A stretch of 64,000 nucleotides of DNA from Alphaproteobacteria bacterium (lineage in GTDB: Bacteria; Pseudomonadota; Alphaproteobacteria; SMXP01), in NCBI GenBank assembly GCA_028285305.1, contig JANQPV010000011.1:38339-102338 (forward strand). The letters are read 5' to 3'. The notes under the pieces were generated by a model. The model searched no databases. It was not told the origin of the DNA and saw only the letters and a program-made list of their open reading frames with translations. The position numbers and the translations under genes were made by a program. Positions 1 to 64,000 of the stretch are shown here, in pieces; position 1 is the first letter of the stretch; the number at the start of each line of letters is the position of its first letter.

Positions 1-673
1 TGTTCTTCTTCATGAAGCGGATGGCGGCGGTGGGCCCTTGCGCAACACGCAGGGCAAACACTCTGGCATCGTCTCTGAACGTCTCATCCGGGAACACTTG
101 GTTGATGATGCCGAGCTGCTGCGCTTCTGCTGCGGTGATGCGGTCACTGAGAAAATAGAGTTCCTTGGCTTTGGCGGGTCCCACCAATTGGGTCAGGTTC
201 CAACTGCCGCCATAATCGCCGCTCAATCCAATATTTCGGAACGCAGTCGTAAGGAAGGCGCTTTCACAGGCAACGCGCAAGTCACAGGCCAGTGCGATTG
301 AAAGCCCGGCGCCCGCGGCGGCGCCGGGCAGGGCGGCAATGACGGGTTTCTCCAATTGCTGTATACGCAGCGTTAACGTGTTCTGCTTGTGTTGCAGTCC
401 CCGCACCCGGTCGGCCCTTGACGGCGGCGGCTCGTCCGATTTCGAGCTGCCCATCCCGCTCACATCACCGCCGGCGCAGAAGGCGGTCCCGGTCCCCGTA
501 ATGACGAAACACCGCACATCTTGTCGGAGCTCCAGGTCAAGCAAGCCTTGGCGGAGCGCGGGCGTCAGCTCGTCCGACAAGGCGTTTTTCTTTTCCGGCC
601 GGTTCAGCGTAAAGGTGGCGATGCCGTCGGACACATCGCACAAAAGATGATCGGTACCCGTGTCATAGCTCAT
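1..673 (-). CDS. enoyl-CoA hydratase/isomerase family protein (3' end truncated by window edge)
   Basis: Reverse-complement translation from ATG at 673: MSYDTGTDHLLCDVSDGIATFTLNRPEKKNALSDELTPALRQG...CFVITGTGTAFCAGGDVSGMG...KPVIAALPGAAAGAGLSIALACDLRVA; crotonase signature motifs. Absent from the ORF track because no stop lies in the window. Confidence 0.93.
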   Translation of the reverse strand, partial: MSYDTGTDHLLCDVSDGIATFTLNRPEKKNALSDELTPALRQGLLDLELRQDVRCFVITGTGTAFCAGGDVSGMGSSKSDEPPPSRADRVRGLQHKQNTLTLRIQQLEKPVIAALPGAAAGAGLSIALACDLRVACESAFLTTAFRNIGLSGDYGGSWNLTQLVGPAKAKELYFLSDRITAAEAQQLGIINQVFPDETFRDDARVFALRVAQGPTAAIRFMKKN

Positions 674-744
674 TTGCGTTCCCTTTCAGGCGTTGAACGC
701 TATGCTAGTGTGGCTGTCCGGTCAGAAGCAAGGGAAGCTCCAGC

Positions 745-1512
745 ATGGCAGATACCACGAAATCAGTACAAGACGTTGCCCTCATCGTGGGCGGTGGCCC
801 CGGCATAAGTGCGAGCTGCGCGCGTCTCTTCGCCCGTGAGGGCATGAACGTGGCTTTGGCCGCGAGAAACCCCGACAAGGAGGTGCTTATCAAGCTTGAG
901 AACGAGATCGGCGCCCGTCGGTACGCATGCGATGCGGCGGAACCGGCCTCGGTCGACGCCTTGTTTACCTCCGTCAAGGCGGAATTGGGGCCGCCCCGCC
1001 TCGTCGTGCACAATATCGACGGTCGTATGCGCGATATATTCCGCAAAGAGATTGTTGAAGCGGATCCGGCGCTCGTCAAGCAGGTCATCATGAACTCGGC
1101 CTACAGCGCCTTTCTTGTCGGCCAGGCAGCGGCGAAGTCGATGTTGGAGGCAGAATCGGAAAAGGGTGGTCACCGCGGCACCATCATCTTCACCAACGCC
1201 AGCGCGGCGTTCAAAGGCTACCCCAAGAGCGGCGCCTTTGCCATGGCGTGCCGGGCGAAATTCGGTCTGGCGGAGAGCATGGCCCGCGAGCTGATGCCGC
1301 AAGGGATCCATGTGGCCCACGTTCCGATAGACGCGGCCATTGGTTGGACTCAGGAGGACGGCAGCCGCGCCCATTGGCTCGCCGGAGAATCGGTCGACGA
1401 CAATATGGCAGACCCGGATCAAATCGCTGCGATGTACCTGCACTTACATCGCCAGCACAGGTCCACCTGGGCATTCGATGTGGTCCTTAGACCGTGGGTG
1501 GAGAATTGGTAG
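745..1512 (+). CDS. SDR family NAD(P)-dependent oxidoreductase
   Basis: N-terminal VALIVGGGPGISASCARLFAREGMNVALAARN Rossmann motif, short-chain dehydrogenase length and layout. Confidence 0.8.
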   Translation: MADTTKSVQDVALIVGGGPGISASCARLFAREGMNVALAARNPDKEVLIKLENEIGARRYACDAAEPASVDALFTSVKAELGPPRLVVHNIDGRMRDIFRKEIVEADPALVKQVIMNSAYSAFLVGQAAAKSMLEAESEKGGHRGTIIFTNASAAFKGYPKSGAFAMACRAKFGLAESMARELMPQGIHVAHVPIDAAIGWTQEDGSRAHWLAGESVDDNMADPDQIAAMYLHLHRQHRSTWAFDVVLRPWVENW

Positions 1513-1608
1513 GGGGCCTTGGTCGCAGTCACACCTCACATAAAGACCCTCGCGTAAAGCAGGGGAATGCCCATTCTGTGCTGAGAGTACTCCCACCCCA
1601 TCGCATTT

Positions 1609-1643
1609 CCCTGGCAAGCGGACAAAGTCCGCGCTGACCAGGG
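1609..1643. repeat. palindromic intergenic repeat, copy 1 (CCCTGG-CAA-GCGGAC-AAA-GTCCGC-GCTGA-CCAGGG)
   Basis: Two nested inverted repeats; second copy at 7056-7090 differs with a compensatory change in the outer stem. Confidence 0.8.
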
Positions 1644-1735
1644 ATCTACTTGGATGTGCAAGGATTGGACTCATTCGCTCAGGTCTGGAACCCTCGCCAA
1701 GCATGAGGACGCCTTAGCAGCGCCTCCGAAACCAG

Positions 1736-3139
1736 CTAGTTGCTCGCTTCCTGACGCAGCACGGAGAGCAAGCCTTTCGAAACATAACCGTCCGCAGGCA
1801 GCCCTTTGTCCTTTTGATAGAGTCTTACTGCCGCGCGGGTTTGTGCGCCCAGGACGCCGTCGACTTCACCGGAATCATAATTGAGGCTGTTAAGAAGACG
1901 CTGCAGTTCCTCGCGTTCGGATTTGTTAAGCGGCTGTTCACCGCGTGGCCATTGGCCTGAAAACGCCGAGCCGCCCCCAATCCGCTCAGCAAGATGACCA
2001 ACCGCTATCGCGTAAGATGTCGAGTTGTTGTACTTCATGATCGAACGGAAATTATTGAAAATGATAAAGGCAGGGCCCTTGTGTCCGGCTGGGATCAGCA
2101 GTGATCCCGAGCGCGTCGCATACTGATTGAGCGGCGTATAGATATTTCCTTGGACGCCTAACTTTTCCCATTGGGCGACGGTGCGCACGATCGTCCTTTG
2201 TGCGAGCGAATAGTCAAAGTTAACTGGCAGCGTCACTTCCACGCCCCATTCTTCACCCTTTTTCCAGCCCGACTTGGACAAATAGTTGGCCGTCGATGCA
2301 AAGACATCGCCGAGACTGTTCCAGAGGTCTCTCCGCCCGTCTTTATTGAAATCAACGGCATAGCTTAGGTACGTTGTCGGAATAAACTGGGTATGGCCCA
2401 TCGCCCCCGCCCAAGAACCGAACAACTGTTCTTTCGTTGCATAACCATTCTGTAGTATCTTCAGGGCAGCAATCATTTGTTCCCGGCCATACTTTGTCCG
2501 GCGCCCCTGATAGCCGAGGGTGGCCAGGGCCTCGATGGCATAAATGTCGCCTTTGAACTTGCCAAAGCTGCTCTCGATGGCCCAGATCGCGAGGAGATAC
2601 TCCGATTGAACACCATAGGCTTTTTCGATTTCCGTGAAGAGAGAGCGGTTCTGTTCCTTCAACTCCCGCGCGCGGGTGATGCGGTACTCGTTCACGGCAT
2701 TATCGAGATAGTCCCAGATATGCTTGGTGAATTCCGGCTGATGAGCATTGGACTTCAGTACACCTGCATTCAGAGCAATGTCCTGAGTGGCCGTATCATA
2801 AGTGCTGCCTGAAACGCCTTGCGCCACAGCCGTAGCGCGAAACGATGTGAGCCATTCTTGAAACTCTGTTTGATCGGCGCCGCTGGCCTGTGCAGTAGTA
2901 ACCGGATCCGGCTCTTGGAGGGTGGGGGCCTCCGCTGTAGGTGTGCTCGGTACCTCTTGGGCAATAACCGGATTGTAGGACGGCCCACCCATGGACGCCG
3001 GCTCCACGACAGGCGTACAGGCCCACAAGCCCCCCGCCAGCAGCACGGGCGCGACAAGCGATCTCCCTCGCTTGAGTTCCTTGATCTCAATTGGTCCCGT
3101 CATATCGCGCCTCCCAAAAAATTCCGCACCCTTTAACAT
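1736..3139 (-). CDS. lytic murein transglycosylase (MltB-like) with C-terminal peptidoglycan-binding domain; true start may be internal
   Basis: YLLAIWAIESSFGKFKGD, GAMGHTQFIPTTYLSYAVDFNKDGRRDLWNSLGDVFASTANYL, C-terminal LNSLNYDSGEVDGVLGAQTRAAVRLYQKDKGLPADGYV. Confidence 0.9.
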   Translation of the reverse strand: MLKGAEFFGRRDMTGPIEIKELKRGRSLVAPVLLAGGLWACTPVVEPASMGGPSYNPVIAQEVPSTPTAEAPTLQEPDPVTTAQASGADQTEFQEWLTSFRATAVAQGVSGSTYDTATQDIALNAGVLKSNAHQPEFTKHIWDYLDNAVNEYRITRARELKEQNRSLFTEIEKAYGVQSEYLLAIWAIESSFGKFKGDIYAIEALATLGYQGRRTKYGREQMIAALKILQNGYATKEQLFGSWAGAMGHTQFIPTTYLSYAVDFNKDGRRDLWNSLGDVFASTANYLSKSGWKKGEEWGVEVTLPVNFDYSLAQRTIVRTVAQWEKLGVQGNIYTPLNQYATRSGSLLIPAGHKGPAFIIFNNFRSIMKYNNSTSYAIAVGHLAERIGGGSAFSGQWPRGEQPLNKSEREELQRLLNSLNYDSGEVDGVLGAQTRAAVRLYQKDKGLPADGYVSKGLLSVLRQEASN

Positions 3140-3158
3140 AGTCTACTTTCAGATCCCA

Positions 3159-4001
3159 TCAGTTCTTCGGCGCTTCGCCGTCTAAAGAGAGCGGGCGAAG
3201 CGGCAGCATGCGCCCGCCCAATTTCGTCGGCCCGATCGCCTCGGACTCAGGTTGTAAGCCGGCAATTTCTAAAATCAGTTTACGCAGGACCGCCGAGCGA
3301 AAGTCATCGAACGTACTGGCGGGGAGCACAAATGAGCCGGGGCCTCCGATAACATACTTTCGAAAATAGTCGTCGAGCGCCATGTCGATGGGCGTTGGCA
3401 AGCCTGCGGGCTGTGGCCGGTCGTTCAAGATTGGTAGTCCGTTTATCGTTATGCCGCGGGAAACCACGAGATTGCGTGTTACGACCAGATCGCGGCCTTC
3501 ATTGCTTGGGCCATCACCTGATATGTCAATGACCCGGCGCAAGCCATTGATTGCATTGTCTTCAATCAAGTCCGCGCAATAGTCGAGCGCGTTTCCAATC
3601 GCGGTGTAAAATTCGTGATTGCGTCTGGCTTCACCAAGCCGCTGAGCGAACGTATTGGCACTTTGTTGATCGGAAATGATGCTCCAGTCCACCAACTGAT
3701 ATTGGGCGTCATAGTCAGCCCACTCAACATAGGTCAACGCGATTTTACCGTGGAGACCAGACTGAATGGCATCGATGACGGACGGATGCTGGATGGCGGC
3801 GACATATCCCTCCCGCTGCGTTTCGGCCTCAAGCGCATCCACGCTGTAGGAAACATCGACGGCCAGCACCAACTCCAAGTCTACCTGCTCTTGCGGATCG
3901 TCAAATGGCGTCGTCTGATTTGCATTGGCGTGTGAAAAGAAGAGCAGGACGGTCGTCGCCAACACAGTCTTCAAGAAGCCCTGTCTGATTGCTTTAGCCA
4001 C
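3159..4001 (-). CDS. DUF1194 (von Willebrand A-like) secreted protein
   Basis: Signal peptide followed by DLELVLAVDVSYSVDALEAETQREGYVAAIQHPSV...RRVIDISGDGPSNEGRDLVVTRN. Confidence 0.85.
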   Translation of the reverse strand: MAKAIRQGFLKTVLATTVLLFFSHANANQTTPFDDPQEQVDLELVLAVDVSYSVDALEAETQREGYVAAIQHPSVIDAIQSGLHGKIALTYVEWADYDAQYQLVDWSIISDQQSANTFAQRLGEARRNHEFYTAIGNALDYCADLIEDNAINGLRRVIDISGDGPSNEGRDLVVTRNLVVSRGITINGLPILNDRPQPAGLPTPIDMALDDYFRKYVIGGPGSFVLPASTFDDFRSAVLRKLILEIAGLQPESEAIGPTKLGGRMLPLRPLSLDGEAPKN

Positions 4002-4120
4002 CGATGTGAAGTCCTAAACTAACAAAATCCAAGACGGTCTTGACTTCCCTTGGTCCCCTCAATAGGTTCCGCCGGTCTATTTGGCGGTCCTGGTAGAAGT
4101 CCTAAACGAAGGCACACAAT

Positions 4121-4246
4121 ATGAAAATCCGCAGTTCCGTAAAGTCCTTAAAGTCCCGCCATCGGGATTGCCGAGTTGTGCGCCGGAAAGGGCGAATCTA
4201 CGTTATCAATAAGACAAATCGTCGGTTCAAAGCACGGCAAGGATAA
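4121..4246 (+). CDS. rpmJ: 50S ribosomal protein L36
   Basis: ATG at 4121 translates [41 protein letters not shown]-stop (41 aa); missed by ORF track length cutoff. Confidence 0.97.
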
Positions 4247-4274
4247 GGCGAAGCCCACTTTTTCAAAGGAACGG

Positions 4275-4514
4275 CTAAAGACCATCCAGCGAGGGTTTGC
4301 TCGCTTCGTCACATTGGTCGGAATCCAGAACACCTGCTTTGCATTTGATCACGTAAGCCTCGCATTTGCGCTGAGGACGGTTGGGCGGCGGAACGTTTGG
4401 ATTCACTTTCACATCCCACTTTTCGCAGACTTTGGTCCATTTGGGCTCCATATCGCACGCGGTCAAGACGCCGCCAAAGATAAGAAGCGCCAGAATCGAG
4501 ATTACTTTGGGCAT
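4275..4514 (-). CDS. small putative lipoprotein
   Basis: MPKVISILALLIFGGVLTAC lipobox; four further cysteines in the mature part. Confidence 0.7.
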   Translation of the reverse strand: MPKVISILALLIFGGVLTACDMEPKWTKVCEKWDVKVNPNVPPPNRPQRKCEAYVIKCKAGVLDSDQCDEASKPSLDGL

Positions 4515-4622
4515 GCAGGCTCCGTCAGTCGAGGGCGTTGTTCAATCACAAATCTCTCAAACTAGCCCCTTTTGGGCACCCTGTTAACTGGACTTATCGC
4601 CAATGCATACTATCATTATTCT

Positions 4623-5174
4623 ATGAAGTTTCTTGTCCTGGCTCTGACAACACTCCTTGCAGCGACCGTTTCGAACGCGTCGCCAACGGAAAACTCGGAC
4701 CCTTTGGTGTCGCTCTTTGAGGAGCTCGTTGCCGCCGATGGGGAGTTTGAGATTTTTTCCGCAGAGACCCGAATACGCGAGCGCTGGGCGATGTTCGATG
4801 GGGACACAGTCACACTGTTGATGGAGCGAGGCCGTATCGCATATGCCCAGAGCGAATACGAGATTGCCGAAGGCCACTTCACCGATGTGGCTCAACTTGA
4901 GCCCAACTTCGTCGACGTCTGGTTCCAGCTGGCAAATGTGAGCAAACAAACTGATGATTACGACCAGGCGGCCCGCTATTTACGGACGGTCGTAACGCTG
5001 GAGCCGCGCCACTTTGATGCTTGGATCATGCTCGCCGAGATCATGACCGAGGTGGGAAACAAGAACGCGGCTTACAAGGCCTATCAACAGGCGCTCGAAG
5101 TTCATCCGCACCTTGAGGACGCAAAGCTTGCGATTAAGGCGTTGAGGCCCGATGTAGAAGGCCGTGGAATCTAA
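4623..5174 (+). CDS. tetratricopeptide repeat protein with signal peptide
   Basis: MKFLVLALTTLLAATVSNA signal; TPR-like AEGHFTDVAQLEPNFVDVWFQLANVSKQTDDYDQAARYLRTVVTLEPRHFDAWIMLAEI. Confidence 0.8.
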   Translation: MKFLVLALTTLLAATVSNASPTENSDPLVSLFEELVAADGEFEIFSAETRIRERWAMFDGDTVTLLMERGRIAYAQSEYEIAEGHFTDVAQLEPNFVDVWFQLANVSKQTDDYDQAARYLRTVVTLEPRHFDAWIMLAEIMTEVGNKNAAYKAYQQALEVHPHLEDAKLAIKALRPDVEGRGI

Positions 5175-5192
5175 GCGCGGCGTAATGTCCCG

Positions 5193-5978
5193 ATGACCAT
5201 CACCCAATCCCATATTGACTGGGCCAAGTCCTATCCGTTCGACGTACCGGACGCGTCTTACGTTTATTTCGGCGGCCAAGCCAAACCGGTCAACGGGTAT
5301 ACAGGCGCGCGCGCTCAGTGGACTGTTGCGTCGTTGGGTGGCACAGCCCAATTGGGCGACCTCTTGACGGACAATCAGCGCCAAGATCTCGAACAACCGC
5401 GAACCGCGGTCTTGGCCTGCGGGTCAAACGCTTCGCCAACCCGCCTTGCCCAAAAGTACCAAGAAAAGATACCCGATGCCGTTATCCCGGTGGTGCGCTG
5501 TACACTGATGGATCATGCCGTTGTGCACGCCGCGAACCTGACGGTCTATGGTTCCGTTCCTGCGACTTTTGCGCGGAGCGCGGGCACGCGCGTCGAAACC
5601 TTTGTGACATTGCTCACGGCGGCGCAGTTGCAGATCATGGATCAGACTGAAACGCTCGGTGTATCATACGATCGACTTGAAGTGTCTGCGTCCCAAGTCG
5701 AGCCGGAAACAGACCACCTGAACACGGGCAGATTTCACGCTTATGTGAGCTTGCACGGCGCTCTGCTCTTTGACGGTGAGCCGCGGTCGCTAGCGACGAT
5801 CCGAGGGGAGAGGGTCCCGTATGAGCAAGCGGACCAGGAAACCGCACAAGCACACGCACAGCGCTCTTTGGATCACACGGGCCATGTTGACGAGTTCATC
5901 CGAGAGAACTTGGAGGATAAGGCCTTGAGGAAACAGCGCGCCAAACGCCTGAAATATGACTTTTCTCAGCCCTGGTAA
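5193..5978 (+). CDS. hypothetical protein, possible gamma-glutamylcyclotransferase-like fold
   Basis: ORF with ACGSNASPTRLAQKY (compare YGSNL..RL of GGCT-like proteins) and FVTLLTAAQLQIMDQTETLGVSYDRLEV. Confidence 0.7.
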   Translation: MTITQSHIDWAKSYPFDVPDASYVYFGGQAKPVNGYTGARAQWTVASLGGTAQLGDLLTDNQRQDLEQPRTAVLACGSNASPTRLAQKYQEKIPDAVIPVVRCTLMDHAVVHAANLTVYGSVPATFARSAGTRVETFVTLLTAAQLQIMDQTETLGVSYDRLEVSASQVEPETDHLNTGRFHAYVSLHGALLFDGEPRSLATIRGERVPYEQADQETAQAHAQRSLDHTGHVDEFIRENLEDKALRKQRAKRLKYDFSQPW

Positions 5979-6013
5979 TACCCAACCGCAGCAACACAAC
6001 GAGTGATAAGCCA

Positions 6014-6322
6014 ATGACCAAAGATATCAGTGACGCCGACCAACAAGAGCTCGAAGCCGCCGCCTTCCGCCGTCTTGTCGACCATTTGCGGTCGCGGACC
6101 GACGTCCAGAACATTGCCCTTATGGATCTGGCGGGCTTTTGCCGGAATTGTCTCTCCAACTGGTACAAGGATGCCGCCCAAGAAAAGGGCATTGATTTGT
6201 CCAAAGAGGACGCCCGGGAAATCGTCTACGGCATGCCCTACGCCGATTGGAAGGCCAAGTATCAAACCGAAGCAACGCCTGAACAATTGGCCGCCTTCGA
6301 GAAACACAAAGACGGACACTAG
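6014..6322 (+). CDS. DUF1244 domain-containing protein
   Basis: FRRLVDHLRSRTDVQNIALMDLAGFCRNCLSNWYKDAAQEKGIDLSKEDAREIVYGMPYADWKAKYQ. Confidence 0.9.
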   Translation: MTKDISDADQQELEAAAFRRLVDHLRSRTDVQNIALMDLAGFCRNCLSNWYKDAAQEKGIDLSKEDAREIVYGMPYADWKAKYQTEATPEQLAAFEKHKDGH

Positions 6323-6483
6323 CCGCCGGCGTTACTTTCTGAGTTCGTATCGCGCCACGCAAAGATCCACAGGATTCATTTCTGTGGAGCACCTCGGGGC
6401 GAACTTTATGTCTGCTTGAGTGACAACCGCGCCTGCTTATATCATGGCATCAAGATCAGGAACTTTTATTTGGAGCGGGGCGA

Positions 6484-6771
6484 ATGGCGCATACCGATTC
6501 ACAGGCGGCAAACGGAGCCGCACAGACGGCGGAGAGCGCGACGATAGCCGTCGGCCAGCTGCGATCCTTCATTGAGCGGATCGAACGGTTGGAAGAAGAG
6601 AAAGCGGCTCTCGCGGAAGACATTCGCGAAGTCTACGCCGAGGCAAAAGGCAACGGATTCGATACCAAAACCATGCGGCAAGTCATCAAGATCCGCAAAA
6701 TGGAGAGCGCCGACCGTCAGGAGCAGGAGGCGCTCTTGAGTCTCTATTTGGAAGCTCTGGGGTTAAGTTGA
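6484..6771 (+). CDS. gapR: GapR-family DNA-binding protein (DUF2312)
   Basis: [49 protein letters not shown], characteristic GapR sequence. Confidence 0.92.
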
Positions 6772-6838
6772 TCCCCCGCTATAGGGCGTCATTCGCTGAC
6801 AAGCTCTTTGAAGCAATACCTTAGCTAGGGGCCCTGAA

Positions 6839-6945
6839 CGTCATCGCGAGCCGACCATTGGTCGGCGCCGCGATCTAGATCGAAAATCTCTGTCACCTGC
6901 CGCGCTGGATTGCGTCGTCGCGCGAAAGCGCTCCTCGCAATGACG
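6839..6945. repeat. intergenic palindromic element of the CATTGCGAGGAGCG type
   Basis: Terminal inverted repeats CGTCATCGCGAG / CTCGCAATGACG (11/12), internal GCCGACC-ATT-GGTCGGC and CGATCTAGATCG palindromes. Confidence 0.75.
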
Positions 6946-7055
6946 AAGCTCTTCCCTCGCGCGGGGCGGGCGATCTAAGACTCTAAGATCCCTGCTCTGC
7001 GCTCCGGCGGGGAAATCGCGAAGGTGTCAGACATTGCTATGAACTTCTGACACTT

Positions 7056-7158
7056 CCCCGGCAAGCGGACGAAGTCCGCGCAGACCGGGGATCCAGCCTT
7101 TGCGCGCATGAATTGCGTAGAGTGTACATTGCGATTGGAAGCACACTTCTGGATCCCC
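7056..7158. repeat. palindromic intergenic repeat, copy 2, plus distal inverted repeat GGGGATCCAG/CTGGATCCCC
   Basis: CCCCGG-CAA-GCGGAC-GAA-GTCCGC-GCAGA-CCGGGG at 7056-7090; GGGGATCCAG 7087-7096 pairs with CTGGATCCCC 7149-7158. Confidence 0.8.
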
Positions 7159-7275
7159 GTGTGTTCGCGATATTCGATCGCTCCGCGGGGAAAAAACCAA
7201 TGGACCGCCTGCTTTCGATACTTCGACGCGACATACCACCGCTTTGAGCGGAAGTTCACCATACGAGACGCCAAC

Positions 7276-8067
7276 TCACGACTCTCTCTCCGTAATCGGA
7301 TGGAGATGATTGATCGGTCCGTGCCCGGCGCCAAAACCGGGGGCCGTTTCGATCGCCCGGCGCAGATAGCCGCGTGCGCGGCCAACAGCATCTTTCAGAT
7401 CCAGCCCTTCGGCCAAGTGAACGGCGATGGCCGTTGCGAGTGTGCATCCCGTTCCATGGGTATGCACCGTGTCGATTTTCACATCCTCAAACACATGGGT
7501 TTCTTCCGGCGTGGCCAGAACATCTGCGATATGATCGCCCGGGCCGTGCCCCCCCTTCAACAACACGGCGCTGGGTCCCATGCTGAGCAACATCTCTGCG
7601 CTTTCGTGGGGGTCCGTGACAGGAGTACCTGTCAGCTTGAGCGCCTCGGGAAGGTTGGGTGTGATGAGCGCCGCAATCGGAAAAAGCTGTTCCGTCATCA
7701 CCTCGATCGCATCCGCATCAAGCAGAACATCCCCGCTCGTCGACACCATCACCGGATCGAGAACGATAGGGAGAGAGGTGGAAACCTCCTCAAGCGTCCG
7801 CACCACGGCGCGAATGATCGGTTCTGAGTGCAGCATACCGATCTTTATGGCATCCGCACCAATATCGCTCAGCACTGCCCGGATTTGCGCCACCACCATG
7901 TCGGGCGAAACGGCCTCAACCCGCTCAACCTTCATGGTGTTCTGCGCCGTAAGCGCTGTGATCGCCGTCGCCGCGTAAGCGCCGAGTGCCGATGCCGTTT
8001 TGATATCCGCCTGAATGCCGGCGCCGCCGCCGGAATCAGAGCCGGCTATGATCAGGACACGCTTCAA
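7276..8067 (-). CDS. thiD: bifunctional hydroxymethylpyrimidine kinase/phosphomethylpyrimidine kinase
   Basis: VLIIAGSDSGGGAGIQADIKTASALGAYAATAITALTAQNT, HTHGTGCTLATAIA. Confidence 0.95.
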   Translation of the reverse strand: MKRVLIIAGSDSGGGAGIQADIKTASALGAYAATAITALTAQNTMKVERVEAVSPDMVVAQIRAVLSDIGADAIKIGMLHSEPIIRAVVRTLEEVSTSLPIVLDPVMVSTSGDVLLDADAIEVMTEQLFPIAALITPNLPEALKLTGTPVTDPHESAEMLLSMGPSAVLLKGGHGPGDHIADVLATPEETHVFEDVKIDTVHTHGTGCTLATAIAVHLAEGLDLKDAVGRARGYLRRAIETAPGFGAGHGPINHLHPITERES

Positions 8068-8071
8068 ATAT

Positions 8072-9700
8072 CTAATTCCTGGTTAGACTGTCGTATTGGC
8101 CCGCGACAAAATTTTCTTGCAGTTTGAACTTTTGAATCTTACCCGAGCCCGTCAGCGGCCAGTCGTCCACAAACACCCAATAATGAGGTGTCTTTTGCGG
8201 TGACAGCCGAGCGCGGCAATGATCGACGAGGTCGAGCACCTCGGGCTTGGTCTCGCCCGTTCGCATGAAGCACGCCACTTGCTCCCCCCATTTCTGATCG
8301 GGAATACCGACGACGGCCACTTCGGAGATGTCGGAATGTTCGAGCATCGCGTTCTCGATTTCTGCCGGGAACAAATTCTCGCCGCCTCTGATTATCATTT
8401 CCTTAACCCGGCCCGTCACTTTGACATAACCACGTTCATCCATGGTTCCAAGGTCGCCCGTATAGAGCCAGCCGTCGGTGTCGATTGTCTTTTCGGTCGC
8501 TTCTGGATTGTCGTTGTATTCCAGCATGATGCAGTATCCCCGGGCGCAAATCTCACCCACCTCACCGACGGGCGTCACCGCGTGGGTTTCAGGGTGGCGG
8601 ATGGAGATCTCCGTGCACGGCAGAGGCTGGCCCACAGTTTCGGTTGCGTCTTCGAAACTGTCGATCAACCGGGTCTGCGTGATCACCGGCGAGGTCTCCG
8701 TCTGCCCATAAACGATTTCAAAACCGCAATCGAAAGTGGCAGTGACTTGCTTTACGATTTCCGGCGGCACCATGGATCCGCCCGACACGAACATTCGGAT
8801 TGAGCTCACATCCCGCGGTGCGGACTGTTGAGTCTCCAGCATCCCGACCAGCATTGTAGGAACGCCCAGACCGCAGGTCGCCCGTGTCTCTTCAATTACA
8901 TTGAGGGCATTGTCCGGCAGGAACAGCTTCATCAGGACTTGCGTTGCCCGTCCTTGCACGCAGCCAAGTGTGGCGATGCCGCAGCCGGAGGTATGAAACA
9001 TAGGCATGGGATTCAAATAAACATCATCCGGTCCGGCGCCCATCCGCGAAAACGTAAGGCGCCCATTGTTGGTGAGGCCTTTGTGGTGTAACACTGCACC
9101 TTTGGGAAAACCCGTCGTTCCTGACGTGTACTGAATTTGCACGGGATCCATGGGTGAAACACTGGGCAAAGGCCTGTTCAAACTGGCTGTCGCGTGCAGG
9201 GAGGCCGGATCTTCCATATCCACCATTTCCCGAATGTTAGGCAGCTCTTGAAGCACGCCCTCCGCAATCGACCACATCGGGTTACCGCGGAAATCGCGCA
9301 CCAGGAACAGACCAACGGAGCGGGATTGTTCGAGCACATATTTGAGCTCGCTCGCTTGATAGGAGGGATTGACGGTCACCAGCGTCAGCCCGGCGAGACC
9401 CGCGGCAAACTCCAAAATGATCCATTCCGGCGTGTTGGGACACCACACGGCAATGCGCTCGCCTTCCTCGTATCGGGTGCAGAGTGCATGAGCGAGTTTT
9501 TCAGCGTCGTCCAAGAGTTCTCGGAACGTCCAGCGTCGCGCCAGTTCGCCGCTTTCGATCACTTCGATCAGTGCGGTTTTGTCCGGCGTCTCAGCGGCCG
9601 CATCGCGCAAGATGCCGCCGACCGTGGTCTCAAGTACTTCGTCATCTCCCTGAGCGGCGAAGTAGGACTCAGACAGATTCACTTCGTAGATTTTTGACAC
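8072..9700 (-). CDS. AMP-binding acyl-CoA synthetase
   Basis: IQYTSGTTGFPKGAVLHHKGLTNN, GWLYTGDLGTMDERGYVKVTGRVKEMIIRGGENLFPAEIE, LTGSGKIQKFKL. Confidence 0.93.
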   Translation of the reverse strand: MSKIYEVNLSESYFAAQGDDEVLETTVGGILRDAAAETPDKTALIEVIESGELARRWTFRELLDDAEKLAHALCTRYEEGERIAVWCPNTPEWIILEFAAGLAGLTLVTVNPSYQASELKYVLEQSRSVGLFLVRDFRGNPMWSIAEGVLQELPNIREMVDMEDPASLHATASLNRPLPSVSPMDPVQIQYTSGTTGFPKGAVLHHKGLTNNGRLTFSRMGAGPDDVYLNPMPMFHTSGCGIATLGCVQGRATQVLMKLFLPDNALNVIEETRATCGLGVPTMLVGMLETQQSAPRDVSSIRMFVSGGSMVPPEIVKQVTATFDCGFEIVYGQTETSPVITQTRLIDSFEDATETVGQPLPCTEISIRHPETHAVTPVGEVGEICARGYCIMLEYNDNPEATEKTIDTDGWLYTGDLGTMDERGYVKVTGRVKEMIIRGGENLFPAEIENAMLEHSDISEVAVVGIPDQKWGEQVACFMRTGETKPEVLDLVDHCRARLSPQKTPHYWVFVDDWPLTGSGKIQKFKLQENFVAGQYDSLTRN

Positions 9701-9793
9701 GTTCGTTCCCTCGACTTTTTCTTTTCAACGGCCTGATTGACTGTATTCTGCCTCAAAACCCCTATTCGGGAAAAGAGAGAACAGGAGGAACTT

Positions 9794-10609
9794 ATGGGTA
9801 GGCTGGACGGAAAAGTGGCTATTGTCACGGGCGGGGCATCCGGCATCGGCAAGGGCGCCGCCATTGCGATGGCCGAAGAAGGGGCCGCAGTCATGGTCAC
9901 CGATGTGGATGACCTCCAGGGCGAAGAAGTCGCGGCTGAAATCCAAAAGAATGGCGGTAAGGCCGCCTACCGCCACCAAGATACATCGGACGAAACCGCC
10001 TGGCCGGAAATCGTTGGCGCGACGGTGGCGGCGTTCGGCCCCCTTGCGGTCCTGGTCAACAATGCGGGCATCGCCATCGGCGGGGCGATCGAGGACTTCT
10101 CCCTAGAGGACTGGCGCAAACAAAACGCTGTGAATCTCGACGGGGTCTTCATGGGCACAAGAGAGGCCATCCGCACGATGAAGACAACGGGCGGTGGCTC
10201 TATCATAAATGTTTCCTCCGTTGCCGGACTGAGAGGCTCGGCCGGCCTCGGCGGCTATTGCGCCTCCAAAGGGGGCGTGCGCCTCTTCTCGAAAGCCGCA
10301 GCGGTCGAGTGCGCGAGAGCCGGATACAAGATTCGCGTCAACTCCGTTCATCCCGGCATCATCGACACCCCCATCTGGCAAAAGAGCGTGCAAGACGGCT
10401 GGGCGAACGACGAAGCCTTGGCGAACACCAATTTCGGCGTGCGCGACGGCGCCAATCAAATAGATGTTGACGCTCTGGCCGAAAGCGTACCGCTCGGCAT
10501 CGCGGGCGTGCCCAAAGACATCGCCGACGGCATCGTCTTTTTGGCCTCGGACGAGTCCCGTTATGTAACGGGAACGGAGCTTGTCATCGACGGCGGGGTT
10601 TCCGCCTGA
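9794..10609 (+). CDS. SDR family oxidoreductase
   Basis: MGRLDGKVAIVTGGASGIGKGAAIAMAEEGAAV, NNAGIA, YCASKGG; AGGAGG upstream of ATG 9794. Confidence 0.93.
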   Translation: MGRLDGKVAIVTGGASGIGKGAAIAMAEEGAAVMVTDVDDLQGEEVAAEIQKNGGKAAYRHQDTSDETAWPEIVGATVAAFGPLAVLVNNAGIAIGGAIEDFSLEDWRKQNAVNLDGVFMGTREAIRTMKTTGGGSIINVSSVAGLRGSAGLGGYCASKGGVRLFSKAAAVECARAGYKIRVNSVHPGIIDTPIWQKSVQDGWANDEALANTNFGVRDGANQIDVDALAESVPLGIAGVPKDIADGIVFLASDESRYVTGTELVIDGGVSA

Positions 10610-11379
10610 TGCTCCGTTGGCAAGATCACGGCGGCAACGGGCCGCCGCTTTTGCTCGTTCACGGCATGCTCTCCAGCAGCGCCCAATGGCTTTACAATAT
10701 TGAACCTTTGAAAGAGGTCGCCCGGCCCATCACTTTGGATCTCCTGGGCCACGGCAACTCGCCCGCGCCAACAGAGGCTAAGCCTTATATGCCGTCGTCC
10801 TATCTGGCGGAGTTCGAAACCATCCGTTCCACCATCGGGGCGGAGAGGTGGTTTGTCTGCGGACAGTCTTTCGGTGCTACGTTAACCATTCGCTATGCGC
10901 TGGAGCGGCCTCGCGTCATAACGGGTCAGATCTTTACGAACTCCGCCTCGGCCTTGGCCCGCGGTGAGGACGCGAAACGCATGGTTGAGGGCGCTATCAA
11001 ACAGGGTAGGGCCTTGATGGAGGGCAAAACAAAAGTGACCGACATGCCCATCCATCCCCTACACGCCAAGCGTCTCGACCCTTCCGCCCGCGAGAAACTC
11101 ATCGAAGAGGCTGCCAAGGTGAACGTCGAAGCCCTCGGCCGCACGTTCGAGCATACGCTCGCCACCGCCAGCCAAGCAGACAGGTTTCACGAAACTTCCG
11201 TTCCCACTCTATTGGTCGTTGGCACAAAAGAAACACGCTTCGACGAGCACAGACGGTTCGCCGAAGAAGCGCTCCCCAGCCTTGAAGTTGTCGAAGTCGA
11301 CGCCGGCCATGCCGTGAACATCGATGGAGCGGAGCCGTTTAATACGGCCGTGGCGGCGTTTATACGGAAGTGGGGGTGA
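10609..11379 (+). CDS. alpha/beta hydrolase
   Basis: PLLLVHGMLSSSAQW, FVCGQSFGATLTIRYALERP nucleophile elbow; overlaps the preceding stop (TGATG). Confidence 0.9.
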   Translation: MLRWQDHGGNGPPLLLVHGMLSSSAQWLYNIEPLKEVARPITLDLLGHGNSPAPTEAKPYMPSSYLAEFETIRSTIGAERWFVCGQSFGATLTIRYALERPRVITGQIFTNSASALARGEDAKRMVEGAIKQGRALMEGKTKVTDMPIHPLHAKRLDPSAREKLIEEAAKVNVEALGRTFEHTLATASQADRFHETSVPTLLVVGTKETRFDEHRRFAEEALPSLEVVEVDAGHAVNIDGAEPFNTAVAAFIRKWG

Positions 11380-11402
11380 CCCAAACGAGCCACCCCTTTG
11401 GC

Positions 11403-12104
11403 CTACGCCGTCATATCGAACACCAACACTTCGGCATCATTGACGCCCGTCACGTCGACCGATGTCACGTCCCGCAAGGCGAGGCCGTCACCGGCACTGA
11501 GCGGCGTACCATTGACGATCACCTCGCCCCGGGCGATCTGTACCCAGACATAGCGATTAGAGTCCACCTGTAAGCTCGCCATCTCGTCTTTGTCGAAGAG
11601 GCCCGCAAAAAGCCGTACATCCTGGTGAAGCTTGACGGATCCGTCGCTTCCGTCTGGAGAGGCCACCAGCCGGAATCGACCACGCTTTTCTTCATCGGCG
11701 AATGCTTTCTGCTCGTAGCCGGGCTCGATCCCGTCCTCGTCCGGAATGATCCAGATTTGGAGAAAATGCACCGGATCCTCTTGGGAGTGATTATACTCCG
11801 AGTGACGGATGCCGGATCCTGCAGACATGCGTTGGACTTCACCCGGACGAATGACCGACCCTGTGCCGATGGAGTCTTTGTGCTCCAGGGCGCCTTCCAG
11901 CACATAGGAGATGATCTCCATGTCCCGGTGCCCGTGGGTGTCGAAGCCCGTTCCGGGCTTCACCCGGTCCTCATTGATGACCCGCAAGGGCCCGAAGCCC
12001 ATATGGTTAGGATCCATGTAAGACCCAAAGGAAAACGTGTGCTTGGAATCGAGCCAGCCGAAATTGGCGGCGCCGCGATCTTCACTTCTACGAACAGTAA
12101 TCAT
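11403..12104 (-). CDS. pirin family protein
   Basis: MITVRRSEDRGAANFGWLDSKHTFSFGSYMDPNHMGFGPLRVINEDRVKPGTGFDTHGHRDMEIISYVLEG. Confidence 0.95.
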   Translation of the reverse strand: MITVRRSEDRGAANFGWLDSKHTFSFGSYMDPNHMGFGPLRVINEDRVKPGTGFDTHGHRDMEIISYVLEGALEHKDSIGTGSVIRPGEVQRMSAGSGIRHSEYNHSQEDPVHFLQIWIIPDEDGIEPGYEQKAFADEEKRGRFRLVASPDGSDGSVKLHQDVRLFAGLFDKDEMASLQVDSNRYVWVQIARGEVIVNGTPLSAGDGLALRDVTSVDVTGVNDAEVLVFDMTA

Positions 12105-12217
12105 GTCGATCCTCCTTAGTGGTCGAAACTCTCTTGAGTTCCAACATATTGGTTTCTATAAAAAAGACCATATTCGCGATTATGCGCACATTGGTTCCAA
12201 ATCAGGGACAATAAAGA

Positions 12218-13129
12218 ATGGACAAATTCGCCGCCCTTTCGGCCTTTACGGAAGTTGTGGATCAGCGCGGATTCGCCGCCGCCGCCCGAACCAAGGGGCT
12301 CTCCCGCTCCCAAGTCAACAAATTGGTCGCCAACTTGGAAGACCATTTAGGCGTTCAGCTCCTCAACCGGACCACCCGCTCGGTGGCGCCGACGCCCGCC
12401 GGCCAAGCCTTTTATGAGCGGGCCCGGGCTATCCTCAGCGACTTGGACGAGGCCGAAAGCGCTCTCCAGGACGATCAAGACGAGCCCCAAGGAGAACTGA
12501 AAATCAACGCGCCTATGAGTTTCGGCACGATGCATCTGGGTCCCGCGCTCACCGATTTCATGCTGCGATATCCCAAGATCCGCATTCAGCTGATCTTAAA
12601 CGACAACTTTGTCGATCCGGTGATGGAGGGCTTCGATCTCACCGTGCGGATCGCGGAACCATCCGAGACTCTCGCCCTCATCGAACACGAGATCGTCGAG
12701 GCCAAACGGGTGATCTGTGCCTCGCCAGAGTTTTTGAGAGATAAGGGGACCCCGGCCTCGCCCAAAGAGCTTGCCGACCTACCATGCCTTCACTACGGCA
12801 ATTTACCAAGCGGCAACAGTTGGAAATTGGGGGGTCCCGACGGGGTCCATGATGTTCGTGTGAACGGTGTTCTGTGCTCTAACAATGCCGAGATCTTGCG
12901 CGACGCTGCGGTCAAGGGCATGGGCATCGCGCTCCTGCCTACCTTTATTGCTGGCGCCGAACTTCAGGAAGGCCGCCTCGTTACCGTCCTCGCCGACTAC
13001 AAACCGCCGCCCATTTCTTTGTGTCTTCTGTACACGCCCAATCGGCATCTCTCGGCGCGCATCCGCTTGCTTGTCGAGTTCTTTTATGAGCGCTTCGGCG
13101 ACCGGCCCTATTGGGACTTGGTTGAGTGA
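12218..13129 (+). CDS. LysR family transcriptional regulator (divergent to pirin)
   Basis: MDKFAALSAFTEVVDQRGFAAAARTKGLSRSQVNKLVANLEDHLGVQLLNRTTRSVAPTPAG. Confidence 0.95.
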   Translation: MDKFAALSAFTEVVDQRGFAAAARTKGLSRSQVNKLVANLEDHLGVQLLNRTTRSVAPTPAGQAFYERARAILSDLDEAESALQDDQDEPQGELKINAPMSFGTMHLGPALTDFMLRYPKIRIQLILNDNFVDPVMEGFDLTVRIAEPSETLALIEHEIVEAKRVICASPEFLRDKGTPASPKELADLPCLHYGNLPSGNSWKLGGPDGVHDVRVNGVLCSNNAEILRDAAVKGMGIALLPTFIAGAELQEGRLVTVLADYKPPPISLCLLYTPNRHLSARIRLLVEFFYERFGDRPYWDLVE

Positions 13130-13211
13130 CACCGCCATACAAAAGGGCTTAGTGTAGGCGCACCGCGGCCGGTGCCAAGGTGGGTGACAAAGATATGGGA
13201 AGGAAAGACAC

Positions 13212-13838
13212 ATGAGCCAACCAACAGCGAATGAACAGGGCCTTGGCATTCCCCAAAAACAGGATTTGGCCCATTCGGACAAGAAAGCCTCTATCGACAG
13301 TTTGTTATTGGCCTTTGCCGCCGATCCTGCGTTCCGGGCCATGTATCCGACCCCGGAAAAATATGTAGCGGGCTTTCCCGTCTTCACCGACGCGTTTGGC
13401 GGAGCCGCCTTCGATCACGGCACGGCCCACGCGTTGCCGGACTTTTCAGCTGTCGCCTTGTGGTTCCCACCGGGCGAGGCGCCGGACGACGGACCGATTG
13501 AAGAGGCGGTCGAGAAAACCGTGATCCTCGACCCCAAACCGCTGGAAGACACGATGGCGGTTCTTGAGCGCATGGGAGAAGTCCATGCCGCCCAACCGGA
13601 AAAGCATTGGTATCTCGCATTTCTCGGCGTCGAATCTGGCAAGCAAGGCCAAGGCTTAGGCTCCATACTGATGAAGGAATGCCTGTTGACCGTCGATGAG
13701 CAGCATATGCCCGCCTATCTTGAATCTTCAAACCCGCAGAACGTGCCGTTCTATGAGCGCCACGGCTTTGAGATTTTGGAGACCATCGACATCGGCACCT
13801 TCCCGACGGTCACGCCCATGTTTCGTCCTGCACGGTAA
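13212..13838 (+). CDS. GNAT family N-acetyltransferase
   Basis: HWYLAFLGVESGKQGQGLGSILMKECLLTVDEQHMPAYLESSNPQNVPFYERHGFEI. Confidence 0.9.
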   Translation: MSQPTANEQGLGIPQKQDLAHSDKKASIDSLLLAFAADPAFRAMYPTPEKYVAGFPVFTDAFGGAAFDHGTAHALPDFSAVALWFPPGEAPDDGPIEEAVEKTVILDPKPLEDTMAVLERMGEVHAAQPEKHWYLAFLGVESGKQGQGLGSILMKECLLTVDEQHMPAYLESSNPQNVPFYERHGFEILETIDIGTFPTVTPMFRPAR

Positions 13839-13936
13839 GGAGAGGGTTGCGTCACTCGGACAACCCCTCCCTTCAAATGCTGCCACTTTTGTGATACCGC
13901 ACTGCGTCATTTCACAGTGCGAGAGGCCGAGAGGAC

Positions 13937-14836
13937 GTGTCTGAGAACGCGGTTGCCACACAGGGCTCCATTGCCAGCTTAAGAAAACGCGCCGAAGCGC
14001 TCATTGAGACCCGTGGCTTTGTGATCGCCATCACAGCCGTCATTGCCATCAATGCGATCACGTTGGGGCTCGAGACGTGGCCCCGCGCCATGGACGTCGC
14101 AGGCCCATTCCTCCACGCCATTGATCGTATCGCGCTGACGATCTTTGTCCTTGAGCTCAGTTTGAAGCTCTTTGCCCTGGGGCCGAGATTCTTCCGCGAC
14201 GGCTGGAACATCTTCGACAGCATCATTGTGGCCATTGCTCTGATGCCGGTCTCGCCGGCCATCTCGGCGCTGCGCGCCTTGCGCATCACCCGGGCCTTTC
14301 GCCTCGTTTCCACCGTTCCGCAGTTGCGCGCCGTGGTGGGCGCCCTGTTCGCCGCCGTGCCCGGCATGGGCGCGGTCCTCGCCATGCTCATTCTGGTGTT
14401 CTACGTCTCCTCGGTGATTGCGACCAACCTCTTTGCAGCGACGTTCCCGGACTGGTTCGGCTCCATCGGCACCTCCATGTATTCCCTCTTTCAGATCATG
14501 ACACTCGAGAGTTGGTCCATGGGCATTGTCCGTCCGGTGATGGAGGTTCATCCCTGGGCTTGGGTCTTCTTCGTCCCCTTCATCATCATCACCAGTTTCG
14601 CGGTGCTCAATCTCTTCATTGCCCTGATTGTCAATTCCATGCAGACCCTCCACGACGAAGAGGTCGCCAGAGAGGCGGATGAAAAGGGCACGTCTGCAGA
14701 AATTTTGGCGGAAGAAATCCGCATGTTACGGGCGGAAGTGCAGGAGCTGAGAGCGCACTTGGGCGATCCTAAACCCTCTGCTGAGACCACGAGCCCGAAA
14801 CCCGATCATCAGCCTGTTGAGCAAAAGCGCGTCTGA
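13937..14836 (+). CDS. voltage-gated sodium channel, BacNav/NavAb-like (GTG start)
   Basis: S4-like ALRALRITRAFRLVSTVPQLRAVV, filter MTLESWSMGIVRPVMEVHPWAWVFFVPF, S6 LNLFIALIVNSMQ, C-terminal coiled coil. Confidence 0.93.
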   Translation: MSENAVATQGSIASLRKRAEALIETRGFVIAITAVIAINAITLGLETWPRAMDVAGPFLHAIDRIALTIFVLELSLKLFALGPRFFRDGWNIFDSIIVAIALMPVSPAISALRALRITRAFRLVSTVPQLRAVVGALFAAVPGMGAVLAMLILVFYVSSVIATNLFAATFPDWFGSIGTSMYSLFQIMTLESWSMGIVRPVMEVHPWAWVFFVPFIIITSFAVLNLFIALIVNSMQTLHDEEVAREADEKGTSAEILAEEIRMLRAEVQELRAHLGDPKPSAETTSPKPDHQPVEQKRV

Positions 14837-14839
14837 AAC

Positions 14840-15460
14840 ATGGGCGGCATCGGACGGCCCCATCCCGCCGACACCATCATTTCCCTCTATGAAAAGCACG
14901 CCCGGCTTTGGGATCGCGCGCGGAACAAATCGCTCTTTGAACGGCAGTGGCTCTATCGTTTCATCGCGCACCTTTCCCCCGGCGGACACGTCCTCGACCT
15001 GGGCTGTGGGGGAGGGGAGCCCATTGCTGCCTATTTCATCAGCCAAGGATTTTCCATCACCGGTGTAGACAGCTCCCCGTCCATGATTGAGCTGTGCCGG
15101 AGCCGATTTCCAGAGCAGGAATGGCTCCAAGCGGACATGCGCACGCTCAGCCCAAAGACAGCCTTTGACGGGATCCTCGCGTGGGACAGTTTCTTTCACC
15201 TAACCGCAGACGATCAGCGGGCGATGTTCCCCGTCTTTGCCAAGCACGCGGCAAGGGGCGCCCTATTGATGTTCTCGTCCGGTCCCGCCGAGGGCGAAGC
15301 CATCGGCGAGCTTGGCGGCGATCCTCTCTACCACGCCAGTCTGAACCCTGAGGAATACTTGGAGCTGCTCCACACCCACGGTTTCGACGGCGCCTTTGAC
15401 CGCGATCCCAGTGAGCCCTCCGGCCGGCGGCTCATCTGGATTGCCACGAAACAGGGGTGA
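14840..15460 (+). CDS. class I SAM-dependent methyltransferase
   Basis: HVLDLGCGGGEPIAAYFISQGFSITGVDSSPSMIELC. Confidence 0.92.
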   Translation: MGGIGRPHPADTIISLYEKHARLWDRARNKSLFERQWLYRFIAHLSPGGHVLDLGCGGGEPIAAYFISQGFSITGVDSSPSMIELCRSRFPEQEWLQADMRTLSPKTAFDGILAWDSFFHLTADDQRAMFPVFAKHAARGALLMFSSGPAEGEAIGELGGDPLYHASLNPEEYLELLHTHGFDGAFDRDPSEPSGRRLIWIATKQG

Positions 15461-15495
15461 GCGGCCATAAGGCCGCTCAACTCACATCAGTTGAG
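15459..15495. terminator. two overlapping hairpins between convergent genes
   Basis: GAGCGGCC-ATAA-GGCCGCTC (15459-15478) and CTCAACT-CACATC-AGTTGAG (15476-15495); no U-run, so terminator role is tentative. Confidence 0.5.
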
Positions 15496-15504
15496 GTTTG
15501 CCGT

Positions 15505-16002
15505 TCACGCGACTACCGAGTCCCGCTTCAAGAGCCGTGCAAAGATCATCACATGGGTGACCAGCAAGAGCGGCACCAGGAACGTCGGTATGAACCATGT
15601 CGGTCCAAAGGCAGTGAGGGCTTCAGCTTGGCGCAGGGCGTTGGCGAGATCTAAGAGCCCGACAATGTTAAAGAGCCAGACAAACGGCAGCGCTACACGG
15701 GTTCCGGCTTGAAGGACCAAAAGGGCGACGATCGCCAACAGGGCCGAAATGAGATCCCCGTACCCGGCCGTCATTGCAAAGAAGGCCGGCAAGGGTTCGG
15801 CATTGAGTGTCGGCACGAGGAACGAGAGGCCAATATGACGAAAGGCATGGGGCAAGATCAGGATCATCAAGGCCGTCCGCAGAGAAAGCGACGCCAGCCA
15901 CGGGCTCACAAACCACCTTGCAATCAGTACAAAGATTAGAACACTCAGTGCGAATTGAACGCCAAAAACTGTATAGATATCCATATCGGTCTCCTTCTTC
16001 AT
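15505..16002 (-). CDS. integral membrane protein of unknown function
   Basis: Multiple hydrophobic segments (FALSVLIFVLIARWFV, LISALLAIVALLVLQAG, LPFVWLFNIVGLLDLANAL, FIPTFLVPLLLVTHVMIFARLL). Confidence 0.8.
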   Translation of the reverse strand: MKKETDMDIYTVFGVQFALSVLIFVLIARWFVSPWLASLSLRTALMILILPHAFRHIGLSFLVPTLNAEPLPAFFAMTAGYGDLISALLAIVALLVLQAGTRVALPFVWLFNIVGLLDLANALRQAEALTAFGPTWFIPTFLVPLLLVTHVMIFARLLKRDSVVA

Positions 16003-16018
16003 TTGGTTAGCGCTAAAT

Positions 16019-16038
16019 GTGCATATACACCTATATGC
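16019..16038. promoter_or_regulatory. putative MarR operator upstream of membrane protein gene
   Basis: GTGCATATACAC (16019-16030) resembles GTGTATATACAC at 16512; overlaps perfect inverted repeat GCATATA-CACC-TATATGC (16021-16038). Confidence 0.6.
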
Positions 16039-16052
16039 CCAAAAAAGGGGGG

Positions 16053-16493
16053 TCAGGTTTGAGTGGCATCAACAGTGGCCGAGAGAGCGCCAAGCAAATC
16101 GACCCACTGTGCTTGCCCAAGCTTTTTCCGCAAGCGATTCTGCGCCTCCTGCCAATGGGGAATCGCTTTCTTTAGAACCTCCCGGCCCTTACGTGTGATG
16201 ACTAATTCGCGGACTCTTTGATCGGCCGTTGGTCGCGAGTCCACAAAACCGTCGCGCTCAAGGGGTTTTAAGTTTCGTGACAAGGTGGTTCGTTCCACAA
16301 CGACAATGTCCGCAAGTTGAGTGAGAGGCATCGGGCCCCGGTTGTTGAGGACAGCGAGAAGTGTGAATTGCGTAGCTCGCAGCCCGCTGGGCTTCAGTGC
16401 AGCGTCGTAGGTTTGCGACACACTGCGCATGGCTTTGCGCAAATTGGCGTGTGCGCACACTGAAATATCCGGTTCCATCGTAATCTGAGCCAT
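16053..16493 (-). CDS. MarR family transcriptional regulator
   Basis: ATQFTLLAVLNNRGPMPLTQLADIVVVERTTLSRNLKPLERDGFVDSRPTADQRVRELVITRKGREVL. Confidence 0.95.
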   Translation of the reverse strand: MAQITMEPDISVCAHANLRKAMRSVSQTYDAALKPSGLRATQFTLLAVLNNRGPMPLTQLADIVVVERTTLSRNLKPLERDGFVDSRPTADQRVRELVITRKGREVLKKAIPHWQEAQNRLRKKLGQAQWVDLLGALSATVDATQT

Positions 16494-16511
16494 CGATTTC
16501 TCCTAAGAAAA

Positions 16512-16523
16512 GTGTATATACAC
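16512..16523. promoter_or_regulatory. putative MarR autoregulatory operator, perfect palindrome GTGTATATACAC
   Basis: 12-bp perfect palindrome about 20 bp upstream of the marR start. Confidence 0.65.
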
Positions 16524-16624
16524 ATAAGAAGGCGCTTAGCAATGGATAAAGGGGGAGCGGATTGCCCGCCATGCAATTGCTGCATGGCGCGTTGTGTTCC
16601 TGGTTGCAACGTCCGCTTAGAGGA

Positions 16625-17500
16625 TTACCGAGCCCTGAGCGCCAACGCCGGGTCGCCGTTTTCGTAAAGGCCGATCATCCCGCCGCCATGAGCTGTCCCA
16701 TCATGGGCGGCATAACCGAGAAGAGCTTGCACATGTCTTGGCAGGTCTCGGACTTTATCAATGGAGATATTGAGGAAGCTGTTTTCGACCGGGCGGATCC
16801 AACCTGCGCAATAGGAGATCGAAATAGCGCGTCGGCGCGCGCCGCTCGCGTTTGCACCGCCGTTGTGAATGAGATCACCGCGAAAGAGCACTGCATCTCC
16901 GCGATTCATCACGGCGCGTTGGCATTCCTGCGGTAAGGCTTGGCGATCTGCTTCCCAATTCCAACTCTGAGGAACAACATGCGTGGCGCCGTTTTCCAGT
17001 GTGAAGTCGTCAAGGGCAACAATGGCGTTCACCACCATGGGATGGGCGTCCCGGTGAAGGTGGGGCCAGGAATCGCTGTCCCGGTGAGGATATTGCGCCG
17101 GTTCGCCAGGTTGGAATTGGATAAGCTCTCCTGCATTGAGGCGGACGGAGGCGCCATTGGGGCCGATTGTTCTCTCCGCCCACGCCATCAGGTCCATATT
17201 ACCAATGAGGTCAGTGGACGCAGGCATCTTTTCAATGAGGCCATGAAGCCGGATCGTTTTGTGACCAAGAAAAGTATCGTAGAGATCGGAACCGCTCGTG
17301 GGCGCGCCCGCACCGGAATGTTGAGCCAGATATGTATCAATATCAGTATCAAGAGCGAATATCTCGACGTCGGACAGGAAGCCCTCCAAGATGGCGCCGC
17401 CGGCATCCAATGTCGCGGCGTCGATGGCGTCCCAATCATAGGGCCGCGAGAAGTGCGCCAACCCATCGGTTTCACTGTTTTCGGCCAGATTCGCGTTCAT
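16625..17500 (-). CDS. phytanoyl-CoA dioxygenase family protein
   Basis: LIQFQPGEPAQYPHRDSDSWPHLHRDAHPMVVNAIVALDDFTLENGATHVVPQSW, RGDAVLFRGDLIHNGGANAS. Confidence 0.85.
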   Translation of the reverse strand: MNANLAENSETDGLAHFSRPYDWDAIDAATLDAGGAILEGFLSDVEIFALDTDIDTYLAQHSGAGAPTSGSDLYDTFLGHKTIRLHGLIEKMPASTDLIGNMDLMAWAERTIGPNGASVRLNAGELIQFQPGEPAQYPHRDSDSWPHLHRDAHPMVVNAIVALDDFTLENGATHVVPQSWNWEADRQALPQECQRAVMNRGDAVLFRGDLIHNGGANASGARRRAISISYCAGWIRPVENSFLNISIDKVRDLPRHVQALLGYAAHDGTAHGGGMIGLYENGDPALALRAR

Positions 17501-17520
17501 TTTCTTCTCCCTCAAATCCT

Positions 17521-17560
17521 TGACATATAACAAACGTAATATAACATATGTTATGTGTCA
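17521..17560. promoter_or_regulatory. putative TetR operator between divergent genes
   Basis: TGACATATAACA (17521-17532) / TGTTATGTGTCA (17549-17560), 11/12 inverted repeat, with inner perfect palindrome ATAACATATGTTAT (17541-17554). Confidence 0.7.
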
Positions 17561-17570
17561 AGGAGGTAAG

Positions 17571-18152
17571 ATGCCAAAGTCTGTCGATGTTGAAGAAAAA
17601 CGGGCCGAATTTGTCCGGGCGAGCTGGGACGTCATCGCCGCCGAAGGGTTCGAGGCGGCAACCATGCGCCGCGTCGCCAGCGAGGCCGGGTGCACAACTG
17701 GGTCGCTCACGCATTATTTTGCCGACCGCCGCTCGCTATTGATCGAAGCGCTTCGCAGTGCTCACTTCCAAGCAGGTGAGCGTATGGGCAAAGTGGCAGA
17801 AGAGGGATCCCCGTTTGAAAGACTGCACGCGGTGCTCTTAGAGTCGTTGCCGCTCGATTCCGTCCGCATGCGGGAGTGGAAAGTGTGGCTCGCCTTTTGG
17901 GGCGCCTCCATCAATGATCCGGCAATCGCATCGGAAGACGCAAAACGCTATGCGGAGTGGCGTGCTCTCCTGGAAAATCTACTGACGCCCCTATCACAAG
18001 ATCCAGAGCACGAGGCCGATCTGATCATCGCGCTGGTGGACGGGCTGGGAATAGGTCTCGCCAGAGCAGGGTTCGCAGGCGCTGCCCTTAAAAGGAAACA
18101 GTCCGAGTGCGAAGCAGCTCTCAATCGATATCTGGGAAAGTTCAACGACTAG
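17571..18152 (+). CDS. TetR family transcriptional regulator
   Basis: RAEFVRASWDVIAAEGFEAATMRRVASEAGCTTGSLTHYFADRRSLLIEAL; AGGAGG Shine-Dalgarno upstream of ATG 17571. Confidence 0.94.
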   Translation: MPKSVDVEEKRAEFVRASWDVIAAEGFEAATMRRVASEAGCTTGSLTHYFADRRSLLIEALRSAHFQAGERMGKVAEEGSPFERLHAVLLESLPLDSVRMREWKVWLAFWGASINDPAIASEDAKRYAEWRALLENLLTPLSQDPEHEADLIIALVDGLGIGLARAGFAGAALKRKQSECEAALNRYLGKFND

Positions 18153-18161
18153 GAAAAGACC

Positions 18162-18587
18162 ATGTCTCGAGCGCTTGCCGCCTGCATTACCGTCACCGAT
18201 GTTCTGTTCATGCTCTATTGGGCCGTGGTGTCCGTTGCTGCCATTGGCTTGATAGAACTACCGCCCAATATAATGTACGGAGACTATGCCAATCCGCGTG
18301 TTGTTGCCTGGAACTGGACGTTCTTTCCGCTGGACGTTGCTTTTTCGATCTTTGGGTTCATGGCCTTATCGGCCGCACGGCGCGGCGACCCGATTTGGCG
18401 CCCCTATGCGATCGTTTCTCTCGTCTTGACGATGACGGCCGGCGGCATGGCGGTGGCCTATTGGCTGTTTCTGCTCGAGTTCAATCCGAGTTGGTTTCTG
18501 CCCAATCTTCTTCTGCTCGTTTGGCCGCTCTTTTTCCTTGGCAAGCTCATGCGTGATGCGGCGCCCACTCCGGAAAGCCAAAATTGA
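18162..18587 (+). CDS. four-TM membrane protein, possibly YvaD/DUF5360-like
   Basis: WNWTFFPLDVAFSIFGFMALSAARRGDPIWRPYAIVSLVLTMTAGGMAVAYWLFLLEFNPSWFLPNLLLLVWPLFFLGKL. Confidence 0.6.
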   Translation: MSRALAACITVTDVLFMLYWAVVSVAAIGLIELPPNIMYGDYANPRVVAWNWTFFPLDVAFSIFGFMALSAARRGDPIWRPYAIVSLVLTMTAGGMAVAYWLFLLEFNPSWFLPNLLLLVWPLFFLGKLMRDAAPTPESQN

Positions 18588-18642
18588 ACTCTGGTCATCG
18601 TGTTGGGTGTGCTAGACTAAAGCTGAATAATTGAGCTGACGG

Positions 18643-19272
18643 ATGAGATCGCGAACCGACATAGAGATGATACGCCTTCGTCCGGGCATGTATGTTGGTC
18701 CTTCAAGCGATGGCTTTGGAATCTACCAGCTCGTCTTCGAAGTTGTTGCCAACTCTATCGTCGAGTGTTGGCCTAATCTTTGTACACAGATCGAAGTAAA
18801 ATTAACTCAAGAAAACTCAATCGTCGTCCTGGATGACGGCCCCGGAATTGATGTCGAATTGCGAGATGCCAATCGAACTCACTTAGAGCGTTTGATGACC
18901 CAACTCATCCCCTCCAAAGACGTGGATCGGATGAGTATTCTGTTGGGTTTTCGTACCTTAGACAGCCTGGTCGTAACCAATGCTCTTTCTGAGAACTGCG
19001 AAGTAGAAACTCTGCGGAAGAAGCGGTGCTATTTTATCCGATACGAACGAGGAATTTGCACCGAGCCTCTCGTAGAAATCGACAGCGCCGACCGAGGGCC
19101 CGGGACGCGAGTTGAGTTCGTGCCCGACACGAAGATTTTCGCACGCGACTCCATTGAGTTGGATGTGTTGGGCCGACGGCTTCTTGAGTTCGCAAAACTT
19201 GGTACAGGAACTAAAGTAAAAGTGACAGACGCCAGAGGAAGCCGGATCTCGCAGACCATCATCAGCGTATGA
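18643..19272 (+). CDS. standalone GyrB/ParE-like GHKL domain protein (no transducer or TOPRIM domain)
   Basis: RLRPGMYVGPSSDGFGIYQLVFEVVANSIVECWPNLCTQIEVKLTQENSIVVLDDGPGIDVEL collinear with GyrB RKRPGMYIG..GLHHMVFEVVDNAIDEA..DDGRGI; GLHGVG lid replaced by LLGFRT. Confidence 0.85.
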   Translation: MRSRTDIEMIRLRPGMYVGPSSDGFGIYQLVFEVVANSIVECWPNLCTQIEVKLTQENSIVVLDDGPGIDVELRDANRTHLERLMTQLIPSKDVDRMSILLGFRTLDSLVVTNALSENCEVETLRKKRCYFIRYERGICTEPLVEIDSADRGPGTRVEFVPDTKIFARDSIELDVLGRRLLEFAKLGTGTKVKVTDARGSRISQTIISV

Positions 19273-19359
19273 TCCTTGGCTCTCAAAGGTTGTGTTTTTC
19301 GCGGATCATAGATTATCGGAAGTTTTCCGCACAATCACTTGAGATGGAAAAGGCAGCAT

Positions 19360-20709
19360 TCACGCAGCTACCTTCTCCAGCGCTTCCACGATATCGCCGA
19401 CCACTTTGTGGACCAGGTCTTGGTCTTCGCCTTCGGCCATCACGCGGATGAGCGGTTCGGTTCCCGACTTGCGGATAACTAAGCGGCCGGCCTTGCCGAG
19501 GCTGGTTTCGCCGGACCTGATTGCGCTTTGAACGTCCTGATGCTCTAAGGGCGAGCCTTCTGAATACCGAACATTCCGCAAAATCTGTGGATAAGGATCG
19601 AACAGGGAGCAAACCTCGCTGACGGGCTTACCGCTTTCTTGAACGCAGGCGAGGACTTGCAAGGCAGCAATGAGACCATCCCCTGTCGTCGTAAAGTCGC
19701 TGAGGACAATGTGCCCGGATTGTTCGCCGCCCACATTAAAGCCTTCTTTGCGCATCGCCTCGACGACGTAGCGATCCCCCACTTTTGTTCGGCGTAACGT
19801 GAGGCCAAGGCTCGCAACAAATTGCTCAAGACCCAAATTGGACATGACGGTTGCGACAATTCCGTTGGCGGCAAGACGATGTTCACTGGACCACGACTTG
19901 GCGATCATCGCCATGAGTTGATCGCCGTCAACGATCTTTCCGTGCTCGTCGACGACAATGACCCGGTCGGCATCCCCGTCAAGAGCGATCCCAATATCGG
20001 CCTTCTCGGAGCGGACGGTTTCGCACAGGAGGTCGGGCGCGGTCGAGCCGCAATCCTTGTTGATATTGAATCCGTCCGGGGACACACCGATTGAGACAAC
20101 ATCGGCGCCCAGCTCCCAGAGAGCCGTTGGAGCCACCTTATAGGACGCACCATTGGCACAGTCGATGACGATCTTGAGACCTTCCAGCGTGCGCCGTTTG
20201 GGAAATGTGGCTTTGACGAATTCGATATAGCGCGCTTGAGAGTCGTCGATCCGCTTGGCCCGGCCGATTGCATCAGGTGCGGCGAGCCCTTCTTCAAGGC
20301 CATTGACCATGAGACTTTCGATTTCGAGCTCCACGTCATCGGATAGCTTGTAGCCATCCGGTCCGAACAGCTTGATACCGTTGTCGTGGTACGCGTTGTG
20401 GGAGGCGGAAATCATAACGCCCAAATCGGCTCTCAGAGAGCGCGTTAGCATGGCCACCGCCGGCGTGGGCAAGGGACCAAACTGGAACACATCCATACCG
20501 GTCGCGGTGAAGCCCGAGACCAGCGCCGACTCGATCATGTAGCCCGACAGACGGGTGTCTTTGCCGATCACCACCCTGTGGCGATGATGCCCCCTCCGAA
20601 AGATACGCCCCGCCGCCATGCCGACCCTCAACGCGATTTCAGCCGTCATGGGAAATGAATTGGCTTTGCCTCGGATTCCATCCGTTCCGAAGAAATTTTT
20701 CGCCGACAT
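19360..20709 (-). CDS. glmM: phosphoglucosamine mutase
   Basis: [70 protein letters not shown]. Confidence 0.97.
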
Positions 20710-20796
20710 TCGTGCCCTCCGTCCCTCTAGCCCTCGAAGATCCATCGAAAAGAAATCGGATAGTGGTCCAAAACTATACACCAATATGCCAAATCT

Positions 20797-21885
20797 TCAT
20801 TGCGGATATTGTAAACCGCTGGCCCGAGACGTGGCCGATAGAAGCGCAAAAAACTGACGCGTTTCCGCCACGTCATGGACGCGCACCAGCTCAATCCCTT
20901 GGGCGAACCCCGCCGCGGCAGCCGCAAGCGAGCCGCCTGTGCGTGTGTTGGGAGCACCGTCCCGGTCGAGTTTGCCGATGTAGCTTTTGCGGGAAGCACC
21001 CAACAGAATCGGATAGCCCAGTCCATGGAAGAGGGCGAGATTGCCGATCAGCGCAAGATTGTCCTCGGTGGTTTTCCCAAAGCCGATGCCTGGATCGATG
21101 ATGATGTTTTCCGGCTCTATCCCGGCCTGCAGGCACGCGTCGACGCGGGATTGCAGCTCGTCATAGACATCCAAAACCGTGTTGAGATAGAGCGCATTGT
21201 CCTGCATGTTTGCGGGCGTGCCACGACTATGCATGAGGACGACCGGCCGTTTTGATCGGGCTGCGACGGCCAAGGCATTGGGATCATACGCAAGGGCGGA
21301 TACATCGTTGATCATGGTCGCGCCCAGATCGAGTGCCGCCGACATGACGTCGGCTTTTCGCGTATCCACAGAAATATTCTGAAGTCCCGCCGCGGCAGCG
21401 CCCTTTATTGCGTCCGACACCCGGTCGAGCTCTTCCTCCACGGACACGATTTGCGCGCCGGGCCGGGTGGATTCTCCCCCAATGTCGATGATCACGGCCC
21501 CCTCAGACTGCATCTCCAAAGCGCGTTGAACGGCTTCGCTGGGATCTGCATAGGCACCGCCATCAGAGAACGAGTCGGGCGTTACATTCAAAATGCCCAT
21601 GAGAGCGGGCACGCCCGGGCGCAGAAGCGGTGAAATCGATGTGTGGGGTCGCTGCGTCAATGCCTCGACTGCGTCCACTCCGATGAGTGTCTGCAGATTG
21701 GTCTTTGTTCCAACACGTATCGTGCGGACCGAAGGCGGCTCGCCGCTCGATCGTTTGATGATCTGCAGGTGCGTGAAACAGATCGGCCCACCCTTTAGGG
21801 GCAGGGCAAACTCTTGCGCAATCAGATCCTCGCCGGTAGGGCCGTGGACGAACCCCAGTGGGCGGAAATAGACGGTCTCGGTCAT
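20797..21885 (-). CDS. folP: dihydropteroate synthase
   Basis: ALMGILNVTPDSFSDGGAYADPSEAVQRALEM, VIIDIGGESTRPGA, IIDPGIGFGKTTEDNLALI. Confidence 0.96.
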   Translation of the reverse strand: MTETVYFRPLGFVHGPTGEDLIAQEFALPLKGGPICFTHLQIIKRSSGEPPSVRTIRVGTKTNLQTLIGVDAVEALTQRPHTSISPLLRPGVPALMGILNVTPDSFSDGGAYADPSEAVQRALEMQSEGAVIIDIGGESTRPGAQIVSVEEELDRVSDAIKGAAAAGLQNISVDTRKADVMSAALDLGATMINDVSALAYDPNALAVAARSKRPVVLMHSRGTPANMQDNALYLNTVLDVYDELQSRVDACLQAGIEPENIIIDPGIGFGKTTEDNLALIGNLALFHGLGYPILLGASRKSYIGKLDRDGAPNTRTGGSLAAAAAGFAQGIELVRVHDVAETRQFFALLSATSRASGLQYPQ

Positions 21886-21995
21886 CGCTCAAAAGATAGA
21901 CTAGAATGAGCGAGGTAAACCCCCGCGTCACCGAGCGTGACAGATAGCAAAGCTTGACGCGGAGATCAAAGCTCCCGCTGCGGAAGGGGAGAGGC

Positions 21996-23915
21996 CTATC
22001 CGCCGGGCTGGGGTTCCGGATCCATTCCGCCGAAGCCACCGCCGCCGGAAGAGGTGCCGGCGATGGGAACAGAAGAACTCGGCGTATCGTCCGTGGGCAT
22101 GTCGTCATCTTGCTCACGCACTGGCTGCTTGCCTTCAAGCAGGTCGCTCACCTCTTCACCCGAAAGGGTCTCGTACTCCAGAAGGCCCTTTGCGATGATA
22201 TGCAACTCATCGATGTGATCGGTCAGGATCTGCTTCGCGGTTGCCTCGGCCTCGTCGATCAACTCGCGCACTTCCTCGTCGATGAGCTCTGCCGTTGCCT
22301 GCGACATGTTCGTCTGCTGAGTAACGGAGTGCCCTAGGAACACCTCTTGTTCGTTGCTTGAGTAGCGCACGCGGCCAAGTTTTTCGGACATGCCCCACTC
22401 GGTAATCATCGCCCGCGCCATGGCGGTTGCCTGCTGAATATCGCCGGTCGCACCATTGGTAACATTGTCTGGACCGGATATCAAAATCTCAGCTTCCCGT
22501 CCGCCGAACATGGAAGCGAGCCGAGAAACGCAATACTGCCGCGTATAGCTTAGGCGGTCGCCTTCCGGTAGATTCATGGTCAGTCCCAGCGCCCTGCCGC
22601 GCGGGATAATGGTCACCTTATGCAGAGGATCGTGCTGGGGCATGTGCAGTCCGACGAGGGCATGTCCTGCCTCGTGATAAGCCGTGTTTTTCTTTTCCTC
22701 TTCCGACATAACCATAGAGCGGCGTTCTGCGCCCATTAAGACCTTGTCTTTGGCGTCTTCGAACTCCGACATCGTGACAAGGCGTCGGCCGCGGCGCGCC
22801 GCAAGAAGAGCGGCTTCATTCACAAGGTTGGCGAGATCCGCACCGGAAAAGCCAGGAGTGCCTCGTGCGATAATCTTTGGCTTCACATCAGGCGCGATCG
22901 GGACCTTGCGCATATGGACCTTGAGAATCTTTTCCCGGCCCAGAATATCCGGGTTCGGAACAACGACCTCGCGGTCAAATCGACCGGGACGAAGAAGAGC
23001 AGGGTCAAGCACATCCGGTCGGTTGGTGGCCGCGATGAGGATCACGCCCTCATTGGACTCAAATCCGTCCATCTCCACCAGCAACTGGTTGAGCGTCTGC
23101 TCGCGCTCGTCGTTTCCGCCGCCAAGGCCCGCACCGCGATGGCGGCCAACGGCATCGATCTCGTCGATGAAAATTATGCAGGGCGCGTTCTTTTTGGCCT
23201 GTTCGAACATGTCCCGGACCCGGCTCGCCCCAACGCCCACGAACATTTCAACAAAGTCGGACCCTGAAATCGTGAAGAACGGCACATTCGCTTCGCCCGC
23301 AATGGCGCGTGCCAAAAGGGTTTTGCCTGTCCCCGGAGGGCCCACGAGCAACGCGCCTTTGGGTATCTTTCCGCCCAGGCGCTGGAACTTCATCGGATCT
23401 TTCAAGAACTCAACGATTTCTTGCAGCTCTTCTTTGGCTTCATCGATGCCGGCCACATCTTCAAATGTCACGCGGCCTTGCCGTTCGGTGAGCAGTTTGG
23501 CTTTGGATTTGCCGAAGCCCATGGCCTTGCCACCGCCTGACTGCATCTGCCGCATGAAAAAGATCCACACCGCGATGAGGAGCAGCATGGGGAACCACGA
23601 GACCAACAGGTTAAAGAGGGGAGGCACTTCTTCCTTGTCGGGGTGCCCTTCATATTGAATGCCCGAAGCGAGGATCCGCTCGACCGCCTGAGTGTCCCCG
23701 CCGGTGTAGGTTTGGAAGGACTTTCCATCGGTGTACTTGCCGGTCAGTTTGTCGCCCCGTTTTTCGACTTCTCTTATGTTGCCGTTGTCGAGTTCTTGCA
23801 CAAACGTCGAGTAGTCAATCGTTTCAACGCGCGCGTTGTGCGCAGATCCTTGAAAGAGCTGAAACAGCATCACCAGCAGGATCAAAATAATCGCCCAAAG
23901 CGCCATATTTCTCAT
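21996..23915 (-). CDS. ftsH: ATP-dependent zinc metalloprotease FtsH
   Basis: [55 protein letters not shown]. Confidence 0.98.
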
Positions 23916-23963
23916 GATATTCTATTACTCTCAGTTTGGCGGACAGAATCGCCGGGGTGGATA

Positions 23964-24004
23964 TCAGGCTCAGCCTGAGACTGTAAGATAAGAGGGTAAC
24001 CCTC
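23964..24004. repeat. two palindromes upstream of ftsH
   Basis: TCAGGCT-C-AGCCTGA (23964-23978) and GAGGGT-A-ACCCTC (23992-24004). Confidence 0.6.
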
Positions 24005-24115
24005 CGATTACCAGGCCCTGACGAGCAGTGTCCAGGCCGGACTGCTAACGGTGTTGCAAGCCGCGGTTAATGAACGATGTATGCCCTAATTGTACGTGCC
24101 AGGGTCCTCTAGCGA

Positions 24116-25528
24116 TCATGATTCATTCACGTTCCCTTTGAACGTGGCGGACAGGCGTAATTGCGCGAGCGCACGGCCCTTGTCCAAGCGGCTCGAATCC
24201 AGGGGAATTGGCCCAGGACTCAAATAGGGAACGATCAGGAGCCGACCGTCAGCGAAAAGGCCAGCTAGGCTCTTGCGCACCCGCTTTGGCAGGTCATCCC
24301 ACATTTTGCGCATATCTTCAGAGAGCTGGCCATCTTTGCAAAGGGCGTCGATAACCTGAGCATGATCTCCCAAAAATGTGATCTCAAACGCTTGGGGAGG
24401 AGCGCTTTTGCGGCCGGAGAGTTCCAGCACAAACCGATTGTCCCAAAAGACGCGTTCGCCCACGCGGATGGAAAGGGAGGCTGGGCCGGAATAGTCTGGG
24501 CGGCCCGAGCGCCGATATTCTCGCGAAATCAAGAGCCGGTCCGAACCCTTGCTTTGGGAGATCTCACATTCGCTGAGGGTCATGAGAGTTTCGGGCGCTC
24601 CCGGTTGTTGGCGATTGATGAGATCAAGAAGGCGGGCGAGGCTCTCCCGGCTGGGTCCGTACGTGCGTCCACCGATCAACATCAGGAGTTTGCCGAGCGC
24701 CCGGAGCGCGAGGTCGTCAGGGACCGACTGCAAGGCGCGGCGGTCTACGAGCGCGTAGCCGGCCGGATGGATTTCGACATTTTCTTCCGTAAAGGCACGA
24801 GACTGTTCATCCAAGTTCGCCCGGGCCAAGTTCAAATGGGCAGCCGAGCGCGCAATTTTGTGCGGTTCGAGGCCGGCCTTCCCAAGAGAAGCGAGCACTT
24901 TGCGAATTCGCACACGTTCAAACGATTGGTTTGCATTGCTTGGATCTTCAATCCAGTCTTGACCGCACCCCTCAAGCTCATGCCGGAGTTCAGCCCGCGA
25001 AAAGGCGAGTAAGGGGCGACACAGTCTGATCTCGCCAAACCTAGGGTCCATGTTCGGGAGCGATGTGATCTCACCCATGGCGGATAGTCCGTCCAACCCG
25101 CTTCCTCGCGCCAATCTCATGAGAAAGGTCTCGGCCTGATCATTGAGCGTGTGGCCGGTCAGCACACTTCGAAATCCATGGGTCATGCAGAATTCTCCGA
25201 TGACCTCGTAACGGGCCGCGCGCGCTGCAGACTGAATATCGCGTTCTTTGGACAGATGATCAATGCACAGCGTATGGTGGTCGAGACCAAGCCGCTGCGA
25301 CCACGCCTTTACTTGGGTGGCTTCGCCAGCCGCTTCGGGCCTAAGGCCGTGATCCACCGTCACAACTGTAGGCCGGGGCTCGATGGGTGAGGCGGCTGCC
25401 AATCGCAGCAGCGCGGTGCTGTCGGAGCCTCCGGAAACAGCTAGAAGGAGAGGCGAGGGAGGGGCGAGCCGCTGCAACGTTTCATCGAACCGTTCCTGCA
25501 GGGGATTCTCGTGGACAACGGAGCTCAC
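24116..25528 (-). CDS. tilS: tRNA(Ile)-lysidine synthase
   Basis: LLLAVSGGSDSTALLRLAAA, LTGHTLNDQAETFLMRLARGSGLDGLSAM. Confidence 0.95.
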   Translation of the reverse strand: MSSVVHENPLQERFDETLQRLAPPSPLLLAVSGGSDSTALLRLAAASPIEPRPTVVTVDHGLRPEAAGEATQVKAWSQRLGLDHHTLCIDHLSKERDIQSAARAARYEVIGEFCMTHGFRSVLTGHTLNDQAETFLMRLARGSGLDGLSAMGEITSLPNMDPRFGEIRLCRPLLAFSRAELRHELEGCGQDWIEDPSNANQSFERVRIRKVLASLGKAGLEPHKIARSAAHLNLARANLDEQSRAFTEENVEIHPAGYALVDRRALQSVPDDLALRALGKLLMLIGGRTYGPSRESLARLLDLINRQQPGAPETLMTLSECEISQSKGSDRLLISREYRRSGRPDYSGPASLSIRVGERVFWDNRFVLELSGRKSAPPQAFEITFLGDHAQVIDALCKDGQLSEDMRKMWDDLPKRVRKSLAGLFADGRLLIVPYLSPGPIPLDSSRLDKGRALAQLRLSATFKGNVNES

Positions 25529-25546
25529 ATATTTCCGAGCAAGCCG

Positions 25547-26596
25547 CTAGCAGCCCGCTTTGCTTCTCTCAACTTCCAAACGTCGGGCGATGACACCGGA
25601 CGCGTCCGGAAAGCGCGTCGACATCTCTTTGAATGAATTACATGCCGCCTTTGTTTCTCCGAGGGCGGAGAGAGACATGCCAAGTTTCAAGAGGGAGTCT
25701 GGTGCTTTGTCGCTCTTGGGATGATCCGACAGAACCTTGGCAAACGCTTGTCCGGATTCCCGGAACGACCCTTGCGCATAAAAGGATTCACCCAGCCAAT
25801 ATTGCGCGGCCCCCGCAAGTTCGTCATCGCCATGCTCAGTGATAAACTTTTCGAGCGCTTGCTGGGCGCCGGCAAAATCCTGTTGCAGGATCTTGTTCCT
25901 GGCGTGGCTATAGAGTTCAGCGGACGTCCCCGGCAGTTGATCCGCAGAAAGCGTTCCCAGAGATTGCGGTCCCGAACCCGGCGTTGATTGGGTAACCGTA
26001 GAATTCTCTACGCGTCTGCCAACTTCGACTTGCTCAGCTTGTCCCAGGCCTTGAACGGTTGGCACGGTCTGTGGGTCCACCTGGTTTCCGATTTGCGAAG
26101 GTGTGACCGATTGTGTGACTTCGGCTGACGAAGACGCCGACGGACCTGAGCCGCCCGTCGTTTGCGGCACATACGTACCGCCCGCACCCGACAACGAAAG
26201 TCCCAGCTTTTGTTCAATGGCTTGTAATCGGAATTCCAAATCACCCGACATGTTTTCTTGTTGCTGCTTCAGTTGCTCGGCCGTGAACCGGAGTTGTTCA
26301 AGTTCGCCGTTCATCTCACGGATGATCGTCTCGAGTTCATCAATTCGGACCGAATATTGCGCCGGATCCACCGTCGCATCCGAGCTTCCCCGTTTTGAAG
26401 ATCTGCGTTGCTGCGAATAAACTTCGCGCTCCACATCCTTCAGTGAGCGTTCCATTTTTTTGAGATCGTCCGAAAGCTCATCGATTTCGCGCGCCAGGCC
26501 GCTGTTTGATTGCTGAGCAAATGAGGGAGCGTGCGCAAATAGGAATGAGAGCACCGCGAGAAGAGTGATATATGAGGACTTGCCGGGTTTTCGCAT
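25547..26596 (-). CDS. cpoB: Tol-Pal system protein CpoB/YbgF
   Basis: Position after pal; signal peptide, coiled coil, C-terminal TPR (AELYSHARNKILQQDFAGAQQALEKFITEHGDDELAGAAQYWLGESFYAQGSFRESGQAFAKVL). Confidence 0.93.
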   Translation of the reverse strand: MRKPGKSSYITLLAVLSFLFAHAPSFAQQSNSGLAREIDELSDDLKKMERSLKDVEREVYSQQRRSSKRGSSDATVDPAQYSVRIDELETIIREMNGELEQLRFTAEQLKQQQENMSGDLEFRLQAIEQKLGLSLSGAGGTYVPQTTGGSGPSASSSAEVTQSVTPSQIGNQVDPQTVPTVQGLGQAEQVEVGRRVENSTVTQSTPGSGPQSLGTLSADQLPGTSAELYSHARNKILQQDFAGAQQALEKFITEHGDDELAGAAQYWLGESFYAQGSFRESGQAFAKVLSDHPKSDKAPDSLLKLGMSLSALGETKAACNSFKEMSTRFPDASGVIARRLEVERSKAGC

Positions 26597-26795
26597 GCCA
26601 ACGTCCGTTTACTACTTGTCTGCCACCAGAATCGACCGTTCTTTTCTCAAAAGACGCACACAACCTGATGGGCGCTTACCATAGCCTGTTTTCACAGAAA
26701 AACAGGCCCAAAATACGGCATCAACTCTAAAGAAGAATTGAAAGAGGCGCCCCCCAAAGACGGCGCCCCGTAGAAAAAGTATCGATCAGGCTGGA

Positions 26796-27290
26796 CTAGG
26801 AGGAGGGACCGCTTCGCACGACGGTCACCGCGCGCCGATTTTGCGTCCACGCTGATTCCGTCGATCCCAGAGCCTCCGGCCGTTCCTTTCCATATGATAT
26901 GGTTTCAATTCTGTTTGCGCTGATGCCCAAGCTAATGAGGTAATTGCGTGCGGCGTTCGCGCGGCGAGCTCCCAGGGCCAAGTTATACTCGCGTGTTCCG
27001 CGTTCATCGCAATGGCCTTCAATAACAATTTTGCGATCCGTCCACTGCTTCAGCCACTGGGCTTGTCTCTCCAGAGTGGCTTGTCCAGCCGGTTGAAGCG
27101 AATAGCTGTCATAATCGAAGAACACGCGGTCGCCGACATTGACTTGCAAATCGCGCAAGGAGCCAGGGGTCGCAGGACCTTCGCTCGTCGTTTCTCGCGA
27201 TTGAGACGATGCACAGGCGGACAGACCCAACATCAAAAGACCTACGAGCGGTAATTTCCAGTTTACGTTCTGCACCTGCGATAAAAACAT
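26796..27290 (-). CDS. pal: peptidoglycan-associated lipoprotein
   Basis: Lipobox LGLSAC; VFFDYDSYSLQPAGQATLERQAQWLKQWTDRKIVIEGHCDERGTREYNLALGARRANAARNYL. Confidence 0.96.
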   Translation of the reverse strand: MFLSQVQNVNWKLPLVGLLMLGLSACASSQSRETTSEGPATPGSLRDLQVNVGDRVFFDYDSYSLQPAGQATLERQAQWLKQWTDRKIVIEGHCDERGTREYNLALGARRANAARNYLISLGISANRIETISYGKERPEALGSTESAWTQNRRAVTVVRSGPSS

Positions 27291-27546
27291 GTCGGTTACT
27301 CCTTTTCCTGTGCGCCCTCTCGACTCTACCTGAGTCGGAATCGCGACGCCCAAAGATTATCAGACGACCACGCCGCTCAAGCGCCGATTATCCTCGGCTT
27401 ACTGCTCCCAAAAAAACACACCCAATCTGGTAACCATCATTGCCAACACACGTGGATAAATGGTTACTTTTCTCGAAATAAGTGCGCGCCCACCCCCTAT
27501 TTCTACCATACTTGTTAAGAATATCCTTCATTAAATTTTGGTGAGA

Positions 27547-28935
27547 TTACTTGTTCAGCGGAGACCACGCAGGATCGGAAGCGTCTCCCGGCGTGACAAA
27601 GACGCGCTCATTGTATCCGGTGAGATCGACCGACCACAGCCGGGTTGAAAATCCGCGCCCCGTATTGTCGACGGATCTGGTTTCTTTAAAGAACACCATC
27701 ACCCGGCCATTGGGGGACCAGTCGGGCCCCTCGGCATGATAGCCGGATGTCAAAACGCGTTCGCCGCTTCCATCCGGGCGGATAACACCAATAAAGAATT
27801 GGCCTTGGTACTGCTTGGTAAAGGAAATGTAATCGCCACGGGGTGACCACACAGGCGTTCCATAGCGGCCTTTGCCAAAGGTGATCCGCTCGATATCCGA
27901 GCCGTCCGCGTTCATCACATAGATTTGAGAGGATCCGCCGCGGTCCGAGTTAAACGTAATACGCCGAGCGTCGGGAGAGTAGGACGGAGATGTATCAATA
28001 GCCGGTGAACTCGTGAGCCGCTGTTGCCGACGTGTACGGAGGTCAAGCGTGTAGATGTCCGAGTTCCCGTTCCGCTCCAAACTCATTATAACCGTGTCGC
28101 CGGACGGCGAGAATCGGGGCGCAAACGTCATACCCGGAAAGTCGCCGACGACTTCTTGGCGACCATTATCCAGATTATACAAGTAGACCCGCGGTGCCCC
28201 CGCCGCATACGACAGATAAACAATCTCCTGTCGGTTTGGGCTGAACCGTGGGGTCAAAACCAAATTGTCTCCGGAAGTCAGGAACAGTGGATTCGCCCCG
28301 TCCTGGTCCATGATCGCCAGCCGCTTGACGCGCCGGCCCTTGGGGCCACTTTCGGCAACGAAGACAATCCGTGTATCGAAATAGCCGGATTCGCCGGTCA
28401 GTCTTTTGTAGATGGCATCCGAAACCAAATGTCCGACCCGTCGCCAGTTTTCCGGCGAGGTGAAAAACTGCAGGCCGAGCATTTGCTGTTCCGCGAAAAC
28501 GTCCCAAAGGCGGAATTCGACCTTGAGGCGTCCGTCTTGTTCCATCGAAATCTTGCCACTGACGAGTGCGAGAGAATCGATAATGCGCCAGTCGCCAAAA
28601 CGCGGCGTCTGTTCGATGGAGATGCCCTTTTGAATGAACGAGCGCGGGTCGAGGGGACGGAAAAGACCGGACCTGCTAAGATTATTTGTGATGACCCTGG
28701 TGACGTCGGCACCGATCTCGGCCTCTTCCGGCGAGGCGCCGGTAAAATCGGGAATGGAAATGGCAATAGGATCGACATTGCCCTGTGTAATGTCGATCTC
28801 CAACAACGCGTGTGCCGGGCTTATCAAAACAAATAGGAGCGCTATGCCGGGCATCCACCGCGAAAATAGATCTGCTGCGATGCCCCTCATGAAGCTGATT
28901 GGACCTTGTCGTCTTCTTGTCATGTTCATGTTCAC
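27547..28935 (-). CDS. tolB: Tol-Pal system beta propeller repeat protein TolB
   Basis: Repeated FSPxG/D...Y.. propeller motifs, e.g. [72 protein letters not shown]. Confidence 0.97.
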
Positions 28936-28996
28936 CTCAATTCAACTGGACTTGTGACGACAATGACAAAGTCATCATCGTCCTACACACATGTCG

Positions 28997-29905
28997 TTAT
29001 CGCAACATTTGCGACGGATCGAAATTTAACTTTAGGATTTTCCAATTTTGATATTTGTCTTGCGGCATCTGGTACGGAGCGCATCTTTGGATGGCCCGTG
29101 CGGCGCTTTCGGCCGCGACACGATAGAATGAGTTTGACTGAAGAGAAAACTGTCCGGACTCAATGAGCTTGGGCGCGCGGGACAGCGAGCCGTCGGGATT
29201 GAGATGAACCTCGAACGAAACGCGCAACTCCTCCGAATTTGCGGCGCCGGCCGGAACATTCCAACATTTCCTCATTTGTATGCGGAACGCATCGATCTCG
29301 CTTACCGTTAGAGCAGTCTGCAATCCGGCGCCTCGATTGGGCGCAGCCTCCGTGGCGGGCTCACTCGGCGCTTCCGGCTGCTTTTCTTCTTCCGGCATCT
29401 TATCCAGGAGAGCGGCAACATCAGCGAGAAACTCGTCCTGGGGGACTTCCGGTTCTGGTTCTGGTTCCGGCTCCACTTTTACAATCTCAGGCTCCGGTGG
29501 AGGCGTGGGCTTGGTCACAGGTCTGACGTTCGGTACGGGGGCCGGCGGTTCTTCTTTCACCACTTGCTCTGGTTCGGGCTCGGGGGCGGGCTCAGGTTCC
29601 GCTTCCTCGGGAAGCGGTACGATCTCAGGCTCTTCTTCAATAACTTCTGGCTCCGGTTCTGGTTCCGGCTCGCGCATCGCCAATTGCTCAGGTTGCGGCT
29701 CTTCCGGTTCGGGCGGCTCCTCTACAGGTTCTTCTTGCGCGGGCTCGGCACTCGACATGATATTGGTTTCTTCGCCGATGGTAATCAGCTCCACGGGCAG
29801 GGCGACATAGTCATTGGCAGGCTCAAACGCCGCCGGGACCGCGAACACTGTAAACAGCAGCGCTCCTGCGTGAACTGTCCCGGAGATGAAAACGCCTACA
29901 CGCAC
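28997..29905 (-). CDS. tolA: TolA-like protein with Pro/Glu-rich linker and TonB/TolA C-terminal domain
   Basis: Position between tolR and tolB; N-terminal TM, long EPEPEP linker, C-terminal RIQMRKCWNVPAGAANSEELRVSFEVHLNPDGSLS. Confidence 0.9.
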   Translation of the reverse strand: MRVGVFISGTVHAGALLFTVFAVPAAFEPANDYVALPVELITIGEETNIMSSAEPAQEEPVEEPPEPEEPQPEQLAMREPEPEPEPEVIEEEPEIVPLPEEAEPEPAPEPEPEQVVKEEPPAPVPNVRPVTKPTPPPEPEIVKVEPEPEPEPEVPQDEFLADVAALLDKMPEEEKQPEAPSEPATEAAPNRGAGLQTALTVSEIDAFRIQMRKCWNVPAGAANSEELRVSFEVHLNPDGSLSRAPKLIESGQFSLQSNSFYRVAAESAARAIQRCAPYQMPQDKYQNWKILKLNFDPSQMLR

Positions 29906-29914
29906 GGCCTTATC

Positions 29915-30364
29915 CTAAGAGTTGGCGCCGCTTTCTGGGTCGTTGATCAAGGCGATGCGGCGAAATCCAGCGCTGTTCAGCGCACCCATCACTTTCATGA
30001 CACGGCCATAGTCTACGGTTCGGTCACCACGGACATAGATCCGCTCATCATATCCGTTTTTGGCGATGGCAACGACTTTCGGGGTCAACTCATCCAAGGC
30101 AATCTCCGTCTCCTGAAGATAAATCGTACCATCGGCTTGAATGGTGACGGTCAGCGGTTCTTCTTCTTCAGTTAGAGATTTTGCTTTTGTCTGAGGTAGG
30201 TCTACCGGCACCCCTACGGTAAGCAAAGGAGCAGCGACCATAAATACGATCAAAAGCACGAGCATCACGTCCACCATCGGCGTGACGTTGATTTCACTCA
30301 TGTATGGGGATCCGCGGCGCCGACTTGAATGGCGCGAAGGGGGCCGGCCCAATTGAACGCCCAT
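29915..30364 (-). CDS. tolR: Tol-Pal system protein TolR (ExbD family)
   Basis: MSEINVTPMVDVMLVLLIVFMVAAPLLTVGVPVDLPQTKA. Confidence 0.95.
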   Translation of the reverse strand: MGVQLGRPPSRHSSRRRGSPYMSEINVTPMVDVMLVLLIVFMVAAPLLTVGVPVDLPQTKAKSLTEEEEPLTVTIQADGTIYLQETEIALDELTPKVVAIAKNGYDERIYVRGDRTVDYGRVMKVMGALNSAGFRRIALINDPESGANS

Positions 30365-30365
30365 C

Positions 30366-31079
30366 CTAGTACTCCCCGCCGTCCATTTGTCTGGACACGA
30401 CGTTGGTGAATTCATCCGCAAACGTATCCAAACGGGTAGCATACCGATTCATGTCGTTACTGAACTTATTGTATGCCATGACCGCTGGAATCGCGGCCAG
30501 CAGTCCAAGAGCAGTCGCAAAAAGCGCCTCCGCAATCCCTGGCGCCACCACAGCTAAGTTTGTGTCCCGGCTGATCGCAATGGACTGAAAAGAGTTCATG
30601 ATGCCCCAAACGGTGCCAAACAGACCGATAAAGGGCGCAACTGAACCGATCGTCGCGAGTGTGGGCAAATTCCGTTCGATGCGTCCAAGTTCTTTTGTGA
30701 TTGTCACCGACATGGTGCGGCTGAGGCGGTCTTCCACAGGCAACGAGCCCCCGCCAAATTCATAAATGTTCTCCCATTCCTTCATCGCTGCAGAAAACAC
30801 AACGGCCATCGGGTGATCTTTGCGCTGACCAACCCTTTTATGTACTTCTTCTAAGGGTCGGCCGGACCAGAACACATTCTCGAAGGACTTTGCTTTGGAG
30901 TTCAAAATGCCGAACGACAACCATTTGTCGATGATAATCGCCCATGTCCAAACTGAAAAAACCAACAACACGATCATCACGGACTTAACCACCCAGTCCG
31001 CCATCATGAAAAGACCCCACACGGAGAAATCAAGTGCGGCTGCCGAGTTTACGCCTTCGGCAATTACGGTGGTATCCAT
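30366..31079 (-). CDS. tolQ: Tol-Pal system protein TolQ
   Basis: LPTLATIGSVAPFIGLFGTVWGIMNSFQSIAISRDTNLAVVAPGIAEALFATALGLLAAIPAVMAYNKF. Confidence 0.96.
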   Translation of the reverse strand: MDTTVIAEGVNSAAALDFSVWGLFMMADWVVKSVMIVLLVFSVWTWAIIIDKWLSFGILNSKAKSFENVFWSGRPLEEVHKRVGQRKDHPMAVVFSAAMKEWENIYEFGGGSLPVEDRLSRTMSVTITKELGRIERNLPTLATIGSVAPFIGLFGTVWGIMNSFQSIAISRDTNLAVVAPGIAEALFATALGLLAAIPAVMAYNKFSNDMNRYATRLDTFADEFTNVVSRQMDGGEY

Positions 31080-31416
31080 TGTTACTCCTGAGCCCCCGTT
31101 CTAATGATCAAACTGGTCATGCCATTGCATGCTTAACGAAGTTTTAAATGCTCTGGGCCAAAAGGCCGGATTCGCCGTCTTGGCCTGTACTCCACTCCAG
31201 ATTTGCATTCGCTTATTTGGCATTCGGCAAGAGCTGCCGACCACACGCCTGTCAATGTCCTCAAAAATATGTCGAAACTACGTCTCGCTCGGAAGTCGGC
31301 ACGAGCCGAAGGAGAGAATTTGGCACCAGATCGTTGGATCGTGAATTTTCCGGTCGACCTTGTACCGCACTCAATCGGATGAGCGTGTAATATGTCCTGT
31401 CACAATTGTATCACTC

Positions 31417-31866
31417 TTACTCAAGGGTCGTCACATGGGATGAGATGATCTCTCTTATGTTTGCCGGAATGCGGGTCGGTTTCCCAGTATTCGTGATGCA
31501 GGCGGCTTGAATGTCGGCACGGATGAGCTCGTCGTCGCGCCGCGTGATGACTTGAGAACCGAATAGACGGGCGCCCGTAACTTTGGTGTAAGCCGTTTTG
31601 ACGTCGAGAATATCATCGATTCGCGCCGGCCGCAGAAAGTCAATTTCCATACGTATGATTGTCCACGCGATCGGCGGCTCAAGGGCCATGAGCTCGTGGT
31701 GGTGGATGCCCATTAGCCTAAGGCAGTCGCTTCGTCCCCGTTCCAGATAGCGCAAGTAATTGGCATGATAGACGATGCCCGAGAAGTCGGTATCTTCGTA
31801 ATAGATCCTCACCGGTCTCACATGGATACCGCCGCGAAACTCTCCTGCGCTGGCATCACCTGACAC
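31417..31866 (-). CDS. ybgC: tol-pal system-associated acyl-CoA thioesterase
   Basis: VRIYYEDTDFSGIVYHANYLRYLERGRSDCLRLMGI. Confidence 0.95.
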   Translation of the reverse strand: MSGDASAGEFRGGIHVRPVRIYYEDTDFSGIVYHANYLRYLERGRSDCLRLMGIHHHELMALEPPIAWTIIRMEIDFLRPARIDDILDVKTAYTKVTGARLFGSQVITRRDDELIRADIQAACITNTGKPTRIPANIREIISSHVTTLE

Positions 31867-31868
31867 AA

Positions 31869-32903
31869 TCAGACTCCGTCCAAACCCATTTGCGGGTCAT
31901 TGCTCGGCGTCGGCAGGCCCAAATGACCAAAAGCGTGCGGTGTGAGCACCCGGCCCCGCGGGGTCCGCTGAACCATGCCCAATTGGATGAGATAAGGTTC
32001 AATGACTTCTTCGAGCGCATCACGTGCTTCACTCAAAGAGGCGGCAATGGTTTCCACACCTACCGGTCCGCCTCCGAACTTCTCGGCAATCGTCCGCAAA
32101 TACCGATGATCCATCGCATCCAATCCGGCTTTGTCGACTTCTAAGCGAGACAGAGCCCGGTCCGCACACGACGCATCGATGATGTCTACACCGTCGACGG
32201 CAGCAAAGTCGCGCACGCGTCTCAGCAACCGTTCCGCCACACGGGGCGTTCCCCTCGACCGTGTGGCGATTTCGTGCGCCCCCTCTTCGCTGACGGACAG
32301 CTTGAGCAAGTCCGCAGCGCGCGCAATGATGGTCTTGAGTTCATCGTGCGAATAATAGTTCAGCCGAACAGGGATGCCGAACCGGTCCCGCAAAGGAGTG
32401 GTGAGCAACCCGGATCTGGTGGTGGCACCCACCAGGGTAAAGCGAGCCAAATCGATTCGCACGGAGCGCGCAGCCGGCCCCTCACCGATGATCAAATCCA
32501 GCTGAAAATCCTCCATCGCCGGGTAAAGGATTTCTTCGACAGCGGGGGACAAGCGATGGATCTCGTCGATGAAGAGCACGTCATGGGAGTCAAGATTGGT
32601 CAACAGCGCCGCGAGGTCTCCGGCTTTCGCAATCACCGGACCGGAGGTTGCACGAAAACCGACGCCCAATTCCTTAGCGATGATCTGGGCGAGCGTTGTC
32701 TTTCCAAGTCCCGGCGGACCGTGAAAAAGAACATGATCAAGTGCATCTCCCCGCGATTTGGCGGCTGAGATAAAGACATTCAGATTCTCGCGCGCGTCCC
32801 GCTGGCCGATAAACGCGGTCAGGGTTTGCGGTCTTAGGCTGCCCTCGGGAGGATCATCGTCGCGCGTGGCGGGCTCAACCAGTCGTTCGGGGAGAACGGA
32901 CAT
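31869..32903 (-). CDS. ruvB: Holliday junction branch migration DNA helicase RuvB
   Basis: [46 protein letters not shown]. Confidence 0.98.
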
Positions 32904-32924
32904 CTCTTTTGTCTCGCCTATTTG

Positions 32925-33569
32925 TTATCTCGCGATTTCAACGAGCGCCTTTTTTAGGAGCTCGTCAATAGGAGGATCATTCTCACTTCCGCGCTGAACT
33001 GCGGCAACCACATCTCGGGCGCGCGATTCATTATAGCCGAGATTCACCAGCGCCGATATGGCATCGCGTCGAACGATAAGGTCATTTGGCGCATCATCGC
33101 TCTTTCCTACCGCGGCGACTTGCCCCTTGGCGTTCGCGATATCGCCGACCGGTGCGAAGATCCCTCGCGGAAGGGGTTTATCGCTCAGCTCGGCCACAAG
33201 GCGGCTCGCCAGTTTTGGCCCCACGCCAGTTGCCCGGCTGAACGGCCCTTTGTCACCGCCGGTTACGGCCAGTTCGAGTTCTGCCGGCGAGCTTACTTCC
33301 AAAATCGCCAAGGCCACGCGCGCGCCGACGCCCTGTACTGATTGCAGATGGGTAAACCATTCACGCTCCAGGGTGGATAAGAACCCAAAGAGTTTGATCG
33401 AATCTTCGCGGACATGGGTTTCGATAAAAAGCGAGGTGGGCCGACCATCCGTCGGAACACTCGTGCGCGTTTGCAGCGTACAGTGAACAACATACCCAAC
33501 GCCATTGACGTCGACCAGCAGCCAGTCTTCGCCAACAGAATCGACTTGTCCGGTCAGTTTCCCGATCAT
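32925..33569 (-). CDS. ruvA: Holliday junction branch migration protein RuvA
   Basis: [56 protein letters not shown]. Confidence 0.96.
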
Positions 33570-34072
33570 CGCGTAAGCGCCGCCTCGAGCACGGGGGAGG
33601 ACATATGGTGCGCATGACAGATCGCAGTTGCCAAAGCGTCGGCCGCATCTGCTTCCCGAACATTTGACTTGGGCAAGAGCATTTCGACCATCATGCGGAT
33701 TTGATCCTTTGTCGCGTGACCGCTGCCGACCACAGATTTCTTGATGAGGTTGGGGGCGTACTCCGACACGGGCAAGCCCACAAGTGCGGGGGTCAGCAGA
33801 CAAATGGAACGCGCCTGGCCGAGTTTCAGCGCCCCCTTAGGGTCTTTGTTCACAAAGGTCAATTCGACCGCAGCGCAATCGGGGGCATGCTCGTTCAGCA
33901 CAGCGTTCAGACCTTCAAACAACTGCACCAACCGGTCCGCGAGAGGAGAGCCTTGAGACGATTTGATTGTTCCGTGCGCAACGTGGCGCAACGAACTGCC
34001 CTCAGACGTGATAACCCCCCAACCGGTGCGTTGCAGTCCAGGGTCCAGGCCAAGCACCCGGCGTTCGGTCAT
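33566..34072 (-). CDS. ruvC: crossover junction endodeoxyribonuclease RuvC
   Basis: [50 protein letters not shown] overlap with ruvA. Confidence 0.97.
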
Positions 34073-34092
34073 CTCGTCCTCAACGTTGTCAG

Positions 34093-34839
34093 CTAGCCGG
34101 CAAGACTCGCCATTTCCTCATCAGAGATATCAAAATTGGCGTAGACATTCTGAACGTCGTCATTGTCGTCAAGGGACTCCAGCAATTTCATAAGCGTACT
34201 TACGCTGTCGCCTGTCACTTCGATTGTATTCTTCGGTCTCCAGATGAGTTTTGCACTTATCGGGTCACCAAAGCGATCTGTCAGTGCCGCCGCGACATCG
34301 CTTAAGTCCGTGTCCGCACAAAAGATCTCGTGGCCATCTTCGCTTGAGACGCAATCCTCCGCACCGCTATCGATGGCCGCCTCCAACACGTCATCGGCCT
34401 TAGCTGTTTCTGCCGGGTAAGTGATGCAACCAACCCTGTCGAACATGAACGAAACGCTGCCGGTCTCGCCAAGATTACCGCCATTCTTTGAGAAGATCGT
34501 TCGCACATCCGATGCCGTTCGGTTCTTATTGTCGGTCATTGCTTCCACAATCAAGCCGATGCCGGCGGGGCCAAATCCTTCATAGCGTATTTCATCATAT
34601 GATTCGCCATCATTGCCTTGGCTTTTCTTAACGGCGCGCTCGATATTGTCCTTTGGCATATTGTTGGCGCGCGCCTCTTGGATCGCCAGGCGGAGCCGCG
34701 GATTCTGATCGGGGTCGGGTGCGCCGATTTTCGCCGCAACGGTGATCTCTTTGGCCAGGCGTGAAAAGAGCTTCGAGCGCTTCTTATCCTGCGCGCCTTT
34801 GCGGTGCATTATGTTTTTGAATTTGGAATGGCCTGCCAT
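34093..34839 (-). CDS. yebC: YebC/PmpR family transcriptional/translational regulator
   Basis: [72 protein letters not shown]. Confidence 0.97.
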
Positions 34840-35149
34840 CTGTATTCTGTCGATTGCGTTCACACATGCGCGACGAACAACATCATCGACCGGAGGAAGC
34901 TCCTCTCAGAGTTGCGCGGAAAGCACATTAACCTTCGCGCATTCGACTGAATTATTTATCGCGCCGGAGCTTTAGCACATTTCATTTTCACAAGTGAAGG
35001 TTTTCCCTCGTATTTACGCCACCGCCCAAGTTATGCACAGGGCCTAAAGCCCTTTAGTTAACTATGTATTTTAACTCCTTTTAGGTTTTGATTCGTGTTC
35101 GTAAAGTGTTAGACGTACCCAAGAATGTTGGGAGAGGACCAGGCGATTC

Positions 35150-35401
35150 ATGCTGGATGCCCAGAAGATAACGAATAAATTGCCTGTTCTTGCAGCAGAT
35201 GCGGCCGTTGCATCGATCAACATCGTGCTGGATGCCATGTACGAATCTGAGGTAGGGCTTATCCGCTTACAAACCATAACCCGGATTCAATCCCTTGCAC
35301 TAAAGACCGGTGAAGCCAATCGGATCATTGAACAGCGGCTTATGGTTCAGCCAGCGGACGAAGGTGACGACCTCGTTCCGTCCTTGGAAGCGCTGGTCTA
35401 G
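35150..35401 (+). CDS. hypothetical protein (83 aa)
   Basis: Intact ORF with purine-rich upstream GGGAGAGGA; no recognisable domain. Confidence 0.55.
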   Translation: MLDAQKITNKLPVLAADAAVASINIVLDAMYESEVGLIRLQTITRIQSLALKTGEANRIIEQRLMVQPADEGDDLVPSLEALV

Positions 35402-35407
35402 CGTACG

Positions 35408-35989
35408 TCAACCACCCGCCGCTTCTATTATACCTTGCTCGGTTGCAATGTAGTCAAGACGCTGATCTTTGGGTTCGACGGGCACACGAGGGACTTCCTG
35501 TTCCGCAAAGGCAAATCCAATCGCCAGCAAAGACCCTGTCTCTCTAAGCGCTGCCAATTTACGATCATAATAGCCGCCCCCATACCCAAGTCTCGCCCCT
35601 GTTCGATCGAACGCCAATAAGGGGGTGACAACCGCACACGGCCGGACTTCTAAAGCATCCGTATGGGGTTGGGGGACACCGAAGGGCCCCGGAGCAAGTG
35701 CGCTCCCCTGCGGCCATTTCAAAAACGCCAGCGTTTTGGTTGTCTGATCCACAACGGGCAAGCAAACTGAATGCCCCGCGTCCCAAATCATTTGGGCGAG
35801 ATGCAGCGTCGAAAGTTCGTCTCTCACAGGATAATAGATCGCGACCATATTGGAGCCGACCCTCAAACGCAGACTTATGAACGACCAAGCGATGTGCGCG
35901 GCCTCAATAGCCGCATCAGGATGCGCCTGCGCCAACTGAGAGCGGCGTTCCGCAGACAGCTTGCGCATCTTTTGCTTGTCCTTGGACAC
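35408..35989 (-). CDS. 5-formyltetrahydrofolate cyclo-ligase
   Basis: VVTPLLAFDRTGARLGYGGGYYDRKLAALRETG; synteny with zapA. Confidence 0.94.
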   Translation of the reverse strand: MSKDKQKMRKLSAERRSQLAQAHPDAAIEAAHIAWSFISLRLRVGSNMVAIYYPVRDELSTLHLAQMIWDAGHSVCLPVVDQTTKTLAFLKWPQGSALAPGPFGVPQPHTDALEVRPCAVVTPLLAFDRTGARLGYGGGYYDRKLAALRETGSLLAIGFAFAEQEVPRVPVEPKDQRLDYIATEQGIIEAAGG

Positions 35990-36079
35990 CGTAAATTCAG
36001 TCAGCGAGAACTCTATCGCATAAAAGTGTTGCCATTCGGCGATGCGCCCAGGGCATCAATATGGTGCCGCGAGAGCCGT

Positions 36080-36235
36080 CGGAGATATATGAATCCTTGT
36101 GGACCTGGAAAACCAGGTGGGCACCGTGTGTCAAGGACCACGATCCAAGACAGGGACAGTTCCCGTTAAGAACTCTTAAGGTCCCCAGGAATCAGACTCC
36201 TAACGCGCTCCGCAGCGACCACATCCAGTTTAGTG
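36080..36235 (-). ncRNA. ssrS: 6S RNA (boundaries approximate)
   Basis: Lies between zapA and 5-FCL, the usual 6S position. Minus strand carries GGACC-TTAAGAGTTCTTAACGGGAACTGTCCC...GGTCC and CCCACCTGG-TTTT-CCAGGTCCACAAGG, like the alphaproteobacterial 6S central bubble and terminal hairpin. Confidence 0.72.
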
Positions 36236-36325
36236 TTACAGAGCTTAATCGACAATCAAGAAAGATGTGACCGCCTCGAAAGACACATCGGCAACACGGT
36301 TCTAGTCGGCTGTTCCAAAAGGTGC

Positions 36326-36697
36326 TCAATTGGGTCGAGGCGCAGGATCAATTTGATCGGTGAGATCTTCAATCCGCTTGGCTGCCGCTTCGAGGATGTC
36401 GGTGACTTTATGTTCGATCGCCGATGACGTTTTGATCGTTTCGTTTTGCGTATCGCGAATCTCTTCGAGCTCTTTTTCCAACGTTTCAACGCGCGCGATC
36501 ATTTCGGAGAGTTCATCGGCAACGACAATGCTGGTGAGGGCGAGCAGGCGCGCATCGCCGATTTGCCCCACGGAATCCACAAGATCTTGCACATGGTTAT
36601 CCACATAGTGGGCCAGTTGGCGAACATGATCTTCCTGTTCGTCCTCACAGGTCACCTTGTACTCTCGGCTATTGATGCTAACGCTGATCTGAGCCAT
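36326..36697 (-). CDS. zapA: cell division protein ZapA
   Basis: MAQISVSINSREYKVTCEDEQEDHVRQLAHYVDNHVQDLVDSVGQIGDARLLALTSIVVADEL. Confidence 0.95.
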   Translation of the reverse strand: MAQISVSINSREYKVTCEDEQEDHVRQLAHYVDNHVQDLVDSVGQIGDARLLALTSIVVADELSEMIARVETLEKELEEIRDTQNETIKTSSAIEHKVTDILEAAAKRIEDLTDQIDPAPRPN

Positions 36698-36714
36698 GCG
36701 CCTTCCTCACAAAT

Positions 36715-37008
36715 TCACGAATTATTGGAGACTTCTCGCGGGTTGTCCTGGCGGAGAATACTCTGAACGTCCTTGATGGCGAGCTCCAACTTCGAAGAGA
36801 TCTCATCCGTCAGACCTTCCAACGCCTTTGAATCGGCTTTCATGGTATCCAGTTCGCCTGCAAGGCGATCTCTATCCTTACTCAGGTTCGCCATGCGCTC
36901 CTCGATTTCCTCTGGAGTTTTGTGGTGTTGCATACGCTCCCTAACTGTGGTTTCAAGCGTGTCGAGGGCATTAAAGAAACGATCGAATGTTGTGTCGAGT
37001 TTGCTCAT
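36715..37008 (-). CDS. DUF4164 family coiled-coil protein
   Basis: Short coiled coil directly upstream of zapA in the same operon: DTTFDRFFNALDTLETTVRERM...LAGELDTMKADSKALEGLTDEISSKLELAIKDVQSIL. Confidence 0.8.
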   Translation of the reverse strand: MSKLDTTFDRFFNALDTLETTVRERMQHHKTPEEIEERMANLSKDRDRLAGELDTMKADSKALEGLTDEISSKLELAIKDVQSILRQDNPREVSNNS

Positions 37009-37270
37009 GGAACTCACTGAATTGGCTTGTGTGGGTACTCGAAGTTTGGGTTGGGTTTGGCGGTGTGACACGTCGCTGCATAAGACAGAATCACACCAAC
37101 CCGACTAGAGGATAGGTATGGCCGAAGGTCGGGTCAACGTGTTGCTTGCCTACGTCAAGGATTTGGTGGTGGTTTGAGCAGTATGCGGACTATTTGCACG
37201 AGCGGTTGAGCCATGTGGCGGCCATCAGTTTGGTTTATGTGTGCTGCATTGAACGGAGAAAAGAAACGGT

Positions 37271-39247
37271 ATGCACGTAACTCACCAAAACATGGCAAAT
37301 GCCATTCGCGCGCTTGCTATGGACGCGGTCCAAGCGGCGAAGAGCGGCCATCCGGGCATGCCCATGGGAATTGCCGATGTCGCAACCGTCCTCTTCACAC
37401 AGCACCTTAAGTTCCATCCGCAGGATCCTCAGTGGCCCGACAGAGACCGGTTTGTCTTGTCTGCAGGCCATGGTTCGATGTTGCTGTATGCGGCTTTGCA
37501 CCTGCTTGGATACAAGGATTTCCCACTGGATGAACTCAAGAAGTTTCGTCAATTGGGAAGCGCCACCGCTGGGCACCCCGAATTCGGTGAAGGCGGCGGC
37601 ATAGAAACAACGACGGGGCCGCTTGGGCAGGGACTCGCCACAGCTGTTGGGATGGCTCTGGCGGAACAATTAATGACCTCGCGATTTGGCAGCGACCTGT
37701 TCGATCACCACACCTACGTCATTGCCAGTGATGGCGATCTGATGGAGGGGATCAGCCATGAAGCGATAGCCCTCGCCGGCCACTTGAATTTATCGAAGTT
37801 GATCGTGCTTTTTGATGACAACGGCATCACTATCGATGGTCCTTTATCTCTTTCGGACTCCACTGATCAGCTTAAGCGGTTTGAAGCGTCCGGCTGGTCG
37901 GTCACTTCCATTTCCGGCCACGATCCATCATCGATTGGCGACGCGATCACTGCCGCAAAAAGCCAAGACCGTCCGAGCCTCATCGCCTGCAAAACCACCA
38001 TCGGCTTCGGCTCACCAAACAAATCAGGCAAGGCCTCGTCACACGGTGCGCCTCTTGGACCGGAAGAAGTCGAACTCGTAAGACAAGAACTAAACTGGCC
38101 GTTCCAAGCCTTTGATATCCCTGAAGATATTCGCAACGCGTGGCGCAGCTCAGGCGAACGTTCAAAGCATGCGTATGATAACTGGGCGGACAACTTTTCC
38201 GCTCTGGCCCCTGAGCAGCGGGCAGAATTGGAAAGGGTGCTCACTGGAAAACTGCCGCCGGACTTTAAGAGCCGGATGGAAGAGTGCATCGCGTCGTTAG
38301 CAGATGAGGCACCCAAGATTGCGACGCGGGCGGCATCTCAAAAAGTTCTCGAGGTGGTCAACGGCGCGGTGCCGGAAACCATCGGCGGTTCCGCTGACCT
38401 CACGGGCTCCAACAACACCAATACCAGTCAAACCCCGGTTGTGAATAAGAACGATTTCACAGGCCGTTTCATTCACTTCGGTATTCGCGAGCACGCCATG
38501 GCGGCGGCCATGAATGGCATGGCCCTGCATGGAGGTCTTATACCTTACAGCGGCACCTTTTTGGTGTTCAGCGATTATTGCCGCCCCGCCATTCGGCTAT
38601 CGGCCCTCATGAAACAAAGGGTCATCTACGTGATGACTCACGATTCCATTGGACTAGGCGAAGACGGACCGACCCACCAGCCGGTCGAGCATCTGGCGGC
38701 ATTGCGTGCCATACCCAACCTCAATGTGTTCCGCCCCGCCGATGCGGTCGAAACGGCGGAATGCTGGCAGATCGCCCTTGAGGCTCAAACGACACCAAGC
38801 GTGATTGCGTTGTCGCGCCAAGCCCTTGAACCGGTCAGAGTGCGTCCGGAGCAACAGAACCTCAGCAGTTTTGGGGCTTATGAGGCGCGGCCCTCCACGA
38901 GCGAAGCCAAAGTCAGCTTGTTCGCCACAGGCTCTGAAGTCGCAATCGCACTCAAGGCGAGCGACCTCCTCGAAGGAGAAGGGATCGCAACTCGTGTGGT
39001 GTCCATGCCCTGCTGGGAACTCTTCGAGCAACAGTCTGCTAACTACCGCCAATCTATACTTGGCGCGTCTTCGGTACGAATCGGCGTCGAAGCGGCCGTA
39101 TCTATGGGCTGGGAACGCTATCTTGGCACGGAAGGTGGATTCATCGGCATGACAGGGTTCGGGGCCAGCGCGCCCTACCAGGACGCCTATGATCACTTTG
39201 GCATTACACCCGAAGCAGTCGCTCAAGCCGCCCGAGCGCGCTTGTAA
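37271..39247 (+). CDS. tkt: transketolase
   Basis: [71 protein letters not shown]. Confidence 0.98.
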
Positions 39248-39298
39248 ATTGGACGAACGCCGCTATAAAGGCGCCAAATCGAATTAAGGAGAGTAGAT

Positions 39299-40306
39299 AT
39301 GGCAGTTCGCGTAGCGATCAACGGATTTGGCCGCATTGGAAGGCTGGTCCTTCGCGGGATCGTAGAATCAGGTCGCAAGGACTTAGAGGTTGTTGGCATC
39401 AACGATCTCGGCTCGGTCGAAGCGAACGCGCATCTTCTCCAATACGACACTGTGCACGGACGGTTCCCGCAAGACGTAAGCTCCGATGAAGGGTCCTTGG
39501 ATTTTGGGACCGGAGCCGTAAAGGTGACCGCAGAACGCGATCCCTCAAAACTACCCTGGAAAGAACTGGATGTTGATGTTGCGCTGGAATGCACGGGTAT
39601 TTTTGCGAGCAAAGAAAAGGCGTCGGCCCATTTAGAGGCCGGCGCGAAACGGGTCCTGGTTTCCGCTCCGGCGTCTGGCGCCGATTTAACGGTGGTTTAT
39701 GGCATCAACCATGACAAATTGAGCCCCGACCATACGGTCGTCTCGAACGCGTCTTGCACCACAAACTGCTTGGCGCCCGTTGCCGCAGTCCTAAACGAAA
39801 CGGTAGGCATTGAACGCGGATATATGACCACGGTGCACGCCTTTACCGGGGACCAGCCCGTTCTCGATACCCTTCACTCTGACCTGCGCCGGGCGCGGGC
39901 GGCGGCGAACAGCATCATTCCCACATCGACCGGCGCCGCCCGGGCTGTGGGGCTGGTCTTGCCCGAACTTGATGGCAAACTCGATGGGACAGCGGTTCGT
40001 GTTCCTGTCCCGAACGTTTCGATGATCGATCTCGTTTTCACACCTGGACGCTCCACAGATCCGGATGAAATCAACAAGGCCATGCGCACGGCTGCCGGGG
40101 GAAAGCTTAAGGGCGTCCTTGAAGTGACCGATGCACCGCTCGTCTCCTCCGACTTTAACCACAACCCGGCGTCTTCGTCGTTCGATACGACCCAAACGCA
40201 GGTGGTTGAGGGAAGTCTTGTTCGTGTGCTGAGTTGGTACGATAATGAATGGGGCTTCGCCAATCGGATGTCCGACACGGCTGTAGCGATCGGCAAGTTG
40301 ATATAA
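39299..40306 (+). CDS. gap: type I glyceraldehyde-3-phosphate dehydrogenase
   Basis: [29 protein letters not shown]. Confidence 0.98.
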
Positions 40307-40319
40307 GCTTGTTGCCACC

Positions 40320-41519
40320 GTGGCAGAGTTTCGCACCCTTGACGACCTAACGGACGCAACCGGCAAGACCGTCCTTGTGCGGGTGGACTTCAATGTCCCA
40401 CTCGCCGATGGCCGGGTGACGGACGCGACACGCATCGAGCGCACATTGCCCACGATTGAGCAATTGCGCAACAAAGGTGCGAAAGTCGTCCTGATGACGC
40501 ATATGGGGCGGCCCAAAGGTCAGGTCGATCCTCAGTACTCTGTTGAACAGCTGGTTCCGGAGTTGGACAAAAGACTGGGTACCGTCAAATTCGCCTCCGA
40601 TTGTGTCGGCGAGGAAGCATCCTCGGCCGTCGCGGCCCTTGCGCAAGGCGACGTGTTGATTCTTGAGAATCTTAGGTTTCACAAGGAAGAAGAGAAAAAC
40701 GGCGGGGATTTTGTGGCGGCCCTCGCGGCTCTGGGCGATATCTACGTGAACGACGCCTTCGCCACGGCCCACCGGGCCCACGCGAGCACGGAGGGCTTGG
40801 CCCACCACCTGCCTGCCTTTGCCGGACGTACGATGGAAGCCGAGCTGAACGCGCTGGGCGCAGCCTTGTCGGCGCCGAAACGGCCGGTGGCCGCAGTGGT
40901 TGGCGGCGCGAAGGTATCTTCCAAACTGGATCTGCTGAACAATCTCATCAAGAAAGTGGACCACCTCATCATCGGCGGCGGCATGGCCAACACCTTTCTC
41001 GCCGCGCAAGGAAAAAGGGTCGGGGCATCCCTGTGCGAGCATGATCTAACCGAAACGGCCACGTCGATCATGGCAGCGGCCGATGCGGAAAAGTGCGAGA
41101 TTGTGCTGCCCGAGGATGTGGTCGTTGCCCCGGAATTCAAAGCTCATAGCCCTTCGAGGGTGGTCCCCAATGATCAAGTCCAAGATGCTGATATGATCCT
41201 TGATGTGGGTCCGGCAGCCGTTGAAAAGATCGGCGCTGTCGTCGCTCAGTGTAAAACCTTTTTATGGAATGGGCCGCTTGGCGCATTTGAGTTGGAGCCT
41301 TTTGACAAGGGAACGGTTGCAGCCGCCCAAATCGTCGCTGAGGCGACCCAGGCGGGAAGCCTTACATCTGTCGCAGGCGGGGGCGACACTGTGTCTGCCC
41401 TCAATCATGCAGGCGTCGCCGACCACTTCAGCTACGTATCCACCGCTGGCGGCGCATTTTTGGAGTGGATCGAGGGAAAAGAACTGCCGGGCGTGGCTGC
41501 GCTTTCGGCACAAGCGTGA
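40320..41519 (+). CDS. pgk: phosphoglycerate kinase (GTG start)
   Basis: [52 protein letters not shown]. Confidence 0.98.
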
Positions 41520-41539
41520 CGTGCGTACAGGAGGTCGCA

Positions 41540-42586
41540 ATGACTCAACTTGAAGACATCGCCCAAAAGATGGTGGCGCCCGGCAAGGGCATATTGGCGG
41601 CCGACGAGAGCAGCGGAACGATCAAAAAGCGGTTTGACTCCATCAATGTCGAGTCGACCGAGGAAAACCGTCGTGACTACAGGGAGACCTTGTTTCGCAG
41701 TTCAGAGGCAATGAAGAACTATATCAGCGGGGTCATCCTTTTCGATGAAACGATCCGGCAAAAGGCTGCCGACGGTACGCCGTTGGTCAAGCTTATTGAG
41801 GAGACCGGTTCCATTCCCGGCATCAAGGTCGATGCCGGAGCGAAAGACTTGGCCGGGGCGCCGGGAGAAAAGGTTACGGAAGGCCTGGACGGTTTGCGCG
41901 AACGCCTAAGCGAATACTATGAGTTGGGCGCCCGATTCGCAAAATGGCGTGCGGTGATTGACATCGGACGCAGCGGAGACCGTTCTATTCCCTCCGCATA
42001 CTGCTTGAACGCCAATGCGCATGCGCTCGCAAGATATGCTGCTCTGTGCCAGGAAGCCAATATCGTTCCCATCGTCGAACCTGAGGTTCTGATGGACGGC
42101 GACCACGACGTAGACAGATGTTACGAGGTCACCGAGGCAGGTCTGAAAGCCCTGTACGCTGCTCTTTTCGAACAGAGAGTGAAATTAGAAGGGACGATCT
42201 TGAAGCCGAATATGGTCGTGTCTGGAAAACTGTGCGATCGTCAAGCGTCCGTGGATGAAGTCGCTGAAAAAACACTCACGTGCTTTGCAAGTGCGGTCCC
42301 GGCTGCGGTACCCGGCATCGTGTTTTTGTCCGGCGGCCAATCCGACGAAGAAGCAACGGCCCATCTGGATGCCATTAACAAGGCGAAAGCGGCCTCCGAT
42401 GGCCGCCATCCCTGGGGAATAAGCTTCTCCTACGGCCGTGCGCTGCAAGCGGCACCCCTCAAAGCATGGTCCGGCAAAAGCGAAAACCGGCAAGCAGCAC
42501 AAGCCGCCTTTTCACACCGTGCCCGTATGAACGGCTTGGCCGCTTTGGGCGAATGGTCTGAGGCAAGCGAGGCCGAAGCTGCCTAA
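41540..42586 (+). CDS. class I fructose-bisphosphate aldolase
   Basis: MVAPGKGILAADESSGTIKKRFDSINVESTEENRRDYRETLF; EGTILKPNMVVSG. Confidence 0.97.
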   Translation: MTQLEDIAQKMVAPGKGILAADESSGTIKKRFDSINVESTEENRRDYRETLFRSSEAMKNYISGVILFDETIRQKAADGTPLVKLIEETGSIPGIKVDAGAKDLAGAPGEKVTEGLDGLRERLSEYYELGARFAKWRAVIDIGRSGDRSIPSAYCLNANAHALARYAALCQEANIVPIVEPEVLMDGDHDVDRCYEVTEAGLKALYAALFEQRVKLEGTILKPNMVVSGKLCDRQASVDEVAEKTLTCFASAVPAAVPGIVFLSGGQSDEEATAHLDAINKAKAASDGRHPWGISFSYGRALQAAPLKAWSGKSENRQAAQAAFSHRARMNGLAALGEWSEASEAEAA

Positions 42587-42689
42587 GGCGTCAACCAAAG
42601 AGCGCTGTCGGCTCTATCTGATCTCGCCACCGGAATTCGCACCTGAAGAATTTGGTGACGTTTTCGCGGCGGCGCTGTCAGCAGGCGAT

Positions 42690-43235
42690 GTGGCCTGTTT
42701 CCAACTGCGGCTTAAAGACAGGCCTGACGAAGAGATTTTGGCGGCCGCCGAAAAGCTCATGCCAATTGCGCACGCCAGCGATACAGCGTTCTTAATCAAC
42801 GACCGTCCGGACCTGGCGGCCCTCTCCGGAGCAGACGGCGTGCATATCGGGCAAGAAGATGCATCCTACGAGCAAGCGCGGCAGGCCGTCGGCGAAGACC
42901 GCACCGTGGGCGTGACCTGTCATAACTCGCGTCATCTCGCGATGATTGCGGGAGAGCAGGGCGCGGACTATGTGGCATTTGGCTCTTTCTTTTCGACGAG
43001 CACCAAGACGGTGAGCTACCGGGCGTCCACGGATCTGCTCGAATGGTGGTCGCAATTGTTTGAAGTCCCTTGTGTCGCAATTGGTGGTATAACTACCGAA
43101 AACTGCGATTCGCTTTTGGAATCGGGTGCAGACTTCCTAGCAGTATCGGCCGGAGTTTGGTTGTATCCGGGCGGGGCGGAAGAAGCGGTTCGCCATTTTA
43201 ATGCACGAATGGATGCCCATCATGAAAAAAGTTAA
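42690..43235 (+). CDS. thiE: thiamine phosphate synthase (N-terminus extends upstream of this start)
   Basis: ADGVHIGQEDASYEQARQAVGEDRTVGVTCHNSRHLAMIAGEQGADYVAFGSFFSTSTK; in-frame upstream RCRLYLISPPEFAPEEFGDVFAAALSAGDVACFQLRLKD matches the family N-terminus. Confidence 0.9.
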   Translation: MACFQLRLKDRPDEEILAAAEKLMPIAHASDTAFLINDRPDLAALSGADGVHIGQEDASYEQARQAVGEDRTVGVTCHNSRHLAMIAGEQGADYVAFGSFFSTSTKTVSYRASTDLLEWWSQLFEVPCVAIGGITTENCDSLLESGADFLAVSAGVWLYPGGAEEAVRHFNARMDAHHEKS

Positions 43236-44307
43236 CTCCGCTCATCAAGCTCTCTTGATAGTGATGTTTGGCGCGCTGGCAGCGGTTTTGATTTTGTCGA
43301 GCGGACTCATAGCCAGAGCCGACGAAGTCAACGCGAGCCTAAAAAAGGGCATCATCGAGTATCGGGCCCAGAACTATTCCGGCGCGCTCAAGATCTTCCG
43401 TGAGTTGGCAAAAAACGGAGAAGAAGAAGCTCAGACTTATCTTGGGCTCATGTACGCAGAAGGACGCGGCATCCAAAAGGACGTTCGCACTGCGCTTGAG
43501 TGGTATCTCAAAGCGGCGCAACAGGGGCAACCCGATGCGCAGTACGCGATCGGCCTGCTCGTACACGTCGGACGCAACGGTGTGAAACGCGATCTTGCAG
43601 TGGCATCGAAATGGTACAAGTTGGCTGCAGACCAGGGCCACAGAGATGCGCTCTTTCAGTTGGGAATGCTGTACACTGATGGATTGGGCGTTGGCCAAGA
43701 CAGCGCCACTGCCGCCAGATACTTTGCCGAGGCCGGCAACCTGGGGCACCGGGACGCCCAGTATAATTTGGGGGTATTTTATATGACGGGCAACGGCGTT
43801 GAGCTGAACGCGCAAAAAGCCGCCGAGTGGTTTGCCAAGGCCGGCATTCAGGGACACGTTGATAGTCAGTACAATCTCGGAATTCTGTTCGGAGGGGACC
43901 TGGGCATCGAACGCAATCCTCAAGAGGCGGTGCGCTGGCTGCAGCTTGCAGCAATGGCAGACCTGGCTGAGGCCCAGTCCGCATTAGGTGTGCATGCCTA
44001 CCAAGGTGATGGCATGGAAAAAAATGAGAAAGATGCCGTTGGTTGGTTCACAAAGGCCGCTGAGCAAGGATTCCCCGAGGCGCAATATTATCTCAGCATG
44101 CTGACGGCGAGAGGTGAGGGAACGGAGCAAAACCTAATAGAGGCCTATAAGTGGTTGTATCTTGCCTTAGCCAAAGGGACGTACAGTGACGAGGTCAACG
44201 ACCTAATGAACTCGTTGAAAGCGTCTCTCGAGTCAAAGTTGACGGACGACGAACTCAAGCTCGCAAAACAAATGGCCGTCGACTGGCGGAACATGCGCGG
44301 CGGCTGA
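43222..44307 (+). CDS. Sel1-like repeat protein with N-terminal signal/TM
   Basis: Repeated Axxxxx[YW]xxAAxQGxxxAQYxLGxxxxxGxGV units. Confidence 0.93.
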   Translation: MKKVNSAHQALLIVMFGALAAVLILSSGLIARADEVNASLKKGIIEYRAQNYSGALKIFRELAKNGEEEAQTYLGLMYAEGRGIQKDVRTALEWYLKAAQQGQPDAQYAIGLLVHVGRNGVKRDLAVASKWYKLAADQGHRDALFQLGMLYTDGLGVGQDSATAARYFAEAGNLGHRDAQYNLGVFYMTGNGVELNAQKAAEWFAKAGIQGHVDSQYNLGILFGGDLGIERNPQEAVRWLQLAAMADLAEAQSALGVHAYQGDGMEKNEKDAVGWFTKAAEQGFPEAQYYLSMLTARGEGTEQNLIEAYKWLYLALAKGTYSDEVNDLMNSLKASLESKLTDDELKLAKQMAVDWRNMRGG

Positions 44308-44368
44308 AACCTTCGTCACACGCGCAAGCTTAGCAACCCATCAAAGCAATCACGGCCGCGCAAGGACC

Positions 44369-44611
44369 TTATTCAAGCTTCGTTCGATCAAACGCTTCGG
44401 GCTCTTGGTCGGGGCCTTGATAATCTCCAATTCCGATAGAGATCGCGTAGCAAGCCAGACGCACGGTGCGCGGAACGGAAACAGGCTTTCCGTCCCGTTC
44501 GCCTTTCTCATAGTATTGGATGATGCGAGGTTTCAGGCCCAGAATTTGCGCAGCTTGTTTTTGCGACAGGCCCAAAGATTTGCGCCATCTCTTAAAGTCC
44601 TTCTTGTCCAT
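44369..44611 (-). CDS. small helix-turn-helix (XRE/Cro-type) transcriptional regulator
   Basis: FKRWRKSLGLSQKQAAQILGLKPRIIQYYEKGERDGKPVSVPRTVRLACYAI. Confidence 0.92.
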   Translation of the reverse strand: MDKKDFKRWRKSLGLSQKQAAQILGLKPRIIQYYEKGERDGKPVSVPRTVRLACYAISIGIGDYQGPDQEPEAFDRTKLE

Positions 44612-44714
44612 TTACCCAATCGGCCTTGCGTACACCTCTGAAAAACCGCGCGAACGCGCCGCTCCATAAAGCCCTGAAAACATTTCAGTTTTATGACAGT
44701 TTGGCGTTTGGTCT

Positions 44715-44798
44715 GCACGCCGTGCGCATAAATCTGCACGAAGTGCTTAAAAAAACGCACAAAGTGCATATTTTCTCTTGCCAATATGCACAAAGTGC
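44715..44798. promoter_or_regulatory. four-copy operator array GCAC-N3-GTGC
   Basis: GCACGCCGTGC 44715-44725, GCACGAAGTGC 44736-44746, GCACAAAGTGC 44757-44767, GCACAAAGTGC 44788-44798; start-to-start 21, 21, 31 bp. Confidence 0.85.
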
Positions 44799-44805
44799 GT
44801 ATAGT
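44778..44805 (+). promoter_or_regulatory. putative sigma70-type promoter TTGCCA-N16-TATAGT containing the fourth palindrome in its spacer
   Basis: TTGCCA 44778-44783, TATAGT 44800-44805; upstream of small ORF at 44836. Confidence 0.6.
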
Positions 44806-44835
44806 AGACTTATGCACAGAAAAACGGAGGCAACA

Positions 44836-44991
44836 ATGCTCAGATTTTTGGTTTACGCCCTACAGTTTGGGCTGGGAGCGCTCAGGGGATCAAAAAATCC
44901 GCACCCTTATCACGGCAATAACAGTGAGAGTGAAAAGCGCGCGTTCGAACGGTCGCGCAAGCGCAGAACGGTTTGGAAACCGGTCCGATAA
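44836..44991 (+). CDS. small basic protein (51 aa), hydrophobic N-terminus
   Basis: GGAGG Shine-Dalgarno before ATG 44836; MLRFLVYALQFGLGALRGSKNPHPYHGNNSESEKRAFERSRKRRTVWKPVR. Confidence 0.6.
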   Translation: MLRFLVYALQFGLGALRGSKNPHPYHGNNSESEKRAFERSRKRRTVWKPVR

Positions 44992-45004
44992 AGACGGTTG
45001 AGCT

Positions 45005-45493
45005 CTAGCGGCTGAGCTCAGCAAGGGCGGAGCGGAGCTCCGCAGGTCCAAGTCCCCTCAAATCGAGAGCCGCCATTTTCTTCAGGTGGCTCTCGATCAT
45101 GGCGTAAATCTCTTCGAAATAGGCTTGTTGCTCGTCCAAAGGACCGGTTGCAGTGGCGGGGTCGGGAAATCCCATGTGGACTTGTACAGGATGTCCCGGC
45201 CATATCGGGCAAACTTCTGCCGCCGCATTATCGCAGACAGTAATAACAATATCGACCTCGGGTGCCTCGGGGCCGGAGAATTCATCCCAACTCTTTGACC
45301 GAAATCCAGCCGTGTCGATGCCTTTCGCCCGAAGAACATCGAGAGTGCGCGGATGAACGTCGCCCTTTGGCTGGCTTCCCGCACTGACCGCTTCAAATCT
45401 ACCTTCTCCCACTGAATTGAGAATGGCTTCTGCCATAACGCTGCGCGCCGAGTTTCCGGTACAGAGGACAAGTACTTTGAGCGGACGGGACAT
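45005..45493 (-). CDS. arsC: arsenate reductase (LMW-PTPase/ArsC thioredoxin-coupled type)
   Basis: VLVLCTGNSARSVMAEAILN P-loop; VDIVITVCDNAAAEVCPIWPGHP. Confidence 0.92.
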   Translation of the reverse strand: MSRPLKVLVLCTGNSARSVMAEAILNSVGEGRFEAVSAGSQPKGDVHPRTLDVLRAKGIDTAGFRSKSWDEFSGPEAPEVDIVITVCDNAAAEVCPIWPGHPVQVHMGFPDPATATGPLDEQQAYFEEIYAMIESHLKKMAALDLRGLGPAELRSALAELSR

Positions 45494-45802
45494 CAGAGTT
45501 TGCTCCTGCAGATTGGTCGATAGGGCTCAATGTTATGCAGTTGCGTGACACTTTTGCTTCAATCCAACGGAAAGACAAACTCCCTCCCAATTTTTGGCTT
45601 CTTTTGAAGGCCTGTCGCACATTGCCAGGCCCACATGCCCTTGATAGGGTCCGCCCGGCGCTAGGGCCCACTTAGTAACCGCCATTCGTGAGAGAAAGAT
45701 GCAAACAAACCGAAACGAGATCGGGCCCAAAGGGTATAATCTGCACAAAGACTCAAACGGGTTGTAAACCATATCTTATTGATTGGCAGGCGAATTGTTT
45801 TA

Positions 45803-46627
45803 ATGACGCGCTACTCACCTACGATTACCGTTATGGTGCAAGCCGCTCGCAAGGCGGGACGGCGCCTGGCGCGCGACTTCGGCGAAGTGGAGCACTTGCA
45901 GGTGTCCAAAAAAGGTCCCGCCGACTTTGTCAGTGCGGCTGATCTAAAGGCCGAGGAAATACTTATCGAGGAACTCAGCCGCGCTCGTCCTGGCTACGGT
46001 TTTTTGGCCGAAGAATCGGGAACCACTGACGGGACAGACAAGACCCATCGCTGGATCATCGATCCCCTGGATGGAACGACGAATTTCCTCCACGGCCTTC
46101 CCCATTTCGCCGTGTCGATCGGCCTCGAACGAGAAGGGGAACTGGTTGCCGGTGTTGTTTTGGATCCCATAAAGGATGAACTCTTCTGGGCTGAAAAAGG
46201 GCAGGGCGCTTGGGTAAACTCCAGGCGGTTGCGGGTGTCCGGCCGAACGGACTTATCCACAGCATTGTTAGCAACCGGCATCCCATATTTGGGGCGGGAG
46301 GGGTTTGAGACCTTTCTTCGCGAAATGGCCCATCTTTCGGTTCGAACCTCAGGCATTCGGCGCTACGGCGCCGCAGCCTTGGACCTGGCCTATGTGGCGG
46401 CTGGACGCTACGAGGCATTTTGGGAAACGGGCCTTTCTCCTTGGGATTTCGCGGCGGGAACGGTTCTTGTCCGCGAAGCTGGGGGCATGGTCTCCGCCAT
46501 CGACGGCTCGCAAATTGGGCCAAATTCCCCGTCTATATTGGCAGCCAATCAAGAGTTGTTTGATGAAATCGGCCGCCTTCTGCGAGAGGCCCAAAAGGGC
46601 GGAACCCAGGCGCAAGATACGGCGTAA
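45803..46627 (+). CDS. suhB: inositol monophosphatase family protein
   Basis: GYGFLAEESG; WIIDPLDGTTNFLHGLPHFAVSIGLE; WDFAAGTVLVREAGG. Confidence 0.93.
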   Translation: MTRYSPTITVMVQAARKAGRRLARDFGEVEHLQVSKKGPADFVSAADLKAEEILIEELSRARPGYGFLAEESGTTDGTDKTHRWIIDPLDGTTNFLHGLPHFAVSIGLEREGELVAGVVLDPIKDELFWAEKGQGAWVNSRRLRVSGRTDLSTALLATGIPYLGREGFETFLREMAHLSVRTSGIRRYGAAALDLAYVAAGRYEAFWETGLSPWDFAAGTVLVREAGGMVSAIDGSQIGPNSPSILAANQELFDEIGRLLREAQKGGTQAQDTA

Positions 46628-46826
46628 TCGGCGCCGTTAACCGGTCTTTGGCACGTTTTGCCCAATTCTTTCCGTCTTTCAGTTTATCATGGTCATGTAA
46701 TGCAAGCCTGATAGAATAACCCAAGCTCGCTCGCCGCGGTATCGAGTTGCAGAAAGCGTCAAGAAGCGATTGAAGCTGCAGCCGAGAGTGGTACGAGACG
46801 AGCGCTGACGGAACAAGGTTGGGGGA

Positions 46827-47567
46827 TTGAGAATGGCGGTAGAAGGACGGGGTTACAAGATACGCTTTGGCGGTGCCAGTACGTATCTATTCCGAATGAT
46901 TTTGTTTATCGCGGTGGTCTTGGGCGTTGTCTATTTGGTCCGCGAACCGCTCATCGTTTCGATCGAAGCAAATCCCTACCTGAACCTAAGTATTGTTGGC
47001 GTCCTGGTATTCGGCATCTTGTTCACATTTGGCCAGGTCGCCGGGCTGTGGCCGAAAGTTGGCTGGGTCCAGAGGTTTCGCCGCGGCCATGATCCAAGAC
47101 GCGTTCCTGCGATGCTTTCACCTCTCGCCACTCTGCTTGGCGAAAGCAGAGATGCGATATCACCGGTCATTCTTCGCTCAATCCTCGACTCAATCGGCTC
47201 CCGATTGGATGAGAGCCGCGATATTTCGCGCTACCTGGTGGGGCTTCTTGTCTTTATGGGACTGCTCGGCACGTTTTGGGGGCTGTTGGAAACCATCAAC
47301 GCGGTCGGCGACACGATCCGCTCATTGTCCGTGAGCGGCGGTTCGACAGCTCAGTCCTTTGAAGAACTGCGCACCGGGTTAGAGGCGCCCCTCAGCGGTA
47401 TGGGTACTGCGTTTTCGTCTTCTCTCGTGGGGCTCGGCGGCTCTTTGATTCTAGGGTTTCTGGATCTGCAAATGTCACAGGCGCAAAATCGCTTCTACAA
47501 TGATTTGGAAGACTGGCTCTCCCACATGACGGTCTCCGACACCGGCGGATTTTACGGCCTCGATTAG
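46827..47567 (+). CDS. MotA/TolQ/ExbB-like membrane protein (non-flagellar context)
   Basis: YLVGLLVFMGLLGTFWGLLETINAVGDTI...LEAPLSGMGTAFSSSLVGLGGSLILGFLDLQMSQAQNRFYNDLEDWL. Confidence 0.85.
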   Translation: MRMAVEGRGYKIRFGGASTYLFRMILFIAVVLGVVYLVREPLIVSIEANPYLNLSIVGVLVFGILFTFGQVAGLWPKVGWVQRFRRGHDPRRVPAMLSPLATLLGESRDAISPVILRSILDSIGSRLDESRDISRYLVGLLVFMGLLGTFWGLLETINAVGDTIRSLSVSGGSTAQSFEELRTGLEAPLSGMGTAFSSSLVGLGGSLILGFLDLQMSQAQNRFYNDLEDWLSHMTVSDTGGFYGLD

Positions 47568-47606
47568 AGGGCTCCGCGTACTCCGGACACGAAGGGAAGC
47601 TCTCTC

Positions 47607-48614
47607 ATGCCAGGATCTCGTTCTCGCGCCCGCCCGATGTCTGCAGATTATTGGCCGGGCTTTGTCGACGCACTCTCAACCCTTTTGTTGGTCATCATTT
47701 TCTTGCTGTCGGTCTTTATGCTGGCTCAGTTCTTTTTGAGCCAGGAGATCTCAGGCAAAGATGAGGCGCTCGCCCAATTGAATGCTCAGCTCTCGGAACT
47801 TGCCCAGGAATTGGCCCTAAAGAAAGCTGAATCCGACAAACTCCAGACGACAATCATTGACCTAAGAGCCTCGCTGGACCTGGCCCAATCGAGTCTGAAA
47901 GAAGCCGAAGCCAAAGCGGTTGCGGCGGAGAATCAGTTGATCGTCATCGGCGACGAGTTGGAAAGCGAAAAGAAGCTATCCAAAGAAGCGCAGGATCAGG
48001 CGGCCCTCCTCAATCGACAGTTGGCTGCGCTGCGTCAACAAATGGCATCCATCCAAGCTGCATTGGAAGCGGCCGAGGCTAAAGATGTTGAGCAACAGGC
48101 TCAGATCGCCGACTTGGGGAAACGTCTAAACGCGGCCCTTGCTCAAAAAGTACAGGAGATAAGCAAGTACCGTTCTGAATTCTTTGGACGTCTACGGAAT
48201 ATTTTGACCTCAGATGCGGGATTTGAAGTCGTGGGCGACCGGTTTATATTCCCGTCGGCGATCCTCTTTGAGGTGGGATCCGCGGACCTGAACGCGGCGG
48301 GACAGGCGGAATTGCGCAAGTTGGCTTCCGCACTTCTGGACATCTCAAAAGAGATACCGGGCGATATCAATTGGGTGCTACGGGTTGATGGTCACACGGA
48401 CAAACAGAAGATCAGTACAGCTCAGTTTCCCTCGAACTGGCACTTGTCAGCGGCGCGCGCCATCTCGGTTATCAACTATTTGGAAACTCAAGGCGTGCCG
48501 AGCTCGCGATTGGCGGCGGCGGGCTTTGGTGAATACCATGCCTTGGACGCCGCGGAAACGACGGCCGCGTTCCAGAGAAACCGGCGGATCGAGTTCAAGC
48601 TAACCGAAAGGTAG
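47607..48614 (+). CDS. MotB/OmpA-like protein with long periplasmic coiled coil
   Basis: YWPGFVDALSTLLLVIIFLLSVFMLAQFFLS TM with Asp; coiled coil; C-terminal INWVLRVDGHTDKQKI...AISVINYLETQGVPSSRLAAAGFGEY. Confidence 0.9.
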   Translation: MPGSRSRARPMSADYWPGFVDALSTLLLVIIFLLSVFMLAQFFLSQEISGKDEALAQLNAQLSELAQELALKKAESDKLQTTIIDLRASLDLAQSSLKEAEAKAVAAENQLIVIGDELESEKKLSKEAQDQAALLNRQLAALRQQMASIQAALEAAEAKDVEQQAQIADLGKRLNAALAQKVQEISKYRSEFFGRLRNILTSDAGFEVVGDRFIFPSAILFEVGSADLNAAGQAELRKLASALLDISKEIPGDINWVLRVDGHTDKQKISTAQFPSNWHLSAARAISVINYLETQGVPSSRLAAAGFGEYHALDAAETTAAFQRNRRIEFKLTER

Positions 48615-48618
48615 GCGG

Positions 48619-49056
48619 CTATTCCGCAAGCGGATTAGGAAAGCCTTGCGCCAAAACGGTTTCGATGTTGAGTTGACCGGCCAGGCCCGCCTCCCGGTGA
48701 ACCGACGCTTCCAGCCATTCTGGTGATGACGTCATTTCGATCATAGCGGACCTTCGGGGGTACATAGCGATCGCCACTTCGTCCCAGAGGTCTTCGACTT
48801 GCCCCAGCGAGAGGTGTGTGACGTCGGCGCCGAAAATGGCCTGCCCCCCAAATTTCGGGAGAATGCCGGAAACGGCCCGCCCGTAAATCATATAAGCAGC
48901 GCGCCCCGTCAGATCCGTCGCCCGTCCGTCTTTGTACTCAGCTTTGTCTTTAAACTTCAAGAGATTGACCATATAGATCGGCCCCTCAGGGCCCGGCTCA
49001 CCCATCGATTTGATTTGCTCTTCGCTGGACGGATAAACTTCGTTGATAACTTCCAT
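48619..49056 (-). CDS. DUF1330 domain-containing protein
   Basis: EGPIYMVNLLKFKDKAEYKDGRATDLTGRAAYMIYGRAVSGILPKFGGQAIFGADV. Confidence 0.82.
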   Translation of the reverse strand: MEVINEVYPSSEEQIKSMGEPGPEGPIYMVNLLKFKDKAEYKDGRATDLTGRAAYMIYGRAVSGILPKFGGQAIFGADVTHLSLGQVEDLWDEVAIAMYPRRSAMIEMTSSPEWLEASVHREAGLAGQLNIETVLAQGFPNPLAE

Positions 49057-49120
49057 GACCGGCCCTCCTTGTTAAGCGCGAACACTAAGCCTGACACAGA
49101 AGCGCACCCGGAGGCTACAG

Positions 49121-50197
49121 CTAACTCGCATCCAACGTACAGTGCAGGACTCTGTCGTCGAAAATGCTTCCAATCAGGACGATATCGCCGGATCTCACAG
49201 AAACACTCGACCCTGACAATTCTTCGCCAAGCGACAGAAATTTAGTTGAGATACTGACTTGTTCACTCTCCAAAAACTCTATCTCGATCACCTGCGAAGG
49301 GGAGAGCTTTTCAGCATCTTGGGCGTGTGACATCAAATCGACAATCTTCGGATGTGCTCCAATCCAGAGGCGCCCGTCGCGGTCGTAGAAGAGATTATCA
49401 AGATTACTTCCCATCGGGATCGCGCTGATCCGGGTGAGGGCATTTGTATTCAACGACCTGCGATAGATATGGAGCTTTTGACCAGTTGTTTCTGCCACGA
49501 AAACGCGCGTACCGTCCCTATTGACAGCGATACCATTCGCGAACACCAAGTCATCTGCCGCGAGATAGAACGTACCATTGTCGTAGTACCCAATCGATCC
49601 GTCCGCCAATCGCAAATATCGTCCGAGCGTTTTTCGCCAATTCGCGCGATGACCGGCATCGTTCGTAAAATAGAACTGGTCTTTGCCCACAACGACCAAA
49701 TCATTGACCGACACCAAAAGGGGGTGCCCACCGATCGATTTCAAATGATTGAGTTGACCATTGCTCATGAGTCGGAACACATCGATTTGGCTCTGATTCG
49801 GTTCCGGGTGGTTGACCACGTACAAATACCGGATCCCGCTCGGATCTTTGAAAAGGCTCAGACCGTGAGGACGAAATTTCTTGGGCGCATTGTTCAATTG
49901 TAACGCCACCGGCTTGGCATCGGGCGACAAGTAGCTCAACAACACGATTGCACCGTTCACGTCGGGGACCAGCGCCGCCCGGCGGCGGTCAAACGATGAA
50001 AAGAGGGCGATTCCTAACTCTTCATCTAAGGCAATGTCCTCCGCACCGACGATTCCTTCTATGGGACGGCACTGTTCCATGTTGACGGCAGAGAGTTTGC
50101 GGAATTGACCAGTTGACCACAGAGTGGCGAACACAAAAACACCAAAGGTCAACACAAGGATCAAAATCATGATCCCGGCAGTGCGCAGAGAATTCAA
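49121..50197 (-). CDS. serum paraoxonase/arylesterase-like protein, membrane-anchored
   Basis: VNDLVVVGKDQFYFTNDAGHR, FANGIAVNRDGTRVFVAET, NLDNLFYDRDGRLWIGAHPK, C-terminal VLIGSIFDDRVLHCTLD, all in PON order; N-terminal hydrophobic anchor. Confidence 0.85.
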   Translation of the reverse strand: MNSLRTAGIMILILVLTFGVFVFATLWSTGQFRKLSAVNMEQCRPIEGIVGAEDIALDEELGIALFSSFDRRRAALVPDVNGAIVLLSYLSPDAKPVALQLNNAPKKFRPHGLSLFKDPSGIRYLYVVNHPEPNQSQIDVFRLMSNGQLNHLKSIGGHPLLVSVNDLVVVGKDQFYFTNDAGHRANWRKTLGRYLRLADGSIGYYDNGTFYLAADDLVFANGIAVNRDGTRVFVAETTGQKLHIYRRSLNTNALTRISAIPMGSNLDNLFYDRDGRLWIGAHPKIVDLMSHAQDAEKLSPSQVIEIEFLESEQVSISTKFLSLGEELSGSSVSVRSGDIVLIGSIFDDRVLHCTLDAS

Positions 50198-50345
50198 TCT
50201 TCAAGTCCTTTAGGTCTTCAGCCAACGAAACGTATTCATTCGCTGGAACCAATCGGCACTCATACAGGGAGTTAAGGTAGTTTAGTGTGACACTCAATTA
50301 GATATCATGTTGTGGACGCCTTCGTCCATAAGCCGCGGGAGAAAC

Positions 50346-52220
50346 CTAAGACGGGATAAGCTCTTGCACCCGCGCTTCTGGATCCGGCGCCGTGCTGCCG
50401 TTTTGATTGAACTGCAGCTCTGCAAACTGGGCGTACAAGCCACTCTGATTAATCAACGACTCGTGGGTACCTTCTGCGACGATCTCGCCGTGGTCCATAA
50501 CCACAATGCGATCTGCCTCCCGCACGGTTGCGAGCCGGTGGGCAATGACGAGTGTGGTCCGGTCCTTCATGATCGCATCAAGAGCGTCTTGAACCAGTCG
50601 TTCGCTTTCCGCGTCCAGGGCGCTGGTTGCTTCATCCAGCAGCAGGATGGGTGCGTCTCGCAATATGGACCGCGCGATGGCCAGGCGCTGCCTTTGACCG
50701 CCGGAAAGCGTCAGCGCCCGTTCTCCCAGATGCGTATCGTAGCCGTCAGGAAGCTTGGCAACGAATTCATCTGCATAGGCCGCTTTGGCGGCTTTCCGCG
50801 CGTCTTCTGCGCTGGCGTCAATCCGGCCATAACGCACATTGTCGATTACAGTCCCTGAAAAGATCGGTGCGCTTTGTTGCACAATGCTCATGCGGCTGCG
50901 CACATCCTTCGGATCGGCAAGTTTGACGTCGATGCCGTCGACCAGAACTTCGCCGGACGAAACGTCATAGAACCGCAACAAGAGCTGGAAAACGGTCGTT
51001 TTCCCGGCCCCGGATGGTCCAACAAGTGCAACCCGTTCTCCCGGTTCGACCTTCAAGCTGAAGTTCCGGAGCGCCGGCGCCTCGGGGCGCGACGGATAAG
51101 CGAACGTGACGTTGCGAAACTCGACTGAACCCAGGGCAGGCTGCGGCAAGGCGAGGGGGCGCTCAGGCGCCCGGATAATCGGTTCAACCGCCAAGAGCTC
51201 CATGAGGCGCTCCGCCGCGCCGGCGGCGCGCTGCACCTCCGACCAGACTTCGCTGAGCATGGCAACGCTCATGGCCAGCCATACGGCATAAATCAAAAAC
51301 TGAAAGAGTTGCCCAATCGACAGAGTACCTGCGAGCACACCTTTGCCGCCCGACCAAAGAACAAAGGCGATGCCTAAAAGACTCAAAAACATCACCAGCG
51401 CAGACATAACGGACCTGGCAACCATGCGCGGAATGGCGATGCGAAATGCGCTTTCGACTGTTTCGTTGTAGCGCCGGCGGTCTTCGTCTTCGTGGGTAAA
51501 CGCCTGCACCGTCTGGATCGCGTTCAGGCTCTCACCCGCGAAGGCGCTTGTGTCCGCGACTCGGTCTTGGCTTCGCCGGGACAAGGTACGCAAAACCCTA
51601 CCGATGAGAATGATCGGAACCAGGATGACAGGGATCAGCAAGAGGACTTGAAGCGAGAGCGTGACGCTGGTCAGGAACATCATAACGAATGCGCCGAGAA
51701 ATCCGACGGAGGTCCGCATTGCAATGGAAGCGCTGGAGCCGACGACGGTTTGAATGAGGGTCGTGTCCGTCGTCAACCGCGACAAAACTTCTCCGGTATG
51801 GGTCTTTTCGTAGAACGCGGGGCTCAACTGCGTAATATGTTCGTACACAGCGCTTCTGATGTCGGCAACGACCCGCTCGCCGATCCACGTAACGAAGAAA
51901 AAGCGCAAGGCTGCCGATACCGCCATGATCAACCCAATGAGGGCAATCCAGCCAAAATAGCGGTCAACATGTTCTATATTGTTTTCGAGAAAGCCCCCAT
52001 CGATGGCGTAGCGCAGCAGGACAGGCAAGGAAAGCTGCGCGCCCGAAGCCAAGAGCAAGAACAGCATAGCCGGAATGAGAAACATCTTGTAACGAAGAAC
52101 AAACGGCAAAAGCCGCAAAAGCGGTCCTAGCCGCTTGCTGCCTTGCCGTTGCGCGAGGTCCCTCTCAAGGTGCGCTTTGAATGCCTCAGTCTGGCGATTT
52201 TCGGCTCCAGTCAAAGCCAA
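50346..52220 (-). CDS. ABC transporter, fused permease/ATPase (exporter type)
   Basis: ERVALVGPSGAGKTTVFQLLLRFYDVSSGEVLVDG; LSGGQRQRLAIARSILRDAPILLLDEATSALD. Confidence 0.96.
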   Translation of the reverse strand: MALTGAENRQTEAFKAHLERDLAQRQGSKRLGPLLRLLPFVLRYKMFLIPAMLFLLLASGAQLSLPVLLRYAIDGGFLENNIEHVDRYFGWIALIGLIMAVSAALRFFFVTWIGERVVADIRSAVYEHITQLSPAFYEKTHTGEVLSRLTTDTTLIQTVVGSSASIAMRTSVGFLGAFVMMFLTSVTLSLQVLLLIPVILVPIILIGRVLRTLSRRSQDRVADTSAFAGESLNAIQTVQAFTHEDEDRRRYNETVESAFRIAIPRMVARSVMSALVMFLSLLGIAFVLWSGGKGVLAGTLSIGQLFQFLIYAVWLAMSVAMLSEVWSEVQRAAGAAERLMELLAVEPIIRAPERPLALPQPALGSVEFRNVTFAYPSRPEAPALRNFSLKVEPGERVALVGPSGAGKTTVFQLLLRFYDVSSGEVLVDGIDVKLADPKDVRSRMSIVQQSAPIFSGTVIDNVRYGRIDASAEDARKAAKAAYADEFVAKLPDGYDTHLGERALTLSGGQRQRLAIARSILRDAPILLLDEATSALDAESERLVQDALDAIMKDRTTLVIAHRLATVREADRIVVMDHGEIVAEGTHESLINQSGLYAQFAELQFNQNGSTAPDPEARVQELIPS

Positions 52221-52424
52221 AGGTCCTTTCAGTCACAAAATCCAAGCCTAACCAGTCTTGGCCTGATATAGACCAGCGTTGGCAAACGGGTTCAAGCGTC
52301 CAATGCTGTTTTCAACTTTGCGCCCTGTTTGCTTGCGATCCTATAAGCGCTTCGCTATAACCCGCCCTTCGGATCAACCGGCCCGCACAAATCGCGCCGG
52401 CAGCAGCACATGGCAAGGCCAGCT

Positions 52425-52649
52425 ATGAAAAAAGACATACATCCAGAATACCATACCATAACCGTAGAAATGACCGATGGGACGACCTTCCAAACAAAAT
52501 CGACTTACGGAGAAGAAGGCGCAACGCTAAAACTCGATATCGATCCGACGACCCATCCGGCCTGGACAGGCGGAAACACGCGATTGGTTGATACGGCCGG
52601 GCGCGTAAGCCGATTCAACAAGAAATATGCTGGCTTCTTAAAGAACTAA
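52425..52649 (+). CDS. rpmE: 50S ribosomal protein L31
   Basis: [50 protein letters not shown]...[13 protein letters not shown]. Confidence 0.97.
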
Positions 52650-52674
52650 CCTTCCGCGAAGCCCTGAGGGCGAC

Positions 52675-53853
52675 TTAACTGACCAAGTTCCGCATGGGCT
52701 TTGCCGCCGCACTTTCGGGAAAGACTTTGGTTCTCAAGGCATGATCGCTAATGCCTAGGTGATCCCTTAAGACCCCTTTGAATACACTCCTCAGATCGAT
52801 GGTTGCCTTAAGATCGCGGCCGTCCTGCTGGTCTTGGGGGCTTAGTCCCGGCCACTCAGCGAGCACACGTCCCCCTTGAACAGTGCCGCCGACGATGAAA
52901 GCGGCACCGCCGGTGCCGTGATCCGTCCCCCGGGTTCCGTTGGCGCGTACGGTCCGCCCAAATTCGGTGGCCATGACGACAACGGTCTTGTCCCAGGTTG
53001 GCCCAAGATGCTTTTTGAGTTCACCCACACCCTGGTCCAATTGATTAAGCTTATTGGCGAGTTGACCTTGGCCTTTGCCTTGGTTCGCATGGGTGTCCCA
53101 CCCATTAACTTCCAAGGCCGCAACAGTTGGGCCGCCAGGCGCCGTCAGGAACTTTGCAATCGTTCGTGCCGCAACTTTAAGGTTGGCCACTCGTTTTCCG
53201 CCTTTTCCGCCTGCAACGCTCTCTGCCATTTGATTGGTCTCGATGGCTTTGCTGAGAGCGCCCCCTAGGAGAGGGTCGTTCCGATAGAGATCCATCAGGC
53301 GCATCAGGGTGTCGTCATCCGGATCGGGCAAAGACGAAGGCGCCCAAGAAGAGGTATCGTTAGGGCCGCGCAATATGGTGGGAACCGTTTGGCTGATGGC
53401 CAATCCCGAGTGCCCCGGACCCTTCATTGCACCCAAGGCCCGATTAAGCCATCCATCTTGATACTGATAGGGGCGGGTGCCGCCATTCTCTAGGACGTTT
53501 TGAAGATCAAAATGGGAGCGATTTCGATAGGGCGTAGCGACCGCATGAACGATGGTCAGCTCTTTCTGCTGATAGAGTGTGTGCAGATTGGCCAGTTTCG
53601 CATGCAATCCAAAAAAGCCATCGAGCATTGTTCGGTCCGTGGCAGCATTGTCTAGCACGATGGTACCGCGCGACGAGGCATAGTGCGGGTCACCCATGGG
53701 CGGCACTGCCGCAAGCCCGTCCAGACCGCCACGCAGGATGACCACGACCAGGCGGCGATCGGTTCCGGCTTGCCCGAATGCAAGCTTTCCCAGCGTCAGG
53801 CTGGAAGCAATCGTCGTAGCGGTTCCCAAAAGGAAGTGTCTTCGGCTGGTCAT
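52675..53853 (-). CDS. DUF1501 domain-containing protein (Tat-like leader)
   Basis: MTSRRHFLLGTATTIASSLTLGKLAFGQ; VVVMATEFGRTVRANGTRGTDHGTGGAAFIVGG. Confidence 0.93.
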   Translation of the reverse strand: MTSRRHFLLGTATTIASSLTLGKLAFGQAGTDRRLVVVILRGGLDGLAAVPPMGDPHYASSRGTIVLDNAATDRTMLDGFFGLHAKLANLHTLYQQKELTIVHAVATPYRNRSHFDLQNVLENGGTRPYQYQDGWLNRALGAMKGPGHSGLAISQTVPTILRGPNDTSSWAPSSLPDPDDDTLMRLMDLYRNDPLLGGALSKAIETNQMAESVAGGKGGKRVANLKVAARTIAKFLTAPGGPTVAALEVNGWDTHANQGKGQGQLANKLNQLDQGVGELKKHLGPTWDKTVVVMATEFGRTVRANGTRGTDHGTGGAAFIVGGTVQGGRVLAEWPGLSPQDQQDGRDLKATIDLRSVFKGVLRDHLGISDHALRTKVFPESAAAKPMRNLVS

Positions 53854-53856
53854 GAC

Positions 53857-55251
53857 TTATCTCCTTTGGAACTCGGGGCTCATGACAAAGAGCGTCAGAC
53901 CTTGGGAACCGTCGGCGGCCTGGCTGATGGACGTTTTGGTCGCCATCGACAGCGTATCGCCCAGCGCCCGTTCCGCAATGCGCACAGGATTGATCATCGA
54001 CGGTGCATGCCCGGCAAGCGCATTGGCCCATTCCAGCCTTTTCTCGATCGCATTCGGACCAATCCAATCGGCCGCCGTGTCGGGCCACCCCGCGGGTGAC
54101 GGGGCGGTGAATGGAGCCTGACCCAACAGGGTCAGCATCTCAGTGATCCGCATCTGATCTGTCTCCTTCGTGCCGACGGCGCGAAACGTAGAGAGCACCA
54201 AGTCCGTCGGTGACTTCACCTTCGCCAGCGGGTCGCTCCACGCTGAAGACGACGCGAGCATTTCCTCATACACATCTGGCAGATGTCCGTCCGATGCCAA
54301 AAACTTTCGGGACAGCTTATCGATCAGCTGCCGCGGGGGAGTATCGGATACAAAGTGGCGTACGAGCTTGGTACTGATGAATTTGGCCGTTGAGGGATGC
54401 CGCGACAGATCACGGAAGATGGTGCGGGCTTGGTCCATACCCGCTTCGCTATATCGTTTGCCCATAATGGTCTGTGCACCCGGCTCGTGAACATTCGGCC
54501 GGAAGGAGAACGTTCCCACCTTTGTACCTGCATTCTTCCCGCCGTGCACAGACCAGCCTGTCAGAGCTTTAGCCAGGCTCGTGACATCCTCTTGAGAATA
54601 GCCGCCGTTTACGCCCACCGTGTGCAGTTCCAGCGCTTCGCGCGCCAAGTTTTCGTTCAGCCCCCGCTTTCGCTTCGTCCCGGCGCGCGAATTCGGTCCG
54701 ATGGACTGGGTATTGTCCAAATAGAGCAGCATCGCGGGGTGGGTCATGACCGCCATCAGCATGTCGTAGAACGAGCCAAAGACGTAAGGCCGAATGGCCT
54801 CTCTCTCATAAGCACCTGAAATGAAGCGCAGGGGAAGCTTTTGGGCGGATACAGAAAAGTGATTAGACCAAAAGTGTGTCAGTCGTTCCGCAAACGGCTT
54901 ATCTGTTGTAATGGCGGCGGCGCTTCTCGCCTGCACCTCGGCGACAAAGGGTCCGCGCACTTCCATTTGCATCTGCTTGCGCAGAGTCTTCGTCTGTTGT
55001 TTGTCCCCTTTTTCTTTTGCCTCCTTTATGGCCGCTTTCCGCTCTTTCTGGTCCTGGCGATAGGCCTGAAAACGTTTGAACAGATCTTGAGTCGAGGGGA
55101 GTGATGGGCCCTCAAGGCTCGCCGCTTTGCCAGGAGTGATCTGCTCGGAGAGCCAATCGGGACCATTGGATCCGATCTTCCTCAGGTCACCGGGCCGGGC
55201 ACCATATCCAAATCGATTTGCGGCAATCTCAGCGGAATATTTGACCATGCG
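53857..55251 (-). CDS. DUF1800 domain-containing protein
   Basis: AANRFGYGARPGDL; LTHFWSNHFSV; NENLAREALELHTVGVNGGYSQEDVTSLAKALTGW. Confidence 0.93.
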   Translation of the reverse strand, partial: RMVKYSAEIAANRFGYGARPGDLRKIGSNGPDWLSEQITPGKAASLEGPSLPSTQDLFKRFQAYRQDQKERKAAIKEAKEKGDKQQTKTLRKQMQMEVRGPFVAEVQARSAAAITTDKPFAERLTHFWSNHFSVSAQKLPLRFISGAYEREAIRPYVFGSFYDMLMAVMTHPAMLLYLDNTQSIGPNSRAGTKRKRGLNENLAREALELHTVGVNGGYSQEDVTSLAKALTGWSVHGGKNAGTKVGTFSFRPNVHEPGAQTIMGKRYSEAGMDQARTIFRDLSRHPSTAKFISTKLVRHFVSDTPPRQLIDKLSRKFLASDGHLPDVYEEMLASSSAWSDPLAKVKSPTDLVLSTFRAVGTKETDQMRITEMLTLLGQAPFTAPSPAGWPDTAADWIGPNAIEKRLEWANALAGHAPSMINPVRIAERALGDTLSMATKTSISQAADGSQGLTLFVMSPEFQRR

Positions 55252-55319
55252 TTCCTCTTCAGCGCCAACAAAGATCCTGCGGAAAAATGACAAACGGATT
55301 TAGGAGCCAACTCCGTCGC

Positions 55320-56552
55320 TCATTCCCGGCGCAATGCGACAATGGGATCGAGTTTCGAGGCTTGATGGGCAGGATAGTAGCCAAAAAAGATCCCGACAAA
55401 AGCGGAAAAGCCAAACGCAAGAGCAATGGAAGAAGTCGAGAGGACCGTCGGCCAGTCGGCAAGCTGCGCAATGAGGGACGCGCCCCCGGCGCCCAAAAGG
55501 ATGCCGATGATCCCGCCGACCATCGAGAGAACGACGGCTTCGATGAGAAATTGGAGGCGAATGTCGGTCTCACCGGCCCCCACGGCCAACCGCAGACCGA
55601 TTTCCTTGGTGCGTTCAGCGACGGACACCAGCATAATATTCATGATGCCGATGCCGCCCACCAGCAGGGAGACGGAGGCGATCGCTGCCAGCAGCAGGGT
55701 GAGAATGCGGGTCGTATCGGCGCTCGTCTTCAGAATCTGTTCGAAATTGTGAACACGAAAGTCGTTCTCTTCGGAATCTCTTAGTTTGTGACGCGAGCGG
55801 AGGAGATCCACAATCTGATCTTCGACATAGGTCATCTGCTCCGCATTTTGCACTTTCACCGTGATGGAACTGACTGTATCGCCGGCGAGCGCCCCTTTGC
55901 CAAACAGGCGTTTCTTTGCGGTGGAAAGCGGAATGAAGACAATGTCGTCTTGATCTTGTCCGAACGTACTCTGGCCTTTTTCATTCAGCACACCCACCAC
56001 TTTGAAGGGGATGCGGTTCACCCTGATGCTGGCGCCAACGGCGGTTTCACCGGGAAAGAGATTCTCGGCCACGGTTTTGCCGATCACCGCCACCTTTGTC
56101 GCTCCGCGAACATCCGCATCCGTGAAAGCGGCGCCGAGGTTGAGGCTCCAATCATGGGCGATGAAGCTTGCGGGCGTGACGCCTGACACGCGGCTCTGCC
56201 AATTGTTCGCCTGGGAAACAAGTTGAGCGGCCCCGTCTTGGGCGGGCGCAACCACATCGATCGAGGAGATATTGGCCTCGATTGCGTCCGCATCGCGCCA
56301 GGTGAGAGTTGGCTGCGCACCAGCACCGGAACTGACGCCGCGCATGCGCGTGGCGCCCGGTGTGATCATGATGATGTTCGAGCCCAGGCTTTTGATGAAG
56401 CTGGTCACGTTCTTCTCGGCGCCGGAGCCCACAGATATCATGACCACCACGGAGGCCACCCCAATGACGATGCCCAATGTCGTGAGAATGCTGCGCATGA
56501 TATTTGTGCGCAGAGCAAAAAAAGCCGTGGAGAACGCATCGTCAATTCGCAT
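55320..56552 (-). CDS. MacB-type ABC transporter permease
   Basis: [48 protein letters not shown]-terminal FxtX-type IGLRLAVGAGETDIRLQFLIEAVVLSMVGGIIGILLG. Confidence 0.95.
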   Translation of the reverse strand: MRIDDAFSTAFFALRTNIMRSILTTLGIVIGVASVVVMISVGSGAEKNVTSFIKSLGSNIIMITPGATRMRGVSSGAGAQPTLTWRDADAIEANISSIDVVAPAQDGAAQLVSQANNWQSRVSGVTPASFIAHDWSLNLGAAFTDADVRGATKVAVIGKTVAENLFPGETAVGASIRVNRIPFKVVGVLNEKGQSTFGQDQDDIVFIPLSTAKKRLFGKGALAGDTVSSITVKVQNAEQMTYVEDQIVDLLRSRHKLRDSEENDFRVHNFEQILKTSADTTRILTLLLAAIASVSLLVGGIGIMNIMLVSVAERTKEIGLRLAVGAGETDIRLQFLIEAVVLSMVGGIIGILLGAGGASLIAQLADWPTVLSTSSIALAFGFSAFVGIFFGYYPAHQASKLDPIVALRRE

Positions 56553-57300
56553 GGTGAAGCGCCTTTTCTTTCGCACCTTCCTCATGGATCTTGCCGTCCA
56601 AAATGTGGATGATCCGGTCGGCGTGGTCCGCCACCTCTCGGTCATGAGTGACGATGACGATGGTTCGGCCCCGTTCGTTCAGCCGTGCAAAGAGGCTCAT
56701 AATGTCCTCGCTCGTCTTGCTGTCGAGCGCCCCCGTCGGCTCATCCGCAAAGAGGATCGCGGGATCATTGACCAAGGCACGCGCGATCGCGACGCGTTGC
56801 TGCTGACCGCCCGACAGCTCGGTTGGTTTGTGATGATACCGGTCACTGAGACCAACGGCGTCCAGCGCCTCAAGCGCTCTGGCCTCCCGGTCAACGGGGC
56901 CGTTAGCGGAATAGAGCAAGGGAAGCTCGACGTTCTTCAGGGCAGACGCCTTCGCGAGCAGATTAAACTGCTGAAACACAAAGCCAATCTTTTCGTTGCG
57001 GATCGCGGACAGATCCGATCTCTTCATACCTGACGTATCGATCCCATCACAGACATAGGTTCCCTCGGTAGGCTTATCCAAGCATCCCAAGATGTTCATC
57101 AGTGTCGATTTTCCCGACCCGGACGGCCCCATAATGGCAACGCATTCTCCGTGTGCGATCGAGAGCGAAACGCCGTCAAGCGCCTTTACCGTTTGATCGC
57201 CGAGCTGATAGTATTTCTTCAGGCCAAACGCGGCAATGGCCATTCCTCGCTCAGCCGTCTCGCTGTCCGGCATTGCCGGGGATAGGGCTAAATCCGTCAT
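56542..57300 (-). CDS. MacB/LolD-type ABC transporter ATP-binding protein
   Basis: [72 protein letters not shown]. Confidence 0.95.
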
Positions 57301-58592
57301 CGCATGGGCCGGCGTCCCGGGGAAACCCGGTTCGGTCCTCGGTTCGATCCGACGAGCACTTTGTCTCCTTCCCGAAGAGCACCATCCAAAATTTCCGTGT
57401 AAGTACCGTCGGTTATGCCTATGGAAAGCGGGATCGGCTCGAACTCGTCGTCTTTCGCGAGACGCCATGCGCGCGCCGCGCGGCCGAGAGGAGACGTTGC
57501 GGCGAGAGTGTCAGTGGCGCCCAGCTCCAAAGATCCGCCCACGCCATTTCCTTCAGGTTGTCCACGCCGAAGTTCACTTGTCTCTGGCGGGCGAAACCGG
57601 AGTGCCCGGTTGGGTATACGCAGCACATCGTTCTTAGTCGCCAGAATGATGTTTACGTTCGCGGTCATCCCTGGAAGCAGAAACTCGTTATCGTTGGCCG
57701 CGGAGACGATGACTTTGTACGTGACCACATTTTGCTCGATCTCCGGCGCCTTGCGGATCTGCATGATGGCACCGTCAAAGGTTTCGTCCGGATACGCATC
57801 GACGGTGAAACGCACGGTTTGGTCCGAATGCAATTGCCCGATATCGGCTTCATCCACATTGACCTCGACCTGCATCTCGGAAAGGTCCTGAGCAATCGAA
57901 AAGAGGCGGGGTGTCTGCAGGCTCGCTGCCACGGTCTGGCCGATGGAGACATCTCGCTCGATGATCGTGCCGTTGACCGGGCTGCGGATGAACGTATGGC
58001 CCAGATCCACCTCCGCCCGCTTCAAGGCGGCCTTGCGCTGATCCACTTGTGCCTTGGCCGTCAGGATGCGCGCCTCCGACGAGGCCACTCGTGCCGTGGC
58101 TTGGTCGGCGGTTGCGATAGCGGCATCAAGCTGGGCTTGGGAGACATTGCCCCGTTTCCGAAGATCGCTCGCTCGAACCCGTGCGGCAACGGCTTCGGTG
58201 AGTGTTGCTTTTGCCTCCATGAAGGCCGCGTCGGCCTCTTTCACGCTGGCCTCGGCAATGGCCAGTTCGGCCTTGGCTTGGGCTACATTGGTTTCGAAGG
58301 GAACCGGGTCGATTCGAGCGATGACCTGGCCCGCTTCGACCTCGTCATTGAAATCGGCATAGAGCTGCGTAATGAGGCCGGAGAGCTGGGACCCGACATC
58401 AACGGTGACAAGTGCCGACAGCGTGCCGGTGGCCGACACCGTGCTTTGGATGTCGCCCCGCGTGATTTCGACCTGCGCAAAGTCCTCCTCTCCCGAGTCG
58501 CCTCTGAAAACGAGGAATGTGGCCAAAACCACCGCCCCGATGAGAGTGAAAGAAACAAGTCGATGTCGCTTAACCAGCGCCCAAAGCCGCAT
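57297..58592 (-). CDS. MacA-like periplasmic adaptor (HlyD/RND family)
   Basis: VEITRGDIQSTVSATGTLSALVTVDVGSQLSGLITQLYADFNDEVEAGQVIARIDP; coiled-coil hairpin. Confidence 0.94.
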   Translation of the reverse strand: MRLWALVKRHRLVSFTLIGAVVLATFLVFRGDSGEEDFAQVEITRGDIQSTVSATGTLSALVTVDVGSQLSGLITQLYADFNDEVEAGQVIARIDPVPFETNVAQAKAELAIAEASVKEADAAFMEAKATLTEAVAARVRASDLRKRGNVSQAQLDAAIATADQATARVASSEARILTAKAQVDQRKAALKRAEVDLGHTFIRSPVNGTIIERDVSIGQTVAASLQTPRLFSIAQDLSEMQVEVNVDEADIGQLHSDQTVRFTVDAYPDETFDGAIMQIRKAPEIEQNVVTYKVIVSAANDNEFLLPGMTANVNIILATKNDVLRIPNRALRFRPPETSELRRGQPEGNGVGGSLELGATDTLAATSPLGRAARAWRLAKDDEFEPIPLSIGITDGTYTEILDGALREGDKVLVGSNRGPNRVSPGRRPMR

Positions 58593-58689
58593 CCATACCC
58601 CTTTGCGTTTCCAATCTGGTTATTTCTATCACTTACGAATGTAAGCATCTCTCAGGATTAAACGAGCGGGAAGTTCAATTCCGTTGAAG

Positions 58690-59643
58690 TTAACCGTGAT
58701 TGGGAGGGCTCGGTTCGCGCACTGTGCCGGCTCTCCACTGGCTTACGGCAATTCCGGTCAAGATAAGCGCGAGGGCCAACAGACTGCTCAGACCGAAGCT
58801 TTCGCCCAACAACAAGGCGCTCAGCGCCACGGTAATGATCGGCACGATATAGTTGGTAAGCGAAAGAAAGGACGGTCCCGCGGAACGGATCAGCATTAAA
58901 TAGTAAATCGTGGCCAGCCCCGTCGGAAAAACCCCCAAAGCGACCAAGAGTATGAGGGCAGGGACATTGGTGGAGATCTCCATCGGATTGTCCGCCAATA
59001 TCATAACCGGAACGGTAAGCAAAAATGCGCATATGGTAATAGCGCAGGCGCCCGCGATTGGATCGACCTCCGGCATCCGCCGTGCCACGATAGTGTTCAG
59101 TGCATAGCAAAGGGCGGCGCATAACACTGCAAAGTGATAGATGAGCGTTTGGTGCGTCGCGCTTACCCCGCCGCCCAGCGGGTCGAAAAGCACGAACAGC
59201 CCCAAAAACCCAATGCAAAAACCAACGAATTTGGCGAACGTGAGCTTGTCGTCTCGCACGAAGAAATGGGCGAGTACAATTGTGGCAAGCGGCATGAAGG
59301 CGAGCAGAATACCGGCCACCCCCGCATCGATTCGTGTCTGGCCGATCGACATCAGAGAAAAAGGGATCGCATTTCCCAAAAGGCCCAATACCGCAAATGC
59401 CATCCAGGCGTGCGAGATCTGCCTTTGCCCGGGACGGCCCGGCACCGTGACAGGCGGCAAGGATTGGCCGTTGTGGCGCATGAGGCCGTAGAGAACGCCG
59501 ATTGCAATGAGTAAGCGAATGGCCACGGTCGTGATGGGTGGGATCGTCGCGACAACAATCTTGGTCATCAGGACCGCGGAGCTGAAGAGAAGTGCCAATA
59601 TTGCCAGGAGGGCCCAGTCGCCGGCCGGCCGATTCAAAAACAT
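58690..59643 (-). CDS. DMT family (EamA) transporter
   Basis: Ten hydrophobic segments in two EamA-like halves. Confidence 0.9.
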   Translation of the reverse strand: MFLNRPAGDWALLAILALLFSSAVLMTKIVVATIPPITTVAIRLLIAIGVLYGLMRHNGQSLPPVTVPGRPGQRQISHAWMAFAVLGLLGNAIPFSLMSIGQTRIDAGVAGILLAFMPLATIVLAHFFVRDDKLTFAKFVGFCIGFLGLFVLFDPLGGGVSATHQTLIYHFAVLCAALCYALNTIVARRMPEVDPIAGACAITICAFLLTVPVMILADNPMEISTNVPALILLVALGVFPTGLATIYYLMLIRSAGPSFLSLTNYIVPIITVALSALLLGESFGLSSLLALALILTGIAVSQWRAGTVREPSPPNHG

Positions 59644-59710
59644 GGTCCGTTGTCATACATAATCTCGCATGAGGCAAGAACGGCGGAAGCCGCCACAAAA
59701 GGTTTCGTTG

Positions 59711-59790
59711 ACTAGCTCCTCGCGCTCGCGTATAGGGGCGGTGGGCTACGCCTCCCCAACGAGGCGCGCCTATTCTGGAAGGGATAGGAA
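59711..59790 (+). ncRNA. putative serC-motif cis-regulatory leader RNA
   Basis: Immediately upstream of serC-serA; GACTAGCTCCTCGCGCTCGCGTATAGGGGCGGTGGGCTACGCCTCCCCAACGAGGCGCGCCTATTC with CCTCG/CGAGG and GGGG...CCCC pairings; genomic context of the alphaproteobacterial serC motif. Confidence 0.6.
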
Positions 59791-59799
59791 GGAAAATTG

Positions 59800-60969
59800 A
59801 TGACAAGTCTCTCCAAACCGGCCGTGCGTCCTGCGCGGCCAGAGTTTTCGTCGGGTCCCTGCGCAAAGCGGCCCGGATGGTCTCCTCAAAATTTAAAAGA
59901 TGCCGCTCTTGGGCGGTCACACCGGTCAAAGCTCGGCAAGGCCAAATTGTCCGACGCTATAGAGCGTACACGGAATATACTGGGTGTGCCCGCCGACTAC
60001 CGGATTGGCATTGTTCCCGCTTCTGACACCGGCGCCCTTGAAATGGCCATGTGGTCCCTCTTGGGGGAGCGCCCCGTGGATATGCTGGCGTGGGAAAGCT
60101 TCGGCGCCGGCTGGGTCACGGATGTCGTCAAGCAATTGAAACTAAGTGATGCCCGCGTTATGGAAGCCGATTACGGCGAGATTCCTAACCTCTCTGAGGT
60201 TAATCCGGACCATGATGTTGTCTTTACGTGGAACGGCACCACGTCCGGTGTACGCGTTCCGAATGCCGATTGGATAAGTTCAGACCGGTCGGGTCTGACC
60301 ATATGCGATGCCACATCAGCTGTCTTCGCCCAAAAGCTGGATTGGCCGAAGTTGGATGTTGTCACATATTCCTGGCAAAAGGTTCTTGGCGGAGAGGCGG
60401 CCCACGGCATGCTCATCCTGAGCCCTCGAGCTGTGGAACGCTTGGAGAATTACAGCCCACCCTGGCCGCTGCCTAAAATCTTTCGTCTGACAAAAGGCGG
60501 TAAGCTGATCGAGGGCGTATTCAAAGGCGAGACGATCAACACACCGTCCATGCTGTGTGTAGAGGACTATTTGGATGCGCTCAGCTGGTCGGAGGGTTTG
60601 GGCGGTCTAGATGGCTTGTGCGCGCGTGCGGACCACAATCTAAAGATCCTCGAGAACTGGGTTGCCGCGACGGACTGGATTGACTTTCTCGCCGCGGATC
60701 CGGCATGCCGCTCAAATACGTCCGTCTGCTTGAAGATCGTTGATCCCCGGGTCACGGCGCTCTCGAGCGAGGACCAAGCCGCCTTTGCCAAGTCCATTGC
60801 TTCGACCCTCGAACAGGAAGGGGTCGCCCTAGATATCGGCGGGTATAGAGACGCCCCCCCGGGCTTGCGTGTCTGGGCCGGAGCCACGGTCGAGGCCGCC
60901 GATGTCGAAGCCCTGTGTCCGTGGCTGGATTGGGCGTTCGCTTCGGCAGTTGACGAGCTCGCCTCATAG
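59800..60969 (+). CDS. serC: phosphoserine transaminase
   Basis: [52 protein letters not shown]. Confidence 0.96.
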
Positions 60970-61027
60970 TATCTACACAAACCTTTTAGAAAACCATATT
61001 TTTACGGTCAATTGATAGGGGTGAAAC

Positions 61028-63900
<2,873 letters not shown>

Positions 63901-63905
63901 CACTA

Positions 63906-63942
63906 GAGCCGTTTTGGTTTTGACGGAAACACAAAACGGCTC
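63906..63942. terminator. inverted repeat downstream of purA (possible terminator or dispersed palindrome)
   Basis: GAGCCGTTTTG (63906-63916) / CAAAACGGCTC (63932-63942), 11-bp perfect stem, 15-nt loop; T-rich CAGATTCTTTGTTTT follows. Confidence 0.6.
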
Positions 63943-64000
63943 CAGATTCTTTGTTTTGCGCGTTTCCTGACGGTGGTGAGGCGCATTCGCGCCGAACGAT

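Follow-up and report, generated by a model that had tools for sequence, protein, structure and literature searches.

The locus considered here raises the question of which protein recognizes a cluster of palindromes lying between a small regulatory gene and a divergent short open reading frame (ORF), and which gene is controlled by this cluster. It is part of a 64-kb stretch of alphaproteobacterial DNA, which was analysed as a whole and is referred to as the window. The comparison with related loci points to an HTH protein that is very probably a dedicated local repressor of the Aca1 type, which would bind the palindrome array and silence the divergent gene of a small protein.

The palindrome array and its flanking genes

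The regulatory gene (44369–44611, minus strand) encodes a predicted Aca1-like HTH_3 repressor of 80 aa (Pfam HTH_3, E=7.4e-8; further based on profile, Foldseek and orthologue comparisons) and is, as stated in the initial annotation, a Cro-type HTH gene located divergently to the small ORF. A sequence scan of the window detected GCACNNNGTGC at 44715, 44736, 44757 and 44788 with gaps of 21, 21 and 31 bp; the four copies of GCAC-N3-GTGC described between the two divergent genes are thus present with the spacings given for them. Palindrome 1 (GCACGCCGTGC, 44715–44725) is followed by palindrome 2 (GCACGAAGTGC, 44736–44746), palindrome 3 (GCACAAAGTGC, 44757–44767) and palindrome 4 (likewise GCACAAAGTGC, 44788–44798). 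Only one further copy of GCACNNNGTGC occurs in the 64-kb window, at 17825. Since 1.5 copies of GCAC-N3-GTGC are expected in 64 kb, a cluster of four in 84 bp cannot be ascribed to chance. When the genome containing the window (5.4 Mb, 95% complete) was scanned for pairs (GCACN3GTGC-N8..28-GCACN3GTGC), the array was the sole match. The strict motif TGCRCACNNNGTGCRYA had no match in this genome, and three of the four palindromes deviate from the consensus C immediately before GCAC. A literature search for the palindrome motif gave no published description.

The fourth palindrome lies in the spacer of a sigma-70-like promoter on the plus strand (44778–44805), which consists of TTGCCA (44778–44783) and TATAGT (44800–44805) separated by 16 bp. 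This promoter had been predicted previously, and the promoter scan identified it as the only promoter-like match between 44300 and 45100. Downstream of it, a GGAGG ribosome-binding site (44826–44830, plus strand) precedes the gene of the 51-aa protein (44836–44991, plus strand). Both elements had been annotated before; position 44836, which had been assigned to the GGAGG sequence, is however the ATG. The genes neighbouring the module (transketolase, GAPDH, PGK, aldolase, Sel1 and inositol monophosphatase) represent a chromosomal housekeeping setting. Four of these genes, for transketolase, GAPDH, PGK and a class-I aldolase, are consecutive on the plus strand (window positions 37271–42586) and form a carbon-metabolism cluster beside the module.

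Co-occurrence of the HTH gene and the operator motif

Orthologues of the HTH protein were detected in 30 of 386 genomes in a sampled search of the Alphaproteobacteria. A scan of named genomes revealed 80 HTH loci, many of which belong to Parvularculaceae and Rhodospirillales and one to Candidatus Phaeomarinobacter. The tree of the HTH proteins is weakly resolved, and the loci are phylogenetically related, so that counts of loci represent non-independent tests. Among the dyads counted in the upstream regions of 28 HTH orthologues, CGCA-N5-TGCG (19 loci) and GCAC-N3-GTGC (18 loci) were the most frequent, in comparison to at most 5 in shuffled sequences.

If all sources are combined, 53 of 97 distinct HTH loci bear one to four sites with the consensus AAAtGCGCACnnnGTGCGCaTTT, some of the single sites probably being chance occurrences. 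This search of relatives for the array beside homologues of the HTH protein showed that gene and array travel together. The 115 sites from these 53 loci yielded a symmetric 21-bp motif, AAAtGCGCACnnnGTGCGCaTTT; only the inner bases were demanded in the search, and the symmetry beyond them emerged from the aligned sites. Pairs of GCACN3GTGC were found in few of 373 genomes of the class. Pair-pattern matches in some other genomes, which have different flanks, were set aside by eye as coding or tandem repeats.

The other 44 distinct loci, mostly of Parvularculaceae, are devoid of canonical sites, and many of them adjoin tmRNA. A search for a second operator in these mostly tmRNA-linked loci gave no clear candidate, as the dyads found were mainly tmRNA sequences. 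At L062, L070, L077 and other loci of Parvularculaceae, the HTH orthologue and the permuted tmRNA gene are divergent, an SspB-like gene lies on the far side of the latter, and the array is absent.

The initial annotation had further claimed that all sites face the same side of the helix. Among 60 neighbour spacings in relatives, 32 were 30–32 bp long, 31–32 bp being the most frequent distance, and 27 and 34 bp were also common. Half of them (30/60) deviated by no more than 1 bp from whole helical turns, versus 24% expected under uniform spacing. Judged from these sequences, helical phasing is a tendency and not a rule; the preference for whole turns stands, whereas strict phasing is not conserved. 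Because a distance of 31 bp places the -35 hexamer in the gap, this spacing is accounted for equally by promoter geometry and by helical phase.

Promoter geometry and proposed mechanism

Promoters around the sites were scored on both strands as pairs of TTGACA and TATAAT with the -10 hexamer just past the palindrome and a threshold of at least 9/12. A sigma-70 promoter wrapping a site was found on the strand of the divergent gene at 28 of 53 loci and on the strand of the HTH gene at 5 of 53; on this latter strand, sigma-70 signals around the sites are weak. Shuffled flanks gave only 2.1±1.4 such promoters (maximum 6), so that roughly every second relative has an operator within the promoter of its divergent gene, as in the window.

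These results bear on the simplest alternative, namely that the array only autoregulates the HTH gene and that the small ORF is incidental. All sites are indeed also located upstream of the HTH gene, and autorepression of this gene is possible. As the sole function of the array it is, however, highly improbable, as the wrapped promoters lead away from the HTH gene at 28 loci and toward it at 5, and the small ORF is under selection (see below). Furthermore, one genome (G068) possesses an HTH gene without sites and, on a separate contig, a three-site array ahead of a gene of the second small-protein type (type B, see below). This arrangement indicates that the operator is separable from the HTH gene and tied to the small gene.

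Repression of the 51-aa gene by the HTH protein, as proposed initially, is well supported by co-occurrence, by the recurrence of the operator within the promoter and by selection on the coding sequence. This comparative support extends neither to the cooperative binding nor to the membrane association of the small protein that had been suggested initially. One dimer of the HTH protein would bind each GCAC-N3-GTGC palindrome. With the site between the -35 and -10 hexamers occupied, RNA polymerase would be excluded from the small-gene promoter; site 4 would consequently be the critical operator, and the other palindromes would add occupancy. Once repression is lifted, the 51-aa protein would be made. 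Binding of the HTH protein, repression, an inducing condition and an activity of the small protein are what we infer from the sequences; the comparative basis of this model, including promoter geometry and the relation to Aca1, is well supported.

The divergent small proteins

The 51-aa protein belongs to a group designated type A (50–57 aa), whose genes are divergent from the HTH gene in the genus of the window, in a second genus of the same family (G003; E=1.3e-14 to the 51-aa ORF), as well as in Candidatus Phaeomarinobacter and bacteria related to it. For four close relatives, codon analysis yielded dN/dS values of 0.05–0.27, and 27 of 50 substitutions between the genes of the window and G003 affect third positions. 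These codon-level data identify the 51-aa ORF as coding, conserved and under purifying selection. Matches to it outside the two lineages were weak (E 0.0007–0.98) and were treated as chance.

At 25 other loci, 21 of which have distinct HTH sequences, the divergent gene encodes a protein of type B, which consists of one domain of roughly 80 aa and is shorter in some cases; sites are present at all of these loci. Of 360 genomes, 6 were found to encode type B, and each of these is HTH-positive. Marivibrio halodurans and Insolitispirillum peregrinum are culturable species with a type B locus. Its structure was predicted confidently (pLDDT 94), and the fold search retrieved no match (best E=2.7 in the PDB and 0.30 among viral models). 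Representatives of both types had no family match in Pfam, NCBIfam, PHROGs or PADLOC. The remaining loci possess other small ORFs divergent from the HTH gene. The small protein downstream of the operator differs by lineage, with at least types A and B. A gene judged by eye to be FecR-domain-like comes after that of type B at L055, L057, L059, L071, L094 and L115.

Relationship to Aca1 and other HTH regulators

When a profile of the HTH family was compared to the PDB, Aca1 (7c0g; E=3.6e-4) was matched after NE0471 (E=4.6e-6); the single HTH sequence of the window matched Aca1 with E=7e-4. The sequence similarity to Aca1 is low (37% over 43 residues). A Foldseek search with the AlphaFold model (pLDDT 81) listed NE0471 at rank 1 and Aca1 at ranks 2–5, as well as Aca2 and Aca10. 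The Aca1 matches are modest (E about 0.006–0.015, TM 0.58–0.62 by query; top matches 0.005–0.02), and scores in a similar range were reached by NE0471, a Listeria regulator and MqsA, which are likewise small HTH proteins. Residue R29, which is invariant across the HTH family, aligns with R44 of Aca1, a residue important for DNA binding; a literature search for an R44A mutant of Aca1 gave nothing.

The published operator of Aca1, ACAAGCGGCACACTGTGCC...AGGCACAATGTGCC, contains GCACACTGTGC and GCACAATGTGC and has the core seen in the window, and the operators given there for Aca2 and Aca10 differ (PMC9410881). Promoters regulated by Aca proteins are reported always to have one of their inverted repeats within the core promoter (PMC9410906). 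The system of Aca1 (anti-CRISPR-associated protein 1), a repressor of anti-CRISPR genes from Pseudomonas phage JBD30, resembles the module in the window in several respects: a small single-domain HTH repressor in which the equivalent of R44 is invariant, an operator core of GCAC-N3-GTGC, and a small-protein gene whose core promoter encloses an inverted repeat between -35 and -10. Sequence and predicted fold place the HTH protein close to Aca1, and the operator cores are equal; the homology is distant and of a degree common to other HTH families. The module, which had been called unrecognized, is hence recognizable in part, namely in its repressor and operator core.

Toxin-antitoxin systems offer a second comparison, in which the small protein would be toxic and the HTH protein, as a member of an MqsA-like class, its repressor or antitoxin. 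Like the window protein, MqsA possesses an HTH_3-class domain, located at its C-terminus, and it binds AACCT-N3-AGGTT, in which the half-sites are likewise 3 bp apart (PMC4894380); in addition, the small size and basic character of the 51-aa protein are in line with this reading. The window protein also resembles the MqsA family model (TIGR03830, E=5e-7), but its 29.5 bits are below the cut-off of 61.8, and the Pfam model MqsA was below its cut-off as well. It is an 80-aa single domain lacking the zinc-binding N-terminal domain of MqsA, and its operator arms, GCAC instead of AACCT, agree with Aca1 and not with MqsA. Membership in MqsRA was rejected on the basis of the sub-threshold model and the lack of an adjacent MqsR toxin. 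A toxin-antitoxin-like pair is altogether rather unlikely, as the two genes are divergent instead of forming an operon, the small proteins match neither toxin-antitoxin families nor PADLOC, and type B is predicted to be a folded domain of 80 aa.

The likeness to Aca1 also suggests an anti-CRISPR or anti-defence cassette, in which the small proteins would be Acr-like inhibitors and the HTH protein an Aca repressor domesticated from a phage. The identical operator core and the variation of orphan small proteins by lineage under a constant repressor are in line with this, as is the viral contig L185 (IMGVR_UViG_3300033997_000507). In its region 2220–2713, two operators were found, one of them between TTGCGA and TATAAA; this promoter is followed on the same strand by a TTG-started ORF of 30 codons and an Aca1-like HTH gene, which by its sequence is an operon-type, Aca-like version of the module. 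In acr-aca systems, the genes form a same-strand operon with aca downstream, whereas the HTH gene and the small gene of the window are divergent; aca1 is a gene of phages and mobile elements, whereas the window gene is chromosomal. Loci of the window type also usually contain two to four operators, unlike the Aca1 system, and their small proteins, unlike the targets of Aca1, had no match among the families of the libraries searched. A function against CRISPR is unlikely, because most hosts lack cas1 (detected in 5 of 27 genomes with the HTH gene, but not in the window genome), because neither type A nor type B was matched among 50,697 phage records, and because the neighbouring genes are housekeeping genes; the purifying selection on the small gene likewise argues against it. 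Other roles in conflict are conceivable. Solo Aca proteins (PMC9410906), encoded distant from known acr genes, are comparable to the HTH protein, but are mostly larger and often without operators, whereas in the window a small protein is combined with a conserved operator array and a defined divergent target.

The preferred reading, a local Aca1-type repressor of the divergent small gene, connects a chromosomal regulator and operator system, which has a small-protein target of its own, with the best-studied repressor of anti-CRISPR genes. More tentatively, the loci may represent a widespread alphaproteobacterial switch, in which interchangeable small orphan effectors (type A of about 50 aa, type B of about 80 aa, and others) are under the control of one conserved Aca1-like repressor and operator cassette, possibly in phage-host conflict or stress response; Aca1 would then be a phage-borne branch of a family of chromosomal regulators. 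This raises the question whether Aca1 was taken by phages from such a host switch, or whether an old phage switch was kept by the hosts. In either case, such loci could mislead attempts to find anti-CRISPR genes through their Aca-like neighbours. The layout of operator and promoter can also serve as a predictor, which finds small genes otherwise missed by annotation.

Additional elements and putative further targets

Beside the array, a tentative Pho-box-like element, CTGTCATAAAACTGAAAT, is directed toward the HTH gene (44682–44699, minus strand). It scored 16/18 against the Pho box consensus used, a value equalled in none of 200 shuffles, and similar elements recur at type A loci, among them the relatives L023, L024 and L056. 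This suggests phosphate control of the HTH gene and is regarded as a lead only, because most of the type A loci with the element are closely related. At loci of the Phaeomarinobacter group, similar elements, weaker in L002, are located between the operators and the small gene.

Further palindrome pairs were also detected. A second pair with a distance of 20 bp occurs in G127 (L177, contig C18, sites 1210 and 1230) and has a counterpart in G229 (contig C162). The pair of L177 is situated downstream in sequence of, and divergently close to, a YtoQ-like gene (1293–1754, minus strand), which is a possible extra target. G382 harbours two extra pairs off its HTH locus, one close to an ORF encoding about 144 aa (L174) and one near a response-regulator-like gene (L175).
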